Shown here: one piece after another, positions 1-64,000 of the stretch
Layout: each line of letters opens with the position of its first letter
How positions within the stretch are numbered: position 1 is the stretch's first letter
From: Selaginella tamariscina
Lineage: Eukaryota; Streptophyta; Lycopodiopsida; Selaginellales; Selaginellaceae
Direction: 5' to 3'
DNA: 64,000 nucleotides
Assembly (NCBI GenBank): GCA_003024785.1
Contig: PUQB01000128.1
Coordinates: forward strand, 379,812-443,811
Notes under the pieces: generated by a model
What the model saw: only the letters and a program-made list of their open reading frames with translations
Database searches by the model: none
What the model was told of the DNA's origin: nothing
Position numbers and translations under genes: made by a program

Positions 1-124
1 GTCGTTGGGCAGTGTGCCGAGCGGAAAGAGGGAGGGTCATGCCGTTGTGCGAAACACCCGCACCGCCGTCGGCGACGTCGACCACCACAGAACAATCGAA
101 ACGGCCGACCGGCGCCCGTTGGTA
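1..124. other. GC-rich segment at window edge, unassigned
   Basis: This stretch is far richer in G+C and CpG than the rest of the window (for example CACCGCCGTCGGCGACGTCG). It then changes abruptly to gypsy RNase H coding sequence. An open frame runs through it, but I recognise no domain. It may be part of another repeat or of a gene into which the retroelement fragment is fused. Nothing more can be said from the window. Confidence 0.3.
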
Positions 125-132
125 TGTCCACA

Positions 133-1679
133 TTTCTAGTAATGTATTACGAGTTTGGAGGCACTATCTTTATGGTGCAAGTTTCAAGGTGTTTACAGAT
201 CACAAGCCTTTGTGTATCTGTTCACACAGAAGAGTTAAACTCTCGGCAAGCTCGCTGGATGGTTAAGCTCATGGAGTTTGGCGAATTTCCTATTGAGCAT
301 CGCGCAGGAAAGACTAACGTGGTGGCAGATGCTTTGTCACGCGTTAGGAGAGCCACAATAGTGGGAGAATTCCAAACACGCTTATGTAATGCATTAACAA
401 GGACGGTCAGTGAGTTTAGCCAAGTAGTTCAACATGCTCAAGCACAAGACGCCGAGGTGCAGGAGCTCAAAGGACAGCTAAAGCACCATTCTCATTTCAG
501 GATGGGGTTTTGTACTACAATGGCCGTGTGTACCTTCCTCGTGTGGACCATTTGATCGCCCGGAGGCTGGTCATTTTGGGGGAGGAAAACGTATGAGTTG
601 ATCAAGAGGAGGTCTACTGGAGGAATATGAAAGCTGATATCATAGAGTACTGCAGGACTTGTGACAAGTGTCAGCAAGTAAAGGTGCCCAGGGAGAAACC
701 AGGTGGGCTATTAGTACCATTGCCTATTCCAGACAGGCAATGGGCAGTATCTCTATGAACTTTGTCACCCATTTGCCAAGGACACAGAGGCAGAATGAAC
801 AGGTGTGGGTCATTGTGGACAGGTTGACAAAGTTTGTCAAGTTAGTTCCCTTGGGGAAGAATGTGAATGCATCTGAGCTGGCTACGATGTATTTACAACA
901 TGTATTTCCTATCCACGGATTTCCAGATGATATTGTAAGTGATAGGGACTTCCAAGTTCACTTCTAGCTTTTGGAGAGGCTTTTCTAAGTGCATAGAAGT
1001 GAAGCTTAAGCTGTGTAGCGGAGATCATCCCGAAACAGATGGGCAAACAGAGAGGGTGAACCAAGTTCTGGAAGATATGCTAAGGTGCACTATTAACCAG
1101 AAGGAAGGTCAGTGGGATAAGTATATTCCATTACTCGAGTTTGCTTATAATAACAGCCAGCACAGTGGCATTGGAATGAGTCCATACTATGCTATGTTTG
1201 GACGACATCCCAAGACAGCTTTTGAGCTTGGTTTAGCAAGTAAGAAGGCTCAAGGCAACATGGATGAGGAAGCTAAAGATCTGAGTGTTGAACTTGAAAA
1301 CATTCAGAGTTTATGCAAGAAGAACTTACAAGCAGCTCAGAGCCGAGCTATCAAGTTTGCTAATGAGCACAGAAGCTTCTGAGAGTTCCAGGTGGGAGAT
1401 TATGTATATCTTCGAGTGGTATTTGCCACACATGTAAGGCGGAACACAGTTGTGGCCTTACGGAAGGGACGCAATGATAAGTTGTCTCCCAGGTACTCAG
1501 GTCCTTATGAGATTCTGGAGCGTATCGGTAAGGTGGCATATCGACTACGGCTGCCAGAAGGAGTGAGGGTGCACCCAGTGTTTCACGTTAGCCAGTTAAA
1601 GAGAGTACTCACAAGGAACGAGTCCCGGGTAGATTCTTTGTGGATGTACGAGGCTAATGATACAGGACCAATTGAGTAA
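133..1679 (+). pseudogene. Ty3/gypsy retrotransposon pol, 3' half (RNase H - integrase), broken
   Basis: This is a decayed copy of the 3' half of a Ty3/gypsy polyprotein. In order it shows the end of RNase H (FTDHKPL at about 195-217, ADALSR at about 325-342), the integrase zinc-finger pair CRTCDKC at about 650-672, the integrase core with VDRLTKF at about 817-837, SDRD at about 938-949 and DGQTERVN at about 1038-1061, and the C-terminal module [20 protein letters not shown] with [10 protein letters not shown] ending near 1600. It is interrupted by several frameshifts and stops (near 220, 555, 760 and 965). The first catalytic position reads SMNF where SMDF is usual, so the expected first Asp is Asn. 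No chromodomain follows before the stop at 1679. The 5' half of the element (gag, protease, RT) is absent or lies outside the window. Confidence 0.88.
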
Positions 1680-1709
1680 GTTATACTGCCCTTGAGGACA
1701 AGGACTTGC

Positions 1710-1724
1710 TAATGGGGGGAGGAT
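1710..1724 (+). other. polypurine tract of the gypsy element
   Basis: The run AATGGGGGGAGGAT directly precedes a TGTTATGACCC start typical of a gypsy 3' LTR. It would prime plus-strand synthesis during reverse transcription. Confidence 0.6.
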
Positions 1725-2033
1725 TGTTATGACCCATATAACGAATCAAAGAATATTCCCCAAAAGGTATAAGCTAGAATATTTCTAAGGAGCTATACCT
1801 AGATCTAAGAGAGAATTAAGGGCACACTATTATTGGAAGCCTTTCTTGGAGAGCAGCGTGTGAGACTAGAGACAGCTCGGGGGAGGTCGGGTGGTATTGT
1901 GAGGGTCTCTAGATTGTACGTAGAGGTGCCTAACATATATAGGAATATATTTTCTTATATGTATTAACATATGTATGTGTGTAAACACACCTTGTGATGT
2001 GTATTTGCTAATAAATTATTGGAACTCATAACA
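1725..2033 (+). repeat. probable 3' LTR of the Ty3/gypsy relic
   Basis: The LTR starts TGTTATGA right after the polypurine tract. About 309 bp further on, the sequence TCATAACA is the exact 8-bp inverted complement, which is the expected form of LTR ends. An AATAAA-like signal lies at about 2010. The end is uncertain, because sequence from about 1930 onward also matches an inverted copy near 7.3-7.6 kb that continues past position 2033. The second LTR is not in the window. Confidence 0.45.
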
Positions 2034-2220
2034 CGCGCACACACATATATATAACTTATTAAAGAGATATAATAATAAACATTAGCACAAGTATTCATGT
2101 GCATTATTTATAAGGACAATTTACGAGTTTTACTTAATTAAGCTTAAACTATGACAATGTTTAAATAAAATAAGTATTAAGCAATAAATAGATTCATAAA
2201 TTTAAAACTAATTAATCTAA
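1930..2220. repeat. inverted repeat unit, partner at about 7290-7565
   Basis: The sequence around AATAAATTATTGGAACTC, the (AC)n tract and the following AT-rich 150 bp reappears as the reverse complement at about 7290-7565 with modest divergence. The pair brackets the left arm of the larger inverted repeat. It overlaps the end of the probable LTR, so part of it may derive from the retroelement. Confidence 0.6.
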
Positions 2221-2604
2221 ATATTTCTTTTAAAAAAATTATAATAATATATTTAATACTTTACATATAAGTTCTATATGAGATATTCCTTATATATATA
2301 AGCACTATCTAATATGATATACACATTATATTTACATGCACTGTTATCTGATAATCAACAATTACTGAAGAATATTTAATTTATGCATTACGCACCGTTG
2401 TTAATTATTATTTAATAGTCCAACAATTACTAAAGAATTTAATTTATGTATTATCACCTTGTTAATTATTATTTAATAATTAACAATTATTAAAGAATTT
2501 TAATTTATGCATTACTCAAACTTATTTAATTAGTTTGTGTGTTTTAGTAAGGTGCAAATCAACATACTAATATAATTTGCATCTAAAGATTAAAATTAAG
2601 TATC
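2221..2604. other. AT-rich spacer, no gene seen
   Basis: Very A+T-rich DNA with short internal duplications of a TTAATTATTATTTAAT-type motif between 2395 and 2500. No coding frame, RNA gene or recognisable element is seen. Confidence 0.6.
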
Positions 2605-2939
2605 TTATGTATTATTGTAAACTTAAGAGCATAAATTAATACTAAAAAAATGAATTAATTTCTATAAACCGTAATATTTCTCAAAATTATACAAACTCAC
2701 CAATAATTTAATGAATAAACCAGCCAATGACCATGTTTAATATTTTTCTGTAAAATTAAATATTTTCTTATATATATATATCACAACAACATAGAATATA
2801 ATTATATAATATAATATTACATTCACGCATTTGTATTAGTATTTAACTAATTAATTTCTTAAGTTTTTAGAATATTAAATCATTTTATAGTACTTAAAGC
2901 GTGCCATTTTTGTACATTATATTATCATGTTTATTTTTC

Positions 2940-3340
2940 AGGGGTCTCTTAGAAATGCATTGGACGCTACGATCTCTCAACGATCACGAGAATGTTGAGA
3001 ATATTCCTATTCGAATGTCATATCGTAGACTTGACCATAGGTACTGAGTATTGTATTATATATTGTTTACAAATAATTTTTGTATATTGGTTACATGCAC
3101 GAGCTAGTCCTTATATTATGTAAATTAATAATATTTAACTTGTTAGATTCGCTGGAATATTCGGTCCATGCCAACTGAAAATGGTCACTTCCAGATGAGT
3201 CCGAATATACATATATTCACGCACGCACATATGAGACACATGTATCAACATGCATGGATAATGAATTATGTTTATTTGATTAATATTGAGTTTTTCTTTT
3301 TGTTAAATACGCTAAACATGAATTTGTAGGATTTAACTCT
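2940..3340 (+). pseudogene. NUP205 exon/intron shard (left arm copy)
   Basis: The stretch from GGGGTCTCTTAGAAATGC onward matches the NUP205 exon at 19166-19438 with a large internal deletion, followed by pieces matching about 18.7-19.1 kb (for example TCGCTGGAATATTCGG). It lies on the opposite strand to the parental gene. Introns and exons are copied together, so it arose by DNA duplication rather than retroposition. It cannot encode a nucleoporin segment. The same shard is mirrored at 42040-42470. Confidence 0.75.
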
Positions 3341-3541
3341 ATATGACACTTCTGAGGTAACTACTTCAATACTAGTTATGTACATATACTGTATTACTTC
3401 CAACATAACAATGTAAAATCACATAAATTCAGTTATGAGCAAAATAACAAAGTAAAACCAGCACACTTAAGTAGGACTTCTATGAGCCTGCAAAGATAAA
3501 CTATCATTAATATACATCTGTAGTTAAGTTAAGAGTACCAG

Positions 3542-4711
3542 TTAAGAGAGTGAGAAAGGGGCCATAGTTGGAGGCATCTGAGGACGTTCGAAAAGCACCC
3601 ATAGAAATGTGATGACAGAAGAGCAGCAGGAAATGGCATTCGCAGCCTAAAAGAAAATAACAGTTACTATATGCACACACTTTTATGGATAGATGGCAAC
3701 CAGAAATAGGAAATAACAGTTACTATACACACACTTTGGATATAGCAAGTTACTTACCGCAGTAGCCCCTTGAAAGGAAAAAATTCCATGCAAGGTCCAC
3801 ATAGCAGCGTTGCCCATGCTGAAGAGTGGGAGCCACAGATTGAAGTGCAAAGGAATCTCTGACGCGATCTGGAAATAAGTAAATGATTAAAGAGAGAAGC
3901 ATATGACACAAAGACACACGTTATATATGTGTACACTTACTGCAGCGAGAAGTGGACCTACACCAGCAGAGGCCGTAGTGGCGATACCCAATCCGGATAA
4001 ACCCTCGAACAAAACTGAAGGCGTGGTAGAACGACACCACAAGGTGACGGCCCAAACAACAGACAAAAGGACAACCAGCAACCAACGACTATAGCATCCC
4101 ATTCCCAGTAGGCAAGACGGTACACATGAACAGCCTCACATAAAACGCCAAAAATATTGAGGACTGCCATGGTGCCAGTCTCGCTATCCCACGCTGGCTT
4201 CACCATGCAGACCACAAAGCATATCACACAGTTCCAAAGAGTAAGGAACAAGGCCACAAAACCAACCAGGTTCGACTCATTCTTGAAAATGCTGTTTAAT
4301 AAGCAGCATTGTAAGAACTGTGTGTGTGTTGTGTTGTATATACATATATACATGTGTTGTGTACATATATACATGTGTGTTGTGTTGTGTTGTGTATTAA
4401 AACTTACAATGGAGACAGAAAAAGGAGGATAGACCATGCGGCTGCAAGAGGCACAACTCCCCAGGTCTTGATCCAACTCACCATAGGAAGGAATGCAACC
4501 ACGGGAATGCCGATACGTGTAGTACAAAACCAGCTCCACGTTGTCTCACACCAAATCTAAAAGAGAGATACTAAAATTAAAACCCAACACATGAAATAGA
4601 AGTGTTTTTGACACAATGTATACACAAATACAAAATGTTACCGCAAATGGAGTGGATCCACGGTCGGGAAGCAATTGGCCCTCTTCTTCAACATCTGTTG
4701 CGCCATGGCGC
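3542..4711 (-). CDS. SWEET/MtN3-type sugar transporter, left-arm copy (5' end undefined, one frame break)
   Basis: SWEET proteins are small membrane uniporters built from two triple-helix bundles that move sucrose or hexoses. Exons read from the sequence are 4642-4711, 4408-4556, 3941-4291, 3758-3868 and 3542-3646 with GT-AG sites. The first bundle shows LLFLSP, then FKNESNLVGFVALFLTLWNC and VLNIFGVLCEAVHVYRL; the second shows GLSGLGIATTASAGVGPLLA, LPLFSMGNAAMWTLHGIF and AANAISCCSSVITFLWVLF. These fit the MtN3 pattern. Exon 3941-4291 needs one extra base near 4070-4085 to join the two bundles, and the right-arm copy has the same break. The first exons join in phase and are unbroken here, unlike the right copy. 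The stop at 3542-3544 depends on an extra C (GGCCCC). The exon at 4642-4711 implies at least one upstream exon that I could not fix. Family assignment is fairly sure, functionality is not. Confidence 0.68.
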
Positions 4712-4967
4712 CTAAAAAACAGCTTCAAGAAATACAAAAACAGGACAAAAACACACACACGCACACCCCCCCATACCTATTGATGATCCCCGCATGCTCC
4801 ATCTCCCTCCCGCACACACACAAACCCTCAAAATCCCTCGCCCAAATGTCTCATTTTAAGCTAAATACACAAGAGAATATACCCAGAATCAATATCTAGC
4901 ATATTCTATGAATATTCCCCCTTACAAAACTCTCGGTTTACGAATCTGTATATTATATATGGTTGTC

Positions 4968-5018
<51 letters not shown>

Positions 5019-5940
5019 ATATAGAGAGAGAGAGAGAGAGAGATATTTTACTGTACCTGGTTGCCAGCGGTCCCAGTATCGTTCACGGTGCATACCAGAG
5101 CAGGATCTCAGGGTAGCCCGGATACCATAACTAAACCATGGCTCCAGCAAAACACGAACGGGATCTCAGAATAGCCCCAAGACCATAACAAACCATGACT
5201 CCAACAAAACACGAAGACCGGAAGCAACAATGAATGAAAAGGAAGCTCTACCCACTCCCAGCATCGTATATACATCATGTGTTGTAAAGCTGCATGAAAG
5301 CCAGAGATATAACACATTTCAGAAAGACAAGGCATATATGCAAAAATACAATAATCCATACTAATAACAGAAAATTATCAAATGGAGGTTGCATACCAGA
5401 ACTTACCAAGCATGACATGTATGGATATAAAACTTGAGAACAAACATGGTATGCATAACAAGAAATGTATTCAATGTATGGATAAGAAGAAATGTATTCC
5501 ATACCTGTTTTATGCTCTAGATAACCCCCCAAACTTCTATGGTCTAGTCCCACTGGTACCAAGTTCTTTGGTGAAGCCCTTGTGCCAGTACTATTACTTG
5601 TACAGTATTATTGCTAGAGCATAGACACCAATGGCAAGGCATTGGTGCCACCCTCTTGGGGTTCTTACCACTTAGTATGAAATTTAGTAATACAAATCCA
5701 TCCCAGTACAACCACAGTTTGCATAGCTGAAGAGATATTAAGCTGTGAGAGACACCAAATGGAAAAATATATACATACCTTGTTCAGAATTCTTCTTGCC
5801 TGAACACACAAAAGAGTAACAGAACCCAAAATCAGATCTGAGTAACGGAATATACCATCCAGTAGCGGAATATACTCTCGTGTCTAATGGATATGCTCTT
5901 ATACATATGAGAATCAGGGCTGAGTCATCCCTTTAAACTT
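4712..5940 (-). other. upstream region of the left SWEET copy; possible 5' exons
   Basis: The minus strand holds open stretches bounded by plausible splice sites, mirrored in the right arm at 39.6-40.35 kb. One is at about 5057-5290 and contains a partial tandem duplication of a 55-60-bp unit (GTGTTTTGYTGGAGYCATGG). Another is at about 5540-5640. I recognise no domain. They may be 5' exons of the SWEET gene or of a separate gene. The (TC)n(TA)n(GA)n hairpin sits between them and the coding exons. Confidence 0.35.
4972..5041. repeat. (TC)n-(TA)n-(GA)n self-complementary microsatellite
   Basis: A CT run, a short TA core and a GA run form a near-perfect hairpin of about 70 bases. The same design occurs at about 40352-40430 (the mirrored arm) and, independently, at about 60727-60810. 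Confidence 0.9.
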
Positions 5941-6609
5941 AATATTTTAACAAAGGGTTTCAGTATATTAATTCTAATCTAAAAACTTAAAATATCAATA
6001 TTCTATTTAATATATAAGCCCTTAAAGCTGGCTTAAGAATTTTAAATAACAAAAATTAAAATAATATCTTATACAACAATACCTAAGATGGGTGATATAA
6101 TTTAATTATGTTATACAAGTATGTTCTGCACAGTGTTAATTCCATTAAAAATGTTACTTCTGCATACAAATAAATTGAAATTTATTTACTTAATTCTATA
6201 TGACTAAAAATATATTTAAATATATAAATATGAGCTTAATATTTTTGAGTCCAAATTTTCAAATTAAAATTATAAAAGAAATATTATAAATTGTAAATTC
6301 TGAATTTCATTACATAATAAATTATTTTAAATATAATGTGTAATATAATATAAACATTACAAATACAGAGATGCAGTGTACATTGTATATATAAATTCAA
6401 ATACAACATACAATTTAAAACACAATGTTTATTACTTTTTTATTGTGATAAGTGGAGTTTATATTTGAAGCAGTATATATTTTAACGATGTGGTTTTATT
6501 AACACATACAAATGTTAATATAAAGTAACATTTATGTATTAAGAATTTAAAATTGAACTTGAATGTTTAAAAGATGAAATTGTATTGTGTAAGTCATAAT
6601 AGAATATAC

Positions 6610-6649
<40 letters not shown>

Positions 6650-7215
6650 TTAGTAAGTAATATTCATAAGTAATTTGATGTGAATTTTTAATAAGTAAAG
6701 TATAAAGTAAGTTGTACAAATTATAAAGATTTTAACACTTTAAAAAGCTTTTTTATGAGTACATAAAGTTTTTATAAAAAAACAAACATAAAATTTGGTT
6801 GGACATATTCTTTTATATAATATGAAAATATAAGGATCCTTAATAAATAAATAGTATATAATTAAAAATTTATTTCTTTATTAACTATTATAAGTAAACT
6901 ATAATATTTTATTATGCACTATTATAAAAAGTTAGATTTTGACTTTGATAATAAAATTAGTGATCTTATTAAAGTTGGTGATTTATTAATGAATAACATT
7001 ATATTATTGTTTTAATTAATTATTAAACGATAATATTTTAATTTCACGATATGTACACCGTTGAAGAGTAAAGTTTAAAATATATTCAAAATTGAATTAA
7101 TAACTCAATTTTTATTTTGAAATTTTTAATGAAAAAACATTGAATAACTATAAAAAATTGTTATAAAAAACATTTAAGATGTTCTTTAGAAAAAATTATA
7201 ATAATTTTAATGATA
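5941..7215. other. AT-rich DNA inside the left arm, no gene seen
   Basis: About 1.3 kb of A+T-rich sequence with a (TA)n run at about 6615-6645. No long frames, splice-like exons or RNA gene signatures are visible. It is mirrored at 38203-39480. Confidence 0.6.
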
Positions 7216-7289
7216 GTAATTTTACTGGTATATGTGTGTATATATACATACATGCTTGCACATAACTTAGATACTAACAAAGATAAAAT

Positions 7290-7565
7290 TTGATACGTAA
7301 GTTTATAAATTTATGAATCTATTTATTGCTTATTACTTATTTATTTAAACATTGTTGTAGTTTAATATTAATTAAGTAAACTCATAATTTGTTGTTATAA
7401 ATTAATATGCACATGAATACTTGTGCTAATTTTATTATTATATCTCTTTAATAAGTTATATATATGTGTGTGTGTGTTTACGAGTTCCAATAATTTATTA
7501 GCAATACACATCAAAGGTTGTTTACACACATACGTATGTTATACATATAAAAAAATATTTCCTAA
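7290..7565. repeat. inverted copy of 1930-2220
   Basis: The reverse complement of 1930-2220 is readable here, including the GAGTTCCAATAATTTATT and (TG)n segments. Together with its partner it brackets 2.2-7.3 kb. Confidence 0.6.
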
Positions 7566-8540
7566 TATAATATTATACATTTTTTAAAAAGTCACGTGAA
7601 GTTCTTCAAGGAGATTTTTTATGGTTTTCCATATTAAATAATTATCACTCTGGTACATATGCACATTGAATAAGCAATACATGAATGAAAAAAAACAATG
7701 TTTGTAAGATTAAAAATTAAGTATCTTATGTATTATTATAAACTTAGAACAATATTATACTTAAGAAATTAATTAATTTCTTAACCATTAGTTATAAACC
7801 GTAATATTTCTTAAAATTATACAAACTCATCAATAATTTAATGAATAAACCAGCCAATGAATATATTTCTCACCATGTCTAATAACTTTCTGTAAATTAA
7901 TATATATCTAATATATATCACAACAACATAGAAGAATTATATAATATGATAATATATTTTGATGTAATATAATATAATTTATGTATTATAATATACGGTA
8001 CCGTATTGTTCACCACATACAAACACATGCGAATCTAGATAAAATAAAATATAGTAGTCTTTAAATGTGTATATATGGATATGAGAATATACATTAATGA
8101 CATATTTCATTATATTCTAAAACTAATGAGTAAAAAAGTACATATGTAAAATCAATATGTATATTTATATAAAGCGCTCTCTAATATTGACATGTAATAA
8201 AGTTAATTAAAATTAACAACGGATTAAACATGTATAAACTAAAACATATTTAACTTATGCATTATACAAACTTGTTTAATCAGTGTGTGTGTGTGTGTGT
8301 GTGTGGTGTGTGTGTTATAAACTGCAAAGCAACATATTAGTATATACATAATTGCATATCAAAATTTAAAATGAGGAAACAATAAATATAACACTTTTCA
8401 AAATTAAATATTAAATATCTTGTATTATTATTATTATTATAAACTTATGAATACTTAAAACCGTTAATTAATTAATTAATCATTAGTTATATATCATAAT
8501 ATTTCTCAGAATTATGCATACCCACGAAGAGTTTGCGATT
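7566..8540. repeat. direct copies of the NUP205 3' flank, AT-rich
   Basis: The block at about 7710-7980 (TAAGTATCTTATGTATTATT through CACAACAACATAGAA) repeats 2590-2820 in direct orientation. A more diverged third copy runs from about 8400 into the NUP205 terminal exon at 8541-8640. A (TG)n tract is at about 8285-8312. No independent gene is seen. Confidence 0.65.
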
Positions 8541-11500
8541 TCAACGAGTAAACAAGCGATGAATATGTTTCACACCCCGTCCAACCTTTTCCTGTAAATT
8601 AAACATTTTCTTAATAATTATATATATTAATATGTATAAACATATCCATTAGTTATCTACCATGTAGAAATACTTTAATTAAATATATATCAATCTATTC
8701 TGCTAAAAACTATAACAAGACCACAGATACAGACAAGTATTAGGAACCAAACTAACTAGAGAGAGAGAGAGAGAATGAAATCAAATATAAATTTACTGTG
8801 AGTTAATCCACTACTGTCATATCTATATTCATGTACAAAAGTATAACATATCCATATATATATATATATATTATATATATATACCTCTTTCAAAGTCTCA
8901 AGCTTCTCGTAAGTAGGGAGTAAATTCTGGCCGAGTGAATCAAGTTCTGCTTTGTATGCCTCAACGATTCCTCCATTCCTTTTGACGCTTGTTGTCTACA
9001 TTTATATATATTATATATATATAGACGACTTATAACCGGTAATATATGTGAGAGATACTATATGTATGTTGTCTGTGTCACGGTTAATTGCTTTAGATAT
9101 ATGAAACTTCTATATATTATTAGTTCATGGTTTAATAGGCACACACAGACACACACACAAGAATGAGAAAAAACTGAAAGAAAAGACTTACATGGACTCA
9201 GCATGAAGGTAAATAATTTTCAAGTGCTTGCTCCACGATAATGAGTAAATAAGATCTTTGATTTCTCACGGATACTCGCAGCTGTGCACATTTCCACCAT
9301 TGCCATGTATCTCCTGCATATGTATATATAAATCAATATATGCGTATATGCAAGGACAGAAAGATAATATATAACCATCTGCATCTTCGCTCGTTAAAAT
9401 ATAACACCACGCTCGACCAAAATCATTTATCGTCTTATGCTCGATATAGCATACAAATATATATAGTAAATCAGTATATACACACGTATCACATATAACA
9501 GAGACATACATGTACTGCACGCATCTACCATCATACATATGACATATAGAAAAGCTATATAATAGTAAAATCTTATACCTACATCTATCAACAGTTTTTA
9601 TGCAGATGTATAACGCATAATACACACACCTACGTGTGCACACACACACACAACCTTTTACGCATGCTTTCGGTTTCATGGCTTCCTTTGAACCTCCATA
9701 GAACTTTGATATTGCATCGACTTCCTGCCTTGTAAGCTCGTTTATATCCGGAAGCTGCATGCGAATCATATGAACACACATATTAATGTATGTACCATCT
9801 ATTTATAATGTGGAGAGAGAGAGACACACACACACCTTGGCCACAATAAGTATCTTCTCCTCAACTGAGGTTTCCAGATCCAATGCAGCTTGCTCAAGAA
9901 GATTAGAAACGAGCTTCAAAGAAGGTTGCCTTTGCCTTCCCAATGTGTAATGTCTTGTCGACGGTCCGTAGTCTGACAAGAGTATGTTCAGTTACTGATC
10001 AATTACAAAATATACTTATACACAAGGAATACAATACACACATACAAGGGAATGTATAAAGCTCTCAAACTATATATATCTGTGTGTGTGTGTGAGTTTA
10101 TACAACAAACCTAAACCGTGTGTGTGTGAGTTTATACAACAAACCTAAACCGTGTGTGTCGCGTGTATTGTGAGTATATATACGATTGTTTATGACTTAC
10201 ATCACTTCCAGAGAGATGTAATCTCATGCCTTGTTTGCTAACCACGTGTGAAGATAAGAAATCAAATTAGCTCTTAAACGCGTCACAAGAAGCTCCATCT
10301 TCTTTGCATCCTATAAACAAACAAATAATAGTAGTATAGATAAACACTAATATTAAATAGTCAAATGCACACACATTAATATATAGACAAACACACAATA
10401 ATACGCATATATACACCGATACACACACACACACACACACATCATGCAGGGCATATATTCTGAAAATAATACATCAACTTCTAAGAAATTAACACACACA
10501 CACACACACACAAGCTACCTCAGGAGAGATTTTCTGTATTTTGGGACTGCCCTCTTACAAGTTGGATTATATTTAATTCGTGACTGGGTATCTTGTGCAA
10601 AGTAAATATATGCCAAGTTAAACATCCCTTGTTTTAAAACCGAACTCCTCGGAATCCTCCATCGGCCATACCTTCAATGCAAAACATCAGAAAACACACA
10701 CACACGTCTATCATGTGAATCTGTATATGTACACGTGGCGTTTGTGTGTATATATATATATATGCATATTTATGTTTATATAGCTAAAATAAGTTAGAGA
10801 AAATATAGCAGTATGTAGCCATGTGTCTATGCGTTTGTATATGGACATGTTTGTAAGTGTGCCCATGTGCGTGTATATGTATTTTCATCTCTGCGTTCTA
10901 TGTGTATCTCTACTCGCCTTTGTCTACGTTTGCACATAGACATGTACATATATATTCTATACACACAAAAGATATATATACAAATAATGTAAAATACTAT
11001 ACATAATAGTACCTTGGATAGAATTGCTGTGACCAAGTCCAGCTCTTCTAGATCACCAAGATGGCCTTTTGTACCATCGTCTCTCAGAACACGGTCAATT
11101 AAACCGTGATGAAGTTTAACAAATTCCAAAATTTCCAAAGTAACATCGTCACGATCCTGTAAACCAGTTAATATATGTTAATATATTATGTACATAGAAT
11201 ATATATCTTTATACTGTTATACAGTTAGAGAAGTATTAACTTGTGTACTATATTGTGATTTAACTACAAGAAACAAGCGTGCGTGTGCGTTTGTACGTAC
11301 AGTAACTGGTAAAGTAGGAAGATTTACACGTCTTTGACTTCGGAAAAAAGGGGCATATTCAAACATAAGAGGAAATACTACATTTTGACATAAAGTGTAA
11401 AAATAAGCTCTTATTATAGTGCATGTTTCCGAGAGTTATTTGTACATATATGGCTATAACAGTATTTTTGAATATACACTATAAACTGGACTATATTTTA

Positions 11501-14283
11501 AACAATAATTGTAAACTATATAAATATACATACAGGTTAAACAATAACCTTATATCAGACATTTATATCTGTACCTTTGATGCATCTATCAGTGTTGTAA
11601 AACACAAAACCAAGCGTAAAACGGGTGTAACAATCTGATGGTGCCTGTCATGTTGAGAGGGAAGTCCAATCCCCAGTTTAGTAGATTGATCCTTCTTTGC
11701 ATCCTCCTGTTTAACAAACAAACTAGAAATATGTATACGTATATGTATATATTAGTATGCATGTATCTAGACACCTGTACGTTTACACACGCACTCTATT
11801 TATTAGATTACCGTAAGTTGCACATCAATAGCTCTGCATGAAGATAAGTGTTGAATTACACCCATTGCAAAGAGTGCCTGCGCTCCTCGCTTGTTGTTCT
11901 GAAAGCATATTCGTAGAAGCAACGCTAACTCAGCCTCAAGTGTGTATAACCTCCTCATCATATCCCGTGATGGTAATACTAATGCCTGCAATCAGTATTG
12001 TTAATACATTATTATATAGAATGAGAGAGAGAGGAGTCAGTCAGAGTATCAGAGTCTTAGTAATATCAGCTTGTGGAATTGGCAATCTATTGTTATATAT
12101 ATATAGTATGTAATGTAACAAGTACATAATTCACACTCTCTCTCTCACACACACACACACGCACATGTTATAAACAAATGTGTGTGTGTTGTGTGTGTGT
12201 GTGTGTGTGTTAAGAATATACAGACCTGGTAAGAATTTGTACTTATATCCTTAAAACAACCGTGTAGTAGGCCTCTGCTTTGTAACTGGCCGAAGAAAAG
12301 CTGGTTACGGTCCAAAGCCAGTAATGCCTCCAATACGTAAAACGCAATCGCCTTTCCGACTTCACTACCGTGAACTGCATCCTGAACTACCTGTTAAAGA
12401 TAACGAATCAGTTTTGGTAATAATCATTTGCTTAATAACCTTGATAATTGATAATAATATAATCCATACCAGATATCAACTACACAATATAAGTAGGTGT
12501 AATTTTAATTGAAATTGCATGCTTGTGTGTCAATATGAGTATTATATCCGTTCACTTGTAAGTATATACCAACTAACCCTCCCTCCCTCAACACACACAT
12601 ACACACAACACACACACACACACGCGTACACACGTACCAGATCGAGAAGCCGAAGCATCTTGCTTAAGAGCAGCAAAATTCATCTGACAGAGTTCCGCTA
12701 GCTCAGCTTGCAGCTGGAATATGCAAACAAACATAAGAAAACAAAATACGATCTAATGCACATGTTTCTATGCATGTATTCATATACGATCTAGTGCACA
12801 TAATATATGCACCTACACGTCGCCCATCATACGGCTCACTGCCGCACCGGAGAGGGGTCCCTAATGCACCAATAGCGTATGCATGGTAGAAATACACTAT
12901 GTATAACATAAATGCATCGTTTGGGTATTCTACATTAGACACTGTACACACACACACACAAAATAAAAAATAAAATAAAACCGCACCCTTTCAATTTCTG
13001 TGTCTTGCTCGCTGTCTTGGCCTTCGAAAAGTAAAGCACGCATTGCAGATATAGAGAGGTCCGAGTTTAACATTCCTCGGCAATAATGGAAGTAGCTCAA
13101 CAAAGCAGCGAATTGCCTATAAGAATTGAGTTAGAAAGAAATAAATCACAAAATATCATATACATATATGACATTACATAATACACAGACATAGGTAAAA
13201 TCGCTGCAACATATATAACTCATGAGTATCAGGGATATGGCATAAACTCGGATATTATCTAGCAATCTTATATAGACTACCGTGCATATACACTTTATAT
13301 ACATTAAATATATAATATATATCACATAAAGTATATAGAGGAAACGAATCCTGGTTTCAAAAAAGAAAGAAAACGAATCATTTCCTAGATATACATACCT
13401 ACGTTTGACTTTGAAAATAAGAATGTCTATTATATGGCATAGACAGAACAACATATAATACATACATTACAAATGAAATACAGGACACTACAGCATATAA
13501 CTAAAACAAAGCATGGATTACCTAAGTTACTGTGCAAATTACACCTACTTACAAACACACACACAAGAAACCTGCGACTACCAGATATATTTAATACATA
13601 TAGTGTCTATATATACGTATATATTCAAATATATACATGATACTGTACCTGCGACGTAGACCTTCAGACGATTCTGACCGTAGGATGGAGGACATCATTT
13701 TAGAGAAAATCATTTGACAGGCACTGTTTGGCAATCGGACGGCTGAGAGAAGATCTGCATATGTCACTTCATCACTTTGATCGTTTTCTTCGGGAAATGA
13801 AAACGCCTGATCTTGTAACTTTGTTATTCCCGTTAAGACAACCTGTTATAAATCAATTTAAATAATAATATGTCATATGTACATATTTATAAACAGCAAT
13901 TTATATTAGATGAACGCAACATAGGGATGTACATGTGTAATGATATGCACATGTTTGTGTGTGTGTGTGTGTGCATATGCATATGTGGTGTTGATTATAC
14001 ATGCACAGCGCATACAAACTCGCAGAAGAAACGCATGTACTGTCTAGTATCTATAGACTTGCATACGTACTTGGCTCATTACTAACGCCATGCTTAAGGA
14101 GCAGTCCGGAGAAATGCTGGCATCCAGGGTTGCATCCAAAATGCTACACAAAACGAATAAAAGAACATACTAATCATACATCTATGAGAGAGAGATAGAA
14201 CTTACTCGTATAAGACTTGCATTCGATTTCCCAAAAATTCGAATCTCCTTGACAAGGTCATCTGCAATATAGCAAAAAGCACA

Positions 14284-14327
<44 letters not shown>

Positions 14328-16169
14328 AGTATCTTCATATATCTATATTCACATGCATCCAGTTGTTTATTTATAGTCACATACGTACACACACACACAC
14401 AGATAATATATTATATTTATTTATTTATTACACACTAGTATAGTGCATAAACACGCACAACTGTACATTTAAACGTTACATACACATGCATATTTTGTAT
14501 ATATACCTCTACTAACTGTGTCCATCCAACGAGCAGGTGTAATTGAGCGGCTTGTTCTTCTAGGAACTTATTACGTTTCCATGCCCATCTAAGTAACTGT
14601 TGAACTGCATCACGTAAAGCCGCTTGTCTTCTCTCATTTGCTAGTAGATTATACTGCACTTCAAGCTTTTTATACGCCTGCTTATAAGTATATATTAATA
14701 AAGTAATAGGAAAATATTATTGAAAGTCGTTGGATTATGAATAGCATCAGTACAAAACATAATGTTAATAGAATGTGTATCAAAAAAGAATCAAATCAAC
14801 AATGTCGCTATATCGCTCTGCATGCCATATAATTTTATTAATTTCATATTTAACTAATATAGCAGTTCCAATTTATAAACGTGCATTTGGTATTTGTACA
14901 ATATACATAGACTGTTCTTTATGCATAAACATGTAGATATATACTTTTAACTATAAAAACTAGATAATCAAACATACCATCCAAAGCTTGTCTCCGAAAG
15001 CTGATAAATCAATCACTCTATCCCCACGTTCTGAAAGAGTATATACTCCACCGGCATCGACGGTCGCTGGATTGTTTAAAATTTCCTCAACCTGAAATAG
15101 ATTATCACTATGTTGACAAGTCTTCTATGTCCCCGATGGTTAAGAAAAAAATACACATAGTACGTGTATGTACTTTATAGATGAAGTTAACAATAATAGA
15201 ACATATGTGTGTGTGCAGATACATATTTATACAACATGTTACACACACAAGTACATACATACATACAATACGGATACAGTTACAAATTGTTCTGCATATT
15301 TGTATATACAAATGTCAGCACTGCATGTGTCTCTGATGCATATAAATACATGGTATGCATAATATACACAGAGAGTCATGTATTATATATATAACGCACG
15401 TACAAACACAGGCAAAACGAAAGCTGTATGTATATCATATTAAACTTATATATATAAGTTTGGTCTCTGCACACAAATATGTGTACACACCACACCTTAA
15501 GCTCGTCCTTGTACACCTCTAAAGAAGGCGGGAAGTCATGTTCAGTCTCTGATAATGGAAACTGAAGGATATCAAGCAGCTCTAGAACCTGGAAATAATA
15601 AACCATATATTATAAATACTATATCGATAGACCTATAGGCTTAAAGCGTATCTGGTGAATTTATTATTTTCACCGAACATACATGTATGCAGATCCGTGT
15701 GCCGATGTACACACACACACACACACACACTCACAAACCTTCATCTTTTGAAGCCCATCAGATGGAGTGTTTGTCAAAAGCAAAGGAATATTAGGATTCG
15801 TTTTAAGAGGAATATTCTCGTGCATGAACAGTTTTCCAACTAGACGGCGAACACTTCGACGATACACGAGTATATCCATATCGCTTACGTGCAGATTCAA
15901 TGCTAATAATTTCAACAACCAAGCTCTCTGCCATAACAAACATATAGTTATATTTGAATGTAAGTTATTATCACAAAAACAAAGATATCATTAAGCAATA
16001 TTTTCCAACTAAGTAAATACCTGTTGAAGGCTGCTAATGCGTAAAGAATTATTTGTCTCACGATTTGGAAGAGGCTCACAAGCAAAGTCCAAATGCTGCA
16101 AACACAGAACAAGAATACAAGTGTGTGTGTGTCAGGAGACAGTAACATTTGTGTGGGTGCGTGCGTGCA

Positions 16170-16202
<33 letters not shown>

Positions 16203-17982
16203 ACCCTGAAAAAGAAGTCGTATTTTTCGGTTCGCATCAGCTCGAGTACTGGTCCACTCGTAAGTTCATCAACACATAGCTCATACACCAGCTGAAAACA
16301 GCAATATGAATGTGTGTGTGCGTATGTATGTACAATGAAAATGATATGACCACATAAATGTATAAAGTGAGATGTATATTAAAACATTAAACATTTAAAA
16401 CCTTGCCTGAAATCCCAGCTCGTGCAATGAAGAATTTATGTTGGGTCTTGCCCGTGAATGCAGAATATCAAGTATAACTCGCAAGCAACTGTAAGACATA
16501 TATACATCTATATATTTCTCCATATACAGATATATACAATAACGAACAAAAGATATGAAGTACCTGTAATATCTCTTTGGTTGAAGGAAAGTTCGTTCGA
16601 CAGGTTGATCAATATCAAACTTTAATAGCAAATGTGTCATATTTGGTGCCGGTCGATCCAGATTAGCAAGTAGCAGCTGAATAAAAAACGTATGAATACA
16701 TCATTTTAGACTGTTATTTTAAAATATATGCTATTTAAATATAGATGTCTGTATGTGCTAGCATATGCATGTGTGCAAATGTATGCTCCACCATGTGTGT
16801 ATGAAACATGTAGGTAAGCACGATCTGCATGTGCGGACATATGTGTAAAATCGTAGGCTATGTTAGGTGTCTAAACATATGTGTATGGGCATTCGTATAA
16901 CTCGATGCATGTGATTTGTGAAGTATCCATATAGTGTATACACACACAACAAACAACACACACACACACAATATATATACGCACACATACATGTTTAGTA
17001 AACAATACATAATGGTGTATAATCACATGTAAATGCCAAAAATACAATCCTTGGTTTAATATGGCCTCGTGGCGAAAAGTTGTGTGTAACTACACCCTAA
17101 AACATCGATTACAAATACAAGATGTGACTTCCTCTAAAATGTCATGTATGCATGTATGACAAATTTCGCAATAATCACAACCAGGTGACACACTTTGGAA
17201 TTTACAAATAACGCATATATATGCAAATACCTAAAACTTACACGCAGTATTAGAGACCCCGTGTCCTCTTTAGCGTTCTCGGACATTTTAAGCTCTTCAC
17301 TTCGGACTTCCAAACACGCTGCATAATCCTCAATTAAATTCGTGAAGCACCAGATTCAACAATAAGTGAAACCAAATGTGGTAAGCGGGAACTGTTCACA
17401 TTAAAACTCAGTTAACATAGTTCATATATTAGAGTATTTTTACGTGCTATATAATAAGATTTGTATACATTACCTTAAGACGTCTGTGATCTTAATAGAG
17501 TTCTGTTGAATTGCCGGGGATGAATCATAGTGTACATATTGGACCAATGTTATTATCTGTCTACTGTCATGGGACAATATAGCATCTAGAGTCTGACATG
17601 AGAACGTAAGATTACATCAGAAGTCGGAAAATATATTTATTCCCTATTAGCTATGGTAAATGTTATTATATAGTTTACATTAGATACATATAATGAACTC
17701 ATGAACATGTTGTAATTACAGATATGAACAACACAACCATGTAATTTCCTACCTGATATACGGGCCTCCAGCGATCCGCATAAAAACTATCTTTCTGGAA
17801 AACTATGACGATAAGCTGAAAACAAACACAAAATGAGCAGAACATATAGAAATTTACACAAGTATATGTGACATATCCATGTGTATAGATTGTGAACCTA
17901 TAAAACTATGTTTATTATAGATATGGATACTACCTAGACAACTGCATATATCAAATAGATAAATTTATACATTTGTACGCAC

Positions 17983-18013
<31 letters not shown>

Positions 18014-19836
18014 ACTTCGCATATAGATATATGTAACGTATGTTCTGATGGATATATATTCATAAAGTGCATTATATACAATATAATAAATACGGAAATT
18101 ATGATGAATACCTCCAAACAGAGCTGTATAGCTTCCTCCAATAATGGACCATAGATCTTGCTTGTACGCTCCTCCAATATAAAATCAGGACCGAGCATTA
18201 CAATGCTCATAATACTTCGAAATAACCTTTCCACTCATGAAGTCCTAAGATACATAGACTAAAAATCAGAAGATTGTACTTTGAGTGGTTTGATTAAGTA
18301 GTTATATAGCACTAAGGGTAGCTAATAGAGTATCATAAATTACAACTCAGTACTTAGCCACAGACTATACTTAATTATAATTGCTATGCATCTATATAGT
18401 CATAAAGAATGACTTCACTAGTTCGTACAAATAATAAGTTATTTGTTAACTCATACCAACTAGTAAACCAGTTAGTATAATGGATCTGTTGTAAAGCATG
18501 ATTAACTAGAACTTAGTCATTATATAATACAGTAGGTACACTTCATCACAACTTAACTATTAAGTTCATATTAATGCAGTACGTCATTAATGTATATATT
18601 GAGTACGACATGCTTAGTTCAATAGTAGTTATGTACATATGCAAACCTTCATAATTTCAGTCGTCGGAAGGTTAAGTTTGCCATCGTCAAAAGCGTTTTT
18701 TAGGTCCTCCTCAGAAATGTCATATAGAGTTAACATCCTACAAAAACATGTTTAGCGTATTTAACAAAAGGAAAACTCAATATTAATCAAATAGACATAT
18801 TTATGTGTGTAAAATTGATGTACTTTGATATATTCCATAAACATGTTTATACAACTGTCTCATATGTGCATGCGTGAATATATGTATATTCGGACTCACA
18901 TCTGAAAATGACGAAGAGATGCGACCACCATTTGCCATTTCTGCGAAGGGTCGGCATAAGCCCTCTGTGCATATGGACCGAACACCTGGTCCCGTATAAA
19001 TTTGAATATTCCAGCGAATCTGACAAGAAATGTGATTCAAATGTTATTAATTTACATCCTATAAGGTATATTATGAATACTAGCTCGTGCATGGTAAATT
19101 TATAACCAATATACAAGTATTACTAAATATATTTTTGTAAACGATATATATACTACAATACTCAGTACCTATGGCCTTTATCAGAAACATCAACCTCATT
19201 AGCAATAAGCACGTTTAACAGATTAAGATACGAGATTGTTGAAGAATACTCCTCCTGTCTGGCCTCCACTTCATTTAATTCGAATGTCATATCGTAAACT
19301 TGTTGGACATTGTTTACGCCCGTGATCGTTGATCCAGCAGTCAGGGGAAGATCGTAGGCGTCCAATAAACTCCACACTTTGTCCTTCGTAACTGGAGATG
19401 AAGGGACAAATGCAGCAATTGCATTTCTAAGAGACCCCTGAAAAATAAACATTCTTAGTATTATATGCTATTAATCTGATAAATATATCAGTATAATGTA
19501 CAAAAATGGCATACTGATATTTTATATATTTTATACTTATATACATATATATATTATGTGTGTGTGTGTGTGCGCGTGTCTGTTTGATCTCACACTTTAA
19601 ATACTATAAAATGATATAATACTATCTCACCTTTAAGTATGGTGGTACATTTTCAAAAGGAAGAAGCTTGAACAAAGGTTCAATATCCGGGAACCACATT
19701 GTCCTCTCCACTTCATTACCAGCTTCTAAAATCTTAATAATTTGCCGCATTAATCAGTTACATACTGATTAAACACTTAATACAAATGCGTGAATGTATT
19801 GAGATGTAATATGTGACTAAATATAATCAATCATAG

Positions 19837-19872
<36 letters not shown>

Positions 19873-22750
19873 GTATGTATGTGATGTGGATAAAAAGCAC
19901 CTTTTTTAAAACTTGAAGGTACGCATCAAGTGCTTTGGCGTCTCCTTCTTGAAATGGGGGAAGAAGAGCTCCACTAGTTTGTATACAGTGCCTAAAATGC
20001 TCCTCGTACACATTAAGAGAGTTAAACAAGGTTTGCCAGCTAACTGCCCGAAATGTCCTGTTTTGTAGCATTTGGTAAACCTGTCTTGCACCTTCTTCAC
20101 TACAAGCCTACCAAAAAAGGTATTTATTTAATTAATGCACGATATAGTTAAATATTATATAGTATTGTAAAACAATGTATGTAGAACATAGCATATCAAA
20201 AATATATTGTGACTACATTATAAATACTGATATGTACATCTATCACAAAAATACTTGTGCTTATGTATTTAGTGTTATATTTAATATTTCTTATTAAGTA
20301 TGATTAAGTAGAACATACCAGCGCTTTTAACATTTTCAGAAAAGCAACCAGCGTTAAGTAGCTCGTGTGGTCTTCACCAATAAACCTTATGAAGTTCCAT
20401 AGTACTTCGTTGTCTATTACAAGCTCTGGCTCCCTCTGTTTTAAGTTCGTTTTCAATACGTGTGTGCGTGTGTGTCTGTGTGTAAACACTAGTATACATG
20501 CATATAGCATATTATACATGCTATACAAGTATAATACTTATTTATAATAACGTTCAAACACAATAATACCTGGTATATTTCTGAAATAAGCTCGAGCAAA
20601 GAGATAAAAGGATCAGCCTGCAATTGCAAACTCTGACGTGGTGTTCTAATGTCATCTTCCATTGGCTCATCTGATGGATAAGATTCAGCGGTCACTGCTG
20701 ACTCCTTTAACTCCTTAACCTGGAACGATTAAGATGAATGAAATTAGAATATGTTGATTATTGAAGTTTACTTAGACTACTAGTACATTGAGCAAGTGAA
20801 TGATAAACAAGTCATAACATGGATAAATTATACACATACAAATTGTATATATGTGCGTGTGTGGTATTATATATATATATATATGAAAAGTAAGAGCTAC
20901 TACAATTTAAGCACAACTTACCTTCTCTCTTCCAACAGGATGTGACAAGAATATCATGAACAGCTTATGCAAATAAGCATTGTACATAAACAAAAGGTCT
21001 GCATCGTCATTCTGCAGCGTCATATTTGAAATGGTTAGAAAGCAAAAAAATACGTGTGCACAAATAATTACAACTCCTCTACATATATATTACATGAATA
21101 TCTTTATATGCATGTGGGTGTATGCACACTCCATGTCTACCTCAAAGGCTGCAGTCCGTAAAATTTTATCAAGTAGAAACTTGAACACGTCTTGCTCACA
21201 AGCGCGGTCAATACAAGCTCGTGCATTGACACTATCCGGCGTCGAGCTCGAATCGCTACCAAACATAAGAAAAACACCCCACGCGAGCCTTACAACGTCC
21301 GTAAAGCCCTTTGTAGTACTTTCGAGGCCAACCTCCATAACCTGAAGAAATATAGAATTATAGCTAAATGTATAGATACGTATATACATTTGTGTGTGTG
21401 TGTGTGTGTGTTAACCTGATTATGGAACTCGCCCCGAAATGCTGAATCAGGAGATAAAACGGAACCCATTTCATGTCCTACTCCGAGGGCATCCGAAATA
21501 AGAGATATTACAAGCGAGAACATGACTGTATATGCTATCTGTAATTAAGAAATAGCACAATTATAGTTATATACTTAATAAATTTGATCAAGTTTATAAT
21601 AAAATTCTATTAAATAGATAAGTAGACAAACGATATTCTAACAATGTAGTTACACATATATAATTTAAAAAGTATGGTATTTCTTAAAATGCCAAACAGT
21701 AATCATGAAGAGCTAATATTAAATTTAACAAATACATAATCTATTAAAAGTAAACCTGAAGCTTAATGACGTCTTCAGTAGACGAGCAGTCCTTTACCAG
21801 ATCAAAGATCTCTTTTGCTTCTTGAGAATCTAAAACAGAAGTGGGAGCTAAATACATTTACATTTATAATATAAGCCTATGCAATTTATTGTAAAACACA
21901 AGGTGCTTACATCACACACACGTATTAGATACACCATACAATATACATATGCATATACATATAGAACGTGCATATGTAGATACATAATGATGACAAAGCT
22001 AAATAAAAATCAGATGAAAGCTTAATTAACTTACTTATACGGACTATAAGGCAGGAGAAAACAAGGCATTGGCAAATACTAAGCCTTTCTCTTAATACAA
22101 CGTCTCGACGGGGAACGAGAGCACCCCTTGAATCCATTACATGTGTTTCCACACCTGGTCCACCTAAACCAGATGGATCCTCACGTCCAAGTTCCTGTTT
22201 AAAATTTCAATATACATAAGATAACACAAATTAAAGTACTAGCTACTAGGAAATGTCAAAATGCATTTCCTATAATCTACACTGCACTATATTATAGAAT
22301 TTGTGAATATAGTTACAATATAGCTAGCATTACAGCACGCCTACATTCTATATTTGCTTGCCTTGATATATATAGTATAACTTAAATTATGAACTAAATA
22401 TGTTAATTAAATGTGTAATTTAACACGTTGTAGTGAACCATATAACATTACAAAAAAGTTGTTATATAGTCTAGTGTAGCAAACCGACAATAATTTGAAT
22501 AATGTACTCTACTATATGATTAACTGAACAAGATAATATGATGAAATTAAATGATTAGCTAACTATAAGTGTGTATTACCTTTATAAGTGTTATATAGTC
22601 GCTTACGAAGCCCTGCATCGATTAAACCATCGATATATTGACGAAGGTCAGCAACCAAATCAGGGTCAAGTTCTTCATCAAGGACAACAGTCTGTAATAA
22701 CACTATAAATACATATGAAAGTTTCATGTTCTTACCACACGCACACACGC

Positions 22751-22831
<81 letters not shown>

Positions 22832-23791
22832 CTCTGAGAATCAGCTGAAGAGAATTAATAAGCGATCTTCTTTCTGTAAACCATATTCCGGCTGCTAATC
22901 TAAGAATCTCAAGTGGCTCACGTCCCAATAAGTTCCACTACACAATTTTAAGCAATTACAATAGTCTTGTATATCTAATTAGATATGCGTAATATATATT
23001 CGTTATTCCATATGAAAACGAGTAAATGTATATCTCACCTCTTGATGGGCAGCCACGAGGAGACTTACGCAGTCTATTTCATTCAAGTGGTAATCGTCAC
23101 TAAGCTTCAATGCCTGTAAACAAAGACCCGTATAAGTACAGAGTACATGGGCAAATATGTCTGAATATATAAAGAAATATTACTTGTGTATACCAGCATT
23201 TATTATATAGTATACTAAACATACAATTTGAACGTCCTGATCATCAAGTACTGTGGTGGAGCATCTGGTAGCTTGACTTCTTTGATAAAACCTCGGTTCT
23301 GTCTGTGGGTTTGGGTTCCTGTGAAATATATGTGTAAGTATCGCGTATACATGTATATGTACAATTCCAATATCAGTGCACATTACAAGTATTAAAGTAT
23401 ATATACGCATCTGTATATATATCAGTCCATGGATGGTCCACACGCATGTCAATGTGTAGGTATATATTCACTTATGTATATTTCAGTCTATATGTATAAC
23501 ATCTTAACCACCATATGTTTAAAACAAGAGTAAAAATTCGTATTTGATAAGATCCCTGTGCATTTATTTACATTACACATATAGCTTGTATAACATATGC
23601 AATGTTTGCAGATCACATCATATACATATAATGCAGCCTCTCTCTCTCTCTACCGGATAGAGAAGGAAGGATTCGAAGTCGGAACGGCACAAATGCAGCA
23701 TGTGAAAGAGCTCCGTGCGCTGCTGCGGCGTCGGCGATGATCCAGAGAGCGCCGTCTCGACGACCGATTGCAGGCGCCTATAGGAAACCAT
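8541..23791 (-). CDS. NUP205: NUP205-like inner-ring nucleoporin, many exons, with a few apparent frame breaks
   Basis: NUP205 is a large alpha-solenoid scaffold protein of the nuclear pore inner ring. Exon 1 (23654-23791) begins MVSYRRLQSVVETALSG, matching the plant NUP205 start; I prefer this Met to one seven codons upstream. Further exons are clear: 23225-23318 (LDDQDVQ), 23039-23113 (DDYHLNEIDCVSLLVAAHQE), 22833-22937 (LLGREPLEILRLAAGIWFTE), 22580-22691 (VADLRQYIDGLIDAGLRKRL), 22035-22194 (MDSRGALVPRR), then 21140-21342, 20570-20720, 19900-20107, 19632-19732 and 19166-19438, and on to 8884-8995. The terminal exon 8541-8591 ends at a TGA after GVKHIHRLFTR. Introns are short and full of (AC)n or (AT)n. 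Phase analysis shows exon 23225-23318 is two bases short, with one-base shifts near 17340 (LIVESG then NLIEDYAACLEVR) and near 10640 (GFK then QGMFNLAYIYFAQ). These are pseudogene lesions or homopolymer assembly errors. Identity is strong; integrity is open. Confidence 0.88.
17983..18015. repeat. poly-C run joined to (AC)n
   Basis: A run of about 17 C runs directly into (AC)n within a NUP205 intron. Such runs are prone to length error. Confidence 0.9.
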
Positions 23792-24125
23792 GGCGCTCCT
23801 CGCCCTCGCCAAGAACCCTAAACCCTTTCCACAGAGCCCTTAAAACAGAGCATCATTCAAATTTAATTTCCTGCATTCTTGAATCTCTACCGCTCAATTT
23901 ATCTACGGTATAGATGATGCCACTTGTAAAATATCTCGTATTACGTCACTTGTAGAATCTGAGCCGTTCCTTTTCATCCGACGATTATAATTTTGCCACT
24001 TACATTGAAAGGTCTGGAACCTTGTAATTAGGGTTCTTCATTGTCAGCTCCAATTCTGCAGACATCTCAGAAATTTCAGATTTCTGAGATTCAATCGTTC
24101 GTCAAGCAGCTATTTTCTGAAGCAT
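23792..24125. promoter_or_regulatory. bidirectional promoter of NUP205 and the DnaJ gene, with telo-box motifs
   Basis: Only 334 bp separate the two divergent start codons. AAGAACCCTAAACCCT lies at 23811-23826 near the NUP205 start, and the complementary AATTAGGGTTCTT is at about 24026-24038 near the DnaJ start, so the two genes share a mirrored motif. AAACCCTA telo-boxes are a known feature of plant housekeeping and ribosomal-protein promoters. No TATA box stands out. Co-regulation is an inference. Confidence 0.6.
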
Positions 24126-26041
24126 ATGCAGAAATCATGGATGATCGCACTAATTGTGTTATTAATCTGCATCAATGTAGTAGATTGCAAAGATCTCTAC
24201 AAGGTAAGCGTTCATACACACATACATATGTCTAGGTGTGTATATATATATGCGTATATGTGTATTTATGTACGTATATATGTGTAGATTTTGGGGGTGG
24301 ACAAAAGTGCGGATCAAAGGGAAATAAAGAAGGCATTTCACAAGCTATCACTCAAGTACCACCCTGATAAGAATAAAGCAAAGAATGCACAGGAGAAATT
24401 CTCCGAAATAAGCAACGGTAAGTATATATGTTTGTAAAGTTCATAATCATATACTATAAGCTCATATATAGAATCACAACACACAACACACACACACATG
24501 TGTGTGTGTGTGTGTATTATATATAATGACTAAGTTCATATATAGTGTACGGGCTAGTTCATATTAACGTGTGTGTGTCTGTGCGTGCGCTGTTGGATAT
24601 TTCATCTTAATATTCATACGTGTATAGTATATTGACTAAGTTCATATATATAATCATACACGGGTCTGTATATAATCATATACTACATATACACGGGTCG
24701 TGTGTGTGTGTCTATATATATATATATATATGAAATACATTGGGTATTTGATCTGATACCGGTGTCATTATGAAGCTCATATATATTCATACGCACACTT
24801 GAACATATATATTACGTTATTGGGACTGTAAACTAGCTAAGTGTATTCTTCTTTTTTAGCGTATGAGATTCTAAGTGATGAGGAGAAGAGAAAGCAATAT
24901 GATTTACAAGGTGATGAACCAGTGGGGGGTAATTACCAAAATTATCAAAATTTTCAACATGGTAATAACAACTTTCAAGATGGAAGAGGTCAAGGCTGGA
25001 CTTTCCAAGGTACGTGTGTGTACTCTCGTATGATAGCGTATTTAATAAACTCTCATAATAGCATACTATGAATCTTAATGAGAGTGTTTTATGAGTATAT
25101 TTTCGTAATACATATGATATGATAAGTTTATTTAACAATATGTTTGTATTTTTTAAAGGTTTCAGTCCTGGAGGTTCAGGGCAGAAACATCATTTTTCGC
25201 AAGGAGGTCCAACAGGGTTCCATTTTGGCTCGAGTGGTTTTAACTTTGGTGGTTTTGGTGGTATGTTAGCACACGCACGGACACACACACCATATACATA
25301 CACCTATTATATGACTATGATGCTATGTACATACTTAAAGCAGCATATACAATACAACAGTTAACCAGATACATTTTCATACACAGACACGTGTATAAAT
25401 ACATATGTTGTATATGCAGGTCAAGGATTTGGAATGGACGACTTGTTAGGAGGATTTTTGGTTCTGCAAGTAACACTCATCAACAGGTTCACATATTAAA
25501 GAATCACTCCAGCTGAGTTTCAAAAACAAGTCGTAGACACTTCCGACACATGGCTAGTATTATTTACTTCGTCTAACACACATGAGGCCGTGGAAGAGTT
25601 TGCAAAACGTATTAACGGGGTGATTAAGGTATTTTTATATTTACGCACAATTCTACATATGTATGTACATATACTATCTAATATATACTTATAAATAAAT
25701 GTTTCTCTCTTTCTGTCTCTATCTCTCTCTCTCACCAAGTTATGCACAATAGGTAGGAGTAATTAACTGCCAGAGTTACAAGATGTTTTGTAAAGACCAA
25801 CGGGTTTCAAGCACTCCTAAGCTCTATATTTACCCATGGCTATCATCAAGGAAAAGAAGCTTTGTGGAGTACACGGAGAATGGTATAATTGTCATGTATT
25901 ATATATGGTATAAGATAAGATTATCACTAATATTAATATGTTTAGGAATGCTAAAGCAATTGAGAGCTTTGCTATGGAGTTCCTTCCAAAACTTTCAACT
26001 AAGTCATCAAACGAGAGGTATAGTATTCTATAACATATATG

Positions 26042-26084
<43 letters not shown>

Positions 26085-26863
26085 ACAAGCGGAGTTTACA
26101 GGCAGCTTTTTGAGGATTACGATGGTCTTCCGAAGTTTATACTCTTTACTAAGAAGAAAGATACTCCTCCAATGTGGAGCACTCAGTGGTGTGTTCCATG
26201 AGCGTGCGTATTCTTTGATAAGCAGGTATTTATAATACATTAATGTATTACATCATTAATAGTGTACAATAATGTATTATGTGTATAATATGCTATATAC
26301 TATTATTATTATTTCAGGTTATGGATACGTCCGACCCATTACTAAAGAAATTTAAAATAACGAATATACCTGCAGTAGTGGGTATACTTGCAAACTCAGA
26401 TGCAGCTAATTCTTTCTCAAGGCTCAGATGTGAAATACGATGACTTAAAAAGACTTATGAAGGATTTTGAGACCAAAAACAAAGGTAAGTTGCCGCTAAT
26501 ACATGAATATAATATTTAATATATTAAGATATACCGATTATTAAAAGCAATTATTGGTGTTATTAGAGAGAGAGATTCATACATATATAGACTATATATA
26601 CACTGTTATTAAGCTGTTAATGTTAATAGGTGTGAAGAAGCCAAAAGTCGAGTTCAAGGATGGTGTGCCTGTGTTAACAAAAGATAGTTTTGCAAGTTTA
26701 TGTTCACGAAGACTTTGTATTATATCCATTACGAGAACAAAGAAGGGAGAGACAAAGCCGTGAAAATACTAAAGGAGGTATGTTAGCATCATGTGTGCGT
26801 GTATGTATATGTTAGAGTTTAATAATTATAATACTGAGAACTTACATATATAATTATTACGGC

Positions 26864-26896
<33 letters not shown>

Positions 26897-27204
26897 CACA
26901 TGCTATAAACTATAGCTCCAATATACATAATATATATAAGTCTTAGACCACATGCATTTGTGTGTTTGATTATGATTTACATGGCAGGTCTCAGAAACAT
27001 ATCCAGCCTGGAACTCGAACTCCATCAGATGACGTGGTTTCCTACAGTCTTCTAGACGGCGTTAAGCAAGCAAGCTTTGTGAAGGTTGTTTCTCTCTCTC
27101 CTCTCTCTCTCTCTCTCTCTTACATACACGTGTGTATATGTTACATAGTATACTTAACACGTACGTACATGTGTATATATGTTACATTGTATACTTGATA
27201 TAGT

Positions 27205-27238
<34 letters not shown>

Positions 27239-27441
27239 ATGACGAATATTTTTTATTAAGGCATTTGGAGAGAAGAGCTACAAAAAGAAGACCCCGTACT
27301 GATGGCTTACAAACAGCGTAAGGGGAAGTATGCTGTACACAATGGTCCGTTTCGTCCTCGTCAATCGAGGGCTTTGTGACGTCGGCACTTAATGGAGATA
27401 TAAAGTTTGACAAAGTTAATAAGGAACCTAGATTATCCTAA
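24126..27441 (+). CDS. ER DnaJ/thioredoxin-like co-chaperone (ERdj3A/TMS1-like), several frame breaks
   Basis: Exon 1 (24126-24203) encodes [16 protein letters not shown], a secretory signal peptide, followed by DLYK. Exon 2 (24288-24417) gives the J-domain with KYHPDKNK (the HPD that stimulates Hsp70). The next exon from about 24860 gives [20 protein letters not shown], then a Gly/Phe/Asn-rich linker ([15 protein letters not shown] at 25160-25260). Thioredoxin-like modules follow: WLVLFTSS at about 25550, [15 protein letters not shown] at about 25755 and TPKLYIYPW. The C-terminal part ([11 protein letters not shown] at about 27320, [11 protein letters not shown] at about 27390) resembles plant ERdj3A/TMS1, an ER HSP40 with a PDI-like region. 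Frame breaks occur near 25470, 26195, 26430 and 27300-27370, and the stop near 26200 lies inside expected coding. It is either a decaying gene or affected by base errors. The ATG was chosen for the signal peptide and in-frame joining. Confidence 0.75.
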
Positions 27442-28237
27442 CTCAGGTATTGAATAATTAACAAAGAATCGAATAATTTAACTAATGAATATAATATAAA
27501 ATGATATTTATTTAACAACTATGTGGTTATTATTTATGAAACAGGTTTAGAATAGGAATATTGAGGAAAATAAACGAGTAGCAAGTGTACATATCACAGG
27601 AGAGACATTTTTTGAAACGTTTTTTGTAAGTATTAATATAGTGTTTACTATTGTGATAATCATGTGTGTGTGTGTGTGTGTGGAGCTTACCAATATTTTT
27701 TACATAATCACTGTAGATATATATATTGAGTGTACATATAACACACACACACACACACACCAAATTTCACACATATACACATCATAGATTAATTAATTTA
27801 TTATGTTGCAACAGCATACACACGCACGCATACACAAATATACAAATACATACGTGTCTCTCTACACATTGTGGTCTTACAGTCCTATCCATTTATGTAC
27901 GTATATATGTATACACACACACAGTTGTATATATGGAGATATATATACATATATATTTTTGAATCCTTTTATATATTTTTAGATACATCCATTTACTTGC
28001 ATATTGTAATAATACAGTGTTTGACAATGCATATATGCCATACACGTGTGTATGTATACCGAATATGATATATTCAGTTATTTTATCGACGTATTGAAAT
28101 TATATATATTGCTGATGTAACTTCATCACCACGCACACACACATACACACATTTATATATATTTTAACCTGAAGGTTGGTGGTAAAGTGGGCTATTTGTC
28201 AATATTTGAGCAGCAAAGTACATACGAACAATCCAAT

Positions 28238-28327
<90 letters not shown>

Positions 28328-28429
28328 CCTGTACGGAGTAACTACCATAGTATTGAAACTCAAATTATGGTAAGAGACAAAAATTTAAATTTAAATTTCT
28401 ACTTTATTAAATGTTTTATATATATATAT

Positions 28430-28492
<63 letters not shown>

Positions 28493-30600
28493 TACTACAC
28501 GTACGTGCACACTACGTGGTGCATGCGTACACACACATCTTTGCTTAATATTTGATTAGCAGGACTAATCTCGTAGCTGTGTCCCAGATTCGGTATCTTT
28601 TACAACTGTATATTTCTCATTACTTATTGCCTAGACATTAATTTATATATATATATTTATATATATATATATATATGTATAAAACCACATTACACATTTT
28701 AAATTGTATATTATCGGCATATTACAAGTATATTAAAACTATATTAAATTCACATTGTTAATTTTAAAAATTAAAATTTATAAATCAACAATGGGAATTT
28801 TATCTTTAAACATAATCTCACAATAAATTTTTAAAAATATTACAATTTATAAACTTAATTTTATCTAGTTTTTTAATTTGCTATATTTTTTTTCCTTAAT
28901 GTCTTCTGTTTATTAAACATCATTTTCAATAATACTATATTTTTTTCTTTAAAAATCTTAATATTTATTTATAAATCTTATAAAATTATTACCTGGAAAG
29001 TAACTTAAAATTCAATTTAAAAATGCTAAGGTTTGATTTATGGTTCAAAGGAACATTAATTTATATTCCAACTCTTTTATAGAAAAGTTTATTCTTATAA
29101 ACATAAGAAATGTGTACATTATGTATTATACATGATGACACTTTCATTTAAAAACATAACCTCAATTAAAAAAGTATGATTATGCTGCATTTGCCTTAGA
29201 TTTGAAGTTAATAATTTTATAACTAGTACACTAGCTTAATTATTTAATAATTTTACTAATTAATAAATTCTTAGTCAAATTGTTATTCTAATTTGGTGAG
29301 TTTATTTGTTATTTTTAACCAAGTGAGTAAATATACTTTTAACTTAAATTATTATTTTTAACTTAGTGAGTTATCCTTAAGGTATGACTTTTAACTTAGT
29401 TATTATCTTTAATCTTTTAAGTTGGATATATATGAGTTTATTTTTAATTTAAACCCTTAACCTAGTTTTTGTGGATGTTTTACTTTCTCTTGAACTGAGT
29501 TATTTTGTTAACTTGATGAGTTTATTCATAAGCCAAACCCTTAACTTGGTTTAATGACTTTCTTAGTAAGACCTTTAATTTCTCAGTTTATGCTTACTCT
29601 TAACATGTTTCCCTAGTGAGTTTAAAGAATTCTATAACTTAAATTAGAGTGTGTATTTAAACATGAATCTTTTTATAAATTACTATGTGTATGTCTATTT
29701 CTTAAGTTATTTATATATAATAACAAATGGATCTTTTATCTTTCTCATTGTGTCAAATTATCGTGTATATGTAATAACTTTTCTTTAACTTTCTTAATTA
29801 TGTGTATATGATAACTTACTTTTCAAGTTATTAATTCTTAGATAGTTTTAGATTAGTCGTTAGATAAGATTAAGCTAACCATTGATAACACATATTTAAT
29901 TAGATGACATGTTAAATAAAATTAGAATGATCGTTAATGAAGCAATTTAGATAGCCATTGGATAGGATTTAAAATGATCATTAATAAAGCATCATGAAAA
30001 TAAAGACACACCCACACACAACAACATAATAAACTTATTATATAAAATGTGCATGAAAAATACATATATATGTGTATTGTGGATTTGATGTGCACTTTAA
30101 GACTTCATTCATTACGCACTAGTAATTTATTAATATATTTTAATAGTGTGAATCATCTTTAACATACAATTTAAACTTATAGAGAGATTGTAGTTTTATA
30201 TTATAAATTAGATATTATATTATTTTTTTTATATTTTAAATTAATTAATATATTATATACATTATACATGCATAAACACACACACACATTGTGTACACTT
30301 GTAATATATTAGTATGAGTATTAATTATATTAGTATATTACAAATTAATGACTTAAATTAGAATCTATAATCATCATTCATCTTCAATATAAATTAAAAA
30401 TAATTAAATTTAAAAACTTATATTTTAAACTTAAATTATTACTTTTATATAAAAGTTTATTGTGTGCATGTGTGTATGGTCACCAATGCCCAATCATGGT
30501 TGTATACTATAATTAACGAAAAAGTATTTTAATAAATAATTTTCAATGTGTATGTCTATATGTTCCATTACGAGCTATCAACAACCATCTTAAATTATAT
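27442..30600. other. AT-rich, microsatellite-dense intergenic DNA
   Basis: No gene is supported. It holds (TG)n at about 27664-27682, (CA)n at about 27742-27761, (TA)n followed by (TG)n at about 28246-28326, and long (TA)n tracts at about 28420-28495 and 28648-28678. From 28.7 to 30.6 kb the sequence is mostly A/T with recurrent ACTTAGTGAGTT-like phrases at 29.28-29.65 kb that look like a degraded short tandem. Open frames here are translated repeats. Confidence 0.7.
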
Positions 30601-30639
30601 TCAACAGCCATTGTAAATCCTAAATCCGTGTGGCACTAT

Positions 30640-30965
30640 TGATCAACCGCCAAGTTTAGGGGTAAGCCTAGGGTTAGTCAACTTAAGGGTGTTTCTATCC
30701 ATATTCGACATGTTAAACTCATCGAAACTAATTAATAACCCAAATGAGACACAAAAAACGAAGGTAAGAGTTTTTAAAAGACATACTTAGAGTTTCTCGA
30801 GATATAGGAACAACCAACTAGATACCCTAAACACTTAAGTGTATTAAGTGGGTTGTTTTCTCACTATATCTAGGGCTTATCAACATAATTTGGTAAGTAA
30901 TAATAGTCAAAGTTTAAAATAAATGAGAGCTATAATAAAATTATGATAGTAACCAATTATTAAGT
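30640..30965 (-). repeat. LTR-like repeat associated with the gypsy relic (copy 1)
   Basis: This block shares order and wording with 33600-33935: CCTAAACACYTAAGTG, GTTTTCTCACTATATCTA and GGTAAGTAATAATA. The first copy lies beyond the 3' side of the minus-strand gypsy coding remains, as a 3' LTR would. Ends are not sharply defined. Confidence 0.5.
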
Positions 30966-32575
30966 TTTTGTAATCTTGGAGGTCATGTTCGGTCTCCTAT
31001 GTGAAGTAATCTTTGCTTAACTCGGACTAAAGAACTTTAAATCCTTGGTAACACTAGTTGCGTGTCTCTCGCTATTCATGGTCTAAGTTGCAGATCAATG
31101 ATTGTATGCTGGAAAGGAACATTGGGTGTGGTGATTTGGTCTTGGTCAGGGTTGGGGGGTTCACTTTGGTGCAGCTTTAGTAGTGAAATACATTGTGAAA
31201 TTTCGAACTTGAGTAAATCCAAACGAAAAGCGTTAGTGCCTACCTCTTAAGGGGATCGAAGTATCAAGCTTGCACTTTGGTATAGTATTTCTTCATGAAT
31301 CTATTCTTGTCTAGACGTAACCACACCCATGAACCCATTGTGATTAGGGTTGGTGTTCTATGAAGGTTTGCAGCACATTTGTACTTGTCCTAAGCTCACT
31401 GAATTGTTGTGTGAAGTTGTTTGCTAATTGTTCCCATGATAGGATAATGTCTTGTATGGGAATGATTATACTCAAGCTCAATCCAATAGGAGACATGGCT
31501 GATAACCATAAGTGGCAAAAAAAGGAGAAAGGTCGGTACTGGTGCTCTAGGATTGGTTGTAAGCAAATTTTACTAAAGGTAAGTACTCGCCCCACTTACC
31601 AGGGGCTTCATCCATGAAATCTTTAAGAATGTGATTATTCTATTCAATACCTCAATTTGTCTATTGATTTGTGGATGATAAGCGTCAAAAATGCCTAATC
31701 ATGCCAAAAATCATTTCGAAAACTTATTGTCCCAATTGAAATTGTAGCTCCATGAAGATGGACATACTAAATGAATAAGTTGGTGACATATATTGCTCGT
31801 ATGCTTTTCTTGTAAGGGTTAAATGTGCAAGCTTAGTAAAATGATTAACAACGATGATGATCATGTCATATTGAGCGCAGAACTTGAAAAGCTTGATGAC
31901 AAAGTCATGCTTATATGTTCCCATGGTCGATGTGGGATCGACAATGGTTGGAGTAAGCCTTAGGGGCATGGGTCTTTGTTGCTTGGAATCTGAACACTCA
32001 ACACACTTGTTAGAAACAAATGGTAAAATACCTCTCCAGTAGAATTGGCATGTGAGTTGCAATAGTTTTGGAAAATCTGTAAATAAAACTTGCCTAAATG
32101 TCCACCAGTGGTGTCTCATGACATTCTTGGAAAATCTGTAAAAAAAAACTATGAGGCATACAAACACATCCCAACTTTAGTAAAATGCCACCTTCAATTG
32201 AGTAGCCCGACTACGTCAATGGTGCTACTTGTGTGTCTGGTTATGTTAAAACATTCCAAGGGTGTCTAAAGTCTAGGTCCAAGGCATACACAGCTTCGAA
32301 GTCCAACATAAGTGGGAAGTCCAAGGTGGTAATTAGTGATAGTCAGCAAAGAACTCTAATCAATGTCGTTGTTGGTTGCTAAGTAAATAAATAGCAGAGT
32401 GATTTGTGGTTGTATAAACATCAAAAGATTGTCCAAGTAAAAGTGCTACCAAGTCTTGAGTGTGTGCTAGATCGCTAAAAGTTCCTTGTCATGTACCGGT
32501 AGGAACATTCTTGCTGCAAAAGTTTATAGGATTCATAAGTAATCATTTTATTTGTAAAGTAACTGCTTTGAGGCC

Positions 32576-32926
32576 TTGGTTGTTGGCATCGTTGCAAACT
32601 CAAAGAGTGTGCAATACTTGGGATCAATAAAAGTTAAAACATGTGTGTTCACTAGTTCACATTTGATGTTGTCAAAAAATGCTTATGCTTGTTGTTCCAT
32701 ACAAAAGCTTGTGATTTTGTTAGATTTGTCAAAGGGTGCTACCTTCTGGTTAAATCCTTGAAAACTTACATGAAAAATTCACCAGCCCAAGGAAGGCTCA
32801 AAGCATTAAAATGGTTTGGTGGTGTTAGCCAATGTTGAACAACTTGTACTTTTTTTGGATCGATATGTAAGCGAAATTGTTGATAATGTGTCCAAGTATT
32901 TGACACTAGGTTGGAAAAAGCTAATG
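32576..32926. repeat. duplicated gypsy pol segment (copy A; copy B at 33950-34253)
   Basis: About 300 bp, including CTTGTGATTTTGTTAGAT and TGGATCGATATGTAAGC, recurs at 33950-34253 in the same orientation with substitutions. The two copies flank the LTR-like block, as if a second related fragment was inserted or the region was duplicated. Confidence 0.75.
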
Positions 32927-33599
32927 TGTGCCGTAGGCGAACACGAGTGTTTTACTAAATAAACTCCCTAAGGTTAGGTTTGGATAACCCTAAGTACATG
33001 ACCTTGCGAGTGCCTCACGAAAAGGGCTCTTGCTAACAAGTCTAGGTTGTTCAACCCCTAAATTCCAAGGAAAACACTCCCCTAGCTAAGTGTGCTAAAG
33101 CACACCTAGTTATGAGACCTAAACTCCCTTAAGCCGATGCCTAAGGCTTAGAACCCTAGTGCGAGCACAAGCATGCATGTTTACTAGTCAAACAATATCC
33201 CATGCCCACAATTGGACAAGGACATGGATGTGCCTTGCTTGGTTGTGAGTGTTACACCTTGTTTGACATGGAGGAGGAGGCTAGAGACAAGCCTGAACCT
33301 CTGCCTCTCGGAACGTGCAGACCGACAAGACCTCCCATGTATGAATTCGTCAACGTTAAGGGTAGGCTATCCCGAAGGTGGGATGTACCCTTACTATCTA
33401 GAAGTTGAGGCGGCACAACAGAGGGTTATGCTTTGACAACACAAGTTAGAGCTTGCACCGAGAGAAGAGTAATGAACTCAGTATGAACCGAGGAACCCTC
33501 ACTCCTACATACTTTACCTTATTTATGTGATGGAGAGCGCCCCCCCCTCCCGTGCGTTGGAATGCATGTCCCTTAGCTAAATGAGATGAGTTATCAACG

Positions 33600-33935
33600 A
33601 AACCTAATTCTTACCCCTAAAGGTGGGAGTTTTAGGGCGTGGCTTAGGAAAACTTTAGGGTTAGGTCGGGTGTTCCTAACCCTACTTATTACACATCGAA
33701 TTCACCTGCATTAACCAATTAGCCTAATTGGGACGTTAAAATGGGGGGTGGATTTTCTAGAAGGTAAGTGCTACATTTGTTTCTCGTAATATCTAAGGAT
33801 AGCCAGCTAGTTAGACTATACCCCTAAACACCTAAGTGCACTAAGCACGATTGTTTCTCACTATATCTAAGGTCCCTCAACATAATACAATAGGTAATAA
33901 TAATCAAAGTAAAAAACTCAAGACATAGTAAAAAC
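33600..33935 (-). repeat. LTR-like repeat inside the gypsy relic (copy 2)
   Basis: This is the second copy of the repeat at 30640-30965, lying between the two duplicated pol segments. It could be a nested solo LTR or the 3' LTR of a second truncated copy. Confidence 0.5.
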
Positions 33936-36900
33936 TATAACACCTTGGTTGCTAGCTTCGATGCAAAATTGAAGAGTGTATGGTGACTTGGGATAAGAAA
34001 AAGTTGTGAGTTTGATGTTGTCAAAAGATACTTGTGCCTTATTGTTCCATACAAAACTTGTGATTTTGTTAGATTTATCAAAGGTGCTACCTTCTTGATA
34101 AACTTGTGTGAAAATCTGCCATCTCAAGGAAGGCTCAAAGCATTGAAATGGTTTGTGGTGTCATCCATTATTAAACAGAATGTACTTTTTTTGGATCGAT
34201 ATGTAAGCCAAAATTGTTAATGATGTGTTCCAAGTATTTGATGCTAGGTTGGAAAAAGCCAAACTTCTCATGATTAATAAAAAAAAAATGATTATGTTCA
34301 AGAACACAAAAAAACCAGCTCGAGATGCTTATAGTGTTCCTCCAGGCTGCTTGAATAAACTAAGATGTCATCAAGAAAAGTAATCACAAAGTTGTCCAAT
34401 TACTTTCTAAAATCTCATTCATCATATGCATGAAAGTTGTAGGCCAAGCCAAAGAGCATGACATTTCATTTGTATAGGCCAAATCGAGTTCTGAATGTTG
34501 TTTTGTAGCAGTTCACACATATCTAACGGTAACTCAAGTTAATATAACCTGATGGTAAATCATTGAATCTATGAAGTTAAAAAAACAAATTGTTAATATC
34601 AAATTATATAAGGTTAACAATTACAAGGTAATATAACTTGATGGTAAATCATTACACCCATGAAGTTGAGAAAACAAATGTCAATATCAAGCAAAGAAAA
34701 ACTTATTTTGAATGAAATTGAATTCAAACTATAATAATCTATGCATGGCCAAGAGCCATCCTTCTTAGCACAAGTAGCATTGGTGAAGTCACCGATGAGG
34801 CAGAAGCTTGGATGAGGCCTTGGTGAACCAAATTGGTAATTTGTTGTTTAAGTTTTGTAGGTTGTGTGGGTGACATTTTGTAAATGGGCATGACCAAAAG
34901 CTTTGTTCCTGGTTCCAAGTCAATTGTATGTTCAATCGTCTTAGGAAGTAATTTGAAATTCTACTGCCATAAGTGAGAGTATTTAGTTAAGAAGGAATGA
35001 TACTTATTCGATTGGAGTCCTTGGAAGGAGCTTTAATGTAGTTGATTGTGAGCCAATATGTTGTTGTCTCAGCAAAAGGGTTGTGTGTAGTTTTGCTGCA
35101 TATTAACTTTTCTGGCTTAAACCATGATTTTACTATTCATGAATAGTAAAGCCTAATTTTATATAATATATATATATATAACAATTTAATGCATAAATTG
35201 AGAAGGCCTTTTAAATTTATAAAATTATATTATTTAATTTAATTTAAAATCGTTAAAAGTCATTATATAAATTAGTTTAAAATTTATTAATCTAAACCAT
35301 CATGATTTATTTAATAATTTAAATCATTGTCTAAACCAAAATTGTTAATCCTTGATAGAGATGGTTAGAATATGCTCCACTAAGATTATATTATCTTGTA
35401 ACCAAATACATTTATCATTTTACAATAATGTTACCTTGTGTTGTCAAAAATCAATCTGAGGTTGAAGATATAAGAGCCATGTTTGTCCGAGAATAAAGTA
35501 TGATTGCAACATGTTGTCTATGGAAAAATAAAGTGTGTTTGAGTAACCCTAAATCTGAATGTGCATTCTAGGGATTGGCTCATAAGAAGGGTGGGTAGTG
35601 CCATGAAAATCAATGATTTGTGTGTTGGATCAAGAACCGAAGTGATTCCACATTTGGTGAGGAAGGAGGTAAGACTATGTTAAGCTGCAACCCTAAGTCA
35701 AGTGGATGGCCTTGGGAAGATTTGAAGAATTGGATGAAATCATGGGGTTGAAACTGAGATGATCTAAACATGTAGAATGGGGGACTCCCATAAACCTTCA
35801 ATGTTAATTGTTTATTTATTAAATGGATATACATGTGGAGTGTCTGGATCGGTTTCTATGGTCACATTTGTCACAACCATGGATCCAAAGGAACACTCTA
35901 CAAAATGAAGTTGTATTTGTTGATAACAAATCGGTGCTCAAAAGCTCTATTTGTTCATGGGTGGTCAGTGGTAGGATGCGGCAGCAAGCTTGGGGATTTG
36001 CAGAGGCAGACAAGATGGTGAGGGATGAGGATTCAAGGATTGTGTGGGTGGTGTCAATCCTAGATTGGTGGAGGATGCTTGAAAGAAGGTGCGTGGCTTG
36101 ATGTATGTTGGTGTTGATTCATATATCTTCTTGAATTGAGCTTGATGCATTAATCTAATGCAATGTGGTGGAGTGTAAGCCAAGGATTTTACTAATAGCA
36201 TTGACAAGCTTTGGTTGCATGCCAATTCAAAATGATTGATGCTTTACCTTGTTTCATTGAGTGGGACTTTGGCGAGGAGATCTAGAAACTTGGCATGGTA
36301 CTCTATAATTGTCTGATTACCTTGGCATAGCTTGTTGTAGCTAACGATGTAGCCCATGAGTGTGACAGCTGAGACAAACGCTGGTGTGAAGTGTTGTTTG
36401 AATTGAATCCACATTCTTGTTTCATTGGTGTCAAGAGTTGTTCCCACTAGCTAAGCACCACCACTTTGAGATGAAAGACAGCGATGTCAACTTTGTATTT
36501 GTCAAGGAGCGGTTGCAACCAAAAAAAATTGTCATATGTGTTCAAAAAGCTTTTTACCTTCTTGTAAGTGCGACCAACTTGCTCATCGTGGAATGATGGA
36601 AACTAGACTTGGTCATAAAGGATTACGACTTGTGCCATGCAGAGTTGTTTAGTAGTTGAGACCAAGGTGGGGAGTACTTGGGACTGGGGCCAATGGAACT
36701 TGAGCCAGTGGTGTCGAGGTGTGCAAAGTAGTTGTCAAGAATTGTTGCTATTATATCATCAATTGGGTCATGCAATCCTTCATCCATTGTTGCTAAGTGT
36801 AGAGCTGGTCGGCTTAAAAATGTTGTTGAGTGTGAAGTTGATCCAATTGAAATTGTTGAATTTGAAATGAATACTACATCTTCTTCAAGGTGAATGGCCT

Positions 36901-36939
36901 AGATAGAGTCATCAGTCATGCCTCCCATACCAATTGATA

Positions 36940-38202
36940 AGGCAAAAACCACCTTATCTCTTACAAAGTAGTGTAGGTTAGGGAATGCAGTGACCAAGGT
37001 AAGTTCGGGGAGAGATAGAAATCACAAGTACACTAAAATGCCCTTGTTTAAGGGGTAAGTTCGACTAGTGGTAGGCTTAGTTTATTTATCCTAGAACAAT
37101 ACATAGTGTTCAGGTGGTTCACTTAATGAGTAGAGTAGTTGGGAACTTACCTTATTAAGTAAAATTCTCAAATTTGCTAAAGTAACTTCATTTGACTTGT
37201 TCACTCCGAGGTTACCATTAACTATTATATTGTAGTTGACTTGGCCATTGGCTGGTGTGTTTAGAATATATGCTTAGATACTAACAATGTGATATTTCAT
37301 TGTAAATTATAATAAAAGTTATCTTTATCAAAGTTAAAACTCTCTCTCTAGATTTAAAAATAACTTTATGTAAGTCATTTTTTTAAACTTTTCAATAATT
37401 TCATGTTATCATGTGCAAAATAAAATATTAATCTTTAACATGTTATAATATTTTTTTTTTTAAAACTTAAATAAATCTATTTTTGATAACTTCTTAATTA
37501 ATTTTATATTTATGTTTTACCGTATTCTTGATATCTTAATTATTAACACCAATTTCATATTGATTCTTTACCATATGCAATAAATAGTCATATTTATTAA
37601 ATTAATTTATTCTTTATAGTATGCCTCTATATAAACTTTGCAACTATGAAATTATTAATATGTTATTAGTTTAGTAAATTCAATACATAATTATAATTCA
37701 TTTTTATGAAAATTGAATCACATATATAAGAATAATTAGTCACTGGTATGTTACTCTTTAATACACTTGGTACATCATTCTTAATGAAAATTAAGCTAAG
37801 ATTATAAAAGTAATATCTTTTTCTTAATAGCACTTAATAAAGAATACTCCTAATTTGAGACTTTATTCTAATAATAAATTTTATATAATATTTTTAATAA
37901 ACATTCTATCACATTTATAAAGCTTTTCTAACTTAAACTAAGTTTAGTTACATAAGTCACAAGAATTATAAATGAGTAATTTACTTATATATAATCAACC
38001 CATACATATTTTCATCATTGTCAATTTTAAATAACTTATATATTATACATTATAGGTTTTTTTTATTGTCATTAATTCATTGTAAAAATCAAGAATATAT
38101 TTCATATACATTTATAAATAATTATCTATTAAAAATAATACTTCATAATAAGTGACAATTTATGTGTATTGTAATAATACTCTTTCTATCAGTTATTATA
38201 AT
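36940..38202. other. AT-rich spacer with probable 5' LTR remnant of the gypsy relic
   Basis: The first 250-300 bp immediately precede the PBS-like site in element orientation and should contain its 5' LTR, but I could not find clean ends. The rest is featureless AT-rich DNA with no gene seen. Confidence 0.45.
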
Positions 38203-39599
38203 AATATCATTAAATATTATTTAGTTTTTTCTAAGAACATCTTAAATGTTTTTTATATAATTTTTTATAGTTATTCAATGTTTTTTCATTAAAAAAATTT
38301 CAAAATAAAAAATTGAGTTATTAACTTCAATTTTGAATATATTTTAAACTTTATTCTTTAACGCCGTATATATTGTGAATTATCAATTTGATTAAAACAA
38401 TAATATAATGTTATTCATTAATATAATCACCAACTTTAATAAGATCACTAATTTTATTATCAAAGTCAAAATCTAACTTTTTATAATAGTGCATAATAAA
38501 ATATTATAGTTTACTTATAATAGTTAATAAAGAAATAAATTTTTAATTATATTTTTTATTTATTAAGGATCCTTATATTTTCATATTATATAAAAGAATA
38601 TGTCCAACCAAATTTTATGTTTGTTTTTTATAAAAACTTTATGTACTCATAAAAAGCTTTTTAAAGTGTTAAAATCTTATAATTTGTACAACTACTTTTA
38701 CTTACTTATTAAAAAATTCACATCAAATTACTTATAAATATTACTTACTAAGACACACACACATATATATATATATATATATTATGTATATTCTATTATG
38801 ACTTACACAATATAAATTTCATCTTTTAAACATTCAAGTTCAATTTAAATTCTTAATACATAAATGTTACTTTATATTAACATTTGTATGTGCTAATAAA
38901 ACCACATGTTAAAATATATACTGCTTCAAATAATAAACTCCACTTATCACAATAAAAAGTAATAAACATTGTGTTTTAAATTGTATGTTGTATTTGAATT
39001 TATATATACAATGTACACTGCATCTCTGTATTTGTAATGTTTATATATATTACACATTATATATTAAAATAATTTATTATGTAATGAAATTCAGAATTTA
39101 CAATTTATAATATTTCTTTTATAATTTTAATTTGAAAATTTGGACTCAAAAATATTAAGCTCATATTTTATATATTTAAATATATTTTTTCATATAAATT
39201 AAGTAAATAAATTTCAATTTATTTGTATGCAGAAGTAACATTTTTAATGGAATTAACACTGTGCAGAACATACTTGTATAACATAATTAAATTATATCAC
39301 CATCTTAGGTATTGTTGTATAAGATATTATTTTAATTTTTGTTATTAAAATTTCTTAAGCCAGCTTTAAGGGCTTATATATTAAATAGAATATTGATATT
39401 TTAAGTTTTTAGATTAGAATTAATATACTGAAACCCTTTGTTAAAATATTAAGTTTAAAGGGATGACTCAGCCCTGATTCTCATATGTATAAAGAGCATA
39501 TCCATTAGACACGAGAGTATATTCCGCTACTGGATGGTATATTCCGTTACTCAGATCTGATTTTGGGTTCTGTTACTCTTTTGTGTGTTCAGGCAAGAA

Positions 39600-40350
39600 G
39601 AATTCTGAACAAGGTATGTATATATTTTTCCATTTGGTGTCTCTCACAGCTTAATATCTCTTCAGCTATGCAAACTGTGGTTGTACTGGGATGGATTTGT
39701 ATTACTAAATTTCATACTAAGTGGTAAGAACCCCAAGAGGGTGGCACCAATGCCTTGCCATTGGTGTCTATGCTCTAGCAATAATACTGGTACAAGTAAT
39801 AGTACTGGCACAAGGGCTTCACCAAAGAACTTGGTACCAGTGGGACTAGACCATAGAAGTTTGGGGGGTTATCTAGAGCATAAAACAGGTATGGAATACA
39901 TTTCTTCTTATCCATACATTGAATACATTTCTTGTTATGCATACCATGTTTGTTCTCAAGTTTTATATCCATACATGTCATGCTTGGTAAGGTTCTGGTA
40001 TGCAACCTCCATTTGATAATTTTCTGTTATTAGTATGGATTATTGTATTTTGCATATATGCCTTGTCTTTCTGAAATGTGTTATATCTCTGGCTTTCATG
40101 CAGCTTTACAACACATGATGTATATACGATGCTGGGAGTGGGTAGAGCTTCCTTTTCATTCATTGTTGCTTCCGGTCTTCGTGTTTTGTTGGAGTCATGG
40201 TTTGTTATGGTCTTGGGGCTATTCTGAGATCCCGTTCGTGTTTTGCTGGAGCCATGGTTTAGTTATGGTATCCGGGCTACCCTGAGATCCTGCTCTGGTA
40301 TGCACCGTGAACGATACTGGGGACCGCTGGCAAACCAGGTACAGTAAAAT
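39600..40350 (+). other. possible 5' exons upstream of the right SWEET copy
   Basis: This mirrors 5057-5900. A splice-bounded open stretch runs at about 39745-39890 and another at about 40103-40339, the latter with a tandem near-duplicate of GTGTTTTGYTGGAGYCATGG. No domain is recognised. An extra G and an extra A near 40320-40338 relative to the left arm change the frame. Confidence 0.35.
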
Positions 40351-40433
<83 letters not shown>

Positions 40434-40682
40434 CAACCATATATAATATACAGATTCGTAAACCGAGAGTTTTGTAAGGGGGAATATTCATAGAATATGC
40501 TAGATATTGATTCTGGGTATATTCTCTTGTGTATTTAGCTTAAAATGAGACATTTGGGCGAGGGATTTTGAGGGTTTGTGTGTGTGCTGGGGAGGGAGAT
40601 GGAGCATGCGGGGATCATCAATAGGTATGGGGGGTGTGCGTGTGTGTGTTTTTCCTGTTTTTTATTTCTGAAGCTGTTTTAG

Positions 40683-41958
40683 GCGCCATGGCGCTGCAGA
40701 TGTTGAAGAAGAGGGCCAATTGCTTCCCGACCGTGGATCACTCCATTTGCGGTAACATTTTGTATTTGTGTATACATTGTGTCAAAAACACTTCTATTTC
40801 ATGTGTTGGGTTTTAATTTTATATCTTCTTTTAGATTTGGTGTGAGCAACGTGGAGCTGGTTTTGTACTACACGTATCGGCATTCCCGTGGTTGCATTCC
40901 TTCCTATGGTGAGTTGGATCAAGACCTGGGGAGTTGTGCCTCTTGCAGCCGCATGGTCTATCCTCCTTTTTCTGTCTCCATTGTAAGTTTTAATTACACA
41001 ACACAACACAACAACACATGTATATATGTACACAACACATGTATATATGTATATACACACAACACACACACAGTTCTTACAATGCTGCTTATTAAACAGC
41101 ATTTTCAAGAATGAGTCGAACCTGGTTGGTTTTGTGGCCTTGTTCCTTACTCTTTGGAACTGTGTGATATGCTTTGTGGTCTGCATGGTGAAGCCAGCGT
41201 GGGATAGCGAGACTGGCACCATGGCAGTCCTCAATATTTTGGTGTTTTATGTGAGGCTGTTCATGTGTACCGTCTTGCCTACTGGGAATGGGATGCTATA
41301 GTCGTTGGTTGCTGGTTGTCCTTTTGTCTGTTGTTTGGGCCGTCACCTTGTGGTGTCGTTCTACCACGCCTTCAGTTTTGTTCGAGGGTTTATCCGGATT
41401 GGGTATCGCCACTACGGCCTCTGCTGGTGTAGGTCCACTTCTCGCTGCAGTAAGTGTACACATATATAACGTGTGTCTTTGTGTCATATGCTTCTCTCTT
41501 TAATCATTTACTTATTTCCAGGTCGCGTCAGAGATTCCTTTGCACTTCAATCTGTGGCTCCCACTCTTCAGCATGGGCAACGCTGCTATGTGGACCTTGC
41601 ATGGAATTTTTTCCTTTCAAGGGGCTACTGCGGTAAGTAACTTGCTATATCCATAAGTGTGTGTATAGTAACTGTTATTTCCTATTTCTGGTTGCCATCT
41701 ATCCATAAAAGTGTGTGCATATAGTAACTGTTATTTTCTTTTAGGCTGCGAATGCCATTTCCTGCTGCTCTTCTGTCATCACATTTCTATGGGTGCTTTT
41801 CGAACGTCCTCAGATGCCTCCAACTATGGCCCTTTCTCACTCTCTTAACTGGTACTCTTAACTTAACTACAGATGTATATTAATGAATAGTTTATCTTTG
41901 CAGGCTCATAGAAGTCCTACTTAAGTGTGCTGGTTTTACTTTGTTATTTTGCTCATAA
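40683..41958 (+). pseudogene. SWEET/MtN3-type sugar transporter, right-arm copy, frameshifted
   Basis: Exons by GT-AG sites are 40683-40751, 40835-40982, 41100-41449, 41522-41632, 41745-41851 and 41904-41958. The protein signature is the same as in the left arm. Each of the first three exons has lost one base relative to the left arm (near 40738, 40850 and 41241), so the first transmembrane bundle cannot be read continuously. The break between the two bundles near 41290 is shared with the left copy. The end differs too: this copy reads MALSHSLN and splices to a further exon ending at the TAA at 41956-41958. The left arm lets the lesions here be polarised as deletions if SWEET conservation is trusted. 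Confidence 0.7.
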
Positions 41959-42039
41959 CTGAATTTATGTGATTTTACATTGTTATGTTGGAAGTAATAC
42001 AGTATATATGTACATAACTAGTATTGAAGTAGTTACTCA

Positions 42040-42480
42040 GAAGTGTCATATAGAGTTAAATCCTACAAATTCATGTTTAGCGTATTTAACAAAAGAAAAA
42101 CTCATATTAATCAAATAAACATAATTCATTATCCATGCATGTTGATACATGTGTCTCATATGTGCGTGCGTGAATATATGTATATTCGGACTCATCTGGA
42201 AGTGACCATTTTCAGTTGGCATGGACCGAATATTCCAGCGAATCTAAACAAGTTAAATATTTTAATTTACATAATATAAGGACTAGCTCGTGCATGTAAC
42301 CAATATACAAAAATTATTTGTAAACAATATATATAATACAATACTCAGTACTATGGTCAAGTCTACGATATGACATTCGAATAGGAAATTCTTCAACATT
42401 CTCGTGATCGTTGAGAGATCGTAGGCGTCCAATGCATTTCTAAGAGACCCCTGAAAAATAAACATGATAATATAATGTAC
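42040..42480 (-). pseudogene. NUP205 exon/intron shard (right arm copy)
   Basis: It matches pieces of 18.7-19.45 kb in the same orientation as the parent, with large internal deletions: GAAGTGTCATATAGAGTTAA, then ATTCCAGCGAATCT, then the end of the exon ending in GGGTCTCTTAGAAATGC. It is too incomplete to encode anything useful. Confidence 0.75.
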
Positions 42481-42746
42481 AAAAATGGCACGCTTTAAGT
42501 ACTATAAAATGATTTAATATTCTAAAAACTTAAGAAATTAATTAGTTAAATACTAATACAAATGCGTGAATGTAATATTATGATTATATATATTAAGAAA
42601 AATATTTAATTTTACAGAAAAATATTAAACATGGTCATTGGCTGGTTTATTCATTAAATTATTGGTGAGTTTGTATAATTTTGAGAAATATTACGGTTTA
42701 ATTTTTTTTAGTATTAATTTATGCTCTTAAGTTTACAATAATACAT

Positions 42747-43182
42747 AGAGATCTACATGTGTAAATGATATGCACATGTTTGTGTGTGTAATATATGTGG
42801 TGGTGTGTGTGTGTAAATTATGCGGTGTTGGCTATAGATAATAGGCATGCACATCGCGAGCGCGCACATACAAAAACGCAAACAGAAACACGTATACTTC
42901 GACAAGGTCATCTGCAATATAATACGCATATAGAAGTATCTTCATACATCCATATTCACATGTATCCAGTCGTTTATATATCGTCACATAACGTACACAC
43001 ACACACACACACACATATATTAGATGTACACACTAGTATGTCTCTGATCATATAAATGGATATGAATACATGGTATGCATAATATACACACATACTCGTG
43101 TATTATATATATATAACGCATGTACAAACACAGACACACCCCCTTAAAGCATGATATATGAAAACCAACAGCTGTATATATA

Positions 43183-43213
<31 letters not shown>

Positions 43214-43866
43214 ATACAATGGAAATGATATGACCGTATAAATGTATAAAGTGAGATGTATATTAAAACATTAAGCATTTAAAAACCTTGCCTGAAATCC
43301 ATGTTGGGTCCTGCCTATGAATGCAGAATATCAAGTATAACTCGCAAGCAGCTGTCAGACATATACACATGTATATATTTCTCCATATACATATATATAC
43401 AATAATGAACAAAAGAATATATTTCGTGCTGGCCGATCCAGTAACAGCTGAATAATAAAAATGTATGAATACATCGTTTTAAACTGTTATTTTAAAATAT
43501 ATATGTTTGTATGTGCTACCATATGCATCTGTGCAAATCGTAACTACGTATCTCGTATTTGTCTCTGTACCTACGTAAATGTATGAGTATGCATGTGTGT
43601 GTGTATACATGTATGTATGCTTATATTCTCTTTCTCTCTCTCTCTCTTTATATATATATATATGTTTGTGTGTAGCTACACGCAATTTTCGCCACGAGAC
43701 TATATTAAACCAATGATTGTATTTATGGCATTTACATGTGATTATGCACCCTAAACATCGATTATAAATATAAGATGTGACTTCCTCTAAATGTCATGCA
43801 TGCAGACGTAAGTATGTAAAACAAACTGTGTACTAGGTGACACACTTTGAAGTTTACAAAACAAAT

Positions 43867-43899
<33 letters not shown>

Positions 43900-44130
43900 G
43901 CAAATACCTAAACTTACTTATATAGATGTATATAATGTATGTTCTTTTGAAGTACTATGAACATTGTAATAAGAAAGATCTATGGTCCACTATTGAAGGA
44001 AGCTATACAGCTCTATTGATCATTAAATGCTATAATTTCCATATATATTATAGGGAAATTTACATTTATACCCGTGAAGTCATTTACCTGTATACCTTGA
44101 AACTTCAATTTAAAATTTCATAATTTCAAA
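42747..44130 (-). pseudogene. mosaic of NUP205 shards with a local inversion
   Basis: Successive pieces match the parental gene at about 13.9-14.4 kb (GACAAGGTCATCTGCAATAT), 15.3-15.4 kb, 16.3-16.75 kb (GAAATGATATGACC, then TGCAGAATATCAAGTATAAC) and 17.0-17.25 kb. Within this, 43680-43735 is inverted relative to its neighbours, and 43930-44040 matches 18.09-18.16 kb on the opposite strand (GATCTATGGTCCACTATTG). Introns are included. No intact exon chain is kept. Confidence 0.7.
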
Positions 44131-44219
44131 TTTTAAATTAAAAAACATTTTTTAAAAAATTAATACAAATTTATAATTAATTTGTATTTTATTATATTTA
44201 GGTCTAAAATATAACTTAT

Positions 44220-44282
44220 TAAACCCTAAACCCTAAACCCTTATTAAAACCCTTATAAAATTTCTAACCCTAAACCCTTAAA
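44220..44282. repeat. interstitial telomere-type repeat (CCCTAAA)n
   Basis: Two full and several partial CCCTAAA units (AAACCCTAAACCCTAAACCC, then AACCCTAAACCCTTA) lie in AT-rich DNA. The unit is the plant TTTAGGG type. The array is too short to be a chromosome end and more likely marks repair or old insertion. Confidence 0.7.
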
Positions 44283-44399
44283 TATTATAACTTATTAATA
44301 TTCTTTCTTTAAATATATTATTCTAAAAATTATTTTTTTATATTAGAAAATGTTAATTAAATAATTAAAATTATTAATTATTAAGAAAATAAGACTATA

Positions 44400-44770
44400 T
44401 ACATTCCCATTTTAATCGAACCAAGTTATTCTCTCCACTTCATTATCAGCTTCTAAAAACTTAAGAAATTAATTAGTTAAATACTAATTAAACACTTATC
44501 ATTGAAATTATAAAAAAATTAAAAATATATATAATAATTACCTTTGGTAAAATGTTTAAGAAGACGTATAAACACATGTATATTATATAATATAGATTAT
44601 ATATATTTAAATGTGAATTATAAGATATATAAATGTACATAAAAACACCTTTTTTAAAACATGAAACTCTGTTTTAAGGTGTGTCTGTCTGTGGTGCAAT
44701 ATAGCATATTTACAAGTATAATACTGTACTTATAATAACGTTCAAACATGTATAAATATACACACACACT
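44400..44770 (-). pseudogene. NUP205 shards
   Basis: TCTCCACTTCATTATCAGCTTCTAAA corresponds to the parental exon near 19.70-19.73 kb, followed by pieces of 19.9 kb and of 20.43-20.56 kb (GTATAATACTGTACTTATAA). The same set recurs at 60.0-60.4 kb with its own deletions. Confidence 0.65.
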
Positions 44771-44879
44771 TTTATGGATATAAGTGGAGATGGCAGGAAT
44801 ATCTTCACATTATTACTTGTTTTCTTACAAAGAATTTAAGCCTAAGTTAGAAACAAAAATTAATATTAAATATGAAAAT

Positions 44880-45625
44880 TAAACATTACAAAAAAACATT
44901 TCTTCTTCTTCTGCTGTGAGATAGTGAGATCAGGAGGCAACCTGTTCCCTGTTAAGTATCCATATGCTTTAAAGTTGCAATTGCTTCTTCATGCTTGCCA
45001 TTTAACACTAATGCCTGGGAGAAGCAACAGTTGCCGGAAGACCGAATACAATGTACAAGAAGATTATAATTGCTCTATATTTTAGGTGTATACAAGAAGA
45101 CAAATACACCGTAGGAACCAAAGCTGTAAAAATTAGAAGAGAATAGAGCAACAACCTATTCGTCGTTTGTCGAAGTACTTCTTTGCACATACATTATAGG
45201 CATATATGTTAGCAAAGCACAAGGCTGATATAAGATGCAACACAGTAAACACTGTAGAATTTGTAGCGTAGACTGACTGAAACAACCTACATAACCCCTC
45301 AACCATAAGGGCACACTTGAGCGAGGTCTTGATTGGTACCATTTCCATGAATCCCAAAACCTACCAATAAACAAAAATATATATATGTATATATATAGTA
45401 TGTGTGGAAATAATAACTTACATCCAAATGATAAATCTATCGCTGATGCAACCAAAAGAAAAACCTTGTCAACCATAGCAAGAAGCTTCATCTATTAAAA
45501 AGACAAGCAACAAGGAGTATAAATGAAACTGAACTATAATCATAATCAAACAATAAGCATAAAATTGACGCTGATGAAAGTACTCATAGTTTGGCCATGC
45601 TTTCTTAATCTCCTCTAGCGTTATT
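44880..45625 (-). pseudogene. fragment of an unrecognised gene, copy A
   Basis: On the minus strand, exon-like stretches read EEIKKAWPNYEYFHQRQFYA (about 45560-45620), MVDKVFLLVASAIDL (about 45430-45490), VEGLCRLFQSVYATNSTVF (about 45240-45310) and NGKHEEAIATLK (about 44970-45010). They are separated by putative introns and broken by stops. The HEEAIATLK phrase resembles a helical-repeat segment, but I do not recognise the family. Related copies lie at 55740-56520 and, inverted, at 56834-57118. Confidence 0.5.
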
Positions 45626-45839
45626 CAGGCAGCATACCACTAATTTTAACCCTAGTTTTATAATTTTAACCCAATAAAGAAAATGAATATACGAGGAATA
45701 ATTAGAATGAACTATAAAATAACAAGATAATAATTTAAAAACTTGTACAAATAAAACATTAATAATTAACATGATTTAACTACAAGCTTACATGCAAACC
45801 AATATCAATTTAACCGGGGAATAATGTATTGAAGTTTAT

Positions 45840-47038
45840 TAATGTGTAGCTGCATTCCTACGTGTGAATATAAGAATCAAATTAGCTCTTAAATGCAGCA
45901 CGAGAAGCTCATTTTCTTTGCGTCCTATAAACAAACAAGTGATAACATTAACTTAACACACACAATAATATATATGTACATAAAATATACATCTTTATCC
46001 TGTTATACAGTAGAAAAGTATTAACTTGTGTACTATATTATGATTTAACTACAGTGCGAGTGCGTACTGGTAAAGTAGGAGACTTACATTATTTGTACAT
46101 ATATGACTATTTTTGAATATACATTATAAGCCATGCAATACTATATTGAAACAATAATTATAAAGTATATAAATCTATCAGTGTTATCAAACACGGGAAG
46201 TTTTAGCAGATTGATCCTTCTTTGCATCCTCCTGGTTAACACACAAAATAGAAATATGTATGTGTATATGTATATTTAGTATGCATGCCTCTAGACAATA
46301 TACGTTTACACACGCACTCCTTTTATTAGATTACCGTAAGTTGGCAATCAATAGAGGATAAGTGTTGAATTACAGCCATTACAAAGAGTGCTTGCGTTCC
46401 TCGCTTGTTTGTTCTGAAAGCATATTTGTAGAAGCAACGCTAACTCAGCCTCATGTGTGTATAAATCCCGTGAAATGCCTGCAATTAGTAAGGTTAATAC
46501 ATTATTATATAGAATGAGAGAGAGAGGAGAGAGAGAGAGGAGTCAGTCCGAGTATCAGAGTCTTAGTAATATCAGCTTGTGGAATTGGCAATCTATTGTT
46601 AATATATAATATATATTTATATATATAAAACGCACGTACAAAACACAGGCACACCCCTTAAGCATGATATATGCAAAACAAAGCTGTATATATATATATT
46701 TAAATTATATATATCTACACACAAACACGTGTACACACCACACCTTAAGCTCATCCTTGTACATCTCTAAAAAAGGCGGGAAGTCATGTTGAGTCTCTGA
46801 TAAGTATATCAAGAATCTGCAAATAATAAACCATATATAATATATATATTTATATCATACATTATAAATACTATATTGATAGGACATATAGGCTTAAAGT
46901 GTATTAGTGAATTTATTATTTAGTTCACCGAACATACATTTATGCAGATCTGTGTGCCGATGTACACACACACCCCTCATTTTTTGAAGCCCATCTGATG
47001 TAGTGTTTGTCAGAAGCAAAGGAATATTCGGAACCTTA
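45840..47038 (-). pseudogene. NUP205 shards left of the transposon
   Basis: Pieces match parental 10.23-10.32 kb (ATTAGCTCTTAAA), 11.2-11.3 kb, 11.66-12.1 kb (TTGATCCTTCTTTGCATCCT, TCAGCCTCATGTGTGTATAA) and 15.4-15.79 kb (AAGGCGGGAAGTCATGTT, GAAGCCCATCTGATG), in gene order but with most sequence deleted. It ends at the transposon insertion point. Confidence 0.7.
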
Positions 47039-47045
47039 TGAAGTT
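47039..47045. repeat. left target-site duplication of the MULE-like element (TGAAGTT)
   Basis: TGAAGTT stands at both element junctions (47039-47045 and 54895-54901), with imperfect extension to 9 bp (TATGAAGTT against ATTGAAGTT). MULE transposons typically duplicate 8-11 bp. A related unoccupied sequence at 58597-58603 carries TGAAGTT once. Confidence 0.65.
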
Positions 47046-47216
47046 GAGGATTAACAAACCGGGCTTCGTACAACGGGCTTTTCGCATATTCCCGAATATC
47101 CAGGAATATTCTGTCAAATAAAAGGGAATATTCTAGAATATTCTGCCAAGTAGATTATCTTTAACTTTCAATATAAAATGCCGACCAACAAGTGAAAAAC
47201 GCTAATTATTTGCCGA
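47046..47216. repeat. left terminal/subterminal repeat region of the MULE-like element
   Basis: It contains CCGGGCTT and CGGGCTT words followed by GAATATCC, GGAATATTCTG and GAATATTCTAGAATATTCTG, then GCCGACC and GCCGACT sites at about 47180 and 47212. The right end (in reverse complement) has the same order of GGGCTT words, then GAATATTCT motifs, then GCCGACTG-type sites. These are presumed transposase-recognition sequences. Confidence 0.6.
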
Positions 47217-50200
47217 CTAGACTTTACTATACCGACTACTTAAAAAGGTCGCAGGTTCGACATTGCGCTTGCAATCAACCAATAACCGATGCACTTCTGC
47301 TGGAGTAAGGGTCCGCCTCTGTAAGAAGTAAGTAATCGTTGGGTCCAATCCAAGAACATGAGTGTACACAAAATACATGTGTTGGCAGGGGCTCCAGTTC
47401 TTGGCTTTCTGAAAAGTTGCACAAGTGCATGACGGAACAGTAGAAATTGTTACCTTAGCAGATTGCATGCCTGCAGAGACAATGAAGGCCTCAGTCTTCC
47501 CTCTTTGAACCACCTCCACGTTGTTGATCCGACCTTGAAGAATCTTTGCCTGGTTGTAATGTTTCTCATGTTCCTTGGACATTCTTGTTGGTGTTCGCAC
47601 ACTCCGTCCATGGTATGTTGGTACTCTATGTGCTCCCTCTCCTCTTGGTGGTGATGGTGTTCGATCCATTCGGCTACTACTGTCGTCTACCATTTCTTCA
47701 AATCCCTCCAACTTGAATCCTGCTTTCAGAAGAGCTTCAACCTCATTTGCATTCAAGTTTGTTCCTTTTTGAACTGGCCAAACCTCTGGAACTTCTGGAA
47801 TACTCTCAGGAGGAATCCCTGCATATGGTCGTCTGAAGCAACAAGAATCGCGTGGGCAGAACCATAGCATCTGATGAGTGAACTCAATGTTCCCAAATGC
47901 ATTTGTATATTGCCGTCTACCGTGAAATCCTGGTGCCGGTACACGATGTGGATATCCTATGGGTCTGCCACACTTGCTGTTACCGTCCTGAGTGAGACCT
48001 AGACATTTCACCTGACTTGCCTCCCCAATGCGTCTGATGGCACCACTGAGTCATCAACGTCTCTCTTTCAGTGACATTGACATCTTGAAACTTGAGTTTT
48101 TTCCTGCGTGCATTTGGGATGACTTGTTCTGCATATTGTGTGTCATGTCTATGTGTACGAAGTGCATCAATCCCATGGTCCCCAGTTGACGGTTGACGAA
48201 CGGTTCGAACACGAACATTTGTTGTAGAGGCAAACTCTGGACTTGCAAGATGCTCTTCATCACTAACAAGATTTGCAAAAGTTGTTGGAGACACTGATTT
48301 TCCCGCTGAAAGTTTCTGCTGTGCACGTTTCAGAAGAGTTTCCATGGAAGGACCTGTGCCTGAATATCTCCCTTCAAATGATGCCTTGACCTTTGCACTT
48401 TGGAAAACAGCATCTGTTAAATCTAACATTGTTGCCTCCAACAAAGGAACACGCTTCGTCAGCCTTGCTCTTCGTGCTCTTGCATGAACAACTTCGGAGT
48501 TGTTAGTGGTAGGCACATTCGCAACACCATCTTCTGTCAAGTCAATTATCTCTGTCATGGAAATATGATCTTCATGTCTTGCCCACCATGACAGCCATGT
48601 TTGCAAAGCGCTAACGTTACTGGACCTGCCTTCCCAAAATGACTCCAACATTACTCGTCGTTCCAACTTATCTTGGTTGGTTAGTGCTGCAGGCCATGAG
48701 CGTGCAAGGTTCATGTGCTCCTCCCTGTGTTCCTCAAGTATCCACTTCTTTGTAACTTGACGCACTGACTGCATGTAATGGAACAAACAACTCCTTTCTC
48801 TTCCTCTCATCTTTGACCCATTGTTGAAAACTTGACGCAATGCTAACCAAATTGCACCTGACTCATCTGACATGAACCCCGCAAAGTTCACATTATGAAG
48901 TCCTTGCTTGCTGCACACTTGAAGCATAGTGTTCAAAAATTTGATCACCGCCACACTATCCTCCCTGATCATGTCACCATAAGCAAGTGTCACCATCGAC
49001 CTTAAACTACACAAACATAAGTGCATTATATTAGTAAGTATTTTAAAACATAGATATGTTAATACTTACAATGGATCATAGAGATGTATTCCCAGTGTAC
49101 ACCAATCATCAATACGATATGTGTGGTCTAGCACCACCCACTGCTGTTCGAGATCACCTCCAGATTGACACCTTCTAATGTAGTCTATTCCGGATCCTGG
49201 GCCGGCAACCGTCATTTTGAAGATTAAAGGCTGCTCTTCAGCTCCGTTGAGGTCCATTCCGGGTATGTGGATAACATGTATGAATGGGATTGATAGCTTC
49301 TTCTTTAACTGCAGAAGTCCTTCGTAACCTTCTTTGAAACGAGTGTCTCTTGTTCTAGCCTGAGATATCCATTCTCTTGTTCTACAGTGGAAAGGTTAAG
49401 CATCTCCAAAAGGAAATAATAATTTTTTTGCTTACCGGCGGTGATTTGTGAGTGGTAGTAGATCTGACAGAACCTTGTCGTATGATACATCTCCAGAATC
49501 TGTTACCAGTTTTTCCAAAATTATATTGCGTGCTGCTTGAAACTCTATGACACGTTGATTAGTTCTTGGGGTTGCAGCGACTGCTTTGTTGATTGTCTCC
49601 TTAGCTCTGTCTTTAGAGACCATGGATTCGGGTGGTCTACGTGGGTGTTGATGTTCTCCAAGATGGATGAAAAGCCTCGTGCATGTGATATCATCTGGAA
49701 TTATGTAATATGCAACAACGGAGCATGTCTGCACTAGAAGGGGCTCATTGTTGCAATGCACACACTTCATTCCAAGCACTCTACCATCTGAAGATAACTG
49801 GACTTTATCAATGGTGCCCTTAAATTGGCAGTCATTTGCTTTCTTACTGAAGCTGATGAACGGACATGTTTCCTTTACGCATTTCATGTGGCCAATACAT
49901 GAACTGCGACTAACACGAGCTGGAACATTCCAATGTGTTGTGCAGCGTTGAGTCCAGTAATCACACCCATCCTTCCTATTCATCCCTTTGTACTTGTCCT
50001 TCATTGTTTCGTGTGCTGGCAACTCGTAAATCACATTTCCGTTGCAATCTTCTGGGACCTCAGCAACTTGCTGAATCGATGACGAGACCACCAGTTGCTT
50101 CCCAATCCTACATCTCTGACTATTGCGAAGTATTGTTACCATAGAATTGTCCCGATCTGTTGTCTCCAACCGGAATAGCGGTCCTTTGGAAGGAAGAAGT

Positions 50201-50415
50201 GTGTAATACACAAAACTGCTAGCTCTTGCCCCTTCTGGTTCTACCTCAACATTCGCAGCATCTCCACCAACAACAGACATCAAATGCAGCACTTTAAAAG
50301 ATTGCCAAGGTGGAATGTCAAATGCAGACCTGAGATCTGTTTCAAAGACAAATGCAATACCATCTTCATCTGCAGGGAAGTCCTTGTCAACACCATTGTA
50401 GCTGATTCTTGCCAT
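47217..50415 (-). CDS. MULE-like transposase with GCM1-type N-terminal zinc region and SWIM finger (one frame break)
   Basis: Exons 49436-50415, 49070-49381 and 47217-49006 join with GT-AG sites in consistent phase, about 1,030 codons in all. MARISYNGVDKDFPADED is taken as the start. Residues about 150-265 hold a Cys/His-rich block (SCIGHMKCVKETCPF, KCVHCNN, then GEHQHPRRP) resembling the WRKY-GCM1 zinc-finger superfamily, known in Mutator-like transposases. The DDE core follows: VVLDHTYRIDDW (first Asp), GFMSDESGAIW (second Asp) and CLFHYMQSVRQ (the C..H motif), with Glu candidates in LESFWEG. The C-terminus carries a SWIM finger, CTCATF followed by CQHMYFVYTHVLGLD. The frame breaks once near 48050, where MTQWCHQ must give way to SGAIRRIGEASQVKC; it is a 1-2-base indel or an unseen tiny intron. 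The protein would bind and cut the element ends in the nucleus. Confidence 0.82.
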
Positions 50416-50675
50416 GTAGCAAAAATGGAACAAACAAAAGTTAAAATTCAAAGACAATGAACATATTACACACGATGGTTAATGTGTTTGTTAGTCGTGA
50501 GGCAATCATTTCATTGACAAATATTAAAAATAATATTAATTGCGTGCGTCTGGGTAGAAGAGTGAAATTAATTTACTGCGTCTGGGTAGGTTTTTTGTAA
50601 ATTAAAAAGTTTTACTATGTACAAGTGGCGATCATGCATGCAATATGTTTACAGAAATTAGGTTGGTTTTTAATT

Positions 50676-50735
50676 GATTTAGGGCGGCTAGGGTTTTGCA
50701 ATTAGGGCGGCTAGGGCAGCTAGGGCGGCTAGGTT
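50676..50735. repeat. short tandem GGGCGGCTAGG repeats
   Basis: Four near-copies of AGGGCGGCTAGGG spaced 10-24 bp apart in the intergenic spacer of the MULE-like element, upstream of the palindrome array. The role is unknown; it may be part of the promoter. Confidence 0.75.
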
Positions 50736-50907
50736 TTCGTGGAGCAGGGCATTTGGGGGCATAGCGTGGAGCAAGTGTGGCTCCAGGGATTAATCACAAT
50801 AGGCTTCCATTGAGGGGGTGAGTATTTTCTGATTTCTTCATGATCTGCTCATGATCTTTTCATGATCTGTTCATCTTTTTACATCTCTTCACAGTTGCAA
50901 GAAATCC

Positions 50908-51301
50908 GAGTCGGCCTGCCGACTCGGACTGACTTCGTTGTCCGTCCCAGTCGGCAGGCCGACTGGGGTGGACTGTTCCAGATCCAGTCAACATTTTGAC
51001 CGGGGTTGACTGTTCCAGCCCCAGTCAGCATTTTGACTAGGGTTGACTGTTCTAGTCCCACCTAGCATTTTGACTGGGCCTTGCTTCGTTCCCAGTCCCA
51101 GACTGGGCCTCCCTTTGTTGCCACCAGTCGGCATGCCGACTGGGCCTCCCTTTGTTGCCAGCCCAGTCGGCATGCCGACTGGGACTCCCTTTGATGCCAG
51201 TCCCAGTCGGCATGCCGACTGGGACTCCCTTTGATGCCAGTCCCAGTCGGCATGCCGACTGGGACTTACAGCAACTGCTCTCTCAGTCGGCACGCCGACT
51301 G
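50908..51301. repeat. phased array of palindromes (consensus CAGTCGGCATGCCGACTG)
   Basis: Seven units are 18-bp palindromes or near-palindromes starting at 50908, 50948, 51125, 51164, 51204, 51244 and 51284, spaced 39-40 bp apart within each cluster. Between the clusters, three weaker units (CAGTCARCATTTTGAC at 50985 and 51022, a half copy at 51060) and CAGTCCCAGACTG near 51094 keep a step of about 34-38 bp. Each palindrome is a dyad of CAGTCGGCA. The roughly four-helical-turn spacing places sites on one DNA face, which suggests cooperative binding by a dimeric protein. The same half-site GCCGACT appears near both element ends. Candidate binders are the element's own ParB-like protein or its GCM1-domain transposase; that is inference. 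Confidence 0.9.
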
Positions 51302-51386
51302 TGAGGGCTAGTATGTTTTTTTAATTTTTATTAAACATCTTTGAACATTTATTACAGTTTTTTGTTAAACCTTATTGCTTTTGTAG

Positions 51387-54300
51387 ATGCGCTCTTCACA
51401 ACGTTTACAAGAAAAGAAGATGAAGGAGCCTACTGAGAGAGAAGCAGAAGCTAGAGCTGCAATTCAGAGAGGGCGTCGGGGTCGTGGGAGAGGAAGTAGG
51501 AAGCTGGCTGTGGTTCAGGAACAAGGACCTTCAAGTGATGCTCCAGTTGAACAGGCAAGCCAGCAGGACTGGTCAGGAGAGCAAGAGGATGTAGTTCAAC
51601 CCCAACAAGAACAATCAGACTTTGTTGAAGAAGTTGAGGATGATGTCTTACCACAGGAGACACAGGAGCAGACAGAAGGCACACAAGCCTCATGCGCAGT
51701 GACTTTGTCGAGTGACGAAGAGGATGAACCCAAGAGCAAGAAGAGACGACGCAAAGCTGCTGGAGATTCAGAGGCTGCTAAGAAGAAGAAGAAGGGAAAG
51801 CAGAAGTGCCAGATAATGAGGAAGTTTACAACATTGCAGCCAGCATGCATTCGGAGAGTGCAGTGCGTCTTCTCGCGAAGATCACAATCCGAGAATATGG
51901 AGAGGCACCGGAATTCTGGGAAATGAGCAGGTGCGGAGAGTCAATCCAGCGGATCTGGAATCTTTGACTAGGAGTTTCAAGAAGGCAGTTGGTTATTTGC
52001 GCAACACCACTCAGTTCATCCTTCAAGTTGGGGACCCCATGACAGATGCAGATCTGGCAGCATTGAGAAGCGATGAAGCGATGTATGCTCAGCATTTGGC
52101 TTTTGAGGAGGAGCTTCAGTCGACATGTTCCGGCAATGGGCACCAATGCTTTCGATGAAGAAGTTCATCTGTTGGGATGGTAATCACAGGCTAAAGGTGC
52201 TTCAGAAGCTGTACACAGAAGACACGGAAGATAAGATCAGTGGGCAGTGAGAGTGCGTTCAGGCTTCATCCGTGCTGGGGTCATGGATAATCTTCAGCTT
52301 GTGACAATGTTTCAGCAAATTAATAGGTAAACATAGTGACCTCTAGATCATAGGATTAACTAACTTCGAGCTTTTCAAATATGCAGTTCCTCCGCAACGG
52401 CAGTGCAAACCACACTGCCACATCTTCTGCTATCTGTGAAGACATGTTGCACCAGTGAGGAGGGCACAGCGAAGATCTTGGCCAGGCTCAGTGACAAGGA
52501 ACGAGATGACATAAGAAAGTGGAAGGAAAGCGCAACTGGACAACAAGCTTGGCATCCACTTCCGAATTTGATCTGTGCAAAGATTTTTTTGAGGTACCAC
52601 GTCTCACACTTATTACTTAGTTGATTACGTCTGTGAATTACAGAGTGAGATTGAGGATGATCTTGAGAAGGCTGCAAGGGCATCCAAAGGCAACAAATAC
52701 CAGGAGCAACAACAGGTCTACATTAAGCATGACAAGCGCATGATGAAGATCTTAGCCATCATCGATCCTGCATTGGGTGAAGAGTGGTTCGACAAGGTGA
52801 CCCAAATCACATGGAAACAATGCAGATGGATGGGGTTGGAAAAGCTGTACGCGCTTTCAAGGGCGAGAATTCCAAACGAGACGAGAATCATGTACTTCAA
52901 TAAACTGGTACGTCTCGATCTGAAGAGAGAGCAAGAGACACTTGGATTGCCGGGTGTTCAGGATAAGGAGTGGATAAGGTGGTTTACTATCGATTTGTAT
53001 TGGCGGCGATCAGAGAGGAGGCAGTACAGATTCTCACGGGACTCATCGAGGATGGCGAGTGGAGCAGGCCGGTTACAGATTTCACGACTTGGTGCGATGA
53101 AGTGCGGGTAAAATGCAAGAACGTGATGTTCCAGCCATTCCATGAGTGTGTGAAGTTCACTTACTCCATAGAGCCGAAAGAGTTCCTCGAACACGAAGAG
53201 ACAGCAAGAAGGATGATTTGGAGGTAAGGATGATCTTCTTGACATTGTTACATTCTGACACTACTATATGTTCATTACAGGTATGTCGCAGCGAGAAAGG
53301 TGCCTCACACACAGACTATGGTATTCTGGTCAGATTACATGGAAGCACCACACATGTGGTCGAAGACAAGATCTGGCCTGACAGAGTTCGAGCGTGTACA
53401 CGTACCGTTCTGGCTTGATTATCCACCTGGGCAACCACCAACATGGGAGAAGGATCTCTACAATGAACACTCAAAAGATCTCCCATGCATCTCATGGGAT
53501 CCGGCAGAGGTCGACTTCATTAAGAAGACAAAGGCCAAGGCAAAGCGGCGTCAGCCTGTGCAGCAGTCAAAGAAGACCTCAGATACAGTAGCTGGCACCT
53601 CCACTACTCGCGATCCAGCTGCCTTCTTCAATTTATCTGAAGTGCTACCATCGCAGGGAACCATGGACATCAAGGATGACTTGGTCACATTCGTCCCTTC
53701 ACTTGCTACAACTCGAGGTGATAATTTCTTGGCGATTGATGACATCGAGGAGATGCAACAGGCCGTGCTCACGGATGAGAAGGAAGAGGAGGTTCCTGAC
53801 GCTAGACTGGTTCCTTATAGAAAAGTTCAGACACAGGTGGCCAGGTACCATACAGCTGACAGCCAGACTCGCTACCAGCATATTGCGGGAGAATATGGTT
53901 TCAACTTGGTGATCTTCGACCTTCCAAATGGGACCTTGCCAGGAAATACAACGAGTGATACGCCATACCTCTACCTTGATCCAGTGAAGTTCGATGAAGC
54001 ACTCCAGTTTGCAGGTATGCATATGGCTGCAAATGGTTGGTTGGTTGTGTTTGCTGCAGCAAACACCTGGGATCAAGTTGTCCGAGCTGCAAGTGTGGTG
54101 GACCTTCAACTTGCTGCAACGTACTACATCTACAGAGGGCGTGGTTGGGGCTACCGCAACAAGATGAAGGTACTTTTTTCTTTATTCATGAAGTTCATTA
54201 ATGATTTTGATGTTTTAACAGGAGAGCATCCTGCTCCTTCTTGTCTTCCAAGATGCATCTAGAGGATTGCGCGATAATCCGCGTTTGTCATCAACAATTC

Positions 54301-54674
54301 TTGTTGATAATCCTGAGCGGTTCCAAGAACCATGGTAGGCATTTCATTTCAACAATTAAGTATTTACCATTATCTTCACATGCAGGATGGACTACCAACC
54401 GAAGAGCACTCGATTGATGCAGCTCGTGATAGAACGACTCACCCGGCCAGGTGATCTTATCTGGGATATAGGCAGTGGTACGGGGTCCTCAATGCTTGCA
54501 GCTATCGAGCTGGGGAGAAACATTGTTGGGACTGAGAAGAACCCTGAGCTCGGGAGAATTGCTATGAACAGGATTAAAGAGAACATCCAGCCAGAGGAAA
54601 TCCCAACCCAACCAATAGCGACGTCGACTGGTGGTTCACGAATTGCAGCATTGCTCAATCGTAAGAAGAAGTGA
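51387..54674 (+). CDS. ParB-like (DGNHR) / beta-class amino-DNA methyltransferase, transposon-encoded, 5' half frameshifted
   Basis: Exons are 51387-52326, 52387-52593, 52644-53223, 53281-54169, 54222-54334 and 54386-54674, all GT-AG. The N-terminus is Gln/Glu-rich with a nuclear-localisation-type tract (KSKKRRRK, KKKKKGK). At 52176-52190 the frame reads DGNHR within FICWDGNHRLKVLQKLY, the signature of the ParB-like superfamily. The C-terminal half, one unbroken frame from about 52975 through the stop at 54672-54674, has motif IV as DLPNG in FNLVIFDLPNG (53918-53932) and then motif I as DLIWDIGSGTGSSMLAA (about 54456) followed by LGRNIVGTEKN. The order IV then I is that of beta-class N6-adenine or N4-cytosine methyltransferases; ParB-methyltransferase fusions are common in phages and bacteria. 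DLPNG lacks the aromatic residue of DPPY-type motifs, so catalysis may be impaired. About six single-base frame breaks (near 51800, 51920, 52118, 52240, 52560 and 52972) damage the 5' half. Confidence 0.78.
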
Positions 54675-54761
54675 CAAGTGTTGAATTGTACTCTTTGGTG
54701 TTGAAATAAAACTTTAATAATACAGTATAAACATGGCTATGATTAAATATTTTTTGTTGTT

Positions 54762-54894
54762 AATTGCCGACTGAGCCAAAATCCTAAATTCTAAGAATAT
54801 TTAGGAATATTCTAAGAATATTCTGGTAGATTCTTTAGAATATTCCGGGTCCAAGCCCGGAAGCCCGGAAGCCCTCTTTTTGTCGGGACTCTAT
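54762..54894. repeat. right terminal/subterminal repeat region of the MULE-like element
   Basis: From inside outward it has a GCCGACTG half-site at 54766-54773, then GAATATT, GAATATTCT and TAGAATATTCCGGG motifs, then repeated AAGCCCGG words and GTCGGGACTCTAT at the tip. In reverse complement this mirrors the word order of the left end. Confidence 0.6.
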
Positions 54895-54901
54895 TGAAGT
54901 T
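54895..54901. repeat. right target-site duplication (TGAAGTT)
   Basis: Second copy of TGAAGTT. The host sequence GTGTGTAAATACTAATATAC resumes just after it, matching the paralogous empty site at 58.6 kb. Confidence 0.65.
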
Positions 54902-55560
54902 TGTGTGTGTAAATACTAATATACATGCATATAGCATATTATACATGCTATACAAGTATAATGCTGTACTTATATAACGTTCAAACACATAATTTTTGTA
55001 TAATAACTTGTATATTTCTGAATAAGCTCGAGCAAAGAGAATAAAAGGATCAGCCTGCGATTGTAAACTCTGATGTGGTGTTCTAATGTCATTTCCATTG
55101 GCTCATCCGATGGATAAGATTCAGCGATCGCTGCTGACTCCTATAACCCTTAACCTGGAACAATTAAGATTAAACTATGTAGATCATTGAAGATTACTTA
55201 CAGTACTAATACATTGAGCAAGTCTATGACAAACAAGTCAGTCATAACATGGATAAGTTATACACATACAATTCGTATGTGTATATGTATAGACACACAC
55301 AAACAGTGAGATATATGTGTATAGAAACGTACATACCTTTGTGTGTGGGTTAACCTGATTATGGAACTCGCCACGAAATGCTGGACCAGGAGGTAAAACA
55401 AAACCCATTTCATGTGTTACAAGTGAGAACATGGCTGTACATGCTATTATAGTTATATAATTCTATTAAATAGATAAGTAGACTCAAACAATGTATCTTA
55501 TAATGACACAGAATATACATATATATATGGTATATATTTTTAGTTTGAAATGAGATTTAA
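54902..55560 (-). pseudogene. NUP205 shards right of the transposon
   Basis: Pieces match parental 20.48-20.82 kb (AAGCTCGAGCAAAGAGA, then CATTGGCTCATCCGATGG) and 21.38-21.6 kb (CTGATTATGGAACTCGCC). Exon and intron sequence are copied together with deletions, so no coding continuity remains. The left part continues the shard interrupted by the MULE-like element. Confidence 0.7.
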
Positions 55561-55740
55561 TAGATTAAATAGATTAAATAATCTATTAAAGCCTCCTCCG
55601 AAACACTCCTTTATCTATATCTACTACACAAACGCACATTACTTTCAACATACCAGATTAAAACAATGTAAATCACAAAAGAAACACACAATACAAAGTA
55701 AAACCAGCACACTTAATAATTCTTAAGTCTGTATATAATT
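55561..55740. other. AT-rich junction sequence
   Basis: It includes a stretch similar to the 3' flank of the SWEET copies (AAAACCAGCACACTTAA, compare 3460 and 41930). No gene is seen. Confidence 0.45.
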
Positions 55741-56525
55741 AGAAACGAAAATTAATATTAAATATGAAAATTAAACATTCATTCTCCTTCTACTGTGATC
55801 AATCATAGTGAGATCGGGAGGCAACCTGTTCCCTGTCAAGTATCCAATATGCTTTAAAGTTGCAATTGCTTCTTCATGCTTGCCATCCAATATTAATTGC
55901 CTGGGAGAGGTAACAATTGCTGGAAAGACCGAATATAATGTACAAGAAGATTATAATTGCCAAAGTAACACAGATCAGCTCTATATTTCTAGTCATAACC
56001 AAGGGCAAAACTACACCGGAAGAAATCAGAACTGTACAAAATATAAGAAGAACGGAGCAACAACTTAGATACTCTCTCTGCACATACGGTATAGGTATAC
56101 ATATAGCAAAGCATAAGGTGATATAAGATGTAACACATCAAATACTGTAGAATTTGTAGCGTAAACTGACTGAAACAACCTACATAACCCCTCAACTGTA
56201 AGGGCGCACTTGAAGAGGGACTTCATTGGCAACCATTTAAATAATATTGTAAGAATCCCAAAACCTACCAACAACAAAATTGGATAAGAGAGAGAGAGAG
56301 TATGTAAAATAATAAACTTTCCACATGATACATCGATCATTGATGCAGCCCGAAGAAGATCCTTCATATCTATTAATGAGACAATCAAGAAGGCATACAA
56401 ATGAAATTGAAGTATCAGTATAACAAGGCAAAGAGCATAAAATTGACGCTGGTGAAAAACTCATAGTTTGGCCATGCTTTTTGATCTCCTCTAGCGTATA
56501 TTTAGCCATACCACCTAATTTTAAC
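55741..56525 (-). pseudogene. fragment of an unrecognised gene, copy B
   Basis: Same gene remains as at 44880-45625: LEEIKK near 56490, MKDLLRAASMIDVSCG near 56350, a stretch ending EGLCRLFQSVYATNSTVF near 56150-56200, and DGKHEEAIATLKHIGYLTG near 55840-55900 followed by NRLPPDLT. Stops and indels break it, but different exons survive from those in copy A. The family is not recognised. Confidence 0.5.
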
Positions 56526-56833
56526 CCTAATTTTAAACAAAATTAAGTAGTAAATCAATTTTAGCCCCAACAAAGAAAATGAATATACAGGGAATAAGTT
56601 AAAAATATTAACATACCAACACATTAAAAATTAAGTAATTATTTATAAATCATAAAATTTATTACTTTATCACCTTTTCATATAAATATTTATTTAAATA
56701 TTAATATGACATCAATAACATTAACTTACCATTAACTAAACACACATCATATATATCATGCAGGGCATATACTTCTAAAAATAATACATCAACAATATCT
56801 TATAATACATCATCCGTCTCTTATCAATTTTGT

Positions 56834-57118
56834 TTGTTGGTAGGTTTTGGGATTCTTACAATATTATTTAAATGGTTGCCAATGAAGTCCCTCTTCAAGT
56901 GCGCCCTTACAGTTGAAGGGTTATGTAGGTTGTTTCAGTCAGTTTACGCTACAAATTCTACAGTATTTAATGTGTTACATCTTATATCAGCCTTATGCTT
57001 TGCTATATGTGTGCCTATACCGTATGTGCAGAGAGAGTATCTCGACATACGTCGAATAAGTTGTTGCTCCATTCTTTATATTTTTTACAGCTTTGATTTC
57101 TTCCGGTGTAGTTTTTAA
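56834..57118 (+). pseudogene. fragment of an unrecognised gene, copy C (inverted)
   Basis: One exon of the same gene (KCALTVEGLCRLFQSVYATN, VLHLISALCFA) on the opposite strand to copy B, about 550 bp away. B and C thus form a short inverted repeat of about 280 bp. The C frame stays open longer than the matching part of B. Confidence 0.55.
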
Positions 57119-57239
57119 TTTATTATCTTGTTATTTATAGTTCAGTTGTAATTACTTCAACTTATTCCTTGTATATTCATTTTCTTATCTAATGTACATG
57201 ATTATACCATGCATACGCTATTGTATTATTAACGTACAT

Positions 57240-58620
57240 GTATAGTACATAAATACACTATGTATAACATAAATGCATCATTTGTGGTATTTTACATTAG
57301 ATACTGTACATATCGAGAAAACACACACACACACACAAAATTAAATAAATAAATAATAAAACCGCACCCTTTCAATTTCTGTGTCTTGCTCGGCCTTTGA
57401 AAGGTAAAGCAGATACAGAGAGGTCCGAGTTTAACATTCCTTGGCTATAATGGAAGTAGCTCAACACTGCAGCGAATTGCCTATAAGAATTGAGTTAGAA
57501 ACAAATAAACCACAACATATATGACATTACATAATACATAACATAGATAAACCGCTAACATATATAACTCATGACTCATGAGTACCAGGGATATACATAA
57601 ACTCGGATATTATCTAGCAATCTTTTATAGACTACCACTTTATATACATTAAATATAATATATTCACATATATAGAGGAAACCAATCCTCATAAGAATGT
57701 CTATTGGCATAGACAGAAAACATATACTGTTCTTTATGCATAAACATGTAGATATATACTTCAACTATAAAACTAGATAATAAACATACCATCCAAAGCT
57801 TCTATCCCACGTTCTGAAAGAGTAGTATCGACGGTCGCTGGATTGTTTAGAATTTCCTCAACCTGAAATAGATTATCATTTGACAAGTCTTGTATGTCCC
57901 TGATGGTTAAGAAAATATACACATAGTACGTGTATGTACTATATAGATGAAGTTAACAATAATAGAAACGTGTGTCTGCAGATACATACTTATACAACAT
58001 GTTAACACACACAGATACATACATTACATGCATACATACGGATACAATTACAAATTGAGCTGCATATTTCTATATAAAATGTCAGCATACATGTGTCTCT
58101 GATGCATATAAATGGATATAAATACATGGTATGCATAATATACACAAATAGTCATGTATTATATATATATAACGCACGTACAAACAAAGGCACACCCCTT
58201 AAGCATGATATATGCAAAACGAAAGCTGTATATATATCATATTTATATTACATATAAGTTTGGTCTCTGCACACAAATGTGTACACCACACCTTAAGCTC
58301 ATCCTTGTACACCTCTAAAGAAGGCGGGAAGTCTGTTGAGTCTCTGCTAATGGAAACTGAAGCATATCAAGCAGCTCTAGAACCTGCAAATAATAAACCA
58401 TATATTTATATCATATATTATAAATACTATATTAATAGGACCTATAGGCTTAAAGCGTAGTAGTGAATTTATTATTTAGTTCACCGAACATACATGTATG
58501 CAGATCCGTGTGTCGATGTACACACACACACACCTTCATCTTTTGAAGCCCATCTGATCTAGTTTTGTCAGAAGCAAAGGAATATTAGGAACCTTATGAA
58601 GTTCTGTGTGTAAATACTAA
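57240..58620 (-). pseudogene. NUP205 shards including the unoccupied paralogue of the transposon site
   Basis: Pieces match parental 12.88-13.45 kb (CCGCACCCTTTCAATTTCTG), 14.91-15.2 kb (ACCATCCAAAGCTT, GGATTGTTTAGAATTTCCTC) and 15.3-15.79 kb (AAGGCGGGAAGTC, TTCATCTTTTGAAGCCCATC). At about 58560-58620 the word order AAAGGAATATTAGGAACCTTATGAAGTT then GTGTGTAAATAC shows what the site at 47.04/54.90 kb looked like before insertion. Confidence 0.72.
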
Positions 58621-58990
58621 TATACATGCTATACAAGTATAATACTGTACTTAAATAACGTTTAAACACATCATTTGTGTATAATACCTGGTATATTTCT
58701 GACATAAGCTCGAGCAAAGAGATAAAGGATCAGCCTGCGATTGTAAACTCTGACGTGGTGTTCTAATGTCATTTTCCATTAGCTTATCTGATGGATAAGA
58801 TTCAGTGATCGCTGCTGACTCCTTTAACTCATTAAGATAATGAAAGTAGAGTATGAAGATCATTGAAGTTTACTTAGACTACTAGTACATTGAACAAAGT
58901 CAGTCAAAACATGGATAAGTTATACACATACAATTTGTATGTCTAGATATATAGACACACAAAACACACGATACACAGATACACCTTCTC
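58621..58990 (-). pseudogene. NUP205 shards
   Basis: It matches parental 20.52-20.96 kb, including ACCTGGTATATTTCTGA, AAGCTCGAGCAAAGAGATAA and CAGGTGTGACAAGAAGATCATGA. One exon (AESYPSDE in the parent) is partly recognisable. The run is internally deleted and non-coding. Confidence 0.7.
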
Positions 58991-58999
58991 TTCCAACAG

Positions 59000-59175
59000 G
59001 TGTGACAAGAAGATCATGAATAACTCTCTCTTCTCTCTCTCACAGTTATTTACATACAATATTGTCAAACCTCAGATCGGAAAAGATTAAGAGACGGATC
59101 TCCTAAGCCGATGAACTGTACACAGTGGAAGGGTGATTTAGATTCGGCGTCCTTCAAGAAAAACTCAGTTAGCAA
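59000..59175. repeat. unidentified repeat unit, copy 1 (copy 2 at 60715-60962)
   Basis: About 160 bp from CAGTTATTTACATACAATAT to TTAGCAAAACGATAAT recurs at about 60822-60962 with few changes. A possible short frame reads MNCTQWKGDLDS. Origin unknown. Copy 2 is interrupted after GATAAT by an LTR retrotransposon, and copy 1 shows the uninterrupted continuation. Confidence 0.7.
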
Positions 59176-59219
59176 AACGATAATACATAAACATGTACAT
59201 TGTGTGTGTGGACACATAT

Positions 59220-59335
59220 GCACAGAGAGACACATATACACCACCTTGCCAATCTTGAGGCCAAGGATGTCTGCTGGTTTGAGCTTCTTCCATGGATTGG
59301 ATTTATATCGCTATCATGACATGCCTGCATTTTAA
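59220..59335 (-). pseudogene. possible exon of an unrecognised gene
   Basis: The minus strand reads NPWKKLKPADILGLKIGK, an open stretch ending at a GT-like donor near 59240. It looks like protein-coding sequence, but it is too short to assign and I found no second copy in the window. Confidence 0.3.
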
Positions 59336-59570
59336 ATCCCAGAAAATGACCATCTCTCTCTCCAGTGTGTGTGCGTGTGTTCGTGTGTGTCGGTCCTTAC
59401 CCCTCTGTTTGTTAACTGCAACTGTGTTTGTGTTTGTGTATGCGTGTGTGTCTCCTACATATATATCACACGTGTTTGAATTATCAACGTTTATAATATC
59501 TTTATATGCATGTGTCCATGTCTACTACAAACGCAACTATGTATATATACCTCCAAGGCTACAGTTTGTA
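59336..59570. other. (TG)n-rich spacer with NUP205 intron remnants
   Basis: TG-rich microsatellite sequence followed by GCATGTGTCCATGTCTAC and CAAGGCTACAGT, matching the parent near 21.11-21.15 kb. Confidence 0.5.
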
Positions 59571-60150
59571 AAATGATGGTGCCTGTCATGTTGTGAGGGA
59601 AGTCCAATCCCTAGTTTAGCAGATTGATCCTTCTTTCTGTTTAATAAACAAATCAGAAATATATATATGTATGTATGTATGTATGTAGTACATATACGTT
59701 TACACACGCACTCATTTTTATTAAATTACCGTAAGTTGCACATCAATAGCTTTGCATGAGGATACCCATTGCAAAGAGTACTTACATGCATTACCTAAGT
59801 TACTGTGCAAATCTAGTTACACACACACAAGAATCCTGCGACCAGATATATATTAATACATATAGTGTCTATACACGATCATATAATACATATATATACG
59901 TATATATTCAAATATATACATGATATTGTACCTGCGACATAAACCTTCAGATGATTCTGGCAGTAGGATGGAGAAAACCACTATAGAGGAAAAAATAATT
60001 TGACAGGCACTGTTTGGCAATCGGAAAGAAGCTTGAACAAAGGTTCAATATGCGGGAACCAGCTTCTAAAACTTAAGAAATTAATTAGTTAAATACTGAT
60101 TAAACACTTAATACAAATGATGTAATATGTGACTAAAATACATTTTATCG
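59571..60150 (-). pseudogene. NUP205 shards
   Basis: Pieces match parental 11.63-11.88 kb (GGTGCCTGTCATGTTG, ACCGTAAGTTGCACATC), 13.52-13.74 kb (TTTGACAGGCACTGTTTGG) and 19.66-19.80 kb (CTTGAACAAAGGTTCAATA). The parental order is kept but most exons are missing. Confidence 0.7.
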
Positions 60151-60289
60151 TATAGTTTTATACAATCTATGTACTCTTAACATTAGTGTTAGTATATATT
60201 ATATACTACCAATCTTAGTAATATATATATATAATATATATTATATATATATATAATGTACATAAAAACACCTCTGTTAAAACTTGAAG

Positions 60290-60715
60290 CTCTGTTTTAA
60301 GTCTATACTCGTTTTCAATACGTGTGTGCGTGTGTGTGTCTGTGTGTAAATACTAGTATACATGCATATAGCATATTATACATGCTAACAAGTATAATAC
60401 TGTATTTATAATAATGTTCAAACACATAATTTGTGTATAATACCTGGTATATTTCTGAAATAAGCTTGAGTAAAGAGATAAAAGGAATTGTAAACTCTGA
60501 CGTGGTGTTCTAATGTCATTTTCCATTGGCTCATCTGATGGATAAGATTCAGCTATCACTGCTGACCCTTCAACTCCTTAATATGAATGAAATTAGACTA
60601 TGTAGATCATTGAAGATTATTTTCGTATGTATATATAAATAAACACACACAAACACACGATGCACTTAAGATACATCTTCTCTCTTCCAACAGGGTGTGA
60701 AAGAAGATCATGAAT
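60290..60715 (-). pseudogene. NUP205 shards
   Basis: It matches parental 20.44-20.96 kb (TTTTCAATACGTGTGTGCG, CTCTGACGTGGTGTTC, TTGGCTCATCTGATGG). This is the third partial copy of the same exon region in the window, after 54.9 kb and 58.6 kb. Confidence 0.7.
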
Positions 60716-60726
60716 AACTCTCTTCT

Positions 60727-60731
60727 CTCTC

Positions 60732-60765
<34 letters not shown>

Positions 60766-60778
60766 GTATGTATGTATG

Positions 60779-60810
<32 letters not shown>
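60727..60810. repeat. (TC)n-(TA)n-(GA)n hairpin microsatellite
   Basis: A TC run, TATATA/TATG core and GA run can fold into a hairpin. It has the same design as the copies in the two inverted-repeat arms but lies in different flanking sequence. Confidence 0.85.
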
Positions 60811-60962
60811 TACACACACAGTTATTTACATACAATATTGTCAAACCTCGGATTGGAAAAGATTAAGAGACGGATGTCCTGAGCTGATGAACTGTACACA
60901 GTGGAAGAGTGATTTAGATTCAGGCCGTCCTTCAAGAAAAACTCAGTTAGCAAAACGATAAT

Positions 60963-61314
60963 TGTAAGGAAGTAGACTTAAGTAGAGGACTCATAACTGC
61001 TAGGTGGAATATTCAAGAATATACAATGACATTGTACATAGATCTGGAAGTCCATAAAAGGTACACAGTCCGTAAATAGAGAGTCCATAAATGAAAAGGA
61101 TATAGGCCTATGATATAAAAAGGGACAAGAGTTTAGGGTGATCACGGTCCTTAGGACGAGCTGGGTACTAGCGAAAAGTACTGTACTAGTTGTTAAGCAC
61201 ACGATATTACAAGTCTGTGTATTGCTCGGGGGAGAACACACGTGTTCTTTGGTTGGGAGGTTTGAGTTGGCAGATCTTGTGTGCGTGTCTATACACGTGT
61301 TTAGGAACGTTACA
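60963..61314 (+). repeat. 5' LTR of a Ty3/gypsy element
   Basis: The 352-bp segment starts TGTAA and ends TTACA, an exact inverted pair. It lies immediately upstream of a tRNA primer-binding site and interrupts the repeat unit known uninterrupted at 59.17 kb, so the left end is supported by an empty site. A TATA-like TATAAAAAGG is at about 61114. The 3' LTR lies beyond the window. Confidence 0.78.
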
Positions 61315-61315
61315 A

Positions 61316-61329
61316 TTGGTATCGGAGCC
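61316..61329 (+). other. primer-binding site (initiator-Met tRNA type)
   Basis: TTGGTATCGGAGCC, one or two bases from the plant retrotransposon standard TGGTATCAGAGC, sits right after the LTR end. It primes minus-strand reverse transcription. Confidence 0.75.
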
Positions 61330-61337
61330 ACACGATC

Positions 61338-64000
61338 ATGAGCGACAACCCTGTGGTTGTGCTTGGAGTGATTGAGGCAGAGAAAGGTGAAGAATTAATA
61401 TGGAAGTTGAACATGAAGAAGGGAACAACTCTGTTCCAGAGTATGAGTGGACTGATGAAGCTCTTACTGCTGAATTTGCTCGTATTAAATTCACTCTGGA
61501 GACACTTGTGAAAGATGTTCATGAGGGTCTTGATTTTTTTCCGTGATGAGTTACGGGGTTATCAGAAGTTCGTGGTTTGAAGGGTTCTTCTTCTAAACAT
61601 TTTGAAAGAGGCTTGTGCCGAATTTTGATGGCCGTGGCGGGCCGGTGATAGCTATTGCTTGGCTAGCTAACGCTGAAAAGCTAGTGGAACTGCAAGGCCT
61701 TACGTTGGATGAAGCTTTTCATGCAGTGACTTTTGCTTTGACAGGAGATGCACTAAGTGGTGGCATCGTGTGAGTGTAGAAAGAGAAAAAATGGTCGATT
61801 GGTGGACTCACTTGAGGAGTTTAAGAAGTTATTTTCTTCTGAATACTCTCCTGCTAATGATTCTAAGGTCGCACTGCTAGCACTACGTAAGTGCACACAG
61901 CAAATAGTTTGGATAGCTACATCAAAGAAATGACTGATTATTTCTCGAGGACTGTTTTACCAATGGAAGTCCAAAAGACGTACTTTTTTGGATGGATTGG
62001 CAAGTCCAACTATGAAATCTCAGTTGGAGGGCTGATTCTATTGATGTGGACCTTGAGGAGATGTTTAAAAAAGCAAGGATATTGATATTTCCTTAGGCAA
62101 GGAGCATCGTAATATAGAAGTTATGGACGTTCTATCGTGATAAGGGACGGTTTGATCGTCATCACCACCCTTATGATAAGAAAGGGGGTTTGGAAATAAC
62201 CCGTATGACAGAAAAGAAGAATTCAGAAAAAATTCAAATATACATGTCAAGTCTTATCAAGCCACTAAAGGATGCTTTAAGTGTGGTGACACTACACATG
62301 TGGTTAGAGATTGCCCCTTAGAAGAGTTATCCATTAAGGGTAGTCTAAAAAGCTTTCTAATACAGAAACAAGTGAGCTGTATTGTTGGGAAAACTCTTCC
62401 TGTTGGTCCAGAAGAACCAGTCATTGTGCTTATGGCTCAAGTACATGGTACTTCTGCAAGTGTATTATTGGATTCTGGTAGTTCTGATAATTGGGTTTCA
62501 TGGAACTTTGTTAATCATTTGAAGTTACCAGTGAAAACTACAGATCCGTATTGTATTGAAGGGGTTGTTATAGATCCACAAGAGCATCATGGTATAGTTA
62601 CTATACCATTAACTGTAGAGGGCACTACAGTGAAGGAGGATTTTTTTGTGGCTAACTTGAATCGATATGATATTATCTTTGGCATGCCTTGGTTTAAGAA
62701 GATGACACCAGTAATTGATTAGAATACTTATGAAGTTTCCATGGAGCACAATAATTCCAAGATAGTTTGGCATGGAAAGAAGTATACTTCTCCTAGTAAG
62801 TTACTTTCTGCAACTTCCATGAAGCGAGCAATAAGGAATTCCACTGCAAGTTATTTGGTGTATGTGTGTGATATGGAGGATGCTTCAAAGATCGATAACA
62901 ATCATGTTCAGGTACGTCCTTTAATATTAGATGAACATGGTTAATATAGTTATTAGAGATAGACATACCTTATTTTCTGCCATTAAACTTAAAAACGTAA
63001 TTAATGCTAATCGAGGTTTAGGTGTTAACCTGTTCACATTAGGATTAACCCTAGAACCCTAAATTCACTTACTTGCAAGCCAAATTGTCATAAAGTTATA
63101 GCTAAGGAGAATTCCATAGCTGAAAATGTCAAATACGATAATTCTTGCTTAACTTCAAAGTTAAGTGTTAAACTTACAACACGTGAGAATAAGGACTTGT
63201 ATAATGCTCAATTGCAATATATATTAAAGGAATATACAGATGTATTTCCTGATACATTGCCTCAGGAGCTTCCCCCACGGCGAGAAATTGAGCATGAAAT
63301 TGATCTTGAGAGTGGGACTAAGCATGTCTCTCGAAGTCCTTATCGATTAACTCATCTAGAGGAACTTGAGGTTAAAAAGCAAGTTCAAGAGCTTATATCT
63401 CAAGGTTTATACAACCTAGTAAGTCTCCCTTTGGAGCACCTGTGTTGTTAGTTAAGAAAAAGATGGGTCTATGAGACTGTGTATTGATTATCGTATGCTT
63501 AATAAGACCACTATCAAAAATAAACATCCTATGCCACGAGCTGATGATATTTTTGATAGGTTGGCGGGTGCCACCTGTTTTACAAAGATAGACCTAAGGA
63601 GTGGCTATCACCAAGTAACTGTTCGAGAACAGGATGTGATGAAAACAGCTTTTCGAACCCGACAAGGTCATTATGAATTTCTAGTAATGCCTTTTGGTTG
63701 ACTAATGCACCTGCTACTTTTATGACATTAATGAATAACATTTTTTCACAATATATTGACCAATTTGTGCAAGTGTTCTTAGACGATATTTTAATATATA
63801 GTAAAACTCCTACCGAACATTTGTTACATTTAAAACAAGTGTTAGAAGTTTTACGTAAGCATAAATTATATGCGAAAATGTCTAAGTGTGAATTTTTTAA
63901 ACCCGAAGTAGAATATCTAGGTCATGTGGTTTCTTCTAAAGGATTAAAAGTTGATCCTAAAAGGTGGCAGTTGTAAAAAACTGGCCAATTCCACATGATG
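61338..64000 (+). pseudogene. Ty3/gypsy gag-protease-RT, broken by small indels, cut by window end
   Basis: A putative gag start is at 61338 (MSDNPVVVLGVIE). The gag frame breaks within 150 bp and again several times to about 62250. A zinc knuckle CFKCGDTTHVVRDC is at 62273-62314, an aspartic protease motif LLDSGSSD at about 62465-62488, and reverse transcriptase motifs (CIDYR near 63485, [13 protein letters not shown] near 63580-63617, FLDDILIYS near 63775-63800, [12 protein letters not shown] near 63912). Stops near 62720, 62942, 63450 and 63701 separate otherwise well conserved blocks, several explained by a single missing base. RNase H and integrase lie outside the window. It is younger than the relic at 31-37 kb and differs in LTR start (TGTAAGG) from the element at 1.7 kb (TGTTATG). 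Confidence 0.88.

Follow-up and report, generated by a model that had tools for sequence, protein, structure and literature searches.

What could a gene with methyltransferase motifs do for a plant DNA transposon that carries it divergently from its own transposase? This question is raised by a locus of the lycophyte Selaginella tamariscina, lying in a window of 64,000 nucleotides (assembly GCA_003024785.1, contig PUQB01000128.1, positions 379,812 to 443,811 of the forward strand), from whose first letter all positions below are counted. The locus is best explained as an autonomous MULE-like DNA transposon that has been active recently, carries its two genes divergently, and is present in about 200 near-identical copies. 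The element is 7.85 kb long and occupies 47046..54891, starting with GAGGATT and ending with GGGACTC, boundaries that are common to the copies; the original prediction had the same start, but placed the end at 54894. In the window, the target-site duplication reads TATGAAGTT on the left (47037..47045) and TATTGAAGTT on the right (54892..54901), the latter being one base longer, and the two differ by one indel; the 9-bp rule is taken from 27 copies. These are the copies in which both ends have been located, out of 31 examined (the window copy, 20 chosen by their transposase and the ends of 10 chosen by their methyltransferase gene; C981 and C147 are the same insertion, counted twice), the others being L020, L022, C749, and C862. 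A 9-bp duplication with at most one mismatch flanks 20 of the 27, vs a mean of 0.84 and a maximum of 6 in a flank-shuffled control; the exceptions are the window copy (the indel), L019 and L023 (offset by one base), L033, L036, C1154, and C532. The length of the duplication lies within the 8–11 bp used as a criterion for MULEs, and the mean pairwise distance among 20 copies is 0.44%. The claim of a single bounded insertion with target duplication has been confirmed by the shared termini and by the duplications. Long terminal inverted repeats are absent: the tips share just GAG...CTC, plus mirrored subterminal motifs, which are CGGGCTT at 47060 and 47074 and GAATATTC at 47104, 47126, and 47136 in the left region (47046..47150), and GAATATTC at 54805, 54816, and 54838 and AAGCCCG at 54853 and 54861 in the right one (54800..54891).

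The two genes travel together within these shared termini. Genome-wide, 212 sites have been found for the transposase and 218 for the methyltransferase gene, and at least 79 of the 100 methyltransferase sites listed (of the 218) have a divergent transposase at the distance given by the element (4.5–6.0 kb). The original prediction depended in part on whether both genes recur between the same termini; they do, and the existence of other copies with both genes is clear from the copies examined as well as from the genome-wide pairing. Two nested independent insertions were also considered, and rejected because, in the copies, both genes lie between one and the same pair of termini. Three copies of low protein identity, chosen in search of an ancestral motif IV, belong to the same family, their DNA being 96–98% identical (in L063 over the last 0.8 kb only). 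The matches listed genome-wide are filled by young copies; for this reason, an older related family may exist besides them.

The transposase gene lies on the minus strand (47217..50415) and has three exons (50415-49436, 49381-49070, and 49006 to about 47217). In both genes the introns are of 50–63 bp and of the GT-AG type, and in the window copy both frames are disrupted by small indels, that of the transposase near 48000-48050 and that of the second gene in exon 1 and near 53000. In copy L024, the two spliced genes give proteins of 1,015 and 1,018 aa. The transposase shows a zinc-rich N-terminus, a DDE-like core, and a SWIM-like finger, the core being a motif read by eye and the finger a profile match below the cut-off: the SWIM model PF04434 gives E 0.006 and 16.5 bits with the window frame, and E 0.026 and 14.5 bits with the full L024 protein, the Pfam cut-off being 19.6. 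The C-x-x-H and TNN..E motifs of the DDE core and the GCM1/WRKY-like zinc region were read by eye in the spliced protein, and the profile search gave no match for the DDE core or the GCM1 finger. No Pfam MULE or Mutator model matched the full protein or its DDE region, and for this reason the element is termed MULE-like only. Residues 100–640, compared with a set of 5.8 billion proteins, found no relative at E ≤ 0.001 among the best 7,998 candidates. For the Mutator-like element originally proposed, the target duplication stands, at 9 bp, while the SWIM finger scores under its cut-off and the DDE and GCM1 labels are by-eye readings that no profile matches.

The second gene is on the plus strand (51387..54674) and, as had been predicted, it is divergent and spliced, with six exons (51387-52326, 52387-52593, 52644-53223, 53281-54169, 54222-54334, and 54386-54674). 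Its product contains the motif DGNHR, within a ParB-like stretch, KFICWDGNHRLK, at 52161..52196 on the plus strand. The ParB assignment is a motif-level one only, made from DGNHR: no ParB match was obtained in Pfam, PHROGs, or NCBIfam profiles, the segment matched phages and plasmids in tblastn only at E 6 to 9, and in the PDB it had one match, at E 1.3. In the set of 5.8 billion proteins, residues 160–985 had no relative at E ≤ 0.001 among the best 8,000 candidates, nor had residues 780–985 among 978 candidates, and a scan of viral contigs confirmed none. The changes accumulated among copies point to moderate constraint on the second gene: those common to at least two copies are 11 nonsynonymous to 10 synonymous (expected nonsynonymous fraction, 0.742; P 0.025), all changes together are 68 to 38 (P 0.014), and singletons alone give P 0.085.

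The C-terminal part of this protein is better defined, and the profile matches establish that the gene carries the SAM-motif half of a predicted beta-class N6A/N4C methyltransferase domain. Exon 6 (54386..54674, plus strand) holds the motif X/I region, with DIGSGTG as motif I, and matches PF01555 at E 7.4e-10 on the frame 54360-54674; the window frame scores 39.6 bits and full-length L024 scores 29.7 (cut-off, 26.7), for a match that spans only positions 165–220 of the 221 of the profile. The same exon matches PHROG 67 at E 1.1e-12 and aligns with phage beta methylases in hhalign (98.1% over 84 columns). Profile matches are restricted to the motif X/I half, and other lists are mixed, as in NCBIfam the domain segment scores better with a corrinoid-associated methyltransferase (1.1e-6) than with CcrM (7.7e-6), and the PDB matches combine DNA methylases with ribosomal-protein L11 methyltransferase. 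An ordinary host methyltransferase gene was considered and rejected. As in the bacterial and phage beta-class N6A methyltransferases (CcrM, DpnA, MboIIA; PHROG 67), whose C-terminal half it matches, motif IV precedes motif I. Unlike these enzymes, the protein has a degenerate motif IV, LVIFDLPNGT (53906..53935, plus strand), shares 24–27% identity with four phage enzymes, and leaves about 780 other residues without a recognised homologue. The expected pattern, [DNS]-x-P-aromatic, is not matched at DLPN, where Asn replaces the aromatic residue; since the four aligned phage methylases read DPPY (two), DIPY, and DLPY, the DLP is normal and the aromatic residue is the sole departure. Motif I is identical in 17 of 21 copies, and DLPN is found in 20 of 21 (the remaining one is cut by a contig end) and in a 33-mer identical at all 100 sites listed of the 218. 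The HPTQKP stretch has drifted to DYQPKS. In known enzymes, the aromatic residue of motif IV stacks on the flipped base; its absence makes catalysis by the second protein doubtful. The ParB-like and beta-class methyltransferase protein first proposed is consequently retained in part: DGNHR and motif I are present, motif IV is not of the expected form, and the ParB part has no profile support.

An observation absent from the original prediction is an array between the genes (50908..51301), formed by seven 18-bp palindromes, (C/G)AGTCGGC-NN-GCCGACT(G/C), and two related CAGTC-N8-GACTG dyads (50985 and 51022). Such palindromes are present in 21 of 21 copies, with 4–12 per copy; their core is invariant, and in one class of units the outer pair is altered on both sides. 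The pattern has 1,743 sites genome-wide vs 0 for a reversed-pattern control. Chance palindromes were considered and rejected. The array is internal and lies between both promoters, unlike the GGGCTT and GAATATTC repeats of the ends, and its units are candidate binding sites.

Taken as a whole, these features make it somewhat probable that, in an autonomous, two-gene MULE-like transposon, the second gene encodes an accessory protein that binds DNA and acts on the palindromes of the element. The transposase would move the element through the subterminal GGGCTT and GAATATTC repeats, and the N-terminal, ParB-like part of the second protein would recognise the palindromes of its own element. There, the methyltransferase domain may methylate the element or, a possibility entertained because motif IV has no aromatic residue, bind in a SAM-dependent way without catalysis. 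Such action would be likely to control the two divergent promoters and to protect the element from being silenced by the host, much as an anti-silencing factor does.

Regarding the activity of the domain, there is a little less than an even chance that a dead methyltransferase fold has been retained as a regulator binding DNA or SAM, which would recognise the element and control both promoters without methylation. The constancy of DLPN, in a protein whose SAM-motif region still scores above the PF01555 cut-off and whose gene seems moderately constrained, agrees with this pseudoenzyme, but the Ectocarpus relative discussed below is described with a domain whose predicted product is N4C or N6A. 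Somewhat more doubtful is that the palindromes would be unrelated to the second protein, serving as binding sites for the transposase or a host factor, or as promoter architecture. Their position between the promoters would suit this role, and transposases commonly bind repeated motifs, although the array is internal and differs from the end repeats, where the transposase would be expected to bind. An active N6-adenine or N4-cytosine methyltransferase marking the DNA of the element, with the aromatic-to-Asn change tolerated, appears rather unlikely: the otherwise normal DLP, the conserved motif I, and the constraint inferred for the gene speak for it, but the residue that is missing is the stacking one, every copy read keeps the Asn, and drift is also seen in the HPTQKP stretch. 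It is improbable that the element behaves like a partition complex, with a ParB-type protein loading on parS-like palindromes and coating or marking the element while a methyltransferase domain with lost catalysis or changed target shields the copies from silencing. Finally, a gene captured by chance, as a Pack-MULE-like passenger with no role, is very improbable: MULEs tend to acquire fragments of host genes (PMC6446971), but the 218 sites, their pairing with the transposase, the constraint, and the parallel architecture in another transposon superfamily (Ectocarpus Sola1) argue against it.

The accessory DNA-binding protein favoured above has partial counterparts in known systems. A Sola1 transposon of 21.5 kb described in the brown alga Ectocarpus has a protein of 1,104 aa, ParB-like plus N4C/N6A methyltransferase, encoded opposite to the transposase, and its description cites accessory genes of this kind in the transposons of green and red algae. 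The architecture seen here resembles that description, in that a DNA transposon encodes a large protein, with ParB at motif level, on the other strand from its transposase; this parallel has been counted in favour of the accessory-protein proposal. Unlike this Sola1 transposon, the present element is MULE-like, of 7.85 kb, with a 9-bp duplication, a lycophyte host, a degenerate motif IV, and the palindrome array. Additional ORFs have been reported in several MULEs, and TIR-less ones have been described (PMC6446971); the element resembles MULEs in its 9-bp duplication and its additional gene, and its finger is SWIM-like at a score below the cut-off. Unlike typical MULEs, the element has no long TIRs and its transposase is too diverged to score with the Pfam MULE models. 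We know of no methyltransferase role for VANC proteins. These anti-silencing proteins are encoded by VANDAL elements (PMC10398659), and the likeness is that of a transposon-encoded, sequence-specific protein acting on its own copies, here as a proposed role only. DIRS retrotransposons, with Dam-like N6A methylases, and dinoflagellate and charophyte retrotransposons, with DNMTs, likewise carry their own DNA methyltransferase, but they are retrotransposons and their methylases are of other classes (PMC5890265). The novelty initially claimed for a MULE with an N6A/N4C-type enzyme was overstated, given the Sola1 gene, those of green and red algal transposons, and the Dam-like enzymes of DIRS elements (PMC5890265). 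In one collection of open-access literature, no report was found of a transposon-borne accessory gene of such type in a Mutator-type element or in a land plant.

Transposons with their own proteins of DNA-modification type are relevant to the ways in which mobile elements escape silencing. An apparent equivalent of the algal accessory ParB-methyltransferases is now found in another transposon superfamily, probably in a land plant, and with about 200 young copies. The missing aromatic residue of motif IV raises the question of whether proteins of this kind have any enzymatic activity, and the candidate recognition site, with its 1,743 palindromes, makes both binding and methylation directly testable.

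The stretch at window 47046-54891 is a single inserted element, in which a MULE-like transposase gene (minus strand) and a second gene (plus strand), with a ParB-like motif and a methyltransferase domain, are divergently arranged. The bounded insertion with target duplication proposed by the original prediction has been borne out. Among 31 copies sampled, including that of the window, both ends were readable in 27, and 20 of these 27 lie between 9-bp duplications that show no more than one mismatch (shuffled mean 0.84, maximum 6); the duplication of the window copy contains one indel. The copies on contigs C981 and C147 (loci L055/L056 and L061/L062) have identical flanks and target duplication, and are thus one insertion assembled twice. 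The termini carry GAATATTC three times at each end, against an average of 0.11 and at most 2 per shuffled element, together with mirrored CGGGCTT/AAGCCCG pairs. PMC6446971 gives TSDs of 8-11 bp and groups without TIRs among MULE traits.

The same organization is found in other copies. Twenty copies, picked by similarity to the transposase end and taken with their flanks, are 95-99% identical to the element (BLAST, indels included), several of them aligning in two pieces with the break at the tandem array. The second-gene side is present in 19 of them; one copy (L022) is truncated by a contig end at 51819, another (L023) lacks 53026-53144, and the alignment of a third (L020) stops at 54788. When ten copies were picked by the second gene instead, both ends were at the expected places in eight, the C862 copy running off its contig and the C749 copy lacking both ends.

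Other repeats were noticed in the window. Retrotransposon polyprotein-like ORFs, with a CCHC knuckle and protease-like and pol-like stretches recognized by eye, lie at 939-1382, 62180-62722 and 63029-63451. A long peptide string common to 3958-4545 (minus strand) and 40707-41114 (plus strand) indicates a repeat present twice, and the inverted neighbours 56065-56460 (minus) and 56705-57118 (plus) also have a long peptide string in common, perhaps from another repeat. The GC content of 6001-8000 is 18% over 2 kb.

Genome-wide searches covered the 300.7-Mb assembly (1,391 contigs) with up to three mismatches allowed. There were 218 sites (117 + 101) for a 33-mer around methyltransferase motif IV and 212 (94 + 118) for a 36-mer around the first aspartate of the transposase, with none for either reversed control; 100 sites of each were among the matches listed, every one exact, in a listing that may rank exact matches first. 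The question of whether both genes co-occur beyond the window has a positive answer, since at least 79 of the 100 listed methyltransferase sites pair with a listed divergent transposase site, at 4,481-5,968 bases (median 4,860). This is a lower bound; the C506 site, for one, is unpaired among the matches listed although its transposase end was found separately. For the 21 unpaired methyltransferase sites, a listed transposase site lies within 20 kb in eight and none does in 13, and of the 95 listed transposase sites that were compared, on contigs as far as C604, 16 are unpaired. The 20 copies differ by a mean of 0.44% (range 0.08-1.24%, tandem array left out), a value biased towards young copies because these were picked as best matches. 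The assembly also contains plastid DNA: a 3.9-kb locus of 54% GC holds a land-plant-like rbcL frame (C1148:647533-648459, L042) with ACG at the start-codon position (Thr before SPQTETK). Plastid DNA that is GC-rich and heavily edited, taken with the very short introns, points to Selaginella as the probable host.

Both reading frames of the window copy are broken by small indels. In the L024 copy both are open, the transposase with 1,018 aa in three exons and the second gene with 1,015 aa in six, and all introns are GT-AG and 52-63 bp long. Across copies, 104 of the 181 one-base deletions relative to L024 fall in runs of at least two bases, and some may therefore be assembly errors. Constraint was gauged against the copies' own mutation spectrum, which predicts a non-synonymous fraction of 0.742. 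Against this expectation, the second gene has 68:38 non-synonymous to synonymous changes (P 0.014), 11:10 for changes common to at least two copies (P 0.025) and 57:28 for singletons only (P 0.085); the transposase has 10:14 (P 0.0005), in copies picked by identity to part of that gene.

In the transposase, DDE-like motifs and an N-terminal region that is rich in zinc-type residues and closes with G-x-H-x-H were recognized by eye, but the profile search gave no support for either, and the SWIM match of this protein is sub-threshold. The ParB-like assignment of the second protein stands as far as the DGNHR motif, present in 20 of 21 copies (L022 is cut off), but no ParB profile or phage or plasmid ParB matched in Pfam, PHROGs, NCBIfam or tblastn; it leans on this motif and on analogy with an Ectocarpus ParB-like and methyltransferase accessory protein of an algal Sola1 transposon.

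For the proposed beta-class methyltransferase, the frame of the gene's last exon, in the METHYLTRANSFERASE domain, matches PF01555 (N6A/N4C methyltransferases) above the cut-off (E 7.4e-10) as well as phage methyltransferase PHROGs, and hhalign against four phage beta methylases gave 98.1% over 84 columns, all of these matches covering only the motif X/I half of the domain. One phage tblastn match extends further (73% of the segment, 24% identity, E 3e-4). In NCBIfam, a corrinoid-associated methyltransferase ranks above CcrM for the domain segment and CcrM ranks first for the full L024 protein, and the PDB matches of the half-domain include ribosomal-protein L11 methyltransferase alongside MboIIA, DpnA and CcrM. 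These rankings weaken the domain call: taken alone, the half-domain is not specific to DNA methylases. Of 21 copies, 17 have the same motif I (G to D in L024, frameshifted in L023 and L036, cut off in L022). Motif IV is degenerate: DPPYG (two), DIPYG and DLPYG in the phage enzymes align with DLPNG in the element, an aromatic-to-Asn departure, and DLPN occurs in 20 of 21 copies (L022 is cut off) and at all 100 listed of the 218 sites.

Between the divergent genes, the window copy contains seven 18-bp palindromes, (C/G)AGTCGGC-NN-GCCGACT(G/C), spaced by 39-40 bp except for a single gap of 177 and accompanied by two related CAGTC-N8-GACTG dyads. A looser dyad pattern (up to two substitutions) occurs nine times in this 520-bp stretch versus 11 in the remaining 63,480 bp of the window. 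All 21 copies examined have 4-12 palindromes. Allowing up to two substitutions brought out no variant of the core, and in one class of units the outer pair is altered in both arms. Such sameness may also stem from turnover of the array. Across the genome the palindrome occurs exactly 1,743 times and its reversed control never, which gives about eight for each of the 218 motif-IV sites, close to the number seen per copy; the 50 listed are clustered with the element's spacing on six contigs (C1, C10, C13, C58, C69 and C72), each of which also holds a listed motif-IV site. The element would thus have two classes of sites: terminal repeats that the transposase may use, and central palindromes that may serve either the accessory protein or the control of the promoters.

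Adenine methylases in DIRS elements are described in PMC5890265. For MULEs and for land plants, searches of one open-access library gave no report of an accessory gene with ParB-like and methyltransferase domains. The element is a real, young, high-copy two-gene transposon; it is a variant of an already known type, and new as a variant.
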